Assembly: GCA_028583605.1 (NCBI GenBank)
Contig: CM053332.1
Location: 11,644,442 to 11,708,441 of the forward strand
Source: Dastarcus helophoroides
Taxonomy: Eukaryota; Arthropoda; Insecta; Coleoptera; Bothrideridae
Length of the DNA: 64,000 bases
Direction: 5' to 3'
A program made the translations under genes and the position numbers. The notes below the pieces were generated by a model, which saw only the letters and a list, made by a program, of their open reading frames with translations, was not told the origin of the DNA and searched no databases. This document shows, piece after piece, positions 1-64,000 of this stretch. Positions within the stretch are counted from its first letter, which is position 1; each line of letters starts with the position of its first letter.

Positions 1-261
1 TGAACAAATCTAGAAAAAAAAAAACAATTATAACTTCTCCTTTCTAAATTTCAAAAAAAAGTATATATTTCTATTTAAAGTCGATCTCGTAGGTTTAAAA
101 AATTTTCAATTCCCGCTAAAAGTTAGTAAAAAATCAATGTCAGTTTCAAGGTTTAGCAAAAAATTCTACCTAAAATTGGCTTTAGGAGAAAGACGAGTTT
201 AAGTTTAGACCAGAAGTTTCGAAAATAATTAAACGTTTGTGTTGGAAAAAATAAAAACTAA
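1..261. repeat. degenerate AT-rich repeat block
   Basis: A-rich strand with words such as AAAATTTT and CAAAAATTC, of the same kind as the long blocks further on. Nothing else recognised. It is probably fringe intron, because the next exon on the right begins in the middle of the catalytic domain. Confidence 0.4.
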
Positions 262-310
262 AATGATATACTTCTTCCGGGATTGGACCGTGTCAAAGAC
301 CTACTAAAGT

Positions 311-353
311 GTTCGACGTTTCGCCCACCATCGTAGGGGGCTTCTTCAGGAAG
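311..353 (-). ncRNA. hammerhead ribozyme motif, family A, left arm
   Basis: On the minus strand the order is CTTC, CTGAAGA core, one extra A, stem II GCCC..GGGC, GAA, stem III ACGT, cleavage base C (triplet GUC), then GAAC. Stem I pairs only three bases here (TTC with GAA). The catalytic core residues of the hammerhead (CUGANGA and GAA-A) are all present. The one departure is the unpaired A between the core and stem II. Confidence 0.65.
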
Positions 354-575
354 AAAAAAAAATAAAAAGAGAAATATAAGGCAAGAAAGAGTTACCGTGC
401 TCTTCTGTCTAATCTTTCTTATCCTTTGTACCAATTTTCAATTCAGAAGAGTTTCGCCTCTGGTATGGTGGACATTCTGAGTTACCGTGCTCTGATGTTT
501 TGAAGTTGGCCTTTTTATTCTTTCATTTTTGCATATTCCCTTATATTTCTCTTTTTATTTATTGTTTCTTTTCTT

Positions 576-620
576 TGTTCCTGAAGAAGCCCCCTACGAT
601 GGTGGGTGAAACGTCGAACA
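576..620 (+). ncRNA. hammerhead ribozyme motif, family A, right arm
   Basis: Stem I is TGTTC (576-580) paired with GAACA (616-620). The core CTGAAGA is at 581-587 and an A is at 588. Stem II lies within 589-607, GAA is at 608-610, self-complementary stem III ACGT at 611-614, and cleavage base C is at 615 within a GUC triplet. In this copy the last base of stem II is T (607) instead of C, so A588 could pair with it. All invariant core residues are present. This is read directly from the bases; activity is not shown. Confidence 0.7.
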
Positions 621-711
621 CTTTTAGTAGTTCTTTGACACGGTCCAATCCCGGAAGAAGTATATCCTGTACTGATTCTGAGCGTGGAAGCCTTCGTTAT
701 CATACTAAAAT

Positions 712-1264
712 GACATTTTTAACTCTAATTGACAAAAAATCTGGAAAAAGCCTTACGATTTCTAAAGTGAACATCTTTAGAAATAAGTCGAAATAAAAAG
801 AAAAGAAGAAGTTAAACATCAAAGATTAGAAATGTAAATTCAAATTTTTTTAGAAAATTTTATCACTTCATGTTTCCTCTCAAAAGTTTGACTTAATTTT
901 CAAAATTATCCACTTTTTTTTTTCAATTTTGACTTCGAAATTCAACATAAGATTTTAACCTAAATTTTGGGTAAATAAAGTCTCTATTTAACATCGAATT
1001 TTCAAACAAATGTAAAGAATAAAATCTACTCGAAAAATGTTTAGAAAGGTACCGAAATTTTAAAAGAAAGTCAGCATGGTGAAAAAATTCAGTTTTATGA
1101 TTAAAGAAAAATGGATCTAGCTGTAAAATTTTAACTCAGGATTTCGAGGCAAAATTTTGGAATCAAAATAGAAAGTAAAAAGAAAATTAAAAATTGTAGA
1201 AGGACAAGACGAAATTTTGACTTCAGCTTCAAAATGTGGTCGAAATTTTGAGAAGAAAAATGGA
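712..1264. repeat. degenerate AT-rich repeat block
   Basis: Mixture of words such as AAATTTT, CGAAATTTTG and TCAAAATT in loose succession. No gene recognised. Confidence 0.45.
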
Positions 1265-1363
1265 GTTTTAAGTTAGTTAAAAAAAGTTAAGTGGGACACG
1301 AAGGGGAAGAATAAAAATAACTGGGCCATGACAAAAAAAAGTTTGGGAAACGCTGCCCTATAG
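1265..1363. mobile_element. hAT-like element terminus (fragment)
   Basis: Read on the minus strand from 1363 it begins TAGGGCAGCGTTTCCCAAAC, followed by a T run and TGGCCCAG, a pattern typical of hAT termini in animal genomes. No matching opposite end was found nearby, so this is a fragment. A similar TTTGGGAAACACTG end occurs near 31876. Confidence 0.4.
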
Positions 1364-2462
1364 TGCATAAAATGATACTTTGAAACCAATTATTCAATAA
1401 CTTTTCTATTTTAAATATTTTCTTATTTATATACACTGCGAAACTACTGCGAAACTTCTGCGAATCCGACAAAAAACGCAGTCAGCTACGAATAAATTCG
1501 CGGACAATTCGTAGTTTAAACGAAAAATAATCGTGCCAGTCAGAAGTTGTCTATTTACCACAGTGGAAACAATATGATGCGAGTCGTAACTGGAGCGAAA
1601 TTTCGCAAGTGCTGCGACATTTCCGCGTTGGTCTGGGGGAGCCTTAACTAGTTTAAAAAGTACGAATCCGATTCATTCAAAAGGTTACATCTAAGTCATT
1701 GCATCTGTTGCTTTCTTTTATGTAGATTCATAAAAAAAATTAACCAAATTCCTCCATGCAAGGAAGTAAAAAATGAAATGAGTTCAATTAGGTGCTTGCT
1801 AATCAGTTTGGTTAGTTACAAAGTATTGGAAGGCAAGCATTGATTATTGCTGTTACGGCATTTTTTGCCAACTCTGCAAGTTAAATATTCATCCCTTAAC
1901 TAATTTTTAACCAAAATTGTAAAGGAGTGAAACTTTCTTGTTGAGTTTTTGAGTTTGGGTTAGTACTCTAAAAAACATCATTTACTTGAAAACCTATTTT
2001 TTACACTCAGCTTCGAATATAACGAGCTTTGCATATAACGAGCGATCTTTTATAGCGAACAAAATTATGCTCCAAAACTTCATAAGAAAGTATGATTTCT
2101 TGTCCGTAGCTATTTAAGAAATACCTTGGTTGTTCGTTATATCCAAAGTTTACTAAATTTTCTAATATACCAACTGATCTTATTTATTACTAGAACAACC
2201 TTCAATGAAGTAAAAACTATGTAATAGTTTTATGTAGAAAACGGCATACTGAAACTGTGTTTCTCAAAAAATCTCATGTTTCCCTGTTGAAGATTTAAGG
2301 CAAAGAGTAGGTGATGTAGCGCCGTACGTGGGCTTTTCTACGCCATAAATCGTTCGTAAAAAGACTTGGAATCTCGTATGCGTAACGAATGAACTAAGCC
2401 CGTTAGCTGCTCGTATCCCGGGGTGTTGGGTAATGTTCTCTAATTACTTTTCCATTTTACAG
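1364..2462. other. intron sequence with no recognised gene
   Basis: Less repetitive than its surroundings. The stretch 1440-1660 is richer in CpG and G+C. Around 2015-2140 there are repeated ATAACGAGC and inverted CGTTATAT words that may be the ends of a small Tc1/pogo-type MITE. The polypyrimidine tract before the exon at 2463 is the only functional site I can support. Confidence 0.35.
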
Positions 2463-2548
2463 CAAAAAGTCAAGTTTTGGTTCGCCACAGGTGGTGCTGG
2501 ATTTTGTCTCAGTCGGGCGTTAGCTTTAAAGATGATGCCGGTTGCTAG
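2463..2548 (+). CDS. fng: fringe internal exon ([10 protein letters not shown] exon)
   Basis: This exon encodes 28 codons plus two bases: it starts [14 protein letters not shown] and runs on [14 protein letters not shown]. The block [16 protein letters not shown] is a hallmark of Fringe, a GT31 beta-1,3-N-acetylglucosaminyltransferase that extends O-fucose on Notch EGF repeats in the Golgi using UDP-GlcNAc. The acceptor is a pyrimidine-rich tract ending TTTTACAG at 2462. The donor is GTAAGT at 2549. The exon begins in phase 0 and ends with AG, the first two bases of a serine codon completed by the C that opens the exon at 47995. That phase match across 45 kb, together with the shared family order, is why I treat the four exons as one gene. 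Exons for the N-terminus and the metal-binding DxD region must lie upstream; I saw none in 1-2462. Confidence 0.95.
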
Positions 2549-2559
2549 GTAAGTTCATT

Positions 2560-3690
2560 TCATGTTTATTTCATACTTTCAGCTTGAACACCGTCTCCAT
2601 TCTTTTGTTGGTTTGAGGAAAAACAATGGCACCTGCATAACAATTTGTTTTTACGTCATTTCCGCTAACGTTCTTGTAATTTATTCTACGGCTCGTTTTC
2701 TTTTTAAATTTATGAGCGGGATTTAAATAAAAATTGTCCCCCATTTTATATTACGAAACTACAAAAAAAATGTAATGTTGAATAGCTTGAATTTTGTAAG
2801 AATACTTCTGCTAGTTAATTAAACAGGGTACTCAGTCGTAATGTCTTTAATTTTAACCATGTATTTGGAAGGCTTTGTAAAGAACGAATTTAATCCAACT
2901 TTTAGGAGAATCAACCCATAAATTGCTCCTACTCTCCTAACAAATGGTTTACGACTTCATATATTAAAGACTATTATCACATTATCACGTCACCAGGGGC
3001 AGAGATAGAGCAGGCTGGTGAATGGTGGCTGGCAATTGGCCGTATAATTGTTTGTATTTCCATATATTTGGAACTCATATGAAAATAAATGCATCATATA
3101 TTATTAAATATTTGTCAGTAATTGTTTATGAAAAATGTGCCTAAGACAGAGTGTTCCAACAAACTCTAGACTTAGCTTACGTGCATTGTAGTTAAAGAAT
3201 AGTCGATCACCTATTTTCTGAACTATTTGAGCGTTCTCGTTAATTAATGACAATTTTAAAAACTTTTTTAACCCATTTAGGGTCACTGCTGAAACAATGC
3301 ACAAACTTCTTGTTTCTTTTCCCTGAATAACCACCTATTTAGTCATTGTTAAGATCTTATAAGAGTTAAAATAAAAACAAACAACAAATACATATTTTTC
3401 TGGAGGTTTCATTAAGAACATACATGATATATAGAGACCGGGTTATATGCATTTGCATATTTGTTTATGCAAATGCATGTTTAACTCCATTTTCACTGGC
3501 TACTACATATTTCACCCAAAATCCAACGATGATGCATATTTTCCCTATATTTACAATATCGTTCGATGGATACTTACTTAATGACTGAAATCTTTTTAAT
3601 GCGCTGGGTGGGACGTTTACTCTCCTCGGTTAAAGCAGTCGATCGAAAATTTATACGCAACTGGATGGATACAATTTTTTCTTCAAAATT
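2560..3690. other. intron sequence with no recognised gene
   Basis: Mostly single-copy-looking intron. An open frame of 76 codons on the minus strand (3104-3334) has no recognisable domain and I do not call it a gene. 2960-3060 is modestly richer in G+C. Confidence 0.3.
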
Positions 3691-4120
3691 CTGCTCTTTT
3701 TTGCAACATTTGTCTTTTATTTTTAAATTTCCAAAATTATTACTAACATCGTTCTTGTCAAAATCTGATCTCTTTAAAATTGTGAATCTTTACCTTAAAA
3801 TTTTTCATTTTTTTTTCAAATATTCCATTCTTGAAAATTAGACCTTTTCTGAAAATTTACACTTTTTTAAAATCCAAATTTGCAAATTTCAACTTGTTTA
3901 TCAAAATTTGCTTTTTTCTCAAAATTTGGTCGATTTTTGATAAAAAAGTAAAAATGTTTTTTTCAATTTATTTAACATTTCTTCGGCCCAGTTTAGAAAT
4001 ATTTAAATTTTTATGGTTTGTTGACAATTTTCTAAACAATTTTTGAAATGCGACTACGTGATCTTTAAATTTATTAAAAACGTCACTTCATGACAGTTTA
4101 CAAATTAAGAGGTTAGTTTA
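3690..4120. repeat. degenerate T-rich repeat block
   Basis: T-rich orientation with words such as CAAAATTT, TTTTTCTCAAAA and AAATTTCAAC, of the same family as the longer blocks at 4560-5900 and 53760-55740. Confidence 0.5.
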
Positions 4121-4243
4121 TTTTACATAGAACAGGAATAATGACAAATAGGAGACCAAAAATTAGATATGGAAAATATAAAAAATTTTTGTTTTTTTGA
4201 TAAATTAGGAAAATATAAAAAAAAATACATAAAAAAGGTTGTA

Positions 4244-4290
4244 GCACTGGACATCGATGTTTCGCCCTCATTTGAGCTCGTCAGCAGTGC
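4244..4290 (-). ncRNA. consensus hammerhead ribozyme (family C)
   Basis: Read on the minus strand. Stem I is GCACTG (4290-4285) paired with CAGTGC (4249-4244), six Watson-Crick pairs. The core CTGACGA is at 4284-4278. Stem II is GCTC / GGGC with a six-base loop (4277-4264; three Watson-Crick pairs and one U-G). GAA is at 4263-4261. Stem III ACATCGATGT (4260-4251) is self-complementary. Cleavage base C at 4250 gives a GUC triplet. Every invariant residue of the hammerhead core is present and no stem has a mismatch. Hammerheads of this kind are known in Penelope-like elements and retrozymes. The surrounding 100 bp are A-rich and encode nothing. A decayed copy is at 31437-31485. Confidence 0.9.
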
Positions 4291-4559
4291 ATAACATGGA
4301 AAGGGAACAATGAGGAAGAAATACTTAAAAATAATTTTTTTTTTAAAAAGAATAAAAAAGTAAAAACTTTGAAAAGAGTTTTTTTTTATTTCTGAATTTT
4401 TGTAAAAAGTCAAAAGGCCTAGCAAATTTTCTTTGGGAATTTCACGGTTTTCGAGATTGTTTTCAATCCAAATTTTTGAAAATTCCAACTTGCTCTTCAA
4501 AATGTTGACATTTAGCTCAATATTGGACATTTTTTGACGTCACGGTGGGGCACTTGTCT

Positions 4560-6253
4560 CCCCGTAACTTAAGCAGTCAAAATAAACTACATATTTAACT
4601 AAAAAATTTACAATTTTTCTAAAAATTTGCCCATTCTTCCTTTTAAAATGTAAGTCTCTGAGATATTTTGAATTGTACTAGATTTCATCTTTTTCTTTGA
4701 AATTCCTTTTTTAAAATTTAACCCTCTCTCAATATTTCGCTTCGCAATTTGAAGGTTTTTTTCTCGAAATTTCTTATTTTAATATATTTTTACTATTTGC
4801 TTAGAATTTGACTTTTTCTCAAAATTTTCATGTTTATCTCAAAATTCAGTATGCAAGTAGAATATAACCTAGACTGCAAATTCATGCAGCCCTCCAGACG
4901 TGTATAGTGAATCATAGGTAGCTGAATTACCAACAGTTGAAACACTGCCACCTAGCGAAGCGGTTGCTCCCTAGGAAAGTTCCCAGAAGACAAGGTCTGT
5001 GCATTAGAATCGAAATTCAGTATTTAATATTTTTGGAAAAGACAACTTCAAAATTTGTATTTATGTTTCGAAATTTCGATCTTTTCCAGTTTCTTTTCAT
5101 ATTTGATTTTTGAAAATTTAGATTTTTTTACCTTGGAATTTGTCATTTTCTCCAAATTTAGACGTTTCTCTCAAAATTCATCCTTTGGAAATTTCGACTT
5201 TTATGTCAACAACAATTTTTTTTTAATTTTTATTGTTTTGTTTAAAATTCATCTTTTTCATAGACAGCTATTCTCAAATTTGATTCTTTTTTTTTCAAAA
5301 TTTGACTTTCTATGGAAAATTTCTATTGTTTTTTCGAAGTGTCATCTTTTTACTCGAAATACATCTTTTTCAGGGATTTTCGACTATTTTTTCGAAATTC
5401 GTTTTTTTTCTAATTTGCATTTTAGTCCAAAATTCGAATTCTTTTTAAAATTGGCTTTCTTCGGAAAAATTCCAAAATTTTCCCTAATATTTAACCTTCG
5501 AAATGTCGACCGTTTTTTTTTTTAGAAATTTCGCCCTTTGTTTTGGAATATTCCATTATTTTAGGTTTTTTTTTCTAAAATTCTGATCTTTTAGAATCTG
5601 AAGTTTGAAACTTTTGATTTAATTCCTAAAGTTTCTGGAAATTTAGACTTTTTCCTAGAAATTCATCTTTTTCTCGAAATGTTATTCTTTTCTCTGAAAA
5701 TGTTTCTCCTAAAATTCGGCCTTATTCTCAAAATTCTACTTTTTAGGCGTTCCAAAAACCGTTAATCTTTCTTTTGAAATCTCGTCACTTTTTTCTTAAA
5801 ATAATAATGGTTTAATTTTTCAAAAAAATATCCGAAAAATATTTAAGTTTACTAAATTTTAATTTTTCATTTAAATTAGCTCGAAATTTGCGAAAACTCT
5901 TGGATTCTTTGATAAAAGAAAGGAAATTTTCTCAAAAGTCTAAATTTTCAAAAAAATGTAATATTTGGAGAAAGTCAGAATATTTAAGAAAAAAAGTTGA
6001 CCTAAAAAAAGGAGAAATATTCTAGAATTTAAAATCCTTTTAAGTTAAAAAGAAGCCAAGGTTTCGAGGAGATTTTTTTAAATAAGGTCGAATTTGAAAA
6101 AAGACGAAATTCTGAAAGAATTGGAACTTCGAAAAAGGTCATAAATTTCAAAAAGTCGAAGTTTTGAAGAAAGTGGAATTTGAAAAAAAAAGTCAAAACT
6201 TAAGATAATGAAGTTTCGACAGTTAAAATTTTCAAAAGAGTCCAAATATACTG
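4560..6253. repeat. long degenerate AAATTTCGAC-type repeat block
   Basis: About 1.7 kb of loosely repeating words: TCAAAATTT, GAAATTTCGAC, TTTTTCTC. The block is T-rich up to about 5830 and then becomes A-rich (GTCGAAATTT orientation), so its polarity flips around 5830-5900. A short higher-GC island at 4860-5010 interrupts it. The ~160 bp at 5690-5850 resemble 6940-7080 on the other side of the LINE fragment. Confidence 0.55.
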
Positions 6254-6907
6254 ATGGACGGTAAAATCCTTCCGATGGGATCTAATCTATCTATCCTAGG
6301 AGTGAATGCGAGCACTAACTTCTCTTGGGACGATCATGTGCGCGCCGTTGCCAAATTCGCCTCTCAGAAGCTAGGCTTTCTTTTTAAACCTAAAAAGTAC
6401 TTCACATCTCATCAGCTATTAACACTATACCAAGCTCAAGTTAGGCCAACACTAGAATAATGTTCTCATGTTTGGAGTTCAGCCCCAAAACACACTTTAG
6501 CTCTCTTGGATTCAATTCAAAAAAGAGCGATTCGCCTAATTGATGACGAGAGTCTGACCGATGCTCTCGAAACACTAGAGCACAGGCGTATGGTTGGTGA
6601 CTTGTCTCTTTTCTACAAATACTATCATGGACGATGATCGCAGGAACTAATAGGATTGATCCCCCAAGGGCAAGATTCTTTGAGGTATACTAGACAGTCG
6701 GAGGCAGCAAATTCCTGTGGGGTCCAGCTTGACACAGTGAGGACTTCTGTCTATGGAGACTCTTTTTTCTGTAGAACTTCCAAGTTATGGAACTTGTTAC
6801 CGAAAGGAGTTTTCTCCAAATATTACAACCTATCCTTGTTCAAGAAGGCGGTTTATCGCCATCTATCCTTGTTTCCGCATCCTACTCGCAGTGCTTTGAA
6901 AGCATAA
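6254..6907 (+). pseudogene. Jockey/CR1-type LINE reverse transcriptase, 3' end, broken
   Basis: One frame runs from 6254 to a stop at 6907 and is interrupted by two stop codons: TAA at 6458-6460, where a tyrosine codon is expected, and TGA at about 6636, where a cysteine or similar codon is expected. The protein reads FSWDDHVRAVAKFASQKLGF, then LLTLYQAQVRPTLE, then CSHVWSSAPKHTLALLDSIQ and KRAIRLIDD. This is the typical C-terminal region downstream of the reverse transcriptase palm in Jockey-like non-LTR elements. The catalytic YADD part is absent, so the copy is 5'-truncated, as is usual for LINEs. No poly-A tail or target duplication is clear at the 3' end. It sits inside the degenerate repeat block. 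Confidence 0.85.
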
Positions 6908-6939
6908 TGGGGTTACCCTTTGCGAGTGGATTAAACTTT

Positions 6940-7250
6940 TCTCTGAAAATAAGTGTTTTGTCAAAACTTCGGCTTTATTCTCAAATTTCTAGTTTTTGGG
7001 CTTTTTATTCCAAAAACCTTCATATCGTTTTGATCTTAAAATAATAATTTTGAAGAAACAACCTGAAATTAAAAAAAAAACAGAACGTAACAATTTAGAA
7101 GGATTCAATTTTTTTAAATGCGTACCAAATAAAGGAATCATATTTTTGAAAAAAAAGTTGAAGTTTCCAGAAAAGCTAATATATCCTGAAACTTATTAAG
7201 AAATTTTCGAATCTCAACTTAAATTTTCTGAAGAATGTCCAAATTTTAAA
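6940..7250. repeat. degenerate repeat block, partly duplicated from 5690-5850
   Basis: Starts CTGAAAATAAGTG and contains the same succession of words as 5690-5850 (TTATTCTCAAA, then TTTTTGGGC or TTTTTAGGCG, then CCAAAAACC, then AAAATAATAAT). It then turns A-rich. Confidence 0.45.
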
Positions 7251-8178
7251 ATCATTACACTCAAAATAAAACTCTAGTCTTAAATGTAGCAAAATATGAG
7301 CAAATAAGCAAATATATGAATTGAATTATTAATTCATCCATAAATTATAAATCTTAATATCCTCTTTAGAAATTCTGGAAGAAAAATGTTGATTGAGTTT
7401 ATTTCAGTTAAAGTCAGCACCCTCTACGTAAATGTATCTAATGATCCGTTAATATCAAGACTGTTCCCCACTTAAAGCTATTTTATTAAAATATAGAAAT
7501 TTAAATAAAAATGGTATAAACCTTAGCAGTCAGATTATTATTTCATAAATAATTTTCGTTTTCATTGCCAAAAATATTCCCAATCTATTCGCTTAATTTC
7601 TCCCGAATGCGAATACGAATATTCAAAAACATGCAAACATCTCCAATGTCGACTTTGAATGATGCTAATATTGATTAACGAAAACCTTTAAATGTAGAAT
7701 TAACTGATAGAAAATCTAAGTATTCTGACATATTTCGCCATATTTTTGGTCAATTTCTAAATATACTAACGATATTACATTTTATAATTTCATATAAAGG
7801 TAAATGGATTTTTTCATTACTCATCGAATAAATTAAATTTCCAGCGAGCTTCCAAACAGAGCAAAGCTTTGTTACGGACTTTGTCCTGACCCTGATAACG
7901 ATGTCACGAATGCAATAGCTTGAAGTTTATAATTTAATTTTAAAGTTTTAAAATTATTTAAAAATATATTGTACTTCCTCTGAGTGACTTCTGGCATTTT
8001 CTTTGTTTATTTAGAATTGAAACAAGACGTTTTTGAAAACTAATGATTCCCTAAAGCTAATCCAAATTTAAATATATTTTATGTAGATAAAAATATAATT
8101 CCAGTTGGAATAAGATAGCATATTGTAATGAAAGTAAATTATGGAATTTAGTACGTAAGAAATTTTTCTAAAAAGATG
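7251..8178. other. intron sequence with no recognised feature
   Basis: AT-rich, not obviously repetitive, with no open frame worth naming. I see no regulatory site that I could defend. Confidence 0.3.
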
Positions 8179-8483
8179 TGATAAGGGGAAAGCGCCCGCG
8201 ATAACGAAACAAACAGCAGATAAGCATTCCAGAATTTTCGGCAAACTATAAGTTATATCTGCGGGATTTTTCTAGAACCTGGGAGCCAAAACTATATAAG
8301 GCGGCCGCCTTTCCCTCGAATCAGTTAGTTAGGAGTCAGTCAGTGTAATTAGTGAGTTAGTAGTTAGAAGTAAATAAGTGAGTTCATTATTCAGTTGTAG
8401 TGTTCCGAGTTTAGTTTGGTAATAAAGTGGGTATTATTCAATTCACGTGTTAATAATCACTTCGAACCGATAAGCCCGTAACA
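8179..8483 (+). mobile_element. solo LTR (copy 1) of an LTR retrotransposon
   Basis: Begins TGATAAGGGGAAAG and ends GTAACA, the TG..CA ends of an LTR. It contains a TATA box (TATATAAG, 8293-8300), an arthropod-type initiator TCAGTT at 8321 spaced about 30 bp from the TATA box, and a polyadenylation signal AATAAA at 8421. The same layout is found in the copies at 31015-31296 and, inverted, at 15476-15754. No internal coding region or primer binding site is attached, so it is a solo LTR. I found no clear target duplication. Confidence 0.75.
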
Positions 8484-8589
8484 ATATATAATATCTGCCT
8501 CACAATTAGCCCGAAATCGAGATTTAATATTAGCCTCCTAGTGGGTATCTAAACATCTAACAATAGACAACACCATCATAGAAAATATT

Positions 8590-9175
8590 CAGACATATAG
8601 GTATCTAGGAACTTGGAATCGGGGAGTCAAAGAAAAGAACTAAGGTCAAGAATAGAAACAGCCAGATCGATATTTTTAAGACTCAAAATGAGAATACTAT
8701 GTTGCTACGTATTCTCAAAGCTTTTATATGGAGTTGAAGCATTGACTTTCAAGAAGAAACATATGGACAAACTACAAGCCTTTGAAATATGTTACTACCA
8801 AAGAATGTGGCGTATCCCATGGACAGAAAAGATCACTAATGTCATAGTTCTGAAAATATTACGAAATCATTAACACCATTAAGAGGAGAAAACTCCAAGA
8901 TCTGGGTCACATACTGAGGGGCCCCAAATACACATTTCTCCAATTGATGGTTCAAGGGAAAATTAGAAGCAAGAGGAATTTTGGCAGAAGATGTGCATCA
9001 TGGCTCAAAAACCTAAGAGACTGGTGTAACTCCAGCAACAACCAATTATTTCGAGCTGCAGTTAACAAGATTAAAATAGCTGTGAAGATAGCAAACCTCC
9101 GATAGGAGATGCAACATAAGAAGGAGTGGGTATTTTATGGCATTAAAAATTGGTATCGTATGCAGAAAATTCAAT
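8590..9175 (+). pseudogene. LINE endonuclease-reverse transcriptase, 3' end, frameshifted
   Basis: Two frames join at about 8868-8875. The first gives YGVEALTFKKKHMDKLQAFE and then YYQRMWRIPWTEKITNVIVL. The second gives NTIKRRKLQDLGHILRGPKY, then GRRCASWLKNLRDWC and LFRAAVNKIKIAVKIANLR, followed by a TAG stop. This is the C-terminal end typical of endonuclease-reverse transcriptases annotated in insects (RTE- or CR1-like; I cannot be sure of the clade). The polymerase core is missing, so it is a 5'-truncated dead copy. It lies directly between the solo LTR and a hammerhead-bearing repeat. Confidence 0.8.
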
Positions 9176-9176
9176 A

Positions 9177-9475
9177 ATATGATTTCTTATCCTTTGTACC
9201 AAATTTCAATTCAGAATAGTTTCGCCTCTGGTATAGTGGACATACTGAGTTACCGTGCTCTGATGTTTTGAAATTGGCCTTTTTCATTTTTGTATATTTC
9301 CTTGTATTTTATTTTTCATTTATTGTTTTTTTTTGTTCCTAAAGAAGCCTCCTACTATGGTGGGCAAAACGTCAAACACTTTCAGTAGTTCTTTGACACG
9401 GTCCAATCCCCCAAGGAGTATATCCTGTACTGACTCTGGCCTTGGAAGCCTTTGTTATCATATTGCTAAGTACAT
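9177..9475 (+). mobile_element. family A ribozyme-bearing repeat, decayed copy
   Basis: Matches 423-711 nearly end to end, including CTCTGGTATAGTGGACATAC and the GTCCAATCCC..GTATATCCTG end. The ribozyme position (about 9340-9385) has CTAAAGA in place of CTGAAGA and GCAAAACGTC in place of GCGAAACGTC, so the catalytic core is mutated. Only one arm is present. Confidence 0.6.
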
Positions 9476-9494
9476 CTGTAACTGTTCATGAATA

Positions 9495-10070
9495 CGAAGG
9501 TAGTCTGAGAAGTTTCCGACCTAACAAAGATACAAGAATTTTTCTTGAAATATTTTTCAATTTTCTAATAATCTTGTAAGTCTACACACTTCTCCCAGCG
9601 ATGCTCTCATTTCTTTAAACCGCCCAAATAGTACTCGGCGTTTTTCTCCGCAAAATAATTTTTCACGAAGGTGATTGCCATCTTATTTGATGAAAAGCTC
9701 TGATCTCCCGGCACAATTTTTAAATTAGGGTACAAAAAGAAGGCGCTTGGGGCTAGATCTGATGAGTAAAGAGGATCGTCAAGCAGTTTAAACCGTAATT
9801 CGGGGATTTTCGTCATGGCAACAGCGGAGATGTGAGACGGCGCGTTGTCTTGGTGAAACAGTATTTTCTTTTTCTGCAAAGGTGGCCGCAATTTCTACCT
9901 TCAGTTTGTCAAATAATGATGCGTAGTATACTCCTGTAATGGTTTTTCCCGTTTGAAGGTAATCGACAGGACTAGCCCAAAAAACAGTCACTATCACTTT
10001 TCCAGCCGAAAAAAACAGCCGATTTCCCTTTCGCAGTCCATTGTTTTGACTGTATTTTGGTTTTGGGCGT
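9495..10070 (-). pseudogene. mariner transposase, C-terminal part, broken
   Basis: On the minus strand two overlapping frames give SAGKVIVTVFW and DYLQTGKTITGVYYASLFDK, then after a frameshift at about 9885 KKKILFHQDNAPSH and LYSSDLAPSAFFLYPNLK. This is the C-terminal half of a mariner D,D34D transposase. The Asp of HQDNAP is kept, but the third catalytic Asp (34 residues later, usually LAPSD) is alanine here, and there are stops near the end. The element end at 9495 (CGAAGGTAGTCTGAGAAG) follows a TA dinucleotide, consistent with a mariner terminus. The 5' half is missing, cut off next to the CCCGGGAT-rich element at 10080. Confidence 0.85.
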
Positions 10071-10679
10071 ACAATGTACCTAGGGAATTCGATCCCGGTC
10101 ATTATTTCTAATCCCGGGATTTCAGGTTTATATTTGGTCAAGTCCGGGATCCCGGGATTATTTTGGTATTGAAGGTTACGAACAAAAGAGAGGAAAATTT
10201 TATAGAAGTCAGCTCTTTAATTAAGAAATTAAAGTTTAGATAGCAATCAAAATTTAGACAAATATCAATGCAATTTCCTCTCTTTTCTAACTAATCACAC
10301 TTTATGTAAAATTCTTTTGGGAGATCTCTTTAAAGTTTTATAAATTGAAAAATTCTTTAAGTATGTAACCAACTATGGAAATAAATTGTGAAGATTAACA
10401 AAATTACCTCTTTAACATAAACCGATGACTTTTATGTAACTCCCTAGTCAGTAGTTAACAAAAAGCAAAAAGTATTTATTTAAAAATCATATTAACCAAT
10501 CACATTCATATTAGGTAAATGAAACTAAGTTAATAGGAATCAGTGGCGTATCGTAACTTTTATGAATAGGGAAGCTGACCGGAAACCCTTTTAAACGATT
10601 AATTATAATTTTGCTTTCATTGGCATCCAAAAAATAATATTCCTTTCTGGCGTGTTTAGATTAATCTAAACAGGATTTC

Positions 10680-12622
10680 AAAAGAAATCAAAAGAAAATT
10701 CAAATTTCGAAAATATGTTAAAAAATATTCGAAAAAAATTAGAAATTTTAAGTTTAAGTTCAGACATTGTCGAACTTTATTTTAAAAAAATCCAGACTAA
10801 GTTAAACTTTAAATATGAAGTATTTTTTAATGTTTAGTTTTCAGTTTAAATGTGGATCCTTACTCAAAATTTCGAATTAAAATTCTAAGTTAAAAAATTA
10901 CAAAAATCATTTCGTTCAAAAAACGGAACTCAGGCAAAAATATATTTTTTTTTCTAAGATCTTTAAAACATTTAAATAATTCAAAATTTACAGAGAAAAT
11001 TGAAATTTTTAATAAATGTCAAAACGTTCAAGTCAAAAACATCAAAAGCATTTTATTCACAAAATGAAACTGAAGCGAAAATATATTTTTTCGCGAGGTG
11101 TTTCAAACTTCAACATTTAAAGAAAATCAAAATTAAAAAAAATAATGTAAATTTATTTTTCGAAAAAGTCGAAATTGTTGAATAAGTCCAGATTATCAAA
11201 AGTCGGAATTTCAAAAAATGTCGAAATTTCGAAAGAAGTCAAAATTCTTTAAAAAATCTAAAACGAGTTCAAATTTTTAAAAATTCAAATTTTTTAACAT
11301 ATCAAAATTAACAAAAAAAATTGAAATTTTTCAAAAACGTCGAAACTTTTGTAGCGTACCTTTTAGGAAAAATGTATCGGCGTAAACAGTATTATCATTA
11401 CGTTCTAATGACTTTTCGAAATCGTCATTTGGGATTTTACGATTTTTGTTACAAATATCATTAGAGTTTTGAGAAAAATATTTACCCCGAAAGCCATTAG
11501 CATTATTTCTAGAAGACGTCAGAACCCCCACTTTTAGGAAAATTCAACGAGAATTAGTTCTGTTTGGGCTTTGAATGTGGAGAGTCCATTTTTGTTATTA
11601 TTCCTAGTTAATATAATGTTTAAATAAAATGTGGTTTTTGTGTTCTAATCGAACCAACATCGCTACACTTTCAAATCACAATTCTGGAAATACAAAATTT
11701 TCAAAAAAGTGTCAATCTTTGAACCAAAGTACAAAAATGGAAACTTTGAGAAAAAGTTGAAATTTGGAAAAATTCTAATTTTTCAAAAAGTCCAAATGTT
11801 CAAAAAGATCGAAATTTTTAAGTCAATATTTCAAAAAAATAAAAATTTCTACAAAAGCTGAAATCTTTAAAACATTGACATTTTTCAAAAATAGTTAAAA
11901 TTTTGGGAAAAAGATCTAAATTGTAGAAAAAAACAAAATTTCAAAAAAGCCGAAATTTTCAGCATAATCTTAGAATATATAACCTCAACATAATAATTAA
12001 ATATTTAAAAAAGTGATAATTCCAAAAAAAGTCGAAATTTCCAATCAAAAAAGTCGACATTACGAGAAAAAATTAATATGTTGAAAAAAAGAAAGTTTTG
12101 AAAAGCTGATAAGTTCAAATGTCCAAATTGTCAAAAAAGTTCAAATCTTCAATAATAAATCTAAATTTAAAAAATTGAATTTTGAAAATAAATTTAAATT
12201 ACTAACATAAGTAAAATTTTTCAAAGAATTTTAAAAAGTATGAAGATGGCCGAAATTTCGACAAAAATTTGAAATTTTGAGAAAAAAATTGAAATTTTGA
12301 GAAAAAGTCGAAATTTCGACAAAAGTTAAATTTCTCGAAAAAAAACCCACTTTTCAAAAAAGTTAAAAATTTTAAATCAAATTTTTCAATAAAAAATCGA
12401 AATTTCAGAAAAAGTTAAATTTTCGAAAAACTTTGACATTTTCAAAAGGTGGTCAAAATGTCACGACAAAAAACTAGATTGTAGAAAAAATGAAATTTTC
12501 AAAAAAGCCAAAATTTCGACATTAAAAGTCGAAATTTGGAGAAATAAGCTAAATTTCGAGAAAACAGAAATTTTGGAATTCGAAAAATTTGAAAAAAATG
12601 GACGAAATATCGAAGCTTCCAC
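10680..12622. repeat. degenerate A-rich repeat block inside the hAT-like element
   Basis: Words such as GTCGAAATTT, GAAATTTTGAG and TCAAAAAAG recur every 20-30 bases with little exact periodicity. No coding potential. Confidence 0.5.
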
Positions 12623-13328
12623 TAGAAGCCTTAATGACATTTAATTTAAAAAATTAAGATTTTGATAAGGTCAAGATTTACAAGAAAGGAAAGTTGGAAA
12701 AAAATGTTTTGGAAAAGGTAAAATTTTGAAATGTCTCAATTTCGAAAAGAATCGAAATTTTCAATAATAAATTGAAATTTAAAAATGTTAAATTGTTTAA
12801 AATAAGTTAAAATTTTGAAAACATTCGACTTTTAAAATAACAGTTTTGAAAAATGTCGAGATTTTCGATAACATACGAAATGTTTATACTCTTTAGCTCC
12901 TTAAAAATTTGTTCACAAATAAACTCCTATCCATTATGTTAAAAATAAGTTGTTTTGTTATTTTATAGATACAATAGAAGCCTTAATGACATTTAATAAA
13001 AAGAACCAAAATTTTGATAAGGTCAAAATTTACAAGAAAGGAAAGTTGGAAAAAAAGTTTTGGAAAAGGTAAAATTTTGAAATGTCTTAATTTCGAAAAG
13101 AATCGAAATTTTCAATAATAAATTGAAATTTAAAAATGTTAAATTGTTTAAAAAAAGTTAAAAATTTTGAAAACATTCGACTTTTAAAATAACAGTTTTG
13201 AAAAATGTCGAGATTTTCGATAACATACGAAATGTTTATACTATTTAGCTCCTTAAAAATTTGTTCACAAATAAACTCCTATCCATTATGTTAAAAATAA
13301 GTTGAATTTGTTATTTTATAGTTACAAT
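12623..13328 (+). repeat. 352-bp tandem duplication (two copies)
   Basis: The segment starting TAGAAGCCTTAATGACATTT at 12623 starts again at 12975, a period of 352. Both copies run through the same order of words, including TTCACAAATAAACTCCTATC, and end GTTATTTTATAG. They differ at only a few percent of bases, so the duplication is younger than the degenerate repeat it copies. Confidence 0.85.
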
Positions 13329-13985
13329 TGTTAAATTTTGATCGTAAGCGTTACTAATGTCAATAAACAATGGTAGCAGCTGCTGTGTAAAAGAGAGAGG
13401 TTTTAAAATAAAATGAATGTGGGCATTTTTGGATATTCTGGGTATCTTCTTTTGCGATGCATTGGTATTTTTATTTATGTTTTATTGGCTTTTTCTTCGC
13501 AAGTTCCTTAACAGAAGGTTTCTGAAAATCTAGAATTGTGGAAGGAGAAAAAGCCAATAAAACATTAATGAAAATGGACATTTTTATTTTATAAGGGAAG
13601 CTGTGCTTCCCTAGCTTCCATGAAGAACACTCCACTGATAGGAACATTGTAATTTAAATTATGAAAATATGATCTTAGAAATAACAACAGGTCAATCACC
13701 AAACTTTTTAGTTAAAAATAAAAAAGTGTTATTTCTACCATGCATAGCAACCTCAATTGGTTAATTTATGGTACTTGCTTGGAATAAAACTTTATATTTT
13801 ATATTAAAAAGATAAGCAAGCAATTTTATTGAGAGCACTGGCACTGAATGTTTTAATATGTGCAGTATATTTTACATTTTTTTTAAATGATTTTAATCCC
13901 GAAAATCCCGGGATCAGAAAAATTTAATCCCGAAAATTTCGGGACTGAAAAGCGGTTGCGATCCCGGTATCCCGAAAATCGGGCT

Positions 13986-15058
13986 GTCATTCGCGTGTTT
14001 GTGTGCGAACTTGAAGAAATAACTGAAATTCAACTGAATGGAAGTTTCACAGAATTTGAAATTAATTTTCAGTTCCAATTGTAAGGCGGTAACGTAATAT
14101 TACTGAAATCGATAATACAGATGCCCACGTTTATGGTAACAGTTCGAACACCTAAGAAGAGAGTCCTCTGTTAAAATAAAGATCACATTACTTATAATTC
14201 TTTACATCATTTAAAATGGTTTTAAAGGATGTTTTGGTTTACTGGTTATAAGTTTGGGATAAAAAAGTGACCGCATTATAAGGAACCAATTTTCGTCAAA
14301 ATAGCTTCAGTAATTGAACCGTGGAAAACTTTCCTAATTATGATAGTAAGGATTAGTTGGGCTTGTAAACAGCTTATTGTTTATTCACCCAAAAATATCT
14401 GGCGTTATTCTTAATATAAAAACACATTATTTTATTTCAAATTGTCCTGTCGCATTTCGCCAGGAGAAAAAATGTATAAAATGCTTTCACGTAGGGCTGT
14501 AATGTTTGGCGGTTTTGCTTGAAATGGTTGCGACCGCAACGGCTAAACGCAATTTACCAGTCGAATCAATTTGATGAAATCCGATCTCCGCAATCAACTT
14601 CCACAGGTGCGGCGAAAAAATGAACGAACGAATAAATAAAAACGGGCATAAGTTTACGGGATGCTTGGGGGCAGTAATTGGCTAGCAAAACCGCCGCTGC
14701 CGAGGACGATAATTTCAAATATGCGCTTTGTCTGTTATCCCTAACGAGAACATAAAGTATTGTATTTCTGTTGTAATTCGAATTAGGGTCCGCCCGAGTA
14801 TTTCATAATGAGGAACTTTGGCGGCTGTCGTTAACCGGATTAATGGCGGAAAGCTGGCGATCCGATGAAAAAAAAAATATGTTTCGCTCCATGGTCCCAG
14901 GATCCTGGAGCGCGCCTTTCTTTAATCTAAATTTAATGGCCATAAATGTCTTAAAGTCAGAGATTGCTAAAGAGATACATGTTGGGGAAAGCATCGTCGA
15001 TAACTTGTCTCCCATGTTATATGTTTAATTAGAACGTGCAAGAAAAATATACTTATGT
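13986..15058. other. single-copy-looking intron, possible regulatory DNA
   Basis: From about 14440 to 15040 the sequence has a clearly higher G+C content than its surroundings, few homopolymers and several CpG-rich stretches (for example GGCGGCTGTCGTTAACCGG near 14820). Opposite-strand open frames at 14803-15015 and 14843-15028 mirror one another and have no recognisable domain, so I do not call them genes. By position in a large developmental-gene intron this could hold an enhancer. That is inference from composition alone. Confidence 0.3.
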
Positions 15059-15475
15059 ACAGGGTGAGCCATTAGTATGTCCCTGGTTTTTAGTCTGTTG
15101 CACGTAAACAAAAAATTCAGTCAAGAGCGAGTCTGGCTCGCACAATTAAGGTACCATGCCAATTATTGGAGTTGACAATCAATAGACCAAATGAAATCAT
15201 TTTTATTTATATTGAATATTGAAATCTGTTGATGACTGTGCTGATACTATCTCAAGTAAAAAACTTCGTAAAACAATTCGTAATGAGCTAGTTTTTCAGG
15301 TTTCCTCGAATCGCGCTAAAATGTAAGGTTTCAACCGCAATTACTGTGTTGCATGTAATTAATAAATCTGTGTTAATGCAAAAATATTCATCTAAATAGG
15401 GTCCTATAAGGGACAAATTTGATCTGCTTAGAATCCTTCAGTTAACCAAAGTTCTTTATTTGAAAAAAAAATACT
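15059..15475. mobile_element. terminus of a Tc1/mariner-type MITE (fragment) and flanking intron
   Basis: 15059 onward reads ACAGGGTGAGCCATTAGTAT, which resembles the terminus of the element at 39269 (CAGGGTGGACCATAAGTAAT). No opposite end was found. The rest of this stretch has no recognised feature. Confidence 0.35.
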
Positions 15476-15754
15476 GCTGCGTGTTATCGGTTCGAACATT
15501 AAAACTTCGTAAATTGTAAACACTTTTATTTTAAACTTATTTCGGAACAGTACAATAATGATTTACTTTACTATCCGACTATTTAACTATCCGACTAACT
15601 AACTGACTAATTGACTGAGGGAAAGACGGCCGCGTATTTATACCGTTTCGGTTTTCTAGAACGGATCTCCGTACAGATAAGATTATCGCTTGCGGAAAGG
15701 TCTGGAGCGCTTATCTGCCATATGATTTATTCTGGCGGCCACGTCCCATTATCA
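15476..15754 (-). mobile_element. solo LTR (copy 2, inverted)
   Basis: On the minus strand it starts TGATAATGGGACGTGGCCGC, has a TATA box (GGTATAAATACG), then CTTTCCCTCAGTCA and repeated GTCAGTTAGT words, an AATAAA signal, and ends GTTCGAACCGATAAC. It is more diverged than the other two copies. The open frame covering 15611-15796 is only a shadow of this LTR. Confidence 0.7.
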
Positions 15755-16009
15755 AATGCTTCCAGAGAGTTCCTTACACGACAATCACCAATATAAACCC
15801 CACAACTACATTTTATTACAATATGATACTTTATTGGTGTCGAAAACCCTTGGGAAACAAGCACTTATTTTTAAATAAAATATATTTCTCTCAACAACGA
15901 TACTTAACAAATAATTTCAGTTAAATATTCTATAATGAAACAGAACAGTGGCATCGTACTTCTAGTTTTAAGTTTTAAGATTTAAGAAACTGTTTATTAT
16001 AAACGTATT

Positions 16010-17050
16010 ATTGCTTAAAGTTTCGACTTCTTTGTGAGAATATCGACATTTTTCAGAAACTTTTCAATTTTAAATTATATACTTCTTGAAATATCAATCT
16101 AAGTTTGGAATTCATTTAATAACTTACCACTTAACTTATTATGTTCGCAAAATTCCTATTCTGTAAGTTTGAAATTTGGAAGTTTTTAAATCAATTTTAG
16201 ATAAAATCTCGAATATTGGAATCTTTTTCAAAACTTACCAGATTAAACTTAAAAATGTTCACTTGTTCCCAAACCTTTTGATTTTGTCAAGAATTTAGAA
16301 TTTTAATATTTATTATATGGATTTCCGAAGTTCAAAACTTTGATTTTACAAATTGACATTTTTCGAATAATTATTTTTACAACTCTCGACTTTTTTTATC
16401 AGAATAACAAGCGCAAACTTGGATTTCCAAATTATTTTCTTAAAACTCCAACTTTATAATTGAAAATTTGGGATTAACAAAAAAAAATATATATTGAAAA
16501 AAAATTGTAGAATTAAAAAGTATTCTATAAATTTGGAGTTTGAAGTTGAAATGTTATATAGCCTAAAGTTAAAGCTGCACTTAAGGTCAAAAACTTCCTC
16601 TGCACTTCAACAATACTGTTTTTTTGATATTTTGAGTTTAAAAGCAAATTTTGAAAATTGTGTCAACATTTCGAGAAAAAAATTCAAAATGTCTAAAGGG
16701 TGTTTCTCCACATTTCGCGTAAATATCGTAATTTCTAAAAGGTCAACACTTCGCATTTCAATCCTACATATATCGATTAAAATGAAAAAAAGTAGAAGTT
16801 GAGGTTCCTAAATTTTTTTCCAGTAAAAATCAGCTTTTGAAATGTAAGCTCGATATTTGGGCAGTGTTTTTAGATTTTAATTTTAAAAATCATGTCGAAT
16901 GTTTGAGTAAGAATTTCAAGCCTCAAATTCGAATGTAAAATATAAGTTCAAATTCGAATTTTAACATGAAATTTTGACAAATAGGTTACAACTTTAATAA
17001 AAATTTGGAATTTATAAATTTTTTTCAGTTTCGGAATTGGGAACATTCAA
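16010..17050. repeat. degenerate AT-rich repeat block
   Basis: Loose succession of TTTGGAATT, CGACATTTTTC and TTCAAAATTTCG words. No gene. The 102-codon open frame at 16494-16802 is lysine- and isoleucine-rich and shows no domain. Confidence 0.45.
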
Positions 17051-18789
17051 CCATTTTTTTTTTGTCTGCGAATGGGATCGGAAATAAAGCCAAATGGTGA
17101 CGAAACTTTAAAATTTTTTGATAAACGGATCAATTTGCACTTTAATAAGTATTCCACTTTTTAAAAATAAAATTAAAAAGTTCTTTTCTAATCCTCCTCA
17201 ACTTTGGAAAACATTAACTCTTAAAGGAGGTTGGGGAAAAAAACTTTCGAGGGGAAGATTTATGCTAGTTCCCGAGGCGGCTTAGTTATATATTTTTTCA
17301 CTTATTCAATTACATTCATACCCTTCAAGATATAAATTTATTGAAAACGTTGATCATTTTTGCTACCATGCACCCAGCGTGTTTGGATAAAGGGGCGTTA
17401 AACAAATGACTCATTGTGCGTTAGCATTTTTCTTTGAAGATTCTGAACAGCATCCTACAGAACAATTCCACCAATTTAGGGTCGATTCTTTCTCTAATTG
17501 ACAGCTGATTAGATAGAATGGTCCCATTATTCGAACTAACAACACAACGTCATCTTATTCGGCTATCTAAAAATGCTTGAAATGTTTCACGATAAAAATT
17601 AATGAGAACCAAATAGCTGAGTCCCAATTAAGGTTGTACCTCTCGGTAGTTTTCTTAGTAAGATATGCCAACTATTTCATTATTAAAAGCTGATTTTCTC
17701 TTTGGATATTCTGGTTTTGTTTCATCACGACTTGTCGAACACATCTAATTAAATGATGCAGATATATCTATTGGGTTCAGCTTTTGATGGAAATGTTTAA
17801 AATCTCTTTATAAAACTGAGATCGTAAACTAGTTTAAAGTTACCAATTTATGGCCAAGGCCTGTCAAACCATACATTGCAAAGTAAAACTTTTCCACTTT
17901 ATTATCTTAAAGAATATAACAAAGAGCTATTCATTGTTTAAGTGCTTTTTTATGACGACCAGTTTTCTTGGACAATAACTTATCCTAATTTCTTGCGTCC
18001 CCTGGGAAGTAGTTTCATTTATCACCTGGAGAGCAATTTGTTTAAAAGTAATCTTCAAAGTTAAATTTAAGGTAATATCCCACGTCTGAGATCTTTGTTA
18101 TACACACGTGTTACACGAGTTCCGGTCTGGCAAACGTCTCAGCTAATGTAGAAAAGATATGAATTGTTTGTCATTAAAATTCTATCCTTTACATGATTTA
18201 ATAGATCTGTGCATTTAGGTAAAATACATAATAACCCTTATGGTTGGTGTGGGGCAGTAACCGCGGCAGTGAATGAATAAATGATGAAAGTATACCAATT
18301 TGAAACCCAGAGGTAATGTAAACAAATTGGATCAAAATATTTAATGATTCCAAACAATGATTTATTCATAATTAAATGCAGTTAATATGACACACAGAAA
18401 TGGAATCGTGTGGTTACCATGTCATTAATGTGTTGTTTTGCTCCTTGTTCATTAAAGTAATTTTTTAAAACCTGTCTGCCAATTACCTAACGGTCCAGCT
18501 TATTTCCCTAATAATAAACCAAATGGGTAACTGTATGAAACTACACTCGATTTACTCTAAGGCTGCCATTACGTCATAAATGTGCAATGCTGTCAAGGAC
18601 ACTCGTGCTGTCCAACTTAAATAATATAGTACTAATCACAGAAAGATGTAAATGTCTCCAACCATCTGAATGTATTACAGGCTAATATTTCAATTGATAG
18701 CAGATTAACGGATTAAGTAGAGAGGTCGACGTTTGACTGGTACTAAATTTTACATTAAATTGATTACCTTTGCATAATTTAACAAATAT
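17051..18789. other. intron sequence with no recognised gene
   Basis: Single-copy-looking intron with moderate G+C and no long open frame. Contains the palindrome CACACGTGTTACACGAG near 18112. No supportable function. Confidence 0.3.
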
Positions 18790-19030
18790 TATAGAAAATT
18801 GAAATACAGAACTTGTCCCCTGAAACCCAGAAAGATTAAAAAACACAACAAAGGTTGCTCTAACGCGTTTCGACAGCCAAGCTGTCATCTTCAGAGAGAA
18901 ACTACAGCTTGGCTCTCGAAACGCGTTAGAGCAACCTTTGTTGTGTTTTTTAATCTTTCTTGGTTTCAGGGGACAAATTCCGTATTTCAATTTTTGAAGA
19001 TAACCAAGGACCAGTCCGTTCCATCAAATA
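18790..19030. mobile_element. family B inverted-repeat element with hammerhead motif
   Basis: Palindromic: the arms at 18800-18895 and 18900-19000 are inverted copies (for example AAACACAACAAAGGTTGCTC and its complement). The outer ends carry CTTGTCCCCTGAAACCC and TGAAGATAACCAAGGACCAG. Because of this symmetry, open frames on the two strands encode nearly the same peptide. The left arm holds an intact ribozyme motif. Confidence 0.7.
18858..18898 (-). ncRNA. hammerhead ribozyme motif, family B
   Basis: On the minus strand: CTCT, core CTGAAGA, extra T, stem II GACAGC-TTG-GCTGTC, GAA, self-complementary stem III ACGCGT, base T (GUU triplet), then AGAG pairing with CTCT. Stem II differs from the GATAGC/GCTATC version in other copies by a paired change (T-A to C-G), which preserves the helix. 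Confidence 0.7.
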
Positions 19031-19079
19031 TTATAGAAATTTTGTCACTTACGGTTTGCATTGGTTAAGATTTCGTTTG

Positions 19080-19245
19080 TTTTCTTCGGATATTTATTAA
19101 GCTTGATCAACACTATCTCTCTGAAGATGATAGCTTGGCTACCGAAACGCGTTAGAGCAACCTTTATTGCGTTTTTTTAATCTTTCTTGATTTCAGGGGC
19201 CAAGATTTGTATTTCAATTTTTGAAGATAACCAAGGACCACCAAA
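19080..19245 (+). mobile_element. family B terminal repeat, single arm
   Basis: Starts in unique sequence, then CTCTCTGAAGATGATAGC at 19117 and continues through GTTAGAGCAACCTTT, TCTTGATTTCAGGGG and TGAAGATAACCAAGGACCA. This is one arm only, with no inverted partner. Confidence 0.65.
19117..19157 (+). ncRNA. hammerhead ribozyme motif, family B, slightly decayed
   Basis: CTCT stem I, core CTGAAGA, T, stem II GATAGC-TTG-GCTACC with one mismatch, GAA, ACGCGT, T, AGAG. Core residues are complete. Confidence 0.6.
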
Positions 19246-19738
19246 ACAGAAGAGTTCTTTTAAGAAATTTATAAGAATTTCGAATAGGAGTCTACGGCTA
19301 AAGTCAATTATTTTATTTGGATGATTTATTTATATTTTGATTAATGTAGATGTTTGGATTTCAAAACTATTAAATTCTGAGGCCCAGTGAACCTTTTGGA
19401 ACATCTTAAAGTAGAAAATAGAAATGGGGGCACCTTAATACTTTGTATGCCGTTTAATTGATAAATAACTTATCTTAGTTTTTAAAACTTTTTAGAACTA
19501 CATACATATGTAGCTGAGTTTCGTTTTAGCTTCAAATAATAAAGTTTAATCCATGCTCCTCTTTCGATAGATAGAGACTATCGATTATATCAAAGCTTCG
19601 AAGTTAAATATTGAAATGTTTAAACTGAACAATTCGAGAATTTTTTTATAAACTCTAAGCTGCAAACACATAAAAATTTCGAAAAAATATATATTTATTC
19701 ATAAAAAAATTTTAAAAATTTTCAGTTTAACTTTGAAA
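19246..19738. other. intron flanking the Transib element
   Basis: No gene. A TATCGAT-containing cluster lies at 19566-19590 and degenerate AT-rich words occupy 19610-19735. Confidence 0.3.
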
Positions 19739-19743
19739 CGCTC

Positions 19744-22700
19744 CACAGTGGTTCAAAACGCCCCAAAAGTGATCAAAAATGCAAAAAATAGAGTGTTTTG
19801 GATTAGTTCAAACACACCTGGAATAGTTTGTCAAGTAGTTCCAGTAACCGTTGGTATAAATAGTTAATAATAATTCGGTTTTCTTCAGTTTGTGAATAGC
19901 AGCCAAAGTGGAAACATTTCAAGTGAGAAATTGTTTTACGACTACGCCTAATATAATTGTGTTTTTATTGTGCTTTTTTCTAAAAAATGGATAAACCCAG
20001 TACCTCCAAATTCCAGGATTTTTTGGACCCAAGTAAGTACTGTTTATTGCCATAAACCAATTTCCTGTTGAAGGTTATATACCTTAATAATTATAATAAG
20101 CTTAATACTATTACATGTTTTAAGTAAATATTAGATGAGCGGATGTTAGCAAGATATTAGTTAAATTGTCCGTATTTGTCCGTTGTCATTTTCAGCTTAA
20201 TTGGCAGACCAATGTGTGCTCTTTGATATCCTTCACTCACATTCTGCGCAAAGCTGCGCAATTTTGAGAAAACCTTTGTAAATGAATAAAACATCTAATA
20301 CATAAACAAATTTTCACAAATCTTTATTAATATAAATATTTTAAGCAATAACACTCATTGTTTTAATAAATATGACGTGTACATATAATTTACTTCTTAT
20401 TTTTTTAGGCTCTGAGGAAGTTATAGTGTCCATAAGAGAAATTTTTGAGCTTTGGGCGTCATCAGTTGGTGATTCCACTAAACGAATTCACAGGGTTGTA
20501 AATCAAATATTGGAAATGTTTGGCACTTCTATTGAGCTAGAAAGTGATATGAAGAAAGAAGTTACTGAAAAAATTAGAATTATATGTATTAAATTAGGTG
20601 AAAGGTGGCAAAAATGCCATAGATATAGAGAAAGGTTTTTGGAAAAAAAATCAAATTGGTTAGATGGTGACGTAACTTTTAGTAGTAAAGTTAAGATTAC
20701 GAATCAAACACTGACTAGTTTAGGTGTAGCAGAGCGAGGTCGTCCTAAGAAATCTTTTATAAGTAGCAGTAACAGCTCTAAAAGGAGAAAGATTTTAGAG
20801 CTCCGACAAAAGTATGAAGTACCCCAACTCATACACACGGCTCAAAAACTTTAAAAGATACTGGTATGAAAGATGCAGCCTGGTTATTAAAAGAAGCCAC
20901 TCAGACATCTAATTTAAGGGCAACTACGATTCGTGATACATGGCAAACAGGAGCTACAAAACCGTATAACGAAGATGATGCATTATCTCTAATGGTGGAG
21001 AGTAACTTAAGTAAAAGTCAATACATGGCAATCCGCCTACAGGCAAAAAGTAGAAACATCAATATATACCCTAGTTATCACAAGGTTTTATGCGCTAAAC
21101 AGAAGTGTTATCCATCTTTGGAATCATTTATTATTACAGAGTCACTAATGGAAATAAAATTGCAACCTCTTTTGGACCATACTGCAAGCCGCATTATTTT
21201 GTCTGACAAAAATAGTTTTAAAACATTGACCTCGGAAAACAAAAGAAATGTTGTTATGTTGACCAAGTGGGGATTTAATGGTAGTAGTGGCCACAGTGAG
21301 TACAAGCAAGTCATGTCTGAGGAATTTCAAGATTGCGATATGTTTGTTACATCATTAGTACCCATACAATTGACATGTGCAGCAACTGGAAATATTTTAT
21401 GGAAAAATTTTAGACCAGCATCTACCCGGTATTGCAGGCCAATTAGAATTCAGTTTAAGAAAGAATCTCAAGATTTGTCAAGATCAGAACGTGCACATAT
21501 TGAAGAACAAATTAATAATTTACATGTAACCCAATACAAAGATATTGTAATAAAACATGAAATGGTAATGACCATGGTTGATGGCAAAGTGTGCTGTGCT
21601 GTCACTGAAACATCTTCTGCTCAGAAATGTTATGTATGTGGAGCCAGTCCAAAAGAAATGAATGCTCTAGATATAGTTTTAAAGCGACATGTGAAGACAG
21701 GGTGTTTTGAGTTTGGATTATCCACCCTACACGCGTGGATTAGGTTCTTTGAATACCTACTTCATATCTCGTATAGGTTGGGTATTAAAAAATGGCAAGT
21801 ACGTGGACAAGACAAAGATGAATTTAAAGCAAGAAAACAGGCAATTCAAAAACGTTTTAAATCAGAAATGGGCCTGATAGTTGATAAGGTGACACAGGGA
21901 GGTAGCGGTACCTCAAATGATGGAAGCACTGCTCGGCGGTTTTTTGCCAATTAACGATTGTCAGCCGATATATTAGGCATTGAGGAAGATGTAATTCGAA
22001 GATGTGGTGTTATTTTGAGGACTTTAGCGTCTGAATATAAAATAAATATTCATGTATTTAAAGAGTATGCTTTGAAAACAGCGACCCTGTTAACTGAAAA
22101 GTATCCCTGGTATTATATGCCTGCTAGCGTTCATAAAATATTAATCCATGGTCCATCAATCATTGAGCATGCTATAGTACCAATTGGTCTACTATCCGAA
22201 GAAGCTCAAGAGGCAAGAAACAAAGATTTAAGAAATTACCGCGCACATTTTACAAGAAAGATTTCTAGACTACACACAAATAAAGACTTGATATGTCGGC
22301 TTCTAGTAACCTCTGATCCATATATTACGAGTTTAAGAGTAACACCTAAAAAAAACAGTTGATCTTGATGATGACATGCTTTTACTTCTCGAACAAGACC
22401 AGTTCGTACAATCTTCCGATTCCACAGATTCCTCACAGGAAGAGAGTGACGATGGTGATTATGATGATGACGATGACAGTGCTCACTAATATTGTAAACA
22501 TTACTTAATTCTTGTAAAACTTATATGTTCGTGTGTAATGTGCGAATGACCACTAGATTATCTGCATATGGATGTTGCATATTTATAATATGTATACTTG
22601 TCGAGCTACAATATGCATGACTAGCCCTTAAAAACGTTATGACTTCTTTCTGTTGTAAATTTATTAGAGTAAATATATTAGAAATATGAGATGTAAATAA

Positions 22701-22900
22701 TACCAAATTAATTGTATGTTCAAATTTAGTTGTATTTTTGTTATCTGACATTTTTTGTAAGTCACCCTGTAGATATAAAATACGTGAATTTTTCATAAAT
22801 GTCTACGAATAAGGCTTAAAATGTAAAAATTACATTCTGAGATTAAAATTATTAACATTGTCTATTTTTGATCACTTTTGAGACGTTTTGAACCACTGTA
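19744..22900 (+). mobile_element. Transib DNA transposon, nearly complete
   Basis: The left terminus is CACAGTGGTTCAAAACG (19744) and the right terminus is its inverse, TTTTGAACCACTGTA (ending 22900), with the inverted match continuing through CAAAAGTGATCAAAAAT, about 37 bp in all. The element is flanked by a perfect 5-bp target duplication CGCTC (19739-19743 and 22901-22905). Transib elements make 5-bp, GC-rich duplications and have CACWRTG ends that match the heptamer of V(D)J recombination signals. A run CAAAAATGC begins 23 bases after the heptamer (19774), in the place of the signal nonamer. The right terminal base is A instead of G. The element is 3157 bp and carries one broken transposase gene. 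Confidence 0.93.
19987..22489 (+). pseudogene. Transib transposase (RAG1 core homologue), two exons, disabled
   Basis: Exon 1 is ATG at 19987 to 20032 (MDKPSTSKFQDFLDP), with donor GTAAGT. The acceptor TTTTTTTAG at 20408 opens exon 2, and the split codon gives serine. The frame then runs about 708 residues to the stop at 22487. Recognisable blocks are KWGFNGSSGHSEYKQ, MTMVDGKVCCAVTE, CYVCGASPKEMN (a CxxC like the RAG1 zinc pair), STLHAWIRFFEYLLHISYR, GGSGTSNDGSTARRFF and YPWYYMPASVHKILIHG. The acidic tail includes EESDDGDYDDDDD. Defects are a missing A in an A-run near 20846, an in-frame TAA at 21952-21954, and an extra A in an A-run near 22348. The first catalytic Asp of the family (FDGS; compare DG in RAG1) appears to be Asn at 21277-21279. 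Confidence 0.9.
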
Positions 22901-22905
22901 CGCTC

Positions 22906-23080
22906 GCTGAAACTGGAAATCTTCGGAAAAATTCCAACTTTAGAGTTAAAATAGGAAATGCAATACTAGGATATCAGGATCCCGAACTACCGCAAGTAGA
23001 TTTATTGGAATTCCGCACGATTGTGCGGAATCCCGCGAAATTATGCAAGACCCTCACCCATTTCCTATTATTTTAATTCA
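22906..23080. other. intron right of the Transib element
   Basis: Short higher-GC stretch with the inverted pair TTCCGCACGATTGTGCGGAA at about 23011-23030. Nothing else recognised. Confidence 0.3.
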
Positions 23081-25110
23081 ACTTTACAATTAAAAATAAG
23101 GCTTTTTAGAAAATTATTTCCACGTTTTCTGCTTTTTTAAAAGGTTTTAATTCTCTCAAAACTTTGAGCTTTAACTTGAGAGAAAATCTCTTCTAGAAGA
23201 TTTATGTTTTCCTCAAAATTTCGACCCTAAATGTGATTTCATTCACTGCTTTTTTTCCGAAAATTTCAACAGAAAATTCGGCTTTTTACAAATTGTCATT
23301 TTTGTCTAAATTTTGTCTTTTAAGTAAGATATTTCAAATTTTTTCTTTAAAATTTGAAATTTCGTTTGTTTCTTAAATTTTCACTTACAACTCAGCTTTT
23401 CGATCTTTTGAAAACGTTTAATTTCTTTTCCTAATTGCATTTAAATTTGACATTTTTTTTCCAAATTTGGGTTTTTTCTGGAAATGTTCCTTTTTTCAAA
23501 GTATTGACATCGTCTAAATTTATGTTTCTATCTGAGAATTCTAAGTTTCCGTTTTAAACATCTTCTTACATTTTTTATCTAACTCAAATTTTCAACTTTT
23601 TTCAAAGTTTGTGATTTTGTTACAAAAGATCTATAATTTTTATTCGAAAATTTAAGTTAAATTTCGCTACAACCATTTTTTTATCAGAACATTGATTTTT
23701 CCTTTCAAAATTCCGTTTTGAAACCTTTTTTTTTGAAAATTAAGATTTAAAACTCTTTTGACTTTGATTTTAAAATTGACTTTTTTAATTTTGACTGCCT
23801 TCTTATAATGCTTTTGAACCTGAATCTTAAGTTTTTTTGAGTTTGTTTGCCTTCAATTAAAATTTTGTTTTTTTTTCCTTCACATTTCTTGATCTTAACG
23901 TGTCCACTGCGTTTCTATAAATTGAGGATTGAAATTCTCACCCTCCAGGAAAGGTTTTAATTTTTTTCTCGAAATCCTGATTTTTAATTAGAAGTGCCAA
24001 TTTTTTTTCCCTAAAATTCCTAGTTTACAGTTGTAATTTTGTATTTTTTAACTAAGTTTTCATTTTAAATGCAAAATATATTGAGATATAATTATTTTGT
24101 CATTTTAACTTTGATTTCAAGCTTATTTATTTAAAGATTTTTTATATAAATTCAAATTTCTTTTACAAAAACGAAATCTCGAAAAAAATCATTTTGCTTT
24201 CCAAATTGTTTTGAAAAGTTTTACTTTATCCAAAAAAGTCTAGTATAATGATTTTTTTTCTGAAATTTTTAATTTAAAGTAGAAATTATGAATCTTTCTC
24301 GAGTTTTGGAGATTTAGCTTGAATTATTTGTATTTTATTCATTCGAAATTTTGGATTTTTTACAGTTTAAGTTTTTTTACTATTGCTGAGTTTTTAACCT
24401 TAAGTTAAAAAATTCATTTTCGTCTTCCCATTTTTCAAATTTCAAGTTTAAATTAGAAATTGTTTCAATGGTTTTTGTCAAATAATTCCGGTATTTTTTT
24501 GAATTTGAACTTTTTTCTAAACTGGCAGCTTAAAGGCGGTTTTTTATTGTAAGTTTTGTGGGGAAATTTTCTTATCTTGAAATTTAAACTTTTTTCTCAA
24601 AATTTAGGTTAAAAAGTTTTTATTTTTGAAAAATTTTGACTCTTATTATTGTTTCATTTAATCCCTTTGAAAACTTGTATAACGTGATAATGCTATGATA
24701 TGTTGCACTGCAGAATGCTGCAAATATCTGGATTTTGCAGGACTGAGGACTCAATACTGTAAATACCGGGATTTAATTTTGTTGCGAGATTGCATTCCCT
24801 AATTTAAAATCTGTGCTTTAATTCCGAATTTTTAAAAATTTGGATCCCTACTGATCTTGATTTAATCGATTTTTTGAACTCGAAATCCTGCCTTTAATTT
24901 AAAACTTTCGATTAAGGAGAACAATTTGTTTAGAAATTTCAAGGTACTCTCCCAATTTCTTTAAATTTAAACTTTTGAGAATCATTTTTGTAGAAATTTC
25001 GAAATTGTTTTTCAACTTTAAAGTTCAAATTGCTGAAAACTTCCTGCATTTTCGACTTTATAATCAAATTTTTGCTTTTATAGTTGGAATTTAAAAAAAA
25101 TTCGAGAATT
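23080..25110. repeat. 2-kb degenerate T-rich repeat block
   Basis: T-rich orientation throughout, with words TCAAAATTT, TTTTTTCT and GAAATTTTG. No open frame of note. Near 24720-24780 a small island (CTGCAGAATGCTGCAAATAT) interrupts it. Confidence 0.5.
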
Positions 25111-25124
25111 GTCAAAGAATTTTT

Positions 25125-25215
25125 ATTTTGGTGGAAGGAACTGGTCCTTGGTTATCTTCAAAAACTGAAATAAAAACCTTATCCCCTGAAACCAAGAAAG
25201 TTGGAAAGTTGGATC
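25125..25215 (-). mobile_element. family B terminal repeat, outer-end fragment
   Basis: TGGTCCTTGGTTATCTTCAA followed by ATCCCCTGAAACCAAGAAAG is the outer end of the family B repeat. The ribozyme part is missing. Confidence 0.6.
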
Positions 25216-25394
25216 GCTCGGGCAAGACATTTGTTAAACTTCTTTTAAAATCTATAAGTTCTAACATATCTCATTTATGTCACGCAATAGTCGGTGCCTA
25301 CTACAATGTTTGTCGACCTTTGTTTTGAAGGACCACATGTTGCTCTTCCCACTACCATGGGATAGCAGCCTTTAAGGTGCAAAACGTACTGTTT

Positions 25395-26570
25395 TTTGAT
25401 TACAGTTGACTGTTGCATTCTTTGTGATTTCTAGCACGAAATGTTCATTGATATAAAGTGTTGGCCTACATGTGCTAGCCGAACCTTAATGTTCACAAAC
25501 CGCAGTCGTTGGAGGACCACATGTCTGACTATATGTCCTACTACTGAATCGCAATACTTGAGCTGCTTACCTTACTCTTTTTTGATTGCAGTAATGGTTG
25601 TCTCACAAAAATGTCAATGGTACATAGGCCTTGACCACACGTGCCTGTTGAATCTTAACATTCTTAACTTAACTTAACTTACAATTTTTTTTTCTGGTAT
25701 ACCGGCCTTGATTATATGTGACTATAGTATTTCTAGATATACTGCTGCATTTACCACCATTGAGTTGCCGCACTTGCGCTGCTTACCTTACTGTTTTTTG
25801 ATTGCAGTAATGGTTGATTTACGAACTTTTCAATGGTATACTGGCCTTGACCACATGTGCTTATTAAACCATGATAGTCACCAGCTGCAGCTTTTAGAGG
25901 ACCGCATCTCTAGATGTCCTGCTGCAATTACCATCATTAACTTGCAGCACTTGCGCTGTATGCCTTACTGTTTTTTGATTCCAGGATTCCAGTAATGGTT
26001 GACTTACGAAATGTTGAATGGGATTCTGGTCTTGACTACACGGGCTTGTTTAATCTTCAAAAGTTGCAGTTCTTTAATGATATCATCTCTTCCTGTCCTG
26101 ATTCAATCGTTACCACTGAATCGCACCATTTGCACTGCTTACCTTACTGTCTTTTGATGACAGTATTGGTTACCTTACGAAATGTTTTCTTGCCTAGACT
26201 ACATATGCTTGCTGAAACTTGACATTGACAAGCACAGTTTGGAATGGCCGCATTTTTACATATTCTGTTGCAACTGCTACCACTGCATCACAATACTGGC
26301 TGCAAAACATACACTGTAAAACGTACGCTGCAAAATGTTTACTGTTTTTTGCCGATTACAGTATCTAAGGGTTACATTTTATATGCGATCTCCACCGCGA
26401 AATCTGCAATGGCAATCTGCCTTTGACTACAGCGCTTGTTGAACGTTGATGTTCACAAGGAGTAGTTTTTTGGATAACCCTATCTCTACATACGGTTGCC
26501 TACTGCAACTGCCTCCATTGAATCACGGTACCTACTCTGTACAGCGTACAGTTGTTTGATTCCATTAATA
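25395..26570 (+). repeat. diverged tandem array of about 200-bp units
   Basis: The anchor word TTTTTTGATTGCAGTAATGG or a variant of it recurs at about 25395, 25580, 25795, 25975, 26150, 26345 and 26553, spacing 175-215 bp. Between anchors the units share CTGGCCTTGACCACATGTGC, a TTGCGCTGCTTACCTTACTG stretch and a CAATTACCA word. Several units remain open in one frame and give similar peptides (CLPYCFLIAVMV, YTGLDHMCLLN), but the frame changes between units and no signal for a gene is present. I regard it as a minisatellite-like array. Each anchor looks like a splice acceptor (T run plus CAG). Confidence 0.7.
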
Positions 26571-29448
26571 GCTAATAGCCGATGTAAAATCTTCCTCCGT
26601 TGATCTTTTGGCTTATGTCAAAATATTTAGGAACATGTCTAGAGAAGGGGGAACCTCGCCTGATATTCGAGATATGGAAGTCTGCCCCTTTTATACATTT
26701 GGAAAATTAAGTTGATGTGTTTTATATTTCACGCCCCTCATACATCCAAAAATTTCCATTAGATGGCTCCATCTTGTTAAAGCTCAATTAGTTTTCAAGG
26801 AAAGAATGGGTATAATATGAAAATAATTAGACCTAGACAACAGTGGCAATATTGGAGCTTCAAACCTATATCCTGTTTTAGAACAAGCCATTCCTTTCTT
26901 CGCCTCCCAGAGGGACGAGCCCCTATGCAATAGGCAGATTCCACTTGGTGTCTACTTTTCTGCTATCGATAAAGCACTTTAAGCGTTGTTCGACAAAGAG
27001 GGGCGGGGAGGGGAGCGATAGTAGAGCGATAGTATTCGCATCCTTATGGACCTACTGAAAGTTCTTCAACGAAGGATTTCGTATGCCTGAACATTAGTCG
27101 AACCCCCGGCAAAACAGAGTTTTAAAAGGTGTTTAAACTTCAAGAGAATGCGTTATATATACAACGCCAGTAGAAGTTTAGAGTGGAGAGAAGTATGGAA
27201 AATAGCTGGATGTTTAAGACATTTTTATAAGAGTTGGAAAATTCTGATCACCAATAGTCTTACTTTATTGTGGCTAAGAGGCGTTAAAGCCTGATTCGCC
27301 TTTGACTCTTTGACTCCTAGTGGACTAACCCCATTGATGATTTGAAGAAATGAAACTCATTTCTTTCTACATCTATCGATGACATTTTAAAATCTGAGGC
27401 TATTTTCTGAAGCCTCGAACGTATAATTATTATTCAAATCTTATATTCTTTCGTTTCCTACTAAGTTTGGAAAGCCATTAAGAAATGGAAGATTGTAGGG
27501 TCGCTACTAGCTCAATTTAGTTAAATTATTTCGACACAACTTGACTTGGAAAACACCCATTTCCTGGCCTCAATGATTCAGATTTTCATTCAGTGGCAAA
27601 ATGAACAAATATACTTGTGTTTGTTTTGGTATAAATGTTGCCCTAATAATAGATGCATTCAAAAAATAAGAAATGCTGATGCCTTTAGTCTTTTTGAATG
27701 ATTATCTCCATGGATAGTTCATAAAGGTAGTGTCTCCGATATATTTCAAACAATAAACTAATTGTAACATTGGGGTCTCATTATCAATTATCGCAATTCT
27801 TCAGACCTAAGTATCTCAATTTACTTTCAATTATAGCTATAGCAACAGCTGTTTGCTCCCAGTTAATAAATGAGGTGTGTTTTTTAACTCTTCAGTATCT
27901 CAATTCAATTTGAAAAAAGTGGATGTTCCATCTCACCCTAAAACAAACAAAACAATTATGACAACGCAGAATGTTTCCCCACATTAAGGGAAAACTTGGT
28001 GTCGGTTTGCCCAGTTTTAAACTATGGCTTTTCTGGTACATCAAACTTGTCGAACACATAAATTTTTTAGCGCTCAACAGAAGCCAAGAAAATTACAACG
28101 CTCCCTGCAATCGGCTCGATTTCTAGCATTTATTGGCAGCTAGAAAACTTGAAATATGATAACACTCTCTACAGAAAGACGCATCGTTATGGAAATATTT
28201 CGCCGGATGTTCTCTCGGTTTTTGGTCCGAGAAAGGCAAGACCCATCCCATCAATTATTTTGAACTTCTAACTCAAATTTTGGGACAGAAATGGTATACC
28301 AAACAATTAAAAAACTGTTCAGTTCTCTGTAGGATGTATAGGACTACCGCAATATGATGCGTGAATGCTGAATGACATGGATAGTGTACACAATTAAAGA
28401 TTTTCACTCAATCAATTTGGCAAGGGTGCGAGTTTCAAAGTATCGTCATTATTCCATGTTACATGAAGTCTACCGAAAATGTCAAGGCAGATAAAACTTA
28501 AAAAGGGTTATAAGTGGATACAGGACGGTCACTGCAAAATACAGCATTTCGACTCTTGACTCGAAAATTGTGCTCCTTGATCCTTAATTTATTTGCTAGC
28601 CGCATAAATACGAAAAGTAAGGTTTACTTTTTCAGGATCAGTGACCCATGAAGCCAGTTCTATAGACGCGTTGATCATCAGTTAGTCTATTTTACACCTT
28701 TTCGCTTTTCCCTTTCTTTAATCATTCTCTGCCTCTTTAAAGGAATTATAAGTGGCTAAGCTCAGGACACAGTGGTCGTAGATTTACTTTCCTTGGGCAG
28801 CACTCCTCAACCATTAACAGCCCAGCTTTCCTTGAGAACAGTCTTTTATCAAGAAAACATTTCTACAAAACAACGTTCTCAAGGCATGCTTTTAAATCTG
28901 TATGTAGCTCTCTTAAGTCTTTTTGGTTCATTATTAGCCCAGAAGGCCGGTCCAAATCTATGCCAGAACTTCAGATTTCAACATTTTTCGAAGAGGTTGA
29001 TATGCTTAGACCCGGTACACTCAAATACCTTGGTCTTTCAAATACTTCGGTAGTCTTAACATTTCTCGACAGGTTTGAAGATACAAAAAAAAACCTTGGC
29101 ATTATCTCAAAGTGAACTACTCTGTTGGCAACAGCCACAGTCCAATACTTCGAGATCCTTTGCTATAGATATTAATAAAACTTTTTATTGGAAGATCAGC
29201 CTGGGTTTTCAATCCAAACTCCAAACCTCTCGAGAAATCGTAGGCAACCCCTCTTAGGACTACCTTTTTCTTCAACTTAAACCCTAATATTTTTGTGGCC
29301 ACGACTGACATAATATCTGGATAGAACCCAATTATTCAGATGTAATATAAGCAGTTTATTTATTTCGCTTAATTAATATACTCTTTCCAATTAAATGATT
29401 TGCTACGGTTTATTTTTTGCAACATACTCTAAATATCTACAATTTATC
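26571..29448. other. intron sequence with no recognised gene
   Basis: About 2.9 kb of moderate-GC, mostly single-copy-looking sequence. Open frames (for example 28772-29053 and 27892-28077) lack recognisable domains or codon bias. The stretch 26640-27120 is the most GC-rich and includes GAGGGGCGGGGAGGGGAGCG near 26998. Confidence 0.3.
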
Positions 29449-29544
29449 CTATTTACGAGACGAGACCGAATATAATCACAAGATCAAACGAACTTACCTG
29501 TGAAGTTCGATCTTGATTATATGAGGTCTCGTCGAAGTAAATAG
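29449..29544. repeat. 96-bp imperfect hairpin
   Basis: CTATTTAC, GACGAGACC, ATATAATC, AAGATC and GAACTT appear in order on the left and as complements in reverse order on the right, with short bulges and a loop around ACCTGTG. Each arm is about 45 bases. It could be a tiny MITE or a hairpin RNA. Sequence alone does not decide. Confidence 0.6.
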
Positions 29545-31014
29545 GGTCCCTCCCAATTCCCAAACCCAATTATCTGACATTCTCGAAGGGTCAACATTTT
29601 TTGAAAAAAAAAAGGTGAAATTTCCAAACTTTCCTTCTTGATCTTTTTTTTTATTTATAAAATGTGCGACACACTATTATTACAGACGGTATGGAATCCT
29701 GAAGACTGTGAAAAAATGTGTTTTTAACGTTTTTTTATTTTTAAGATATATTTATTATAAACAAAGCTGTTCCTCCATAAACAAAATTAAAGCTTGAAAC
29801 TATCAGTAAGGACTCTCATATTATCGATAGTAGAAATTGTCTGTGTTTAATGATGACTCGGTTGCAGTTTTCAAAGGAAAACATGGCAGAATAAAATGAC
29901 AAAATTGTGATTTTCTTAATAAGAGCTTCCTGATAAATGAATTTGTCATGGTTAGAAGACCGATTTATGGCGAAGAATTTTTCGAAGAAATTTTAATCTA
30001 CTGCAGCCAAATCTTTCTATAGGCTCTGGTGAAAAAAAAAAGTATATTATGTAGGATGATTCTGGTAATGAAATACTAAAATATAAGGACTTTTAGCTAT
30101 ACTCGTTTTGGAATAATCGCAATATGAAATTATACATCTCACGGAATTTCGTTCCTTTATTTCGCACTTTAGGGAAACATCTTGAAGTAATTGCAGCATA
30201 GGAGCTCTACTAATCGCATCGCGGATCGGAGATCCACAAAACACCTAATTTGTGAGGAGATCGCGGTCGCGTATGTGGAACAGTGTTGTCGGTTCGGAAA
30301 ATCCATAACGCAGTTTTGAGATTCATATTGTATCCACGCGTATAGTTTATGCTACGAATCGACTACTGACGGCAGTCAGGTGCTTACGTCTCGCTATACA
30401 CAGCGAAGATCTAACGTTCGAAAAACTTTCAGCTTCCATTACTGCAGGTAAACCACATTAAAGGCCAAAGAAAAAAACGAGTATTAGTAAATGTGCCCCA
30501 AAAGATGCAATATGTTAAACACTGAAAGCAAATGTTTTAGACATTATAAGATATTACTGAAATTAGTTTTTAATGCTTATGTGTTCCATATTTGGAATTT
30601 GGATCATGAAACACTGTTAGGCCAGATAATCATAACATCATAATGAAGATGCATTCAAATCGTATTTACAATACTTTATAATTGCAACAGTGTTTTTTTA
30701 TTTGATTCGGTACAATAATTTTTTCCTTTCTCTTCTTTGGCTTACATAATCCTTTCTGAAAAATTAGAAATTATATTAAAACAAAAACCATGATCAATTT
30801 CTGAAACATTTTTAAATTTTGACTTTCAAATAAAACGATATTTATTAAAATTCAAAAATAAATTTGAAGTAACTAGAAATTAAATGAGAGATAAATTAAA
30901 AGATATTAAAAATATAAAAAATATTAAAATACTGTAACGCAATGTAAATAGATGAAATAGGATTTAGAATAGAATTGTAGAATTTAGTAAATAAAAAAAG
31001 TTTCTAGACGGTTC
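29545..31014. repeat. intron with a dispersed repeat copy (about 30020-30440)
   Basis: 30040-30240 shares ordered words with 47425-47580 (TATGTAGGAT, TAAAATAT.AGGA, GGAAACATCTTGAAGTA), and the likeness continues weakly through a GTGTTGTC word (30284 and 47639). It is an unclassified old repeat. The rest has no recognised feature. Confidence 0.45.
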
Positions 31015-31296
31015 TGATAAGGGGAAAGCGGCCGCGATAACGAAACAAACGGCAGATAAGCGTGCCAGAAATTTCGGCATTCGATAAGCCTTATCTGCCG
31101 AAAGTTCTGGAAGACGCGGGCCGAAACTATAAAATGGCGGTCAGTTTTCCCTCGAGTCAGTCAGTTAGAATCAGTGCAATTAGTAAGTTAGTAGAAGTGA
31201 GTTAATTGTAAATTGTGGTGATTCAAGTTGAGTTCAGTAATAAAGTGGGAATAAATCCATCACGTGTATCAATTCGAACCGATAACGCACGTAACA
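31015..31296 (+). mobile_element. solo LTR (copy 3), best preserved
   Basis: TGATAAGGGGAAAGCGGCCG to GTAACA. TATA box TATAAAA at 31128, initiator GTCAGTCAGTT with its A about 31 bp downstream, and AATAAA at 31239. A perfect 11-bp inverted repeat CGGCAGATAAG (31050-31060) / CTTATCTGCCG (31090-31100) lies just upstream of the TATA box; each arm contains a GATA-factor motif. No internal region is attached. Confidence 0.78.
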
Positions 31297-31436
31297 ATAC
31301 ATAAAAAAGGGGAAGTAGAAAATTATATAATTTTAACGAAATTCAATGGCAAATATCGTTAGGCATTTCTTCAAAAAAATTCTTAGGTATGTGTGTATAT
31401 GGATGATCTGACGAGGATAAAAGAAAGTTTAGAACA

Positions 31437-31485
31437 TTAGACATCGATGTTTTGTTCTTAATTGAACTTTTCGTTATATTTTTTT
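31437..31485 (-). ncRNA. decayed copy of the family C hammerhead
   Basis: ATTAGACATCGATGTTTTGT and TTGAACTTTTCGTTAT align with the 4244-4290 ribozyme (stem III ACATCGATGT is intact), but the core and stem II are mutated. Confidence 0.45.
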
Positions 31486-31639
31486 TGTCTACATGACTTT
31501 TATGAAAAATGAGTCATGTATCAGCCCAAATATTTAATTGTTCAGTGTACTCATTTACATTACAGCAGTGTTTGCAATAATTTTTCGTGACGTTGAGTAC
31601 CTTACCCCTCGTTAAAAAATGGCATCCTAACTAATATAT

Positions 31640-31876
31640 AAATGAGGAAGTGTGTCTGCTGAAAGTATCAACGAATTTAAACGAAACATTCTGCAATTAG
31701 CACGAACTCTTTAAAGCTGCGCAAGCTGATTAAGTTAGTTTTGTTACGTTTATTCTGACAATTAATTTTTAATTTTTGAGTCATCTGAAGCCGCTCGGTG
31801 CATTGTTGCATTGTGTACCCCCACCAAACTCTTCCCGTGCCACTTTGGATAGGGGTACCATACTTTGGGAAACACT
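31640..31876. mobile_element. hAT-like terminus (fragment)
   Basis: Reads TACTTTGGGAAACACTG at its right edge, the inverse of the CAGTGTTTCCCAAAGT-type end common in hAT elements. A left end was not found. Confidence 0.3.
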
Positions 31877-31971
31877 GAATTACAGGCATACTCAAGTGCA
31901 CGTTTACGCCAGATCAATACGGAATTATTTATTGTGGTGTTTACGAAGGAAAAAGGTGTGATTTGACGTGT

Positions 31972-32290
31972 CACTCAGAAGAGTTTCACCTCTGGTATGG
32001 TGGACATACTGAGTTACCGTACTCTTCTGTCTAAACTTTGAACCAATTTTCAATTCAGAAGAGTTTCGCCTCTGGTATGGTGGACATACCCAGTTACCGT
32101 GCTCTGTTGTTTTGAAATTGGCATTTTCATTCTTCCATTTTTGCATATTCCCCTATATTTCTCTTTTTATTTATTGTTTCTTTTCTTTGTTTTTGAAGAA
32201 GCCCCCTACGATGGTGGGCGAAACGTCGAACACCTTTAGTAGTTCTTTGACACAGTCCAATCCCGGAAGAAGTATATCCTGTACGTGTCA
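31972..32290 (+). mobile_element. family A ribozyme-bearing repeat, copy 3
   Basis: The segment AGAAGAGTTTCGCCTCTGG is present twice in tandem (about 31978 and 32055, with differences) and is followed by the same tail as at 500-690, ending GTATATCCTGTA. The ribozyme position is 32188-32232. Confidence 0.6.
32188..32232 (+). ncRNA. hammerhead motif, family A, core base mutated
   Basis: TTGAAGA replaces CTGAAGA (invariant C3 lost). Stem II GCCC/GGGC, GAA, ACGT, C and GAAC are intact. Confidence 0.5.
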
Positions 32291-35176
32291 CTCACTTACC
32301 TTGCACACTAGTTCTTTTCGTTCGCTAGGACGCCAGCCAAACCATGAAAACTTTTTAATACTCTATAATAATTTTAAAGAAAAATGTTAGTATTAACAAA
32401 GTGGAATATCTGGACTTTTTAAGCTTACTCCTCCATTTAAATATGATACTGTTTATCAAATTGAATTCTCCAACTAATTGGACAATTTTATGGAAATCCA
32501 ACCGAAACTATTACGATCAATTCGGTTTATTTTACGGTACTGTCTAGACCACAATAGAAGAAGTCAAGCATTTAGACTATTGATTAACATTTTCGGTTAC
32601 TGTATTCAAGCAGCATTTACCAGATTCCGCTGCGTCATCCATGTCGTTCGCCGCATAACAGATGAAAAAAGTTAATTCGACTGGATGTGTTCAAGTTTAA
32701 TTTATCGATTAAAGCTTCGCCATCAATTCCACTTCAATTACAAACACAAAAAGAAACTCGTTATTTGTAGTCAAAGAGGAAATCCATATCCCACTAAAAA
32801 CAGTTTCAATCTTTGGCGAGTTTAATTCCATTTGATCCACATTCTAAAATGTAGATGTATGTAGTTTGGAAACTAAAATGCACGATGCATCATGATTCTA
32901 CGGTAAAAGTGCTTATAGGCCAGAATTTTCGCCTTGTCTGTTTGGACATTAAAATCAGGGTTTGTTTGAACGTGGTTAATTCAATGTTAAAATAGTGTCA
33001 CTTTCAATACGATTAATTTTCCGATTACGTTACACTATAGAGGAGGCTGTCATTTTGTCAATAATTTCAACTACATATTACGTATTTGAAAGTCTTAATA
33101 GACGCACAATCTAAAAAAAAACTTTATTTGATCTTTTAAAAGAGAGGAAAAGAAACCCATAAATGTCTTAGCAGGGTAATTCAGATTCGCAACAAATTGT
33201 TTACGACTTTATAGGTCAATGGACATTTATTGCGATTTCACCTACTCAACGGGTGCAATAATAATAAGGCAGGTAATTATTTCATAAAAAAATATTTGGA
33301 TTTCCAAACACTTGAAACTTTTTTGGTTTATTTATTTACCCGGTCTGACGAAAAATAAAACATGAGTTGTAAAGAATGAATTATTTAAAAGTTTATAAAA
33401 ATAATTAACCGGTCTGACACAAACTAAAACAGGAATCCGAAAAATCAAAAAGCCACTCATCCAGAAAATTAATCTACACTGCTCAAACAATCGGATTATT
33501 TAATTTCGGAGCAAACGAAACACTGGGTGGCGGGTTGACTGTATGTATGCAAAATGCGGCAACGACAAAGTTCCTAACATAGACCGAACTAGTCTCTGGC
33601 CAGAACATTTAATTTCTCAGGTTAGGTGAAGTGTACTTACAAGAAAACTGAAGTGCTAATTTTTACGAACTTTTGAACGGTTATGGGTCTATGAAGAAAT
33701 GATTCGTTGATAAGCAAAACGTGGTTTAAAAATTGTTCGTTGACATCACCTGTTTCTCTCAAAGATGCACAAAACGCAAAACGTTTGTTCTGTTGGAAAA
33801 TATTTCTCGAGTAGTCGCTACTTTATAACAGTTGCACTCATTTCTTTTTAAAATATTCAGCACTGTTCGCGTTTTCACATTAACTTTCCTCTGTAGCTAG
33901 CTTTTTCATTTTTGACTCCTGTTGACTGGAAATGATAATAAATTAGATTTGTTTTAGCGTCATCGATTTGGGAAATATTTAAATTATTATTTAAAAAATA
34001 TTAATCGTTGAACACATTTGTTACCATAAATCATGTTAAATTAATATTTAACGATATTAAATATATGCATTAGCTTAGGTTATGCTATGGAAAAGTAAAT
34101 GTTCCTATCCCAAGGTAAAATTATTCCTCCCCCTCGAAATATTTGCAATTTTAATTTTCAATGAATAAGAATTCTCGCTGAATATCTTGCCATTCATGTC
34201 AATTTATAGAGCATTTTCCGGCTTATTACAAAGAGGAGAGACATTTTTTCCTCGCATTTTTTCCAGGAACTTCCTAAACTTTTGTTAAGTTTTCTAAGGC
34301 TGGAAAATTGGTATCTTTTAATGGACTCAACTCATAATTATTCATGCCTCTGACATAGCTTTCTAACATGAAAATTCTTTTAGTGCGATTATTAGTATTT
34401 TTTTTTAGTTTACTTGTGATAATATTACTGATGTTTGTAAAAAGTTATACTTATTGATTTTGGATAAACTTCGAATTCAGTTGATATGCTAAAACCGTTA
34501 CTTGTCGATTTCAAAATTCAAGGTCCTCCTAGATTGTCATAAAAATTTACATTTGATCCTTTACGACATCCAATCCGTCCAGATATCGTATAAAAAGCGA
34601 CGTAAGACGGATATAATGCTGGTTTTTATGTTGAAATCTAAATGAGGCTGTCACGGAAAGGGCCCAATAAGAGGAACTTTGTAGACGGGCTTTGCAGGTA
34701 ACGTCAGGTGGCACTCGCACCAAACCCGTATATATCTGAGATCATTATCTGAAATTGCAAGGGATGATCGGCTCTCGTTTCACGCATCGCCTCAGCTGGA
34801 CCCCCAACTATAAGCGTCATTTATTTTTATTAACAGGACAGGACTCTGTGCAGCGGTGGATTTCAACTATTAGAAGTGTTGAATACATCTGAGTCTCATT
34901 CATGTCTTCTTCAGCCTCTCTTTATTGTCTCCTCTGTTATCCCTTTTGATGGTTATGCTATACAAATTTTCTGTTTTATTGTAATTCTTTATGCGTGCAA
35001 ATTTTCTCTATACATGTCATATTCTCTATGTTATGCAGTTAATTTATTTATGATTTTGGGCTATTCCTATATAGGTGTGTGGTAAGTATCTTAGGATGGC
35101 TCGCTCAGTCATTAATATTAAAAGAATCATTGATAATAAGGATCAAATAGTTCGGGAGAATAGGCACTTTTAAGTA
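32291..35176. other. intron sequence with no recognised gene; possible regulatory DNA at 34550-34870
   Basis: Long single-copy-looking stretch. 34550-34870 is richer in G+C (CAGGTGGCACTCGCACCAAA, CGCATCGCCTCAGCTGGACC) and lacks repeats, so it is a candidate enhancer by composition only. Open frames at 32478-32675 and 34876-35085 have no recognisable domain. Confidence 0.3.
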
Positions 35177-35178
35177 TA

Positions 35179-35918
35179 CAGTAATAACCCGTTTAACACG
35201 GGGATTACGTTCCAACCAAGTAGAGCGTTATACGAAACAGCGTTAAACGAGGTCATCTCTTTATGGAAATAATGGGGTTAAGGGAAAACGGGTATGAAAA
35301 GTAAGTCGCCATTTATATTAAGATCATTTATACTCTGCTTTTCCAATTTTTTTGTTTTTATTTTATCAAGAAGGTGCCTAATGTCATTTGTAATTTTCTT
35401 TTGCGCGCTATAAGAAGTTGGCACTCCGTCTTGCCTTTGATCTCCTATCAAATTCTGCCTCATTTTAAATAAATTATTTCTTAATTTCTGTAGCTAAACT
35501 GGTTTTTAGAAATGACCTTGACAGTTTATTTTTTTGCTTTTCTTCAGAATCACTTTTTTCAATATTTTTGTGTTCTTCTTAATCTACTATTTCCTTGAAC
35601 TCATCATTATTTTTTTTTTTAATCTTCCGCATTCCTAAACCCGTTTGATTCGCTAATTCAACTATTTCATTCATATCAACAACAGTTTTTCTACTCTCAT
35701 CGTCCTCGTTTAGATCTGACCAAACGTTTTTCCACACTCCTTTCAAACATTTTTTTATTACCTCATTCAAAAAAAATTTATAATGTATGTTGTATGTACT
35801 TTGGATTTAGAGGAAACCTAATGATACGGTGCAATTTTCAGGGAATCCCACAATTCCAATAAAAAAGCGTTAAACCGAAACACCGCTAAACGGAGCAGCG
35901 TTAAGCGGGATCTCACTG
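35179..35918 (-). mobile_element. pogo/Tigger-like DNA element, internally deleted
   Basis: The ends are CAGTAATAACCCGTTTAAC at 35179 and, inverted, CAGTGAGATCCCGCTTAACG at 35918, each bordered by TA (35177-35178 and 35919-35920), the target site of the Tc1/mariner/pogo superfamily. On the minus strand a fragment reads MNEVIKKCLKGVWKNVWSDL and DMNEIVELANQTGLGMRKIK (35770-35579), which resembles the C-terminal part of pogo/Tigger transposases. The catalytic domain is gone. Confidence 0.65.
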
Positions 35919-35920
35919 TA

Positions 35921-36934
35921 CCAATAGGTACACAGTACTTGGTATCCTGAGAAATTAAATGTTGGGGTACGTTGGAAAGTTCGCCGTCGGTTCATTTTTC
36001 ATAAAAAAACTAAACAACTGAATTTTTCATATGCTTCAAAAATAATTCGGCTGTTCGGACATTGGATAGTAATATTGTAGATGCGTCATAATTTATTTTT
36101 TAGAATTTCTGCTTTAGTTTTCGTCAGATCGGTTAAATATTTTCGTTCATTTTGTATATCATTTGGTTTTTAGAATTCCTGTTTTAATTTTCGCCAGACA
36201 AGTTGATTGAAGAAAATAATGTAAAAAATATGTAATTATTCTCATATTAGTTTCATAAGACTACAGATACTTGTACCGTGAAATAATGCTCTAGAAATGT
36301 TTGTCCATTAATTATGCAATGCTCTCTCCCGCCAGCCTACCATATCATCTGCATCTGTACGAGTGGGTGTGGTTATAACATGATAAGTTCTCTGTCAAGC
36401 TATGAAATCCTGAAACAACGTGTCTATTAACTGAGTTTATTGTGAACCAAGGATCTCCTGTTAACGGAAGTTATGGGTTGATTTCCCTCTCTTTTAAAAT
36501 ATCGAACTTTTTTTTTTATTTTAGATTTTCTGTCTTTATTAGGGCTTTGGAATACGTGGTTGAAATAAATGCACCTCGTATATTCACGATATATATGTCT
36601 TCGTAACCAAATTGCAGCAGATGAACATTAAGTCTTAATTTAGATGGCGAATTCTATAAATGAGCAATGCAGTGACGAGTTTTGCTTAGAAGCTAGTAAA
36701 CCACAGCTTTCCCTTTAAATTAATGGTATTATTTCATTTTAAAACTCTTTTTCACGCTTAACTCATGACCAGTATTTATTTATGGCATCTTCAGCCAGTG
36801 CTATTGGAGATTAGCGCCAACCTCGTCATGGAATTTTGAATACATATAAAGAAGTTGCCACAATGAAGCCTTCAAATCGTTCACAAAAATGACGATGCAA
36901 CATCAATGTTTGAATATTGATTGTTTTTATGGCA
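35921..36934. other. intron sequence with no recognised gene
   Basis: Moderately AT-rich. A degenerate internal repeat near 36090-36200 (TTTTTAGAATTTCTG and TTTTTAGAATTCCTG, each followed by GTTTTAATTTTCG or a close variant) is the only structure noticed. Confidence 0.3.
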
Positions 36935-38645
36935 TATTTCATGCAGTTTCGAATTTAAACTAGAAATTGTTCAGTATCAAAATTTCAAATTTTGAGAAAT
37001 TTAGTGGCCAGAGAGTCAAGAACAATGTATATTTAGTTTGAAGATGAAATTTGAGACAAAAGTAACATTTTCTGAATTTTCAAAAAAATCTAAATTTTGG
37101 AAAAATAAATGATTAACGTTTTCAAAATTTCAACATTTTCTAGAAATGTTGATTTTATGGCGAAAATTTCAAGAGCGAAGTCGCATATTTGAATTTAAGG
37201 TCCACATTTTGTGATTTCAATGGAAATTTTGTGATTTCTTTTAGATTCTGAAATATTTTTTCGTAATATTGACGATTTCCTTACAATTTAGAGTTTAAGT
37301 TTTAATTGTTTGTTTTTTTCAATGAATTTTGACCTTTAATTCAAAGTATGGAAAAAATTGTCCATATTTATAGAAAAAAGTCAGACAGATAGGCTACAGA
37401 ATTTTAAAGTTAAAAAAGTTTTGCCTTCTTGTTGCTATTTTTTACATAAAACTCGAGGGTTTTTCCAAATTTTAACTGTTCTCTTTAAATTTCAAGTTTA
37501 CCTCTGATACATATTTTCATCAAAAGCAATAAAAATGGTCTAAACTTCGAAAAAACATCAGAATGAATATGTTAATAAAAATTTCTTAAAATTTGGACTT
37601 CAATCTCAAAAAACTAGTTTGGAATTTAGAATTTTTAAGCAGACTATTCGAGTTTTTGTCAAAATATGTAGCTTCAACTTAAAGTTTTTAATTAATTCAA
37701 GTTTAAACTAGAATTCGAAAAAGAGACCAAATTAAAGGATTGAATTTGGTGAAACGAACTGGTCCTTGGTTATCTTCAAAAATTGAAATTCAAATCTTGT
37801 CCCCTGAAACCAAGAAAGCTTAAAACACGCAACAAAGGTTGCTTTAACGCGTTCAGAGAGATTCTAGTATCTCCCTTTGTTGTGTTTTTTAATCTTTCTT
37901 GGTTTCAGGGGACAATGTTTCAATGTTTAAAGGATTGAAGTTGAAATTTTCAAAAAAATTACCATTTCTAGGAAAGTCCTACATTTGAAGCAAGAATTTT
38001 AGGAATAAACTAGGTTTAAATGATGAATTTTGAAAAACATGTAGGAATAAAAAATCAGATCTAGTATAACAAAAACTAGCAAAAACCTGATTAAAGTTTC
38101 AATTTTTTGCAGATTTTAATTTTGTCAAAATTCATAGAAGAAATTTTAGAGTTTTTTTCAAATATTTACTGCTTTCCTCAGTTTCAACTTGAAATTATTA
38201 TTTTTAAGGAAAAAATCCTAAGAAAATTTCTAGTGGAAAAAGTAAAAATCTTTTAAAGAATCTGAATTTTGAGTTAAAATAAAAAATTTGAAAGAAGAGC
38301 CAGATCCATTAAAACAAAATTGCTCAACTTTATTCTGGAAATTTCAAGTTTGCTTATCCTAAAAGTTTTGAATTGCTGAGCAAATAATTAAATTTTGTCA
38401 AGACTTCGAGTTTAAACTAGGTTTTAAATATTTTTTGAAATTTTACCTTTTTACGAAATTTCGTGGTTATTTCGAATTCCATTCTTATAAATTTTAACGT
38501 TTTCCCAAAATTTGAACATTTTTTTCGCAAAATACAGCTTCCAGTTTAAAGTTTTTGAACTCAAAAAAATCGACACGTTTTTGTTTATTGTCCAAAATTC
38601 AAGTGGAAGTGTCCAGAAATTTTACATAAGCCAATTTATGTTTGA
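36935..38645. repeat. degenerate AT-rich block interrupted by a family B remnant
   Basis: Words as in the other blocks, mixed orientation. At 37750-37925 a family B inverted pair (TGGTCCTTGGTTATCTTCAA..TTTCTTGGTTTCAGGGG) is present, but its ribozyme part has been deleted down to GCGTTCAGAGAGA. Confidence 0.5.
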
Positions 38646-38649
38646 ATTA

Positions 38650-38925
38650 AGAGTGAGAATTGAAATACAAAACTTGTCCCCTGAAAGCAAGCAAGATTAA
38701 AAAACACAACAAAGGTTGCTCTAACGTGTTTCGACAGCCAAGCTATCATCTTCAGAGAGATTGTTGAGTTGAGTATCTCTCTGAAGATGATAGCTTGACT
38801 GTCGAAATTGCGTTAAAGCAACCTTTGTTGGGTTAATCTTTCTTGGTTTCAGGGGATAAGTTTTGTATTTCAGTTTTTGAAGATAACCAAGGACCAGTTC
38901 GTTCCAACAACAACAAAAAGTGAGA
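38650..38925. mobile_element. family B inverted-repeat element
   Basis: Two arms in inverted orientation with outer ends AATACAAAACTTGTCCCCTG and its complement, and a short centre GTTGAGTTGAGTA. Both arms carry a ribozyme position (38719-38759 minus; 38777-38817 plus, decayed). Confidence 0.7.
38719..38759 (-). ncRNA. hammerhead motif, family B
   Basis: Core CTGAAGA and GAA intact. Stem II GATAGC/GCTGTC keeps six pairs through a U-G wobble. Stem III is ACACGT, so its self-complementarity is weakened. Confidence 0.6.
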
Positions 38926-39268
38926 ATATTTTTTTAGTTATTAAATGACCCAGACCCAGACAAATTGGGACCTTTTATTTAAATTAATATTGGTGGCGAC
39001 ACATTTCTGCACTTCAATTGCATCTACAGAAATAAAATAAAACATTGTTTAGGTAAAAAATGTCAATGTTCACGAATGCGGAACAAAGCGAATGATTAAA
39101 TGTTATTTTGTCTTCTAGAGTCTTTAAGAAGTCATTGGGTGATGCCAATGGAAACTTGTTGTTTTGTTATTTACCTACAAATCATCTTTTTTTGTAGACA
39201 CTCAGACCGAGGCATTGGACACTACAAAAGATGAAATATTTCTAAAGTGTAGTAATTTTTAGTTTATA

Positions 39269-40612
39269 CAGGGTGGACCATAAGTAATGGTACAAAGAGC
39301 AATGGTGGATTTTTCGAATAAAAATAATGTGATTTAGCTACATTTACCTTATACCAAAAGTTGATATTAAGAGAGATACAAAGTGTCAAAATTGAAAAAA
39401 AAAATCGAATTTTTCATATAATTATGGAATCAATTGTAATATAGGAACGAAATTTGGCACAAATAAGTCGACAAACTCTAATTTGCTGACATATTACCAA
39501 TAGCTGATAGGGGGCGCTACCTGCACTATCCTGCATAATTCCAAATCTTCATAACTTTTTTGTGCACCCGCTTATATTAATTTTAAGTGGGTACTTTCTA
39601 AAAGCTGATACGAGCAAACGTTTCCAAGATATTTGCCTTTAAAGCTTGACGTGTCTTGGTTTTAAATTACTAAGATATTCAATTTTCGAAGTACTCTTGA
39701 AAAAAAAGTAATCATAAGTCATCTTTGAAACTAATTTATGTCAAATATTACTTTGATGATAATATTATTACCTAAATTTTGAAAATCTCAATAAAGAAAA
39801 TCCAAAAAATTAAGACGTAATTTATTTTCTAACATAGAGATGTGAGAGGTGATCTCTGAGTCCGCACAAGAAAAGTTTAATAGTCTGGGTGGTCAAAGCA
39901 GATATTTGGAAATGAATTTCAATAAGATAGTCAGATTTTTAATTGTTTACAATACCTTAACACGAAAAAGGTCATTTCCCACATACTTATTTTTAAAAAT
40001 AAATTTTGTATTGGTATTTTATTTAAATTTGTTTTAAAAATTTAAAAGATATGTTTAATAATTATGTCAGTAGAGTAATATTAGATATAAACTATTTTAG
40101 AGTCAGTTTTATAATTTTTATTTTGAAATCTACTTCGAAAAATTCACATTTACATAACTTAAAATAAACGTACGGCAAACTTTGAAGGCAAACTTTGAAG
40201 GCAAATATCTTGAAAACGGTTGCTTCTATCAACATTCAGAAAGTGTACCTTTTTTACGCAAAAAATGTAGGTAAATAAAAGCGTCTATTCAAAATAAGTG
40301 TACATGGAGGCACAAAAAAGTTATAATGCTTTAGAATAATACAGGGCAGCGCAGGTGGCGCCCCCTACGAGTTAATGGCAATTTATTAGCGAATTAAAAT
40401 TTCTGGACCAAAGAAACCCCCCTATGCCAAATTTCTTGTCTGTAGTGGAATGTGTTCATGAGTTATGCGAAAAAATCACAATTTTTTTTTTCAACTTTGA
40501 CACCCTGTGTCTCTGTTAATATCAACTTTTGGTATATATGTGGCTAAATTGCGTTATTTTTATATGAAAAATCTGCTCTTGCTCTATGTACCATTACTTA
40601 TGGTCCACCCTG
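39269..40612. mobile_element. long-terminal-inverted-repeat DNA element
   Basis: The ends read CAGGGTGGACCATAAGTAAT in both orientations and are bordered by TA (39267-39268, 40613-40614). The inverted similarity extends about 390-420 bp on each side (for example AACTTTTTTGTGC, GATATTTGCCTT and the GGGGGCGC words), leaving about 530 bp of non-coding centre. It is likely a non-autonomous Tc1/mariner-type element. Confidence 0.75.
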
Positions 40613-40774
40613 TATATTAGAGTGCCATGATTTAATTTATTTTTAAATATTTGTCATTTGTAAACTTAACCAAACTTGTTTATTGTTTAACTGACACATG
40701 ATGTTTTATTTTATATGGTATTCAAGCATAGACTGTACAACATATGTAGTTACTTTGCAGTCCTATTATTTTTT

Positions 40775-40925
40775 TTGGTGGAACGGAATGGTCCTTGGTT
40801 ATTTTCAAAAATTGAAATACAAATATTTGTCCCATAAAACCAATAAAGAATAAAAAACACAACAAAGTTTCCTCTAACGCGTTTCGATAGCCAAGCTATC
40901 ATGTTCAGCGAGATACTCATACACA
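40775..40925 (-). mobile_element. family B terminal repeat attached to a Penelope-like element
   Basis: On the minus strand this lies directly downstream of the GIY-YIG fragment. It contains CGCTGAACA in place of the ribozyme core CTCTGAAGA and an intact GATAGC-TTG-GCTATC stem II, followed by GAAACGCGTTAGAGG. It ends TCCGTTCCACC at the outer border. Confidence 0.65.
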
Positions 40926-40959
40926 TCGCAATGTCTCAATTCCTTATCTATCAACCTTA

Positions 40960-41320
40960 GAGACCAACAGAGATGAATGGCCTAAAGGCTCAGCGCAACC
41001 ATTGATAAGGTTGTCTCCAGCCTTATGGATAGCTTATCTTGCATTTAACATAGAGTTTCTATTTACTACTCTTAACAATTTAATATTATTATCTATCCTC
41101 TGATCTAATTCAAAAGCATGTCGAGCCACACTTGACTTCTCAATTCTTCTGTAGCTCACATGAGCTAAATGCTGCTTCAGTCGGATTTTAAGAGATCGTC
41201 TACTCTATCCGACGTACTTTTGAAGACAATCTTTACAGGAAATTTGGTAAATACCGGACTTGTTAATTTGCTCTACTTTATCCTTCAAACTACCCAAAAG
41301 CGAATTTTATTTGCCGTTAG
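40960..41320 (-). pseudogene. Penelope-like element, GIY-YIG endonuclease end, broken
   Basis: The minus-strand frame reads SLLGSLKDKVEQINK, then SGIYQISCKDCLQKYVG, a TAG stop (41205-41207), then SRRSLKIRLKQHLAHVSYRR and SSVARHAFELDQRIDNNIK, with a second stop at 41034-41036. GIY (41247-41255) and YVG (41208-41216) are the two halves of a GIY-YIG nuclease, and the arginines of the SRRSLKIRLKQH helix fit. The CxxC in SCKDC and the preceding KD/SG linker match the C-terminus of Penelope-like reverse transcriptases. The polymerase itself is not seen upstream. A further stop in the KLN stretch near 41310 shows that the copy is dead. Confidence 0.85.
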
Positions 41321-41473
41321 AACTGTAAACAACCTGGAATCCCTGTTTTCGTGAAATTCCACTTAAGCGAGGGTTCAAATGGAAGTGAGACGAACTTACA
41401 ATTTTGGTTTTTGTCAGCTCGGAAAGTTGCGGTATTTACCAATTGACACTGGAATTTTAAATAGGAAAAAATA

Positions 41474-41526
41474 ATAACTTTGGTCATGTCACAGGATACA
41501 GTATCCTGTGACATGACCAAAGTTAT
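41474..41526. repeat. perfect 26-bp palindrome with one-base centre
   Basis: ATAACTTTGGTCATGTCACA GGATAC is followed by a single A and then its exact complement in reverse. No known element end was recognised around it. Confidence 0.85.
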
Positions 41527-42940
41527 CATGGTGAGGGTAAAAATTGTCCAACCCCTGCTGAGACCACCAGATAGTTCCTTATTGGTCCAGAAAAAAACCA
41601 CAAAACAAGTACCAATTATCTGCTCTGAGAAATCAAATGTTTGGGATGCTGTGTTATGAAACTCCGTCATTGGATTGTATTTTTTAACTGAAAATTGGAA
41701 ATGTTTAAAAAAATATTCGTCGCGTAATTGTTAATAGTTTTCAAGGTCATTAAAGTTCTTTTGAACTTGTGGAAGGAAATATACTTAATAAATTGCACAA
41801 TAGAACATAGGTCACCTTTAAAGTTTGGAAAGTTTGATTATCCCGTTGAAGTTATTCCCTGCTTACTTAGAATTCGTCTGTCAAAACCGGAAAGTATAAC
41901 AACTCGAATCTTTTAATTTAATAAACAAATTAAATCCATGTATTTCAGCTCAGGATGCGTTCCTTTTTTTTTTTGTTTAAAAGAATTAAAACCACCCATG
42001 TTATGTAAAAATGTTTCATAGAAAATTACTACCAATCAAAAATAAATTACAGTAACTTAAGCATATTTTAATCTGCCACATTCTAAGCAACGTCCTTTAA
42101 GCTGATATGCTAATTTGCTTCATTAAGCCAATAATGATATTCAAGGTTTCGAAACTATTCTAATAATAAATAAGTCTGTTATGCTAATATGATTTCCTGG
42201 TTTGGATCGTCATTGCTATTGCAACTAGTGCATGCGCCATCAAAGATGAACAATTTAGATAACATTTAAAAGTGATCTATCACTGTTAGATGTTAGTTCT
42301 ACTTTATAACTTATGACATTTAAAGGATTATGTTAATTAAGTCTGCAGTTTCTTTTTTTTTTTCGACATGCAAGACAAGTAAGTTTGGGAATATACTGGG
42401 TAGCACAAAGTACTTACTTTGTGCTGGGTAGTGTTCTAGACAAGCCTGTAGCCAGGATTTTTTTTTCGATGAGGGGGGGGAGGGTGCTGCAATCTTTCTG
42501 CTAAAACTACCTAGTCTTTGTTTGCGTTCAAGTTAAAGCTAAGAGCCACGGTCCAAGTACTACTTTACTATTAATATTATTATTGTATACAAATACATTA
42601 AAATATAAAAAAATATACTAAAAACAGTTCTAGAGTCTAACTCTTCTGACATTCTGACAAAGTAATTAACAACAATTAATTTTAGGACCGACCCAGTCAA
42701 ATTTAAGTTTTTCCTGCTATTGTAAGGCAGGACAATTAAATCAGGTTGCCTATTTATCTTAATTTAATTTCTAAATAAAAACAGATATGTCGGTAGGACA
42801 ATAGAATAACTCCAAAGACATTTCTTTTCTAAAATTTTTCTTTGAACTGTATTCTATAATCTACACTTGTGTCTGAAAAATGCCTCTAGAAAGAGATCTA
42901 TTTAAAGGCTTAGTTTGAAGTCAGTTTTTTTAAAGTTTGC
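41527..42940. other. intron sequence with small inverted repeats
   Basis: Contains a short hairpin AGCACAAAGTA / TACTTTGTGCT at 42402-42425. At 42446-42487 it contains GTAGCCAGGATTTTTTTTTC followed by a G run, which resembles the end of a hAT-type MITE. No gene recognised. Confidence 0.35.
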
Positions 42941-45050
42941 ACCCGAGCATTTGGAATTTAGTTATTCTTTCTAAATTCTGAAAAATTAGATGTTTTGTTT
43001 TTTTAGTTCAAGTTTCCTCTTATCTTCCAACTCTGGCTACATCTTCAATTCCTACGTTTTTTATTTTAGGCAGTTTTAAAATTTCAATATTTTCTAGAAT
43101 TACTGTAAGTTTGCAGCGTCGAAGTGCATTTGATTTTTTCGAAAAAGAGTTTTTGCTATAAAGTTATTTATCGTTTTTTTTAAGTTTTACCTTTAATCTC
43201 AACATTTCAAATTTTTTTTTAAAATTTTCAATTTGAATTAGATTTTTTGTTAAATGCGAATTATGCTAATACTTTTACTTTTTTTTTATCAAAATTCAGA
43301 GTTTAGTTTACTTCAAGCCCACAAATATTTTTTTAAACTTCGATTCTTTCTAGAAACCTGAAAATTTCGCGAAAATGTTTGTGAAAAATTTCAGATATCG
43401 AAATTCTGAATTTAATCTTGAGGTTTTTGAAACCTACATTTAGAGTGGACAAAGTCGTTTTAGAAAAAGTTTAATTACGATCGAGTTTATACTTGAAAAT
43501 TACCAACTTGAATTCATTAATAAACATTTCTGAAAATATTAACTTATTTAGAAATTTTAATTTCCGAAAAAAAAGTGGGATATCTTAATTCTTACCAAAC
43601 TGACTTGTTGGAACTCGAAATTTTTAGTTTTTTAAATTCGAAATTTTAGAAATAAGTTGACATTTAGAATCACTGTCTAAATCCGAAGAAAAAAGAAAGC
43701 CATAATTATTGGAAAAAAGCTTTGAAGTCAAAATTTTATAAAACAATCATTAATTTCCATAAGATAAAACTTTTTAACAAAAATTAATAACACTCAACAT
43801 TTTGTCTTGAAACAAAATTCAAAAAATTATTTTTGACATTTCCTGAAACTGAAACAAAATAGTCAGGGGATTTTTTTTAAATAAATGTCTATGAAGAAAG
43901 TCAAAATATTTTGAAGAACTCTGAATTTTAAACAAGTGCTAATGTAAAAATTTTGAATTATAAACTAAAAGCTAATTTTTTTTGAAAATTTCGACTTTAA
44001 TATTGGCATTTTTAAACTCGTCGTAAAAAGTCGTAAAAATTTTATAAATCAAGTTTTTCTAAAAATAAGTTTAAAATTGAAATGTGATCAAAAGTAAAAA
44101 ATGTCTTAATTTATGGTGAAATTTGATAACTAAAATAGAAATTTGAATATTTTTCTGAAAGTTTTCACTTGGAACTCGAACTTTGGAGAAAAAAGTCGAA
44201 TTTTCGAAGTTGAAATATAAACAAATCAACTTCATAACAAAAAATTCGAAATTTTTTATTACTGAAGTTAAAACCGTTTGAAAAAATTAAAAATTTCGAA
44301 TTAAACTGATGAGTTAGTTATCTACAAAATCCTGAATTTTCCAGTTTAAAAATGCTCAAGTTTTGTGTAAAACTGGAAATTTATAAAAGAATCGACATTT
44401 TAAACAAGTTCAAGTTCAATCGACATTTTAGAAAAATTCTAGAAGAAATTCCTAAAAAGAAGTTATTAAAAAATGTCTTCTCAAAATTATGACTTATAAG
44501 AGATTTTGAATTTTTAGTAAAGAGCTAAATATTCAAAATTTTATTTAAATACCGAATTTAAAATTTAAATTTTTAAATTCAAAAACTGTAAAAATATCAC
44601 AAAATCCAATTTTTTCTCGAAATTTCCTGTTAAATCTCGAAAGATCGTTTGTATACATTCCCAGTTTTTCTTAAAATTTGAATTTTTTTTCAAAATGGGG
44701 TGTTTAAGCTTAAAAAACATGCAAAATTCGACATTTTTTTAATTAAATTTAAAATGTAAGAGTGAGATTTCAAATAAAAAAGAAGAAATTTCAAGAAAAG
44801 TTGAAATTTTTCTAGAAACGAAATCTCAGATGTAAAAGTCAAAATTTCGGAAAAAATTCGAATGAGCCTAAGGTAAAAATTTTAAAATTTAGGGTGAAAA
44901 TTCGAAAATGGACTTGAGATTTTAAGAACGTCTTTATTTGAAAATGTTTTACCCCTTCTGAATATCCTAAGAATAACCTAAAGTCTATTTTTTTTTAAAT
45001 TTCGACTGAGAATTCAAAATGTTTTTCTTGTTAATTGTAAGTTTTGGCCT
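42941..45050. repeat. 2-kb degenerate AT-rich repeat block
   Basis: Mixed-orientation words (CTCGAAATTT, AAATTTCGAC, TTGAAAATTTC). No gene. Confidence 0.5.
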
Positions 45051-45259
45051 GCTAATGCCTTTTCTTAGAATATTTTAAATTTTTAGTGCCTTCTTTAGCT
45101 TTTCGTTTTTGCCTAATTTAACATTTTGCTTACCTTTTATACCTTGCTTGATTGTGATTAAAATTCGATCTCTAATAATAAGAAATGGCGCCAAATTAAA
45201 AAAAAAACATTCCTTGCATTTCAGTACGAAAACAAAATGATCCATTAAAAATGTTTGTC

Positions 45260-45600
45260 AAAAAGGTCGCACGTCTGGAAAGTTAAGTTCTATCAAGTGC
45301 AAAGCCAAGAAAATTAAGGGGGCTGCAGCTCCCCAGCCAGCCCCCTGGTTCACGAATTTCTTGTTTTTGTTTTGCTTTTTCTTGTCCGTGTTTTGTTTGT
45401 GATGCAAGAAGAAGACAAGAAATTCGTGACAAAGAACAAGACAAGACAAGAAGTTCTTTTAGCAAGAGGAAGATTTTTTATCAAAAAATTAGCAAGAAGT
45501 AAGATTTCTTGTTTTTTTTTTCAATTTTTTCCTAAAATAATCTCTCAAACACTCTTTTTGAATACACAATTCCTTACAAGGCGCCCCTCTCAAATTTGAA
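45260..45600. repeat. CAAGA-rich hairpin region
   Basis: TCACGAATTTCTTGT (45350-45364) pairs exactly with ACAAGAAATTCGTGA (45415-45429) around a 50-base loop. The flanks are rich in CAAGA/CAAGAA runs, and a GC-rich word GGGGGCTGCAGCTCCCC precedes it. It may be the end of an unclassified element. Confidence 0.5.
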
Positions 45601-47229
45601 GTTCCAGAAAACATCAACATTAAAAGAAAAAGTTCAAAGTTAAGTTTTTTCTCAACATGATACTATTTATCTATTCGAAATTTAAGAAAAAATTTAGTTT
45701 TTCTTTAAATTTTGATAATTTTTGCTCAGAAATTTTGAACGTTTACCCACCTTTTTAATTTTATTCTCCAAATTTCAATTTTCATTTCGACATTATTTTT
45801 TTTTTCGAAATTAGAATTTTGACCAGAAAATTTTGATTTAGACCGGATTTTTTCGTAAACATTTTGACTTAAATACACTTCTTAAAATAATGCTAGCTGA
45901 AATTGTCAAATTATTTTTGAAGTCATCCTATACATTCATTATCAATAATAATCACATAAGTTTGTTGTTCTGTGATTTTGGTATATTACTTTTATTAGAT
46001 TTAACATAAGGTTGTAATATTTCTAGGTTATGGTAGCATTATAATTTGACGGTGATATTGAGAAGCTCACCATTATTTTTTATACTAATTTATTAGATGA
46101 TAATCTAATTCGATTAAAACTATATTTGAACTGTATATTACGTTTTCAAAAGATAAATTCATAAGTTGAATCTGCACATTTTACAGAAAAAAACCTTATT
46201 TCTAAAGCTTTAAGAACATTTTGTTGCAGGTAGAAGTAATACCTGCAATTTGTAACAGCTCTTATCGTAAGGAGCTTTAAACAAAAAGTAAAAGAAAATA
46301 TAAACGTTTAGACTGTTTGGTCGATTTCCTCAACTGCGGGTAATTTTAAGGTTTCCAAGCTTTGGTCTGCTAAAATATTACTAAAATGTCCAAAATTACA
46401 AGGTATTAAACAAATTTGAACGCATGTTACAATTTGAGGTTTATACTAATTGTAACACTTATTTTCTAATCGTAAACAGATTTGGTTAATAATTACGTAA
46501 TTATTATTAAGTCAATAAAAAATAAAATAAAAAAATCCCATATTCCACATGGCTTAAATGTCGTTTTTTACAAAATATTGGAACAAAGCATATTTCATCC
46601 ATCCACCTGAATTTCATCTGTAAATCTGGGTCACTGAATATTTAATTGCACCATCAATGGCCCAGCCTAATTAGTCTATCGATAGCGTAATTAGATTTCT
46701 GCATTGCCAAAATGGTGTTGACTATAGGTCTGTTTGTGTTTGCGATATATCATTCAAGAAGATTCCGACCTAGCTACTGATTAAGTAATGAAGTCTGTTA
46801 TTGTTGGCTGACGACTAAATCCTCGATCCGAGATGCAAATTCGCCTGGACGGCGTTGATAAGTTGGCTCGCTTTATAACTAGTATAAGGGGGCACAAGCT
46901 GAGACCGTAATCGACCATTACGGCCGGCGTGAATCGCTGACGATGTTTTATTTAGCATAATTGCGGATAATGCATCTCGAGCTCGGTCCTGAACTTCCAA
47001 CACTTCATCGATCAAATTTCCATCGGATTTCGCTGGCGCTTGCCCGTCAGATTATTCTTATAAAATCATAAACCTGTTTGTGATTACGACAGCAATAATA
47101 AAAGAGAAGCGCACGCCATTTAGAAAACGTAAAAGTCTATTTTAATTTTTCGAGACTGATACTTTAATTTTGAAATAAAAGGCTAAGTTACACTATGACA
47201 TGGTCCATTGATTTTTCTATAGATTTTCC
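45601..47229. other. intron; degenerate repeat then possible regulatory DNA at 46600-47050
   Basis: 45601-45890 is degenerate AT-rich repeat. 46600-47050 is richer in G+C with few repeats, including GACCGTAATCGACCATTACG and TGATAAGTTGGCTCGC. A minus-strand open frame at 46815-47015 has no recognisable domain. It is a candidate enhancer by composition and position 1 kb upstream of an exon, weakly supported. Confidence 0.3.
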
Positions 47230-47780
47230 TTAAACTCCTGCCAGATGTCACTAACAGTCTTACATATTTATCTGCAAAATATAAAGACTCGCGCCGGTGT
47301 CAAAGCCGAGATATTTATTTAATGTCAAACTTACTATTTTCAATTTGTAAGGTATAAACGAATAAACGTATTTGAAGAGGTTTTATTTATTCTCGCCAAA
47401 CCGTTCTACAGATTTTGATAAAAAAGTAATATCTTATGTAGGATAATATTGTGAATGAAGTAGTAAAATATGAGGATTTTTAGCGGTACCAAAATTATAA
47501 TCTTACGAAATTTCGATGCTTCATTCCTCATGTTAGGAAAACATCTTGAAGTAGTGACAAGATAGCAGCTATAGTACTTCTTCTAGATGCCTTTGGTTTC
47601 ATCTGCGTCTCGGAAATCCAACAAATAAGTAGTGTAGTGTTGTCAGCTCACAGAATCTACTGCAAAGCGGCTTAAAGATTTGCATTATTACATCCAGGAC
47701 TACAGTCTTTACTCAAAATTGACTAGTGCACTTTTTAGCGATATCGAAGCTCCAGTGACAGCCCGAAAAGTTTAAATTAC
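47230..47780. repeat. dispersed repeat copy related to 30020-30440
   Basis: Shares ordered words with 30040-30300, including TTATGTAGGAT, GAAAACATCTTGAAGTAGTG and a CTC/GGAAATCCA stretch. Class unknown. Confidence 0.4.
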
Positions 47781-47994
47781 CAGTTGAAGATGTCATTTTT
47801 TTTTCAAAATAGAAAAACATAATCACATCACATCTATCTTCTCTCAAAATTAATAACATTATGAAACAACCTGTAGATTTCATTTTTGTGTCTCTGTAAT
47901 TGGTATTTATTTTCAATTAACACACGTCACTATTAATATTTCGTTATTAGTTAAAGTACAAAATCGTATTATTGATCAAATCTTTTATTTTCAG

Positions 47995-48065
47995 CGGTGG
48001 CAAGTTCATTAGTACGGGTGAGAAGATCCGTCTGCCAGATGATGTCACAATGGGCTACATAATCG
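47995..48065 (+). CDS. fng: fringe internal exon (PDDVTMGY exon)
   Basis: The exon encodes GGKFISTGEKIRLPDDVTMG followed by YII, with a split serine codon at the start and one base (G) of a glutamate codon at the end. The acidic PDDVTMG motif is conserved in Fringe proteins and falls in the region of the proposed catalytic base in the vertebrate Manic fringe structure. The acceptor is TTTTATTTTCAG at 47994 and the donor is GTGAGT at 48066. It is separated from the next exon by only 451 bp, in contrast to the 45.4-kb intron before it. No in-frame stop or frameshift is present, and codon use is ordinary with far higher GC than the surrounding intron. Together with its neighbours this is a functional-looking host gene segment. 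Confidence 0.95.
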
Positions 48066-48516
48066 GTGAGTATGTTAGTAATTGAGGAAATGTCAATTGA
48101 ATTAAATGGGACAATTACAATCAACTATACAGACAAACGAAACAAAATAGGTGAACAAACGAACTGCACTCAGTTAACTTTCTTTGAACTTTCAGTTAAT
48201 TTAATATAAACTTCTCGTCGCAATCAATAACGATGTAAGTTTTGTTTAGATTATTAATTTACTACCCTCTATTAAAGTGATAAGTTCTTAAAAAAATAAT
48301 ATTGTAGTATTTCTCCTAACTTTTAGCACCTTCCGCACTTAGACATATTTGGAAGGGTAATTAGTTTATAGTCCAAAACAAAGTTTTTGGTCGAAGCCTT
48401 GTATCAAGTTCGTTACGGGCTAAAAGCTTGTAACAAAATGTTATCCTCAACCTACATTATCCGCTGACTTAATTAATACCGTAATTACTTATCCACCCAC
48501 TAATGTCTTGTTTCAG

Positions 48517-48611
48517 AGCACTTGCTCAAGAAACCTCTGACCGTGGTCAACCAATTTCATTCGCATCTAGAACCGATGAAGTTCATTAGAAGGGACATGC
48601 TCCAGGATCAG
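48517..48611 (+). CDS. fng: fringe internal exon (HSHLEPM exon)
   Basis: The exon completes a glutamate codon and then encodes HLLKKPLTVVNQFHSHLEPM and KFIRRDMLQDQ. The histidine-rich stretch FHSHLEPM is strongly conserved in insect and vertebrate Fringe proteins and lies in the C-terminal half of the catalytic domain. The acceptor TGTCTTGTTTCAG ends at 48516 and the donor GTAATT starts at 48612. The exon is 95 bp (two bases plus 31 codons) and ends in phase 0, which fits the phase-0 start of the exon at 58620. No disabling mutation is seen. Confidence 0.95.
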
Positions 48612-48916
48612 GTAATTATCCATATTTAGAGTTAATTGCAGCGGTTAATTCTTCGCCTGCCTCCGCATCGTACATTATGTCTGTTTTATATGTTTTCTTG
48701 ACTTAATTTATGTACCTACACGTCAGTTAATAGACAAAGAAATGTGCCCGCTTAAAATAATTATCGGTGATGAATGATGACTAGTACAAAGACTTCCGCC
48801 GCTTTAAATGAATTACCTGCTCCTTAAAATGTTAACTTGAACAATATAGTTATAATTTGGTACTTCAGCAATTCATGCATGTGATGCTTCGATAAAAGTT
48901 GGTTATTTTTTTAATA

Positions 48917-49190
48917 CAGTAAAACTCTATAACGGTAAGAAATAATTGACTGGAGAGACCCTCTTGAGGAGTGACCGTTTTGGAGGGAAAAAGTCAAACA
49001 GATAAACTAGTTTATCAAGAAAAAAATGACCGCTGTCGAATAAGCGCTATTAGGGGTAGCCGTTAAGGGTGGTTTTAGTCTAATGTGATGTGCGGCAAAT
49101 AAGAGGCGAGATTTTCTTTTTAAAGTGGCGGCCCCTAAGCATGGGGTAGGCAGGATTTGTTTCAGAGGGAGGCAACATTCATACTGAAAA
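48917..49190. mobile_element. possible pogo-like MITE terminus
   Basis: CAGTAAAACTCTATAACGG follows a TA dinucleotide at 48915-48916 and resembles pogo-type ends (compare CAGTAATAACCCGTTTAAC at 35179). The opposite end is not clear. Confidence 0.35.
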
Positions 49191-49551
49191 GTCGATGAGC
49201 CGAAATTTCCAAAAAAATTTAATAGAAAAGTCGAAATTTCCAAACATATTTTTACTTTTTATTTAAATATTGATACAAATATTGAAAACAATCTTTAAGA
49301 AAAAAAGCTTGAAGAGAATAAATGAATTTTAAAAAATAAATCGAGATTAATAGGAAAAGATGAATTTAGGGAAGGTTTCAAATTTCTAAACATATTTGAC
49401 ATGTGGTTATACTTTTTTATTTATAAATTCTGACATGACCTTGAAATTTTGTAAATAATGTTGAAATTTCCCAATAAATATTTTGTATGTAAACAACCGT
49501 TTATTACAAAAATATCAAACTGTAACATTTGAAAAGACAAAGTAAAATCTA

Positions 49552-51221
49552 TAGGGGAGACTGGGATATTGTGAAGCGACTTTTTATGTTGGCTCAGAAC
49601 ATGCAAAAAAATATTTTTTTCTAAAAATTTCAGAGCTTGAATTTGTAGTACAACTAATAATCTCTCTTTGGGTCGCAGCAATTTGGTCAAATTGTATTAA
49701 ATTATACAACTTATAACAATTGGCGCCAAAATTGCATTTTTGCGATTTTGAAAAATGTCAGGGAATTACGGACCCCTTTATAAATCGATTGAAAATGGAA
49801 AAATGTAGTAGAAAAACCTTCTTGTTTTTGGTTCAGAATGCAGACTGCAGATGCAGAAGATTTATTATGAAAAAGAAACAAAGTGAAGTGGAGTGACAAA
49901 TGGCAATGAAAATCAGTTCGAAACGAAATTATTATTTTACCAAAAAACTATTAGCAATTGCCGAAAAATAATGCTGGGCTGAAAATTTGCATGAATAATC
50001 ACTTATATGCATCAAATACACGAAATTTGTTTCTGAAATGTAAAGAATTGATTGATCCACAATTCCATGACAAAACTGGTCCGCAATTCCCCGAAGGTCA
50101 TTTTTTACAATATGGCAGCATATGAGTAAAACAATACAAACTTCATGCAAAACTTCATGTTCCTCTCGAAGACTCAAGGTTCCGCTAATATTATGAAGAT
50201 CTTTACCGGAGTTGGTTCTCCAAAAGTCTGGTCAAATTAGAGGAAACTCTGAAGTGAAAAAAAAATCTCGAAGTATCCCATTTCTATTTGGTATCGAAGC
50301 GAGGTAACGGTTCGTGTAAACAAGTCGAGTACTGAAGGGAAAATGAGCATGAGCTTAGCATGAGGCGAGCCGACGACAGTTATTTGTAGCCTTCAACCAC
50401 TGTTACAGCCGATTTCATAATGGATTTAAAGTGAAGTTTAACTTTAAAGTCCATTTTAACTGTCAAATCTAATTTCATAAACAATTTTTAAGCTTTAAAG
50501 TCGACTTTAACTTAAAAGAAGGAATTGTCCATTTTAAATTTTAAAATGCACTTTAAGTATAAACATAACCTTATATTTTAACCTCTCCTGTTATTAAGAG
50601 CAAGTGATTCTGTTATAAAAAATTAGGTTTTCCTCTTCGAGCTCCAGTTCATCTACTTACACTTCGTAAGTGTATATCTACTTACGAAGACCAAAAGTAT
50701 ATAACAATAGAAAAGATTATTTCGTCGATTACGATGATGTAAGCTTTTTTGAACGATTTCGTTTAACGAAAAATACTGTTCAGTCTTTATTGCAATAAAT
50801 TGAACATTTAATTAAACTGCCAACGAATAGGTATAATACATTATACAAGATAATATGAAATTTTTAATGATTGTTAACTTATTACAGAGGCGGAGCTATC
50901 CAACCCCTGCATCAACTACTATTGACTTTAAGGTTCTATCCATCAGGCAAAATGCAAATTGCTGTAGCTGACCTCTGAATCATATAAAATCTTTGTATTT
51001 CACAGAAACAGCAGTAGCAACCTAACTTTAGATTTGCTAAAGTTCGCTTTAGTTAAAATCTGATTATGAAATTGCCAGAAAATTTAAAGTTAATTTTAGC
51101 TTAAAGTGCACTTTAGTTAAAGCAACTTTTAGCTTGCGATTATGAAATCGGCTGTTAGAGAAAAAAATATGAAGCTGGTCCGCAATTCCCCGTGGTCCAG
51201 GATACCCCAGTCTCCCCTACA
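49552..51221. mobile_element. element with TAGGGGAGACTGGG ends, containing a nested Harbinger
   Basis: TAGGGGAGACTGGGATAT near 49552 is mirrored by ATACCCCAGTCTCCCCTA ending at about 51221. No clear target duplication. The words CAAAACTGGTCCGCAATTCC and CTGGTCCGCAATTCC at about 50070 and 51175 form a direct repeat on either side of the nested insertion. It encodes no protein. Confidence 0.5.
50406..51154 (+). mobile_element. PIF/Harbinger derivative
   Basis: The ends CAGCCGATTTCATAAT and inverted ATTATGAAATCGGCTG are flanked by TTA on both sides (50403-50405 and 51155-51157), the 3-bp target of PIF/Harbinger. Subterminal AACTTTAAAG and CTTTAAAGT words repeat in both orientations. At about 50715-50835 the + strand reads DYFVDYDDVSFFERFRLTKN and TVQSLLQ, a stop, then IEHLIKLPTNRYN, which matches the N-terminal region of Harbinger transposases. 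The catalytic part is deleted. Confidence 0.75.
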
Positions 51222-51414
51222 TTTAACAATACATATTAACGTTAGCTAGCCGCGCTCATACGTCTCAAATGAATGGTCCAGAATGAATGCTTAATCCCAG
51301 CGCAAACGCATTTGGGTTCCTCGCTAGAATTTGTCCGTCATCAATCCTAAAACCTCGACTTCCCAGATCATCACTGACCTTGTGCGAGAACCCCGAAACC
51401 CTCGGTTGCCATAG

Positions 51415-52550
51415 TTGAAAAAAAAAGACGAACTTTCTAGAAACAAATGAATTTTGGGAAGTCAAAATTTCTATTTTTATCATGATTTTTTCTTTTTTAT
51501 TTGTAAATTCTAACGTAACCTTGAAATTTCGTAAAAAATGTTGAAATTTCCCAAGAAATATTTTTTTGTTACAATATCTGACAAAATAAACGAAATTTGG
51601 GAAATAAAAACGAGAAATTTTTTAGAGAAGAGCGAATTTAAGAAAATTTTGAAATTAATAAAAATATTTTTCTGCCAATTGTATTTTTTTATTTGTAGAT
51701 TTTGTCATAAACTTAAAACTTTTGAAGAAATATTTTTTATTACAATTTCGACCTAATTTTGAAAAAAAAAAAGACAAAATTTCTCTAAAAGGACCAATTT
51801 GGATAAGAATTTAACGTATTAAATTATTGATCTTATTTTTTTTACTTTTTCATTTAAAGTTTGAGATAACTTTTTCCAGAAAAAGTTGAATTTTTCCAAG
51901 AATATTTTTATTAATTTTGAATAAATAAACAAATTTCGCAGCAGGAACAGAAAATATAGAAATTCGAGATAAAAGTTGAAATTTTCGGTAAAAGTCTTAA
52001 GTTTAAAAAAATGAAATCATCTCGAAAATACGCATTACATAAAAAAAGAGGGAAGTTCTCAAAGGAAGTCAATTTTATGAAAAACAGTTTTCTTTGAGAA
52101 CACATTTTAGAGAACAAAAAAACAATCTGCAAAAATCGCTAAACGGAAGAAAAAACAAATTTGGAAGCTTCGAAAAACTTTAGAAAAAGTCAAACTTTAA
52201 TAAGTAAAATGAATTCAAGCAAAATTTGGAAAAAGTTGAATTTTAAGAATGGGTGAAATAATTTCAAAAGGCGAATGTTGTAAAAGAAAACTCCAAATTA
52301 CGGGAAATGTGTCAAACTTTAAAGAAAGTTAAATTTGTCAGAGAAAGCAGAATTTAAAAAAAAAATTCGACGAAAAAATCGAAATTCCTAGAAACATTAT
52401 AAAATATTGAGTCTGAGAATAAAAATCGAAATTTCGAGGAAAACCAATTTTGAGAAACAAGTCGAATTTTCTAGAAGATGAAAAATGTTTCGTTAAACCT
52501 AATATCTTAGCAGATTTGGGAAATTTTCAAAAGATTAATCTCGAAAACAA
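51415..52550. repeat. degenerate AT-rich repeat block
   Basis: A-rich and T-rich words mixed: GTTGAAATTTCCCAAGAAAT, AAGTTGAATTTT, GTCGAATTTTC. No gene. Confidence 0.5.
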
Positions 52551-52552
52551 AA

Positions 52553-53030
52553 ACTGATATACAAATTGTCGCCTGAAGAAAGATTAAAAAACACAACAGA
52601 GGTTCCTCTAACCCGTTTCGATAGCCAAGCTATAATCTTTAGATAGACACTAACACCTAATCCTAAAATTAACCCTTATATACTAATATTCACTTCGTGC
52701 ATAATCGACCGCGTCCGAACGCACATGCGCATCTAATCATGCACTTTGTAGTATCACAATTCCTTATCTATCAAACTTAATCATTTTTACCAGAGATGAG
52801 TGGCCTAAAGGCCCAGCGCAACCTTTCATAATGTTTTCACGAAGTGAATGTTCTTAATAAATAAGGGTTAATCCTAGGATTAGGTGTTAGCATCTCTCTG
52901 AAGATGATAGCTTGGCTATCGAAACGCGTTAGAGCAACCTCTGTTGTATTTTTTAATCTTTCTTGGTTTTCAGGGGACAAGATTTGTATTTCAATTTTCG
53001 AAGATAATCAAGGACTAGTCCGTTCCACCA
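52553..53030. mobile_element. family B element, longest copy, with hammerhead
   Basis: Inverted arms with a second inner inverted pair (CACCTAATCCTAAAATTAAC versus GTTAATCCTAGGATTAGGTG). The centre, 52690-52850, contains TTCCTTATCTATCAAAC and GGCCTAAAGGCCCAGCGCAAC, which also occur next to the Penelope GIY-YIG fragment at 40938-41000. That shared centre ties the inverted repeats to the Penelope element. Confidence 0.75.
52894..52934 (+). ncRNA. hammerhead ribozyme motif, family B, best copy
   Basis: Stem I CTCT (52894-52897) with AGAG (52931-52934). Core CTGAAGA 52898-52904, extra T 52905, stem II GATAGC (52906-52911) with GCTATC (52915-52920) and loop TTG. GAA 52921-52923, self-complementary ACGCGT 52924-52929, T 52930. 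All core residues are present. The stem III sequence can pair with a second copy of itself, as in dimeric hammerheads known from Penelope-like elements. Confidence 0.72.
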
Positions 53031-53039
53031 AAATTATTG

Positions 53040-53450
53040 CTTTAAGATCCGAATTTAAACATAAAATTTGATGTTTCTGCAGTGAGTCGAACTTACGAAA
53101 AAAATCCGCAATTTAGAACAAAGTTGAAAAAATGAACTTTATAAAAAAGTCAATTTTGGTGATTATGTACAAATTTTCAAAAAAAAAGAGAAAAATACTG
53201 AGAAAAGAGTCCAATTTTAAAAAAAGAAAATTTTCACACAAAGTCGATTTTTGAGAAGAAAATAAAAAAGATGAATTTTAAAAAAAAGTGAGGAGTTCCT
53301 AAAGAAACTGAAATTGTAAACAAATGATGAAAATGAAATCGAAATTCCGAAAAAAAAAAACGAATATAGAGAGAAGAGCAAAAATACAGTCGAGATTTCG
53401 AAAAAACGGTGAATTTTAAAATAATATCTAAATTCTGCGATAAAAGTTTT
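53040..53450. repeat. degenerate A-rich repeat block
   Basis: A-rich orientation (AAAAAAGTC, GAAATTCCGAAAAA). It lies just outside the hAT element, whose interior is T-rich. Confidence 0.45.
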
Positions 53451-53566
53451 CCCGACTGAATACATGTTTTTGCGTGATTGCATGAGACGGTGAAGGAGAA
53501 GGGGGCTGCCCGATTATGACTAAGTCTATGTACTCAAGCGCTGTCAAATAAGTCAATACCTTAGTT

Positions 53567-55782
53567 CAGGGGTAGGCAAACTTTTAAGCCAAAAGAGCCA
53601 ACTGCCCTAAGAAAATTGGTTTCGGGAATTTCAAAGAGCCACAAATTTTTACTTCTGATGTTACATTTTATTTTAAAATTAAATCAGATAAATCAGACGA
53701 AATATGGGACTCCAACTCATGTAATCAAACGAAAACATATACAGCCCAAAAGACCTTTTATTTCTCAAAATTTAGAGCTTTATTTAAAAATTTGCCTTTT
53801 TCTGGTAAATCCGATTTTTTTTAGCTTTTCTCTATATTCGTATTTTTTTTAACTATGTATTTTGTTCTTAAAATTAGATTTTTTTCCTAAATCTTCCCCT
53901 ATTTTCAAAACTCGACAATCTGTGAAAATGTTTACTTTTTTCTAATTCGACTTACTGGAAGATTCGACTTATATCCTAAAAAATCATCTGTGGATTTTTT
54001 AATAAAAAAAGTTAAAATTTGAAGTAATAATTTGGAGATGTTAAATAAAATAGTTTTTGAAGATTTCGACCTTCTTCTCAAATTTTCGTTTTTCGAAATT
54101 AAGATCTATTCTTAAATTTAGATGTATTCTTAAATTTGACTTTTCCCCAAAATTAAATTTTTTTGACTTTGTTCCAAGTTGCGACTTTTCTCTCAAAATT
54201 TCTATTCTTTTTAAATTACGTTTCTTTTCCAAATTTCATCACTTTCTCCAAATATTGACTTTTACTGAACTTTAAACTTTTATTTATTTTTTGGAAATTT
54301 CGACCCATTTCGCAAAATTCCGAAATTCCAACTTCTAACTGAAAATTCGACATTTTATCATGTTTCTGCAAGCTGCGATTTTATCGACGAAATTTATCCA
54401 TTTTCTACAATGTTTGACTATCTAAAAACGTGATTTTGTTCGTAAAATTTGACTTTCTCTGGGAAATTTTGACCTATTTTTAAAGTTCAGCACTTTTACC
54501 CAATTTTCTCAAAATTTTTATGAAAATTTAAAGTTTTCTTTTTATTCGTCTTGTTCTCGAAATTTTAAATTAATTCTCCAAGTTTAATTTTCTCTGAAAA
54601 ATTGCAAATTATTTATTTGCTTCTTCTCTGAAAACTTCAACTTTTTAAACTTCGACAATTTTTTTGAAGCTTTCAATTTTTTACAATTTCTCTTTTCGAG
54701 ATTTTACAATTTTTCACAAAATTCAAATTTGTCTAAGAATTTTAGGTTTTCAATTTGTGCTGGGTTTCAATCTATTGTCAAAATTCAACGTTTTTTTTCT
54801 AAAAATTTGCTTTTTTGAGAATTTTTGACAAATTCATATTTTTCGAAATCTCTTTTTTACAAAATTCCTATTTTTCCGATAATATCAACTTTTATTTCGA
54901 ACGAAATTCATCTATTTTCAAATCTCAACATTTAATTTTTTTTTCTTAAAATTTGACTTTCTCTGACCTTTTTTTAAAGTTTAACTCTTCTCTAAATTGG
55001 AAGTTTTATCAACATTATCTTTCCTTTCAAAATTATTTTCTCAAAATTCGATTGGCTGAAAATTTTTAGTTTTTTATTTCGTGTTGATTTCGAAATTTCA
55101 AATTTAATTTTCTCTGGAAAATTGCAAATTTTTATCGAAATTTGGAACTTTTCTTAAAATGTTGATTGTCCTTTACCTTGAAAATTTTCCTAAAATTTGA
55201 CTTTTTTCTACTTCTCTGAAAAACTTCGATTTTTTTAAAGACCGACACTTTTTTAAGCTTCCAGTTTATTTTTACAATGTATCTTTTATTTAAAAATTTC
55301 AGGTTTTTAAATTTGTTTTGGGTTTCAATATATTTTCGAAATTCGACGTTTTTTTCTGAAATTTTGTCCTCATTTGAGAACTTTGGACAAATTCATTTTT
55401 TTTAAATCTCTTCATTTTTCCCAATTTTTATTCGAAATCTCTTCCTTTTTCTTAAAATTTGGCTTTTTTCCGAGAAATGTTGACCTTCTTTTAAGTTAAA
55501 ACACTTTTCTCGACATTTTCTTGGACTTTTCTTTCGAAATTATTCTATAAATTGTCTCGAAATTCGAATTTATCTGAAAATTTGGATTATTTTTTAAATC
55601 GTCTTGTTTTTGAAATTCCAAATTGATTCTTAAAATTTAACTTTCTCTGGAAAATTGTAAATTTTTTTTCGAAATTTAAAAGTTTTTCTTAATATTTTGA
55701 CTTTTTCCTGGAAAGTCGAGAGCCGCAATTTTCTTTTAAAAGGGCCGCATGCGGCTCGCGAGCCGCGGTTTGCCGACCCCCG
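53567..55782. mobile_element. non-autonomous hAT element packed with degenerate repeat
   Basis: Left end CAGGGGTAGGCAAACTTTTA, right end the inverse of CGGGGGTCGGCAAACCGCGG. The flanks are a perfect 8-bp duplication CCTTAGTT (53559-53566 and 55783-55790). These are classic hAT ends and target size. AGAGCC words follow each end (AAAGAGCCAACTGCC; AGAGCCGCAATTTTC). There is no transposase: from about 53760 to 55735 the interior is T-rich degenerate repeat with words AAATTTCGAC and TTTTTCTCAAAATTT. Confidence 0.88.
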
Positions 55783-55790
55783 CCTTAGTT

Positions 55791-56589
55791 TAACTATGTC
55801 CAATGCGTGAGACGAAAATAGATCAACGAATTAACATCAAGTTTCTCGGGAAATTGGGAGAAAATCCAGTGGTTTATGAAGGTCGGGATGGCTCATATTC
55901 ACTCACCTACACTTGACAGAGAACGGATGGATGTTGCATTATAACAACACGGTGTTGACTGTTGGTCAATTTTTGATGTCAAAGGACACTCTCCTGTGCT
56001 TCCTCACCTCCTTGTTTCTTGCGATATCTTTCTTTCCCCAAAGTTAATAATCAAAGGTGCCCATTTCTGGATGTTGTTTTAAGTTGATCACTTGGGGAAG
56101 TTCCAAGGTTGCCCTTCAAGTTAGGTGCATCATTGAAGCATTGCATCGAGTTAGGAAGGACTTATTTTGAAAGTCTATAAGATTAATTTGATTGTAATAT
56201 TTAATACGTGGTTGAAAAAGAAAAAGTCTCGTTATCTAATTGTCGCCCTTTGTGTATGAAATAAACAACATATGGTCTTACGTATTTATTATTAAATACA
56301 CAGAAAGACGCACAAAAAAGAAGGGATATAAAAAATCTCAAATTTTTTGGATAATCATAGATTATAGATAGAAATAACAAAAATCAGACTAGAGCTCCAA
56401 CTTTCTAGTTTTCAAATGTTGAAATCAAAATGTTCTAGCTTCAGCGTTTTTTACTAATCATAAGAAACCATTACAAATATTTGTTTATCTTTAAAAGGAC
56501 AGATACTTTTTTATAACCTTCAATGATCTTGTCATATCCTCGAAAGTCTAGATAATTTAATACTCTTTAATTTGGATTTGAAAATTTGC
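55791..56589. other. intron sequence with no recognised gene
   Basis: Single-copy-looking, moderate GC at 55800-56170. No supportable site. Confidence 0.3.
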
Positions 56590-57930
56590 AGTCAATATCC
56601 TAGTGTTCACGAAACACCGATAGCAACTATCGATAATATCGATACTTTTGACGATCGAAAAGTATCGATAGTATTCTTCAGTAATATCGATATTTCTTAA
56701 GAAATGGTTCTGTTTCCATTTAAAGTTCAGTAACTTAATCTTTCAACACATTATTTATGTATGCATATGTCATCTTTATTAAAATAAAACACCGGATAGT
56801 GGCAATATATAATTATAAATACAAGGTAGCCGACCATTTCATATTTATGTCAAGTTTTCTCCTCTTGTCGTTAGATGACGTCCACATTCAATTTTGATTT
56901 GTTTCAATCAGAGACTAAATAGACTGAACGTTTCAATGTTGTCTCATGCATACAGTTGAAGCTAAAATGCGGGGAAGTGGGGAGGTGCATTCCACTACTC
57001 TTTGATATGGTCGGATTAAGTAAAATTTATAAATACGAAACTTGCCGCGTAACGGTTCTAACGATTTAGATGAAACTTTAGAATTAGAGGCTTTGGGACC
57101 AATAGGATAATTTTTATAAGTGCTTTTTGGTAAAAGTTCAGGAGAACTATTTTCAAAGACATCTTGGCTTAATAGTAAAATAATTTTCTTTCAATACGCG
57201 ACGCCTGTGTACAATATTGTTAAGCCGGTGCTGTAAACACGTCATGATTGCAGTGAAATGGCGACGCGCGCACGCCGATAATTGAATATTTATATATTTT
57301 ATTTTTACCTACCCAAAGAATGAAACTCTTGATTTTCCTTCACTAATGTGTTCACTGAGGTTTCAACAATGATCCACAATACACTTCCCCATATTTACAG
57401 CCCATTTTCTTTAAAAAAAACCGATGTTATCTTCGCAAACGTCTGTCAAATAATAAGAGGGCATTGCGAGCTAGATGGAGCTAGGCTTCCGCCAGGCTTC
57501 CAACTGGCTTCACTGCTTACCGTGTTAGGTTCAGTCTATTTAGTCTCTGGTTTCAATTTCATAAAATGATGTGGAGCCATCTATGATTGAAAGGAACACA
57601 CTCAACAAAAACTTGTAAATTTACGATTAAGACTAGCAACAGGTTCGAACATTTGGTGAGCTTAAGCCACCCATCAATTGTGTGAATTCTGCCATTCTTG
57701 AATTATAAAAATATAATTTGTCATAAGTATATTTTTGGTAATCTGCTGCATGCAAATTATGTAAAGTAAAATACAAATCACAAGCAACCTGAAAGACCAT
57801 ATAAAAAGGAAACAGGCAACACATGTATAATTTAAAATAAAACTATCGGTAAGGACTATCGATAGTACTATCGATAATATCGATATTTTCATAAGAGGTA
57901 TATTGATAATATCGATAATACAAACCATCG
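56590..57930. repeat. two TATCGATA clusters and the sequence between them
   Basis: Clusters at 56615-56695 and 57843-57935 each hold several ATCGATA/TATCGATAATATCGATA words. The word AAACTATCGGTAAGGACTAT (57840) is close to AAACTATCAGTAAGGACTCT at 29797, so part of this is a dispersed repeat. TATCGATA is also the core of the Drosophila DREF and BEAF-32 sites, so a boundary role is conceivable but unsupported. Open frames between the clusters are not recognised. Confidence 0.45.
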
Positions 57931-57935
57931 ATCTT

Positions 57936-58619
57936 TAGTGAACAGTACAATATCCTTAGTCTATCTACCAATTGCAAAGTTAAGTCAAGGTGTCGAAAAT
58001 CTCTAATTATCGAATTCCTTACTATTTTCAATTAACTTTCTCGTGGAATTATTTTTATTATTATTAAAAAGCAATAAATAGGACTTGTAGAGCATATTTT
58101 GTATTTTTCAAAACCCTTCTCGCATTTTCTCTACAATCCTTATTTCCTGAAATTATTGTTTACTAAAGTCGAAATTGACTCTTTTGCTGTTCTGAATGCC
58201 GATAATTTAGCGAAAGATCAGCGTACACAACTCGGATTAAAGAGAACTGAATTAGTTAGAAGAACTTCATCATTGAATTCCTGAAAAAAAATTGTTAATG
58301 TCCGTGAACTTTCTGAAAGCAAATATTTGAAAAAAGTTCCGGCAAACGTTTTTCTTTTGATTAATCCTATGATTTTTTGATTAATCAAAAAATGCTAAAA
58401 CTGAATAATTTTGAGCCCAAGATCTAAAAATTAAAAACTTGGATCTTTAATTTGCTCTTTTGTATTTTTCTCTATGACTATTTGTCTTCGAGTTACAGCA
58501 TTTTGAAAATCACCTAAAAGTTTTGGAATGTTTGTTTATATCCCTTCATATCTGCGCCTAGTGTACTATGCATAGAATTACAGATAATAAGTCAAAGTCT
58601 AAAAGTTTACTTTTTTCAG
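57936..58619. other. intron before the penultimate fringe exon
   Basis: No gene or element recognised apart from the acceptor tract ending at 58619. Confidence 0.35.
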
Positions 58620-58702
58620 ATTTCATTTAGCTATGCAAAAACCAAGGATGAATGGAACGTTGTGAAAATTGAAGGTTTTGATTCAAAATATGATACCAAC
58701 AG
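58620..58702 (+). CDS. fng: fringe penultimate exon (ISFSYAK exon)
   Basis: The exon encodes ISFSYAKTKDEWNVVKIEGF followed by DSKYDTN and two bases of an arginine codon. It matches the Fringe segment that follows the LEPM block, where FSYA, WNV.K and the GFD triplet are typical. The acceptor is a long T tract ending TTTTTTCAG at 58619, and the donor is GTAAGT at 58703. In other insects a final short stretch of roughly 40 residues with conserved cysteines follows. I could not find it in 58703-64000, so the last exon probably lies beyond the window. The intron before this exon is 10,008 bp. Confidence 0.93.
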
Positions 58703-58849
58703 GTAAGTAATGAGAAAACTTCTGTTGACATTATTACTGTTAACAACAAGTATTTGCTTATCAAATGTTAAATCTCTGGAATTTTGAGATTTCTGGTCTA
58801 ATATTAGCTTATAAGATCTATATTTATTGATTCCAAGCAGTTATGTAAT

Positions 58850-60100
58850 ACTTTTTAAATAGAAATTCCAAGTTTCAAACTTTTGACATTTTTTCAAAGT
58901 TAATTTTTTATAATAAATTTTAATTTTTCCATTTTTTTTATAAATTTCTGAATTTAATCTCGAAATTTTTATCTTTCCTAGGAGATTTTCAAAATTTTCT
59001 CAAAATTTCGACTTAAGCAGTCTCCACATTTCTCGAAATTGCCAGATGAGGTATTCCTATATATTTTCTAAATATTTTGGTATAACCTTAAATTTGCGAC
59101 TTTTTCAACAAATATTTAAGTTTGTTTCGGAAATTTTGCTCAAGTCCCAAAATAACTGCAATACGTAATAGAAAATTTCACATGTAAATGCGAAACTTTT
59201 ACGTTATTTCTAAAATTTCAGTTTTAATTTAGAAATTTTGCAATTTGTTTACACATTCTGATTCTTTCGCATAATAATGACCGACATTTTTCACAGAATT
59301 CCCTATATATTTTTCTCACAAAATCTTGACTCCTGTACTATAAATTTTCTACTTCAAGCTCGAAATTTGCTCAATAAAATTGAACTTTTGATTTTTCCTC
59401 AAAATTTATTTTTTTTAATCTTTGCCTTTTTTAATGTCGACTTGTAACTAGATATTCCTTAGTTTTAGAACTTGAGCTCAAGCTACTTTTTGAACAATAA
59501 AAAATGTTGATAATTCCATTGCTTTCATCGAAATTTCTCCATTTTTTTAATATTTCGAATTTCTTCTCCAAATTTTGTCTGATATTTTTCTCAAAAGTCC
59601 AGTTTCATTCCTTTAGCAGAACCTTTAAAGCCATACATAAAATTTTGACATTAAACACTGAACTGCTTTAAAAATAAAAAGTTTTGGATTGTTTTAGAAT
59701 GTTTTTCGTTTTCTCGAAATTTTCATTTCAAATTTGGAAATTCGATCTTTTTATAAAATTTTCAAAAAAAAATATTTTTGTAAAATGTGTATTTTTAATG
59801 TCGGGGGTCTGCTTTAAACTTTTCATATTTCTTCCAAGATTTCCACGAACTCACAATTTTTAGTTTTTCCAAAAGTTATGTCCTTTTTAAAGAATTTTAT
59901 TTTTAATTTTAGAGTTTCTAATAATTTATAGCAGTGTTCCGTTTAAACATTTTTCCAATTTTTTCAAATTATCGAACTATTTCTCAAAAAATGGAAACGT
60001 CTATTTTTCTCCTGAAGGTTCAACTTTGTACTCAAAATTTCTAGACATTTAAAAGTCTTACTCATCCAATTAAACAACATTATTTTAACATTTTGACTTT
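58850..60100. repeat. degenerate T-rich repeat block
   Basis: Words CTCAAAATTTCGACTT, TTTTTCTCAAAA and CGAAATTTTC in the T-rich orientation. No coding potential, and no match to the missing last fringe exon. Confidence 0.5.
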
Positions 60101-60106
60101 ATATTC

Positions 60107-60307
60107 CCAAAGAAGGTTTCGCCCATTTACCACATCGGCAATCGATACTGAGTATCGATTTGAATCTCAATGCAGATGACGTCGATACATCTTTTGCTAA
60201 TCTTTTTAGACTGGTGCGCTTAAAAATGCCAGTTCTGCTGGCGAAATAAGTATCGCGTAATTATTTATTTAATTGCCGATGTGGTAAAGGGGTGAAACCT
60301 TCTTTGG
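60107..60307. mobile_element. 201-bp MITE
   Basis: CCAAAGAAGGTTTC and a CCACATCGGCAAT word at the left are mirrored at the right as ATTGCCGATGTGG and GAAACCTTCTTTGG, giving arms of about 36 bp. The centre contains ATCGATACTGAGTATCGAT. No target duplication found, class unknown. Confidence 0.65.
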
Positions 60308-61453
60308 ACTTAGTCACAAGCCACGGTGTTTAGTTCAGTGCTTTAGTTTAAATTCCCAATTTAGACTCTTCTCTAGGAATTCTGAGCACGATAAAATTTT
60401 TGTAAAAAAACATTTGTTTTTATAAAAGTTCACAACATAAGAATTTTGAGAAACAAACTGAGACAACATTGTATTCGACCGTTTGTTTGTGTGGCGTAAT
60501 CTTTTAAGATAAAGTAATTTCAAAGTAGTTTCAAAGATATACTGTCATTATCAAAATATTTAGTTTGGGCTTCGAAATGTCCAAATTTCAGTCGAATAGA
60601 TTAAACGTGTAAATTTTTAGAAAGAGAATTCGATATTTTTAAAAAATATCTCATATTCAGAGTCGGAATTTTGTGAAAAATACCAAGTCAGAAATCTGGA
60701 TCAAAATCTGTTAACAATAGTTCCCAAATTAAAAAAAAAATGAATGAATACTCAAATTTGATGTTAAAGGGTCGAAATTAAAGTGAACATTTTGAGAATC
60801 ATTATTGTTTTCAATAAATGTAGACTTTATTTAGTAATTATGACTGTTTTCTTAAAATGGGAAGAGGAATTTCAAATTTTCATTTATTTTTATTGAAATT
60901 ATAATTCTGAAAAAAATCAACGTTCTCAAAGAACTTCAATTTTCGAATCAAATTCAAAGTTTAAATTTGTTTAAAATAATGATCAAAATTTCGAATTTTA
61001 TCTCAAAATTTTTACCTTTCCCCTAGGTTAAGGTCTTCTATTGAAAAGTCCAATATTTCAGTTTTTGTCAAGATTGCGAAAAACTAAACTTAAAATTTTT
61101 AAACACGAAGACAAATTTGAAAATTCTTTTTTAGTAGTTTTCCGGGTATATATATTTTTTTTTTCGAAAGTTCGTGTTAACATTTTAAATTATTTTTATA
61201 AAATTTACGTTTTTCTCAAAATTTGAAACTTCTCCTCAAACCACGACTTCGGAACTTAAACTTTAAAATTCCAATTTTTTTAAATAAATTATGAAATCAA
61301 GGTCAACATTTTTAGTAGATGGTCAATATTTCAAAAAATCTCCATTAAAAACATTTCAAAAAATCTCCATTAATACTGTTTTATAGTAAAATTTGAATCG
61401 ACATTATCCCCAGAATGTGGAGTTCAACCATGGCACTCGAGGAAAATTTCGAT
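60308..61453. repeat. degenerate AT-rich repeat, mixed orientation
   Basis: Similar words as elsewhere. CATTTCAAAAAATCTCCATTAA is partly duplicated at about 61327-61376. No gene. Confidence 0.45.
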
Positions 61454-61716
61454 TTTAATGCCGGCTCTTCACTCTCGCCGAACGTTTCAGCGAGATATTT
61501 GACAGGACAAATGTAACTGCGAGGGCTATATCTACCTTTTCGCTCGCACTTTCGGTTATGGTGTTCATTTCCTTTGACTCGGCCTCAAAAACCGACTCGA
61601 CACGGAGCACTTCCGAGGCGAACGGAGACAAAGCGAGTCAAAACGAACACAGCTTCCACATTCTCACGCTCGAGTTCCTTCGTATCGTCTCGGCGAGAGT
61701 GAAGAGCCGGCATTAA
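61454..61716. mobile_element. TTAA-flanked MITE (piggyBac-like target)
   Basis: TTAATGCCGGCTCTTCACTC begins at 61454 and its exact inverse ends at 61716; the perfect inverted repeat is 28 bp (61453-61480 with 61690-61717). Both ends carry TTAA, the target of piggyBac-type elements. The interior is CpG-rich (CGAACGGAGACAAAGCGAG) and unlike its AT-rich surroundings. Confidence 0.65.
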
Positions 61717-63008
61717 AGTGGAAATGTCGAGAATAATTTTGAAAATTCGAGAAATCTTAATATATTAAAAGTTATTTTTTCAAGGTTCTCTACAATTTTG
61801 TCTAAATGTTGCAGCTTTTGATTTGTTCAAAACTTCCGGCTCTATTTAAATTAAACCAAGAAATATCACGATTTTTTAATTAATTTGGATTTACTCGATA
61901 ACTAGATTTCTTATTCAAAACCCCAAGCTTACACCTTTTAGCTTTTTCAAGAAATGGTTTACCTTTTTTCTTCAAAATTTCGAACGTAAGTTTCAAAATT
62001 CGACTGCTTTTAATAAAAGAGTGTACATATTGAAGCCTTTCAAATTTCTCTTTGCTTTTTCCCAGTAGTTTTGATTTGATTCGAAAAATTTCGATTTTAA
62101 TTATTTCGGAATATCAACGCTTGATGGTACATGCTTGATGCTAAATAAATACGATTTATGAGAAGAAAGTTAATAAAATCTTTCCGAGTTGTATGCTTTC
62201 AAAATTGTCAGAAGAAAATAATAATTTATTTAATAATTCCACAACCTCTTCGCGGATCGTACTGAAATTTGAAACAAATATTGAACTACTTTTGTGTTTT
62301 TTAATGGATATTGCTCTGCAATCCACAATACAAAGTTATAATATTAGTCACCTTTGTGACTTTTAGATACATTATAAATAAGTTGTTTGTAATTCCCACT
62401 AATAATAACGTCCAAAGTCAGTTACAATTACTTAATGGGATTTAGATCTCTTTAAATTTCTTGAAACCTGCTTTAGCAACTAAACCACTTTTCCATAACT
62501 ATTGCATTACGATTGAGCGAAATTTTTCCCGCCATCACGTCATATAATAAGACAGAATTCTGTTCGAAAGATATGATTAACAAAAATATAGTTTACATGT
62601 TGGTTACATTTTTAAATTTCCTGTACAGCTGGCTCGTTAAGGTCGTTAAAGCGGTATAAATTTATTAACGTTTCTTTTTCAAAGCAAAAATGAAGGTAAA
62701 CATGAAGAGCTGTTTCTGTATTCAGAATTAATGGTTTAATTAGCGAAGTGTTCTAAGGATAATCTTGTCAATCTTAAAAACCAAGTGGAAGTAATAGGGC
62801 AACTTGAATGAATATTAATATCTCCCCGAGGTGTACACGCTAGAAACAAGATGCAGGTGCGTACCGAGCATTCCGTTTTATAGCATTTTTAAATTAATGG
62901 CGGTAAATTACCCAGACAACCACCGTAGACGTTGCACTCAAATTGATAAACACGCAGCTAAAGAACATTATGGAGATAAACACGCTGAAGTGCCGGAGTG
63001 TGTCTTGT
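61717..63008. other. intron or downstream sequence with no recognised gene
   Basis: AT-rich degenerate words to about 62100, then single-copy-looking sequence. 62810-63000 is somewhat richer in G+C. I looked for the last fringe exon here and did not find it. Confidence 0.3.
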
Positions 63009-63361
63009 CCTTTTAATTGGCAAAGTACCTAGATACATATATGTAATACTTCTATATGGCGTGTTTTGTCCCTTTTTTGTGTCAAAAAGGCGCGATGGAT
63101 ATATATGTTTGTCTTTTTCAAAGACAGAATATATTAACCAATCCCAAAGTCTATTTCAAATATCCCTATTCGCGTCAGTTGTCATTGTTTAGTGTTCTCG
63201 CTCATCTTGTCATCTGTTCCCGCTATAAACGAATGAATGCTTGTCCTCGAAAGAGTACGACATATACTTTCATCTCACCTTTTTGACAAAGCATTTTGCA
63301 GTGGCGATTATGCACAACACGCCATATAGAAGAATGTTGGTTTTTTCGTCGCCAATTAAAG
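63009..63361. mobile_element. inverted-repeat MITE
   Basis: CTTCTATATGGCGTGTT (63049-63065) is the exact complement of AACACGCCATATAGAAG (63316-63332), and outside this TTTTAATTGGC (about 63011) mirrors GCCAATTAAAG (about 63350). The overlapping open frames at 62998-63286 lie inside it and have no recognisable domain. Confidence 0.55.
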
Positions 63362-64000
63362 AATTTTGTAAGAAAAGTGGCAATTTTCAGAATAAAATAT
63401 GTTTATCATAATTTTTATATTCATTTATATAAATTTATAAAATATCTTTTCCTTTAAATTTCATAAAATATTTTCAAAATTTTTATATTCTTATTAAAAT
63501 GTCATGTCAATTTTTCAATTTTGAAAAACAGTCCAATTTTGGATGAAAAGCTCAATTTTAAATAGAAATATCCAAGACATTCAGTTGAAATTTTGAGAAA
63601 CAGGTTGAAATTTCCGGACAGTTGAAATTTCTAAAAAAAGGCAGAAAATATTATAAAATATTCAAAAGTCTAATACAGTTCGAATTTGAGAGAAAAAAGT
63701 AGAATTTTGAGTAAAAAGTCACACCGTAAACCAGGGTTAATTTAATCCATTTTTTGTGATTAAATTTACTATTGGATATTATGTAAAATTATTTTGAGTG
63801 TCACAATAATGAAAAAAAAATAGCTATGCATTAGTTAATAGTCACTAAAACACATTGGTGTAACCGATTTACCGATTTTTTGAAAATAAACTGAGATTTT
63901 GAGCTTTGACAATAGCGACAATGTTGGTCTCCATTAAGTGTTACTTTGGCCTCTATACTGTTATAGAGAATGGATTCTTGTGTCACCTTTTTGAAAATTC
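63362..64000. repeat. degenerate AT-rich repeat and terminal intron sequence
   Basis: Degenerate words to about 63720. The last 280 bases show nothing recognisable. Confidence 0.35.

What the first reader, a model, noticed from the sequence alone, without database searches (positions are those of the whole stretch)
4244..4290. Full-consensus hammerhead ribozyme inside a fringe intron
Every invariant core base is present (CUGACGA; GAA-A; GUC cleavage triplet). Stem I (6 bp), stem II (4 bp with one U-G) and stem III (self-complementary ACAUCGAUGU) are unbroken. The chance of all these coinciding is very small. Because the copy is antisense to fng, it would only cleave transcripts from its own strand.
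Basis: partly seen in the sequence, partly recalled or inferred. Interest (0 to 1): 0.9.

Follow-up and report, generated by a model that had tools for sequence, protein, structure and literature searches.

The report
Hammerhead ribozyme in a jumping element
The self-cutting RNA motif in the fringe intron looks real, but the same motif occurs more than a thousand times in this genome, and where examined it sits in a short mobile element whose insertions look like the work of Penelope-type reverse transcriptases.

Summary
The motif is exactly at 4244-4290 (-) and has the structure of a canonical type I hammerhead. Rfam HH9 scores 35.6 bits, below its gathering score of 52. A model built from 45 viral-contig hammerheads gives 37.9 bits, E 2.4e-8. 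It lies 1.7 kb into a 45.4-kb fringe intron, antisense.

It is not a private intronic ribozyme. The 539-Mb genome holds 1,050 matches to its core (35 bases, two free), none in the backwards control. The window copy is a 397-bp insert (3955-4351) with a 15-bp target-site duplication.

In 60 loci examined, the family has a 709-nt non-coding unit, sometimes head to tail, often with a 5'-truncated head-to-head partner. It has two 3' ends about 31-34 nt apart; 34 of 36 distinct double-ended inserts carry one of each. A ~31-bp tail on one inverted end is a published Penelope (PLE) hallmark. GIY-YIG domains are abundant here, but no PLE sharing the element's tail was found.

Best reading: a new retrozyme-like, non-autonomous family with a canonical hammerhead, moved in trans by PLE enzymes. 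Ribozyme activity, circular RNA and the partner are untested.

The parts
4244..4290 (-). Type I hammerhead ribozyme, 47 nt: stem I 5' strand 4290-4285, CUGACGA 4284-4278, stem II 4277-4274 with 4267-4264 (loop AAAUGA), GAA 4263-4261, palindrome ACAUCGAUGU 4260-4251, C17 4250, stem I 3' strand 4249-4244; predicted cut between 4250 and 4249
   Evidence: self-cleavage not tested
4291..4294 (-). Stem I internal loop, 5' side (UUAU; UUAC in the HH9 model)
   Evidence: alignment to RF02275; role in loop-loop contact inferred
4241..4243 (-). Stem I internal loop, 3' side (UAC, as in the HH9 model)
   Evidence: alignment to RF02275
3955..4351 (-). Whole inserted copy of the repeat (397 bp): a single 5'-truncated copy with the tailless 3' end at 3955; corresponds to about unit positions 312-704 of the 709-nt unit
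3940..3954 (+). Target-site duplication, copy 1 (ATAAAAAAGTAAAAA)
   Evidence: (family D13)
4352..4366 (+). Target-site duplication, copy 2 (ATAAAAAAGTAAAAA)
   Evidence: (family D13)
2463..2548 (+). fringe exon upstream of the intron, followed by GTAAGT
   Evidence: splice sites read by eye
47995..48065 (+). next fringe exon (GGKFISTGEKIRLPDDVTMGYII)
   Evidence: splice sites read by eye
48517..48611 (+). following fringe exon (EHLLKKPLTVVNQFHSHLEPMKF...)
   Evidence: splice sites read by eye

Best explanation
The motif is the ribozyme of a young, high-copy, non-autonomous retroelement. Its 709-nt non-coding unit behaves like a metazoan retrozyme, with a canonical type I hammerhead and head-to-tail units. 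Its insertions carry the signature of Penelope-like element (PLE) reverse transcription. Proposed cycle: tandem copies are transcribed; the hammerhead can cut the RNA into 709-nt monomers, which may be sealed into circles; a PLE protein (RT plus GIY-YIG endonuclease) cuts AT-rich DNA on both strands; it starts cDNA synthesis inside the RNA at either of two sites about 31-34 nt apart, some 300 nt downstream of the ribozyme cut; the two 5'-truncated cDNAs are joined head to head between target-site duplications of about 10-16 bp. The fringe-intron copy is a simple one-ended, 5'-truncated product with an intact ribozyme. It has no expected effect on fringe RNA because it lies on the other strand. 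Shown: structure, copy number of the core, and, in the loci examined, target-site duplications, two alternative 3' ends, tandem and inverted arrangement; GIY-YIG domains in the genome. Inferred: self-cleavage, circularisation, and PLE as the mobilising enzyme.
For: Copy number: 42 matches listed including the window itself, 96-99% for the rest except one at 90% (40 of 1,885 candidates scored), and 500+550 matches to a 35-base core pattern with two free positions, against 0 for the backwards pattern. Candidate target-site duplications of 12 bp or more in 17 of 30 loci, against a maximum of 11 bp in 90 control placements (two of the 17, L138 and L139, are simple sequence lying some 18-43 bases from a mapped end). 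Unit of 709 nt, longest open frame 80 aa, with head-to-tail junctions in L122, L124, L144, L156, L164 and L169/L170. Ends: in 60 loci the insert at the centre was N/T 36, N with one 5' end 17, T with one 5' end 2, T/T 1, N/N 1, other 3. L169/L170 and L178/L179 are the same inserts, so 34 of 36 distinct double-ended inserts are mixed (p about 1e-8 if ends were independent and equally likely). PLE papers seen here: a 30-40-bp optional tail lies between two internal RT start sites, and both DNA strands are cut and extended (PMC11167929); [quoted passage not shown] GIY-YIG: 91 matches over cut-off. One 350-aa ORF carries GIY-YIG, and many of its 109 listed relatives carry RVT_1, PF26215 and GIY-YIG. 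Metazoan retrozymes were proposed to depend on PLEs (PMC7229834, PMC7761336).
Against: No autonomous PLE sharing the element's 3' region was found: in 30 GIY-YIG loci (30 of 91 matches, about 3 kb each) the tail or unit matched at E<=1e-3 only in L204, where the pieces look like separate nearby inserts. The genome search for the body and tail did not complete. The RT part of the examined PLE ORF had no Pfam or PDB match of its own; PLE identity rests on relatives. The Anolis study saw no difference in RT start between the two DNA strands, which does not predict the one-of-each rule. The unit (709 nt) is longer than the 150-450 bp given for animal retrozymes. No 5' end listed falls at the ribozyme cut (unit 414; nearest 407 and 429-430; only the partner pieces are informative, since main copies were chosen for holding the ribozyme), so cut linear RNA does not look like the usual template. 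The apparent low divergence of the ribozyme (0.66% against 2-6% in the flanks, 29 copies) is biased by how loci were chosen; a less biased set is too small to decide. The circular unit is not predicted to hold the ribozyme in its active fold.
Confidence: 0.72

Rival explanations
1. A metazoan non-LTR retrozyme moved by a LINE-type enzyme; the tail and inverted ends are coincidental features of ordinary target-primed reverse transcription.
For: Target-site duplications of about 10-16 bp and 5' truncation also fit LINE-type insertion (recalled).
Against: Two discrete 3' ends about 31-34 nt apart, with one of each in 34 of 36 distinct double-ended inserts, and head-to-head partners both starting from the 3' region, are described for PLEs. 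I know of no such rule for LINEs (recalled, not searched).
Confidence: 0.12
2. A PLE-derived relic: the unit is a pseudo-LTR plus tail of a PLE family that has since lost its coding copies, rather than an independent retrozyme. This overlaps with the best explanation: same enzyme type, different origin.
For: Anatomy resembles that of PLE pLTRs with tails; minimal hammerhead-like motifs lie beside GIY-YIG domains in the same genome.
Against: The hammerhead has a helix III and a canonical stem I internal loop, whereas PLE hammerheads are described as minimal, usually lacking helix III and loop contacts. No coding copy was found in the loci examined.
Confidence: 0.3
3. A domesticated antisense regulatory ribozyme of fringe, like the intronic hammerheads of amniotes (RECK, C10orf118).
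For: Intact core inside an intron; best Rfam match is HH9, a mammalian intronic hammerhead (what HH9 is, is recalled).
Against: Antisense to fringe, core present 1,050 times, and a target-site-duplicated insert 3.5% from the sampled consensus, like the other 28 copies compared (1.4-4.2%).
Confidence: 0.02
4. A foldback or terminal-inverted-repeat DNA transposon that happens to carry a hammerhead.
For: Many copies have inverted arms, up to a near-perfect 1-kb palindrome in L147.
Against: Arm lengths differ from copy to copy, 17 of 60 inserts have one N end and no partner, target-site duplications vary in length, and the two outer ends differ by the tail.
Confidence: 0.03
5. A chance match in AT-rich intron sequence.
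For: The descriptor alone would give about two such hits in 539 Mb (extrapolated from one hit).
Against: CM E 2.4e-8 for the window and 1,050 core matches.
Confidence: 0.005

Closest known systems
Metazoan non-LTR retrozymes with type I hammerheads (Cervera and de la Pena 2020, PMC7229834)
   Same: Canonical type I hammerhead, non-coding unit, head-to-tail copies, GC below 50% (30% here), TSDs longer than 4 bp, PLE-type genes in the same genome.
   Different: Unit of 709 nt against 150-450 bp; mostly one-ended or head-to-head copies rather than long tandem arrays in the 60 loci seen; two defined 3' ends; circular RNA untested.
Penelope-like elements, pLTR and tail (PMC11167929, PMC3846280)
   Same: 31-34-nt tail at one of two inverted 3' ends, head-to-head partners, 5' truncation, partial tandems, short TSDs, RT-start region downstream of the ribozyme cut.
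   Different: No coding region; hammerhead is canonical with a helix III; cut-to-start distance is about 300 nt, against roughly 85-92 nt that I work out from the positions given for the Anolis PLE.
Rfam RF02275 Hammerhead_HH9
   Same: 6-bp stem I, internal loop UUA-/UAC, 4-bp stem II, short stem III; 35.6 bits.
   Different: A conserved mammalian hammerhead lies in an intron of C10orf118 (that HH9 is this one is recalled); here it is a mobile repeat, antisense to the host gene.
Hammerheads of the Aedes type with a palindromic loop III (PMC3088659) and newt satellite type
   Same: Palindromic stem/loop III that could pair between two copies.
   Different: Here 3 bp plus a tetraloop are possible in one molecule, so a monomer may be active (inferred).
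pDo500 satellite hammerhead of Dolichopoda cave crickets (PMC2837043)
   Same: Insect, repeat-borne hammerhead.
   Different: About 500-bp satellite repeats; here dispersed inserts with TSDs.

Membership tests
Type I hammerhead ribozyme | Invariant core C3 U4 G5 A6 N7 G8 A9, G12 A13 A14, A15.1-U16.1, H17 | tested here: met
Type I hammerhead ribozyme | Three helices with stem I open-ended | tested here: met
   stem III only 3 bp in a monomer; the minimum-energy fold is a different one
Type I hammerhead ribozyme | Covariation across homologues | tested here: inconclusive
   7 pairs with a two-sided change among 13 distinct rows, but all of these come from one divergent second ribozyme (L145 2974-3023) that the same model picked; the other copies are too alike
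Type I hammerhead ribozyme | Rfam curated score | tested here: not met
   35.6 of 52 bits for HH9, and no other hammerhead family over its cut-off; the cut-off is for the HH9 family, not for hammerheads as such
Type I hammerhead ribozyme | Self-cleavage | not testable with these tools
   needs in vitro transcription
Metazoan non-LTR retrozyme | Non-coding unit in head-to-tail copies | tested here: met
   junctions in L122, L124, L144, L156, L164, L169/L170 (six of 58 distinct inserts)
Metazoan non-LTR retrozyme | Unit of about 150-450 bp, low GC | tested here: not met
   709 nt; the GC part, 30%, is met
Metazoan non-LTR retrozyme | Linear and circular RNA of unit length | not testable with these tools
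   no RNA data
Penelope-like element | RT plus GIY-YIG open reading frame | tested here: not met
   longest open frame in the unit 80 aa; so not an autonomous PLE
Penelope-like element | Optional 30-40-bp tail at one of the inverted 3' ends | tested here: met
   34 of 36 distinct double-ended inserts mixed, 1 T/T, 1 N/N
Penelope-like element | Minimal hammerhead without helix III or loop contacts | tested here: not met
   canonical form
Amniote-type intronic hammerhead | Lies in an intron and is retained there across species | tested here: inconclusive
   in an intron, but antisense and core present 1,050 times; related species not examined

The most novel reading that the evidence does not exclude
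This family would be the missing physical link between animal retrozymes and PLEs: a canonical-hammerhead retrozyme whose inserts carry the PLE tail signature, implying that a PLE reverse transcriptase moves it in trans. It would also show that the two PLE start sites are used one per DNA strand as a near-fixed rule (34 of 36 distinct inserts), which the part of the in vitro PLE study that I read did not report.
Probability: 0.55. Interest if true: 0.72.

Novelty: new variant of a known kind. Interest (0 to 1): 0.55.

Why it matters
The literature seen here calls PLEs 'a strong candidate' for moving animal retrozymes but offers co-existence, tandem copies and shared hammerheads as evidence. 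A young family with over a thousand matching ribozyme cores and, in the loci examined, PLE-type insertion ends turns this into a testable claim. The one-tail-one-no-tail rule gives a constraint for models of how PLEs join two cDNAs. For fringe itself it means that nothing special is to be expected.

Tried and rejected
Chance match: rejected by copy number. Domesticated fringe ribozyme: rejected by antisense orientation, TSD and copy number. Foldback DNA transposon: rejected by variable arms and unequal ends. A second decayed ribozyme between 3000 and 6000: none above 10.9 bits, which first made the motif look solitary. Thermodynamic folding as a test: uninformative, since the HH9 consensus misfolds too. 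Stable circular fold of the unit: not exceptional (z about -1.2 against 40 mononucleotide shuffles; the ribozyme is not in its active fold in that prediction). Purifying selection on the ribozyme: 0.66% against 2-6% in the flanks is biased by selection of loci (29 of 30 loci used, L122 left out); among ten pieces that did not draw their own locus the figure is 5 of 480 against 10 of 350 and 41 of 891, but four of those ten were drawn by the exact pattern at the neighbouring locus, so this is undecided. Pattern search of viral contigs for this ribozyme: 0. PDB search with the PLE ORF: 0. No autonomous partner found in 30 GIY-YIG loci.

Rows and limits: T/N classes rest on a BLAST-piece script (T = unit end 25-40, N = unit end 685 or more, pieces merged over gaps up to 80 bases), 60 loci, two inserts counted twice in the raw table. 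Of these, 30 were the best matches to the ribozyme region and 30 the first exact core matches on one contig, so they are not a random sample; only about the first 100 of the 1,050 places were listed. TSDs were sought within 45 bases of ends set by hand.

Full report
Observation. The minus strand of 4244-4290 reads exactly as the finding says. It has the core of a type I hammerhead with a 6-bp stem I, a 4-bp stem II with one U-G and a palindromic stem III. The palindrome cannot fold into five pairs on itself; a 3-bp stem with a UCGA loop is realistic, and two copies could form 10 bp. A curated-threshold Rfam search of the window found nothing. With an E-value threshold, Hammerhead_HH9 matches at 35.6 bits, E 1.1e-7 for a 251-base stretch and 2.9e-5 for the whole window. 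A model that I built from 45 hammerheads of viral contigs hits the same place at 37.9 bits, E 2.4e-8, and nothing else in the window at E<=10. A strict descriptor matched once in 4,433 dinucleotide shuffles, rare for a window but, extrapolated, about two per genome of this size, so the descriptor alone would not have settled it. The free-energy fold is not the hammerhead fold, which is also true of the HH9 consensus.

Setting. The exon at 2463-2548 (+) matches manic fringe (2j0a, E 3.7e-9). The next two exons start at 47995 and 48517 (splice sites by eye). The ribozyme is therefore antisense, 1.7 kb into an intron of about 45.4 kb. In the listed relatives of a transposase ORF of the window (120 of 418 listed) and of a PLE-like protein of the same genome (109 listed), the organisms named are insects, so the host is probably an insect; the species is not known.

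The motif is a repeat. The window's own genome (538.9 Mb, 50 contigs) gave 42 listed matches to the 131 bases around the ribozyme, the window itself included, at 96-99% identity apart from one at 90%; 40 of 1,885 candidates were scored. A 35-base core pattern with two free positions occurs 500 times forward and 550 times reverse, and its backwards control 0 times.

Anatomy. Aligning 30 loci showed that the window copy is 3955-4351, flanked by a 15-bp direct repeat. It aligns to unit positions 300-704 of a 709-nt unit taken from L144, the first dozen or so of which coincide with the duplicated target. The unit has no open frame over 80 aa. It occurs head to tail in L122, L124, L144, L156, L164 and L169/L170. 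Often a second, shorter copy lies upstream in the opposite orientation, so that both 3' ends point outwards; L147 is a near-perfect 1-kb palindrome. L204 holds an extreme case, a 107-bp insert made of the two 3' ends alone, with a target duplication of about 10 bp read by eye. Candidate TSDs of 12 bp or more were found in 17 of 30 loci, none over 11 bp in 90 control placements; L138 and L139 among the 17 are doubtful, being simple sequence away from a mapped end.

Two 3' ends. Copies end either at unit 685-709, mostly 700-709 (N), or 31-34 nt further on, at the end of a tail (T). For 60 loci (30 best matches, 30 first core matches on contig 1) the central insert was N/T 36 times, N plus a 5' end 17, T plus a 5' end 2, T/T 1, N/N 1 and unclear 3. 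Two inserts were seen twice, so 34 of 36 distinct double-ended inserts are mixed; with independent, equally likely ends the probability is about 1e-8.

What works like this. A study of an Anolis PLE found that reverse transcription starts at two adjacent sites inside the RNA, that the stretch between them is the optional 30-40-bp tail, and that both DNA strands are cut and extended; it saw no difference in start site between the strands (PMC11167929, first two of four parts read). [quoted passage not shown] The element has both features, together with 5' truncation and short TSDs. It has no coding region, and its hammerhead is canonical where PLE hammerheads are described as minimal (PMC6155905, PMC7761336, passages). 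It therefore works like a PLE template but is not an autonomous PLE. It shares with animal retrozymes (PMC7229834, parts 1-4 of 6) the canonical type I ribozyme, low GC and tandem non-coding units, but not the size. Passages only were seen of PMC3088659 and PMC2837043.

Partner. GIY-YIG domains give 91 matches over cut-off (1,070 candidates, 150 scored). A 350-aa ORF in L212 carries GIY-YIG; it had no PDB match, and many of its 109 relatives carry RVT_1, PF26215 and GIY-YIG, so I take it to be a PLE. Ten of the 30 GIY-YIG loci contain minimal hammerhead-like motifs of the CTGAAGATGATAGC kind. None of the 30 shares the tail or unit at E<=1e-3 except L204, where the pieces look like inserts of their own. 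The partner is thus not identified. The genome search with the body and tail was sent eleven times without an answer.

Template. Copies that hold the whole ribozyme were copied through its cut site (unit 413/414), and none of the 5' ends listed falls there, though only the partner pieces bear on this. Templates were thus uncut multimers or re-sealed circles. The Anolis study found that ribozyme cleavage was not needed for insertion in vitro.

Novelty. In four searches of the held library, the titles and abstract beginnings listed (25 of 42 papers, 7 of 7, 9 of 9 and 15 of 45) describe no PLE-type tails on retrozymes. I read only the papers named, in the parts named, and most subscription papers are not held, so this is weak evidence of novelty. 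PMC7229834 and PMC7761336 propose PLEs as the mobilising agent on the basis of co-existence and shared features. The present family adds insertion ends, so I call it a new variant of a known kind.

Verdict. The ribozyme is real by sequence and structure; its place in fringe is incidental. The interest lies in the mobile family and its ends.

Noticed in passing
window 18841-18894 (-), 19121-19174 (+), 38702-38755 (-), 38781-38834 (+), 52898-52951 (+): Five copies of a minimal hammerhead-like motif (CTGAAGATGAYAGC...GAAACRCGTT; the copy at 38781 reads GAAATTGCGTT), partly in head-to-head inverted pairs; a like motif occurs beside GIY-YIG domains in ten of 30 loci, so these look like PLE pseudo-LTRs.
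   Followed up: partly
window 295-349 (-), 581-636 (+), about 9340-9380 (+), about 32190-32235 (+): A second minimal hammerhead-like family (CTGAAGAAGCCCCC...GAAACGTC with stem I TGTTC/GAACA in the copy at 581; the copies at 9340 and 32190 have altered cores), also with an inverted pair at 306-368/562-624; also near a GIY-YIG domain in L192.
   Followed up: partly
L145:2974-3023 (-): A second canonical hammerhead of unrelated sequence (stem I ACCAAA/TTTGGT, stem II GATC/GATC, palindrome ACCGGT): R1 31.8 bits, HH9 31.8 bits. Copy number unknown because the search did not complete.
   Followed up: partly
window 20345-22362 (+): Transposase in three open frames; the 378-aa part matches the solved DNA transposase 6pqn, E 2.2e-81. 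That this is Transib is recalled.
   Followed up: partly
window 9788-10213 (-): Transposase fragment (Pfam Transposase_1, E 1.8e-6).
   Followed up: no
L125, L162, L173, L174, L176: 5' ends of the short inverted partners recur at unit 664-665 in five loci, which may mark a pause site of the reverse transcriptase.
   Followed up: no
L187:1163-1210 (+): Near a GIY-YIG domain, a hammerhead-like motif with a 6-bp stem I and perfect stem II (CTGATGAGGCCAAGGAAGGCCGAA) but no A15.1-U16.1 pair.
   Followed up: no
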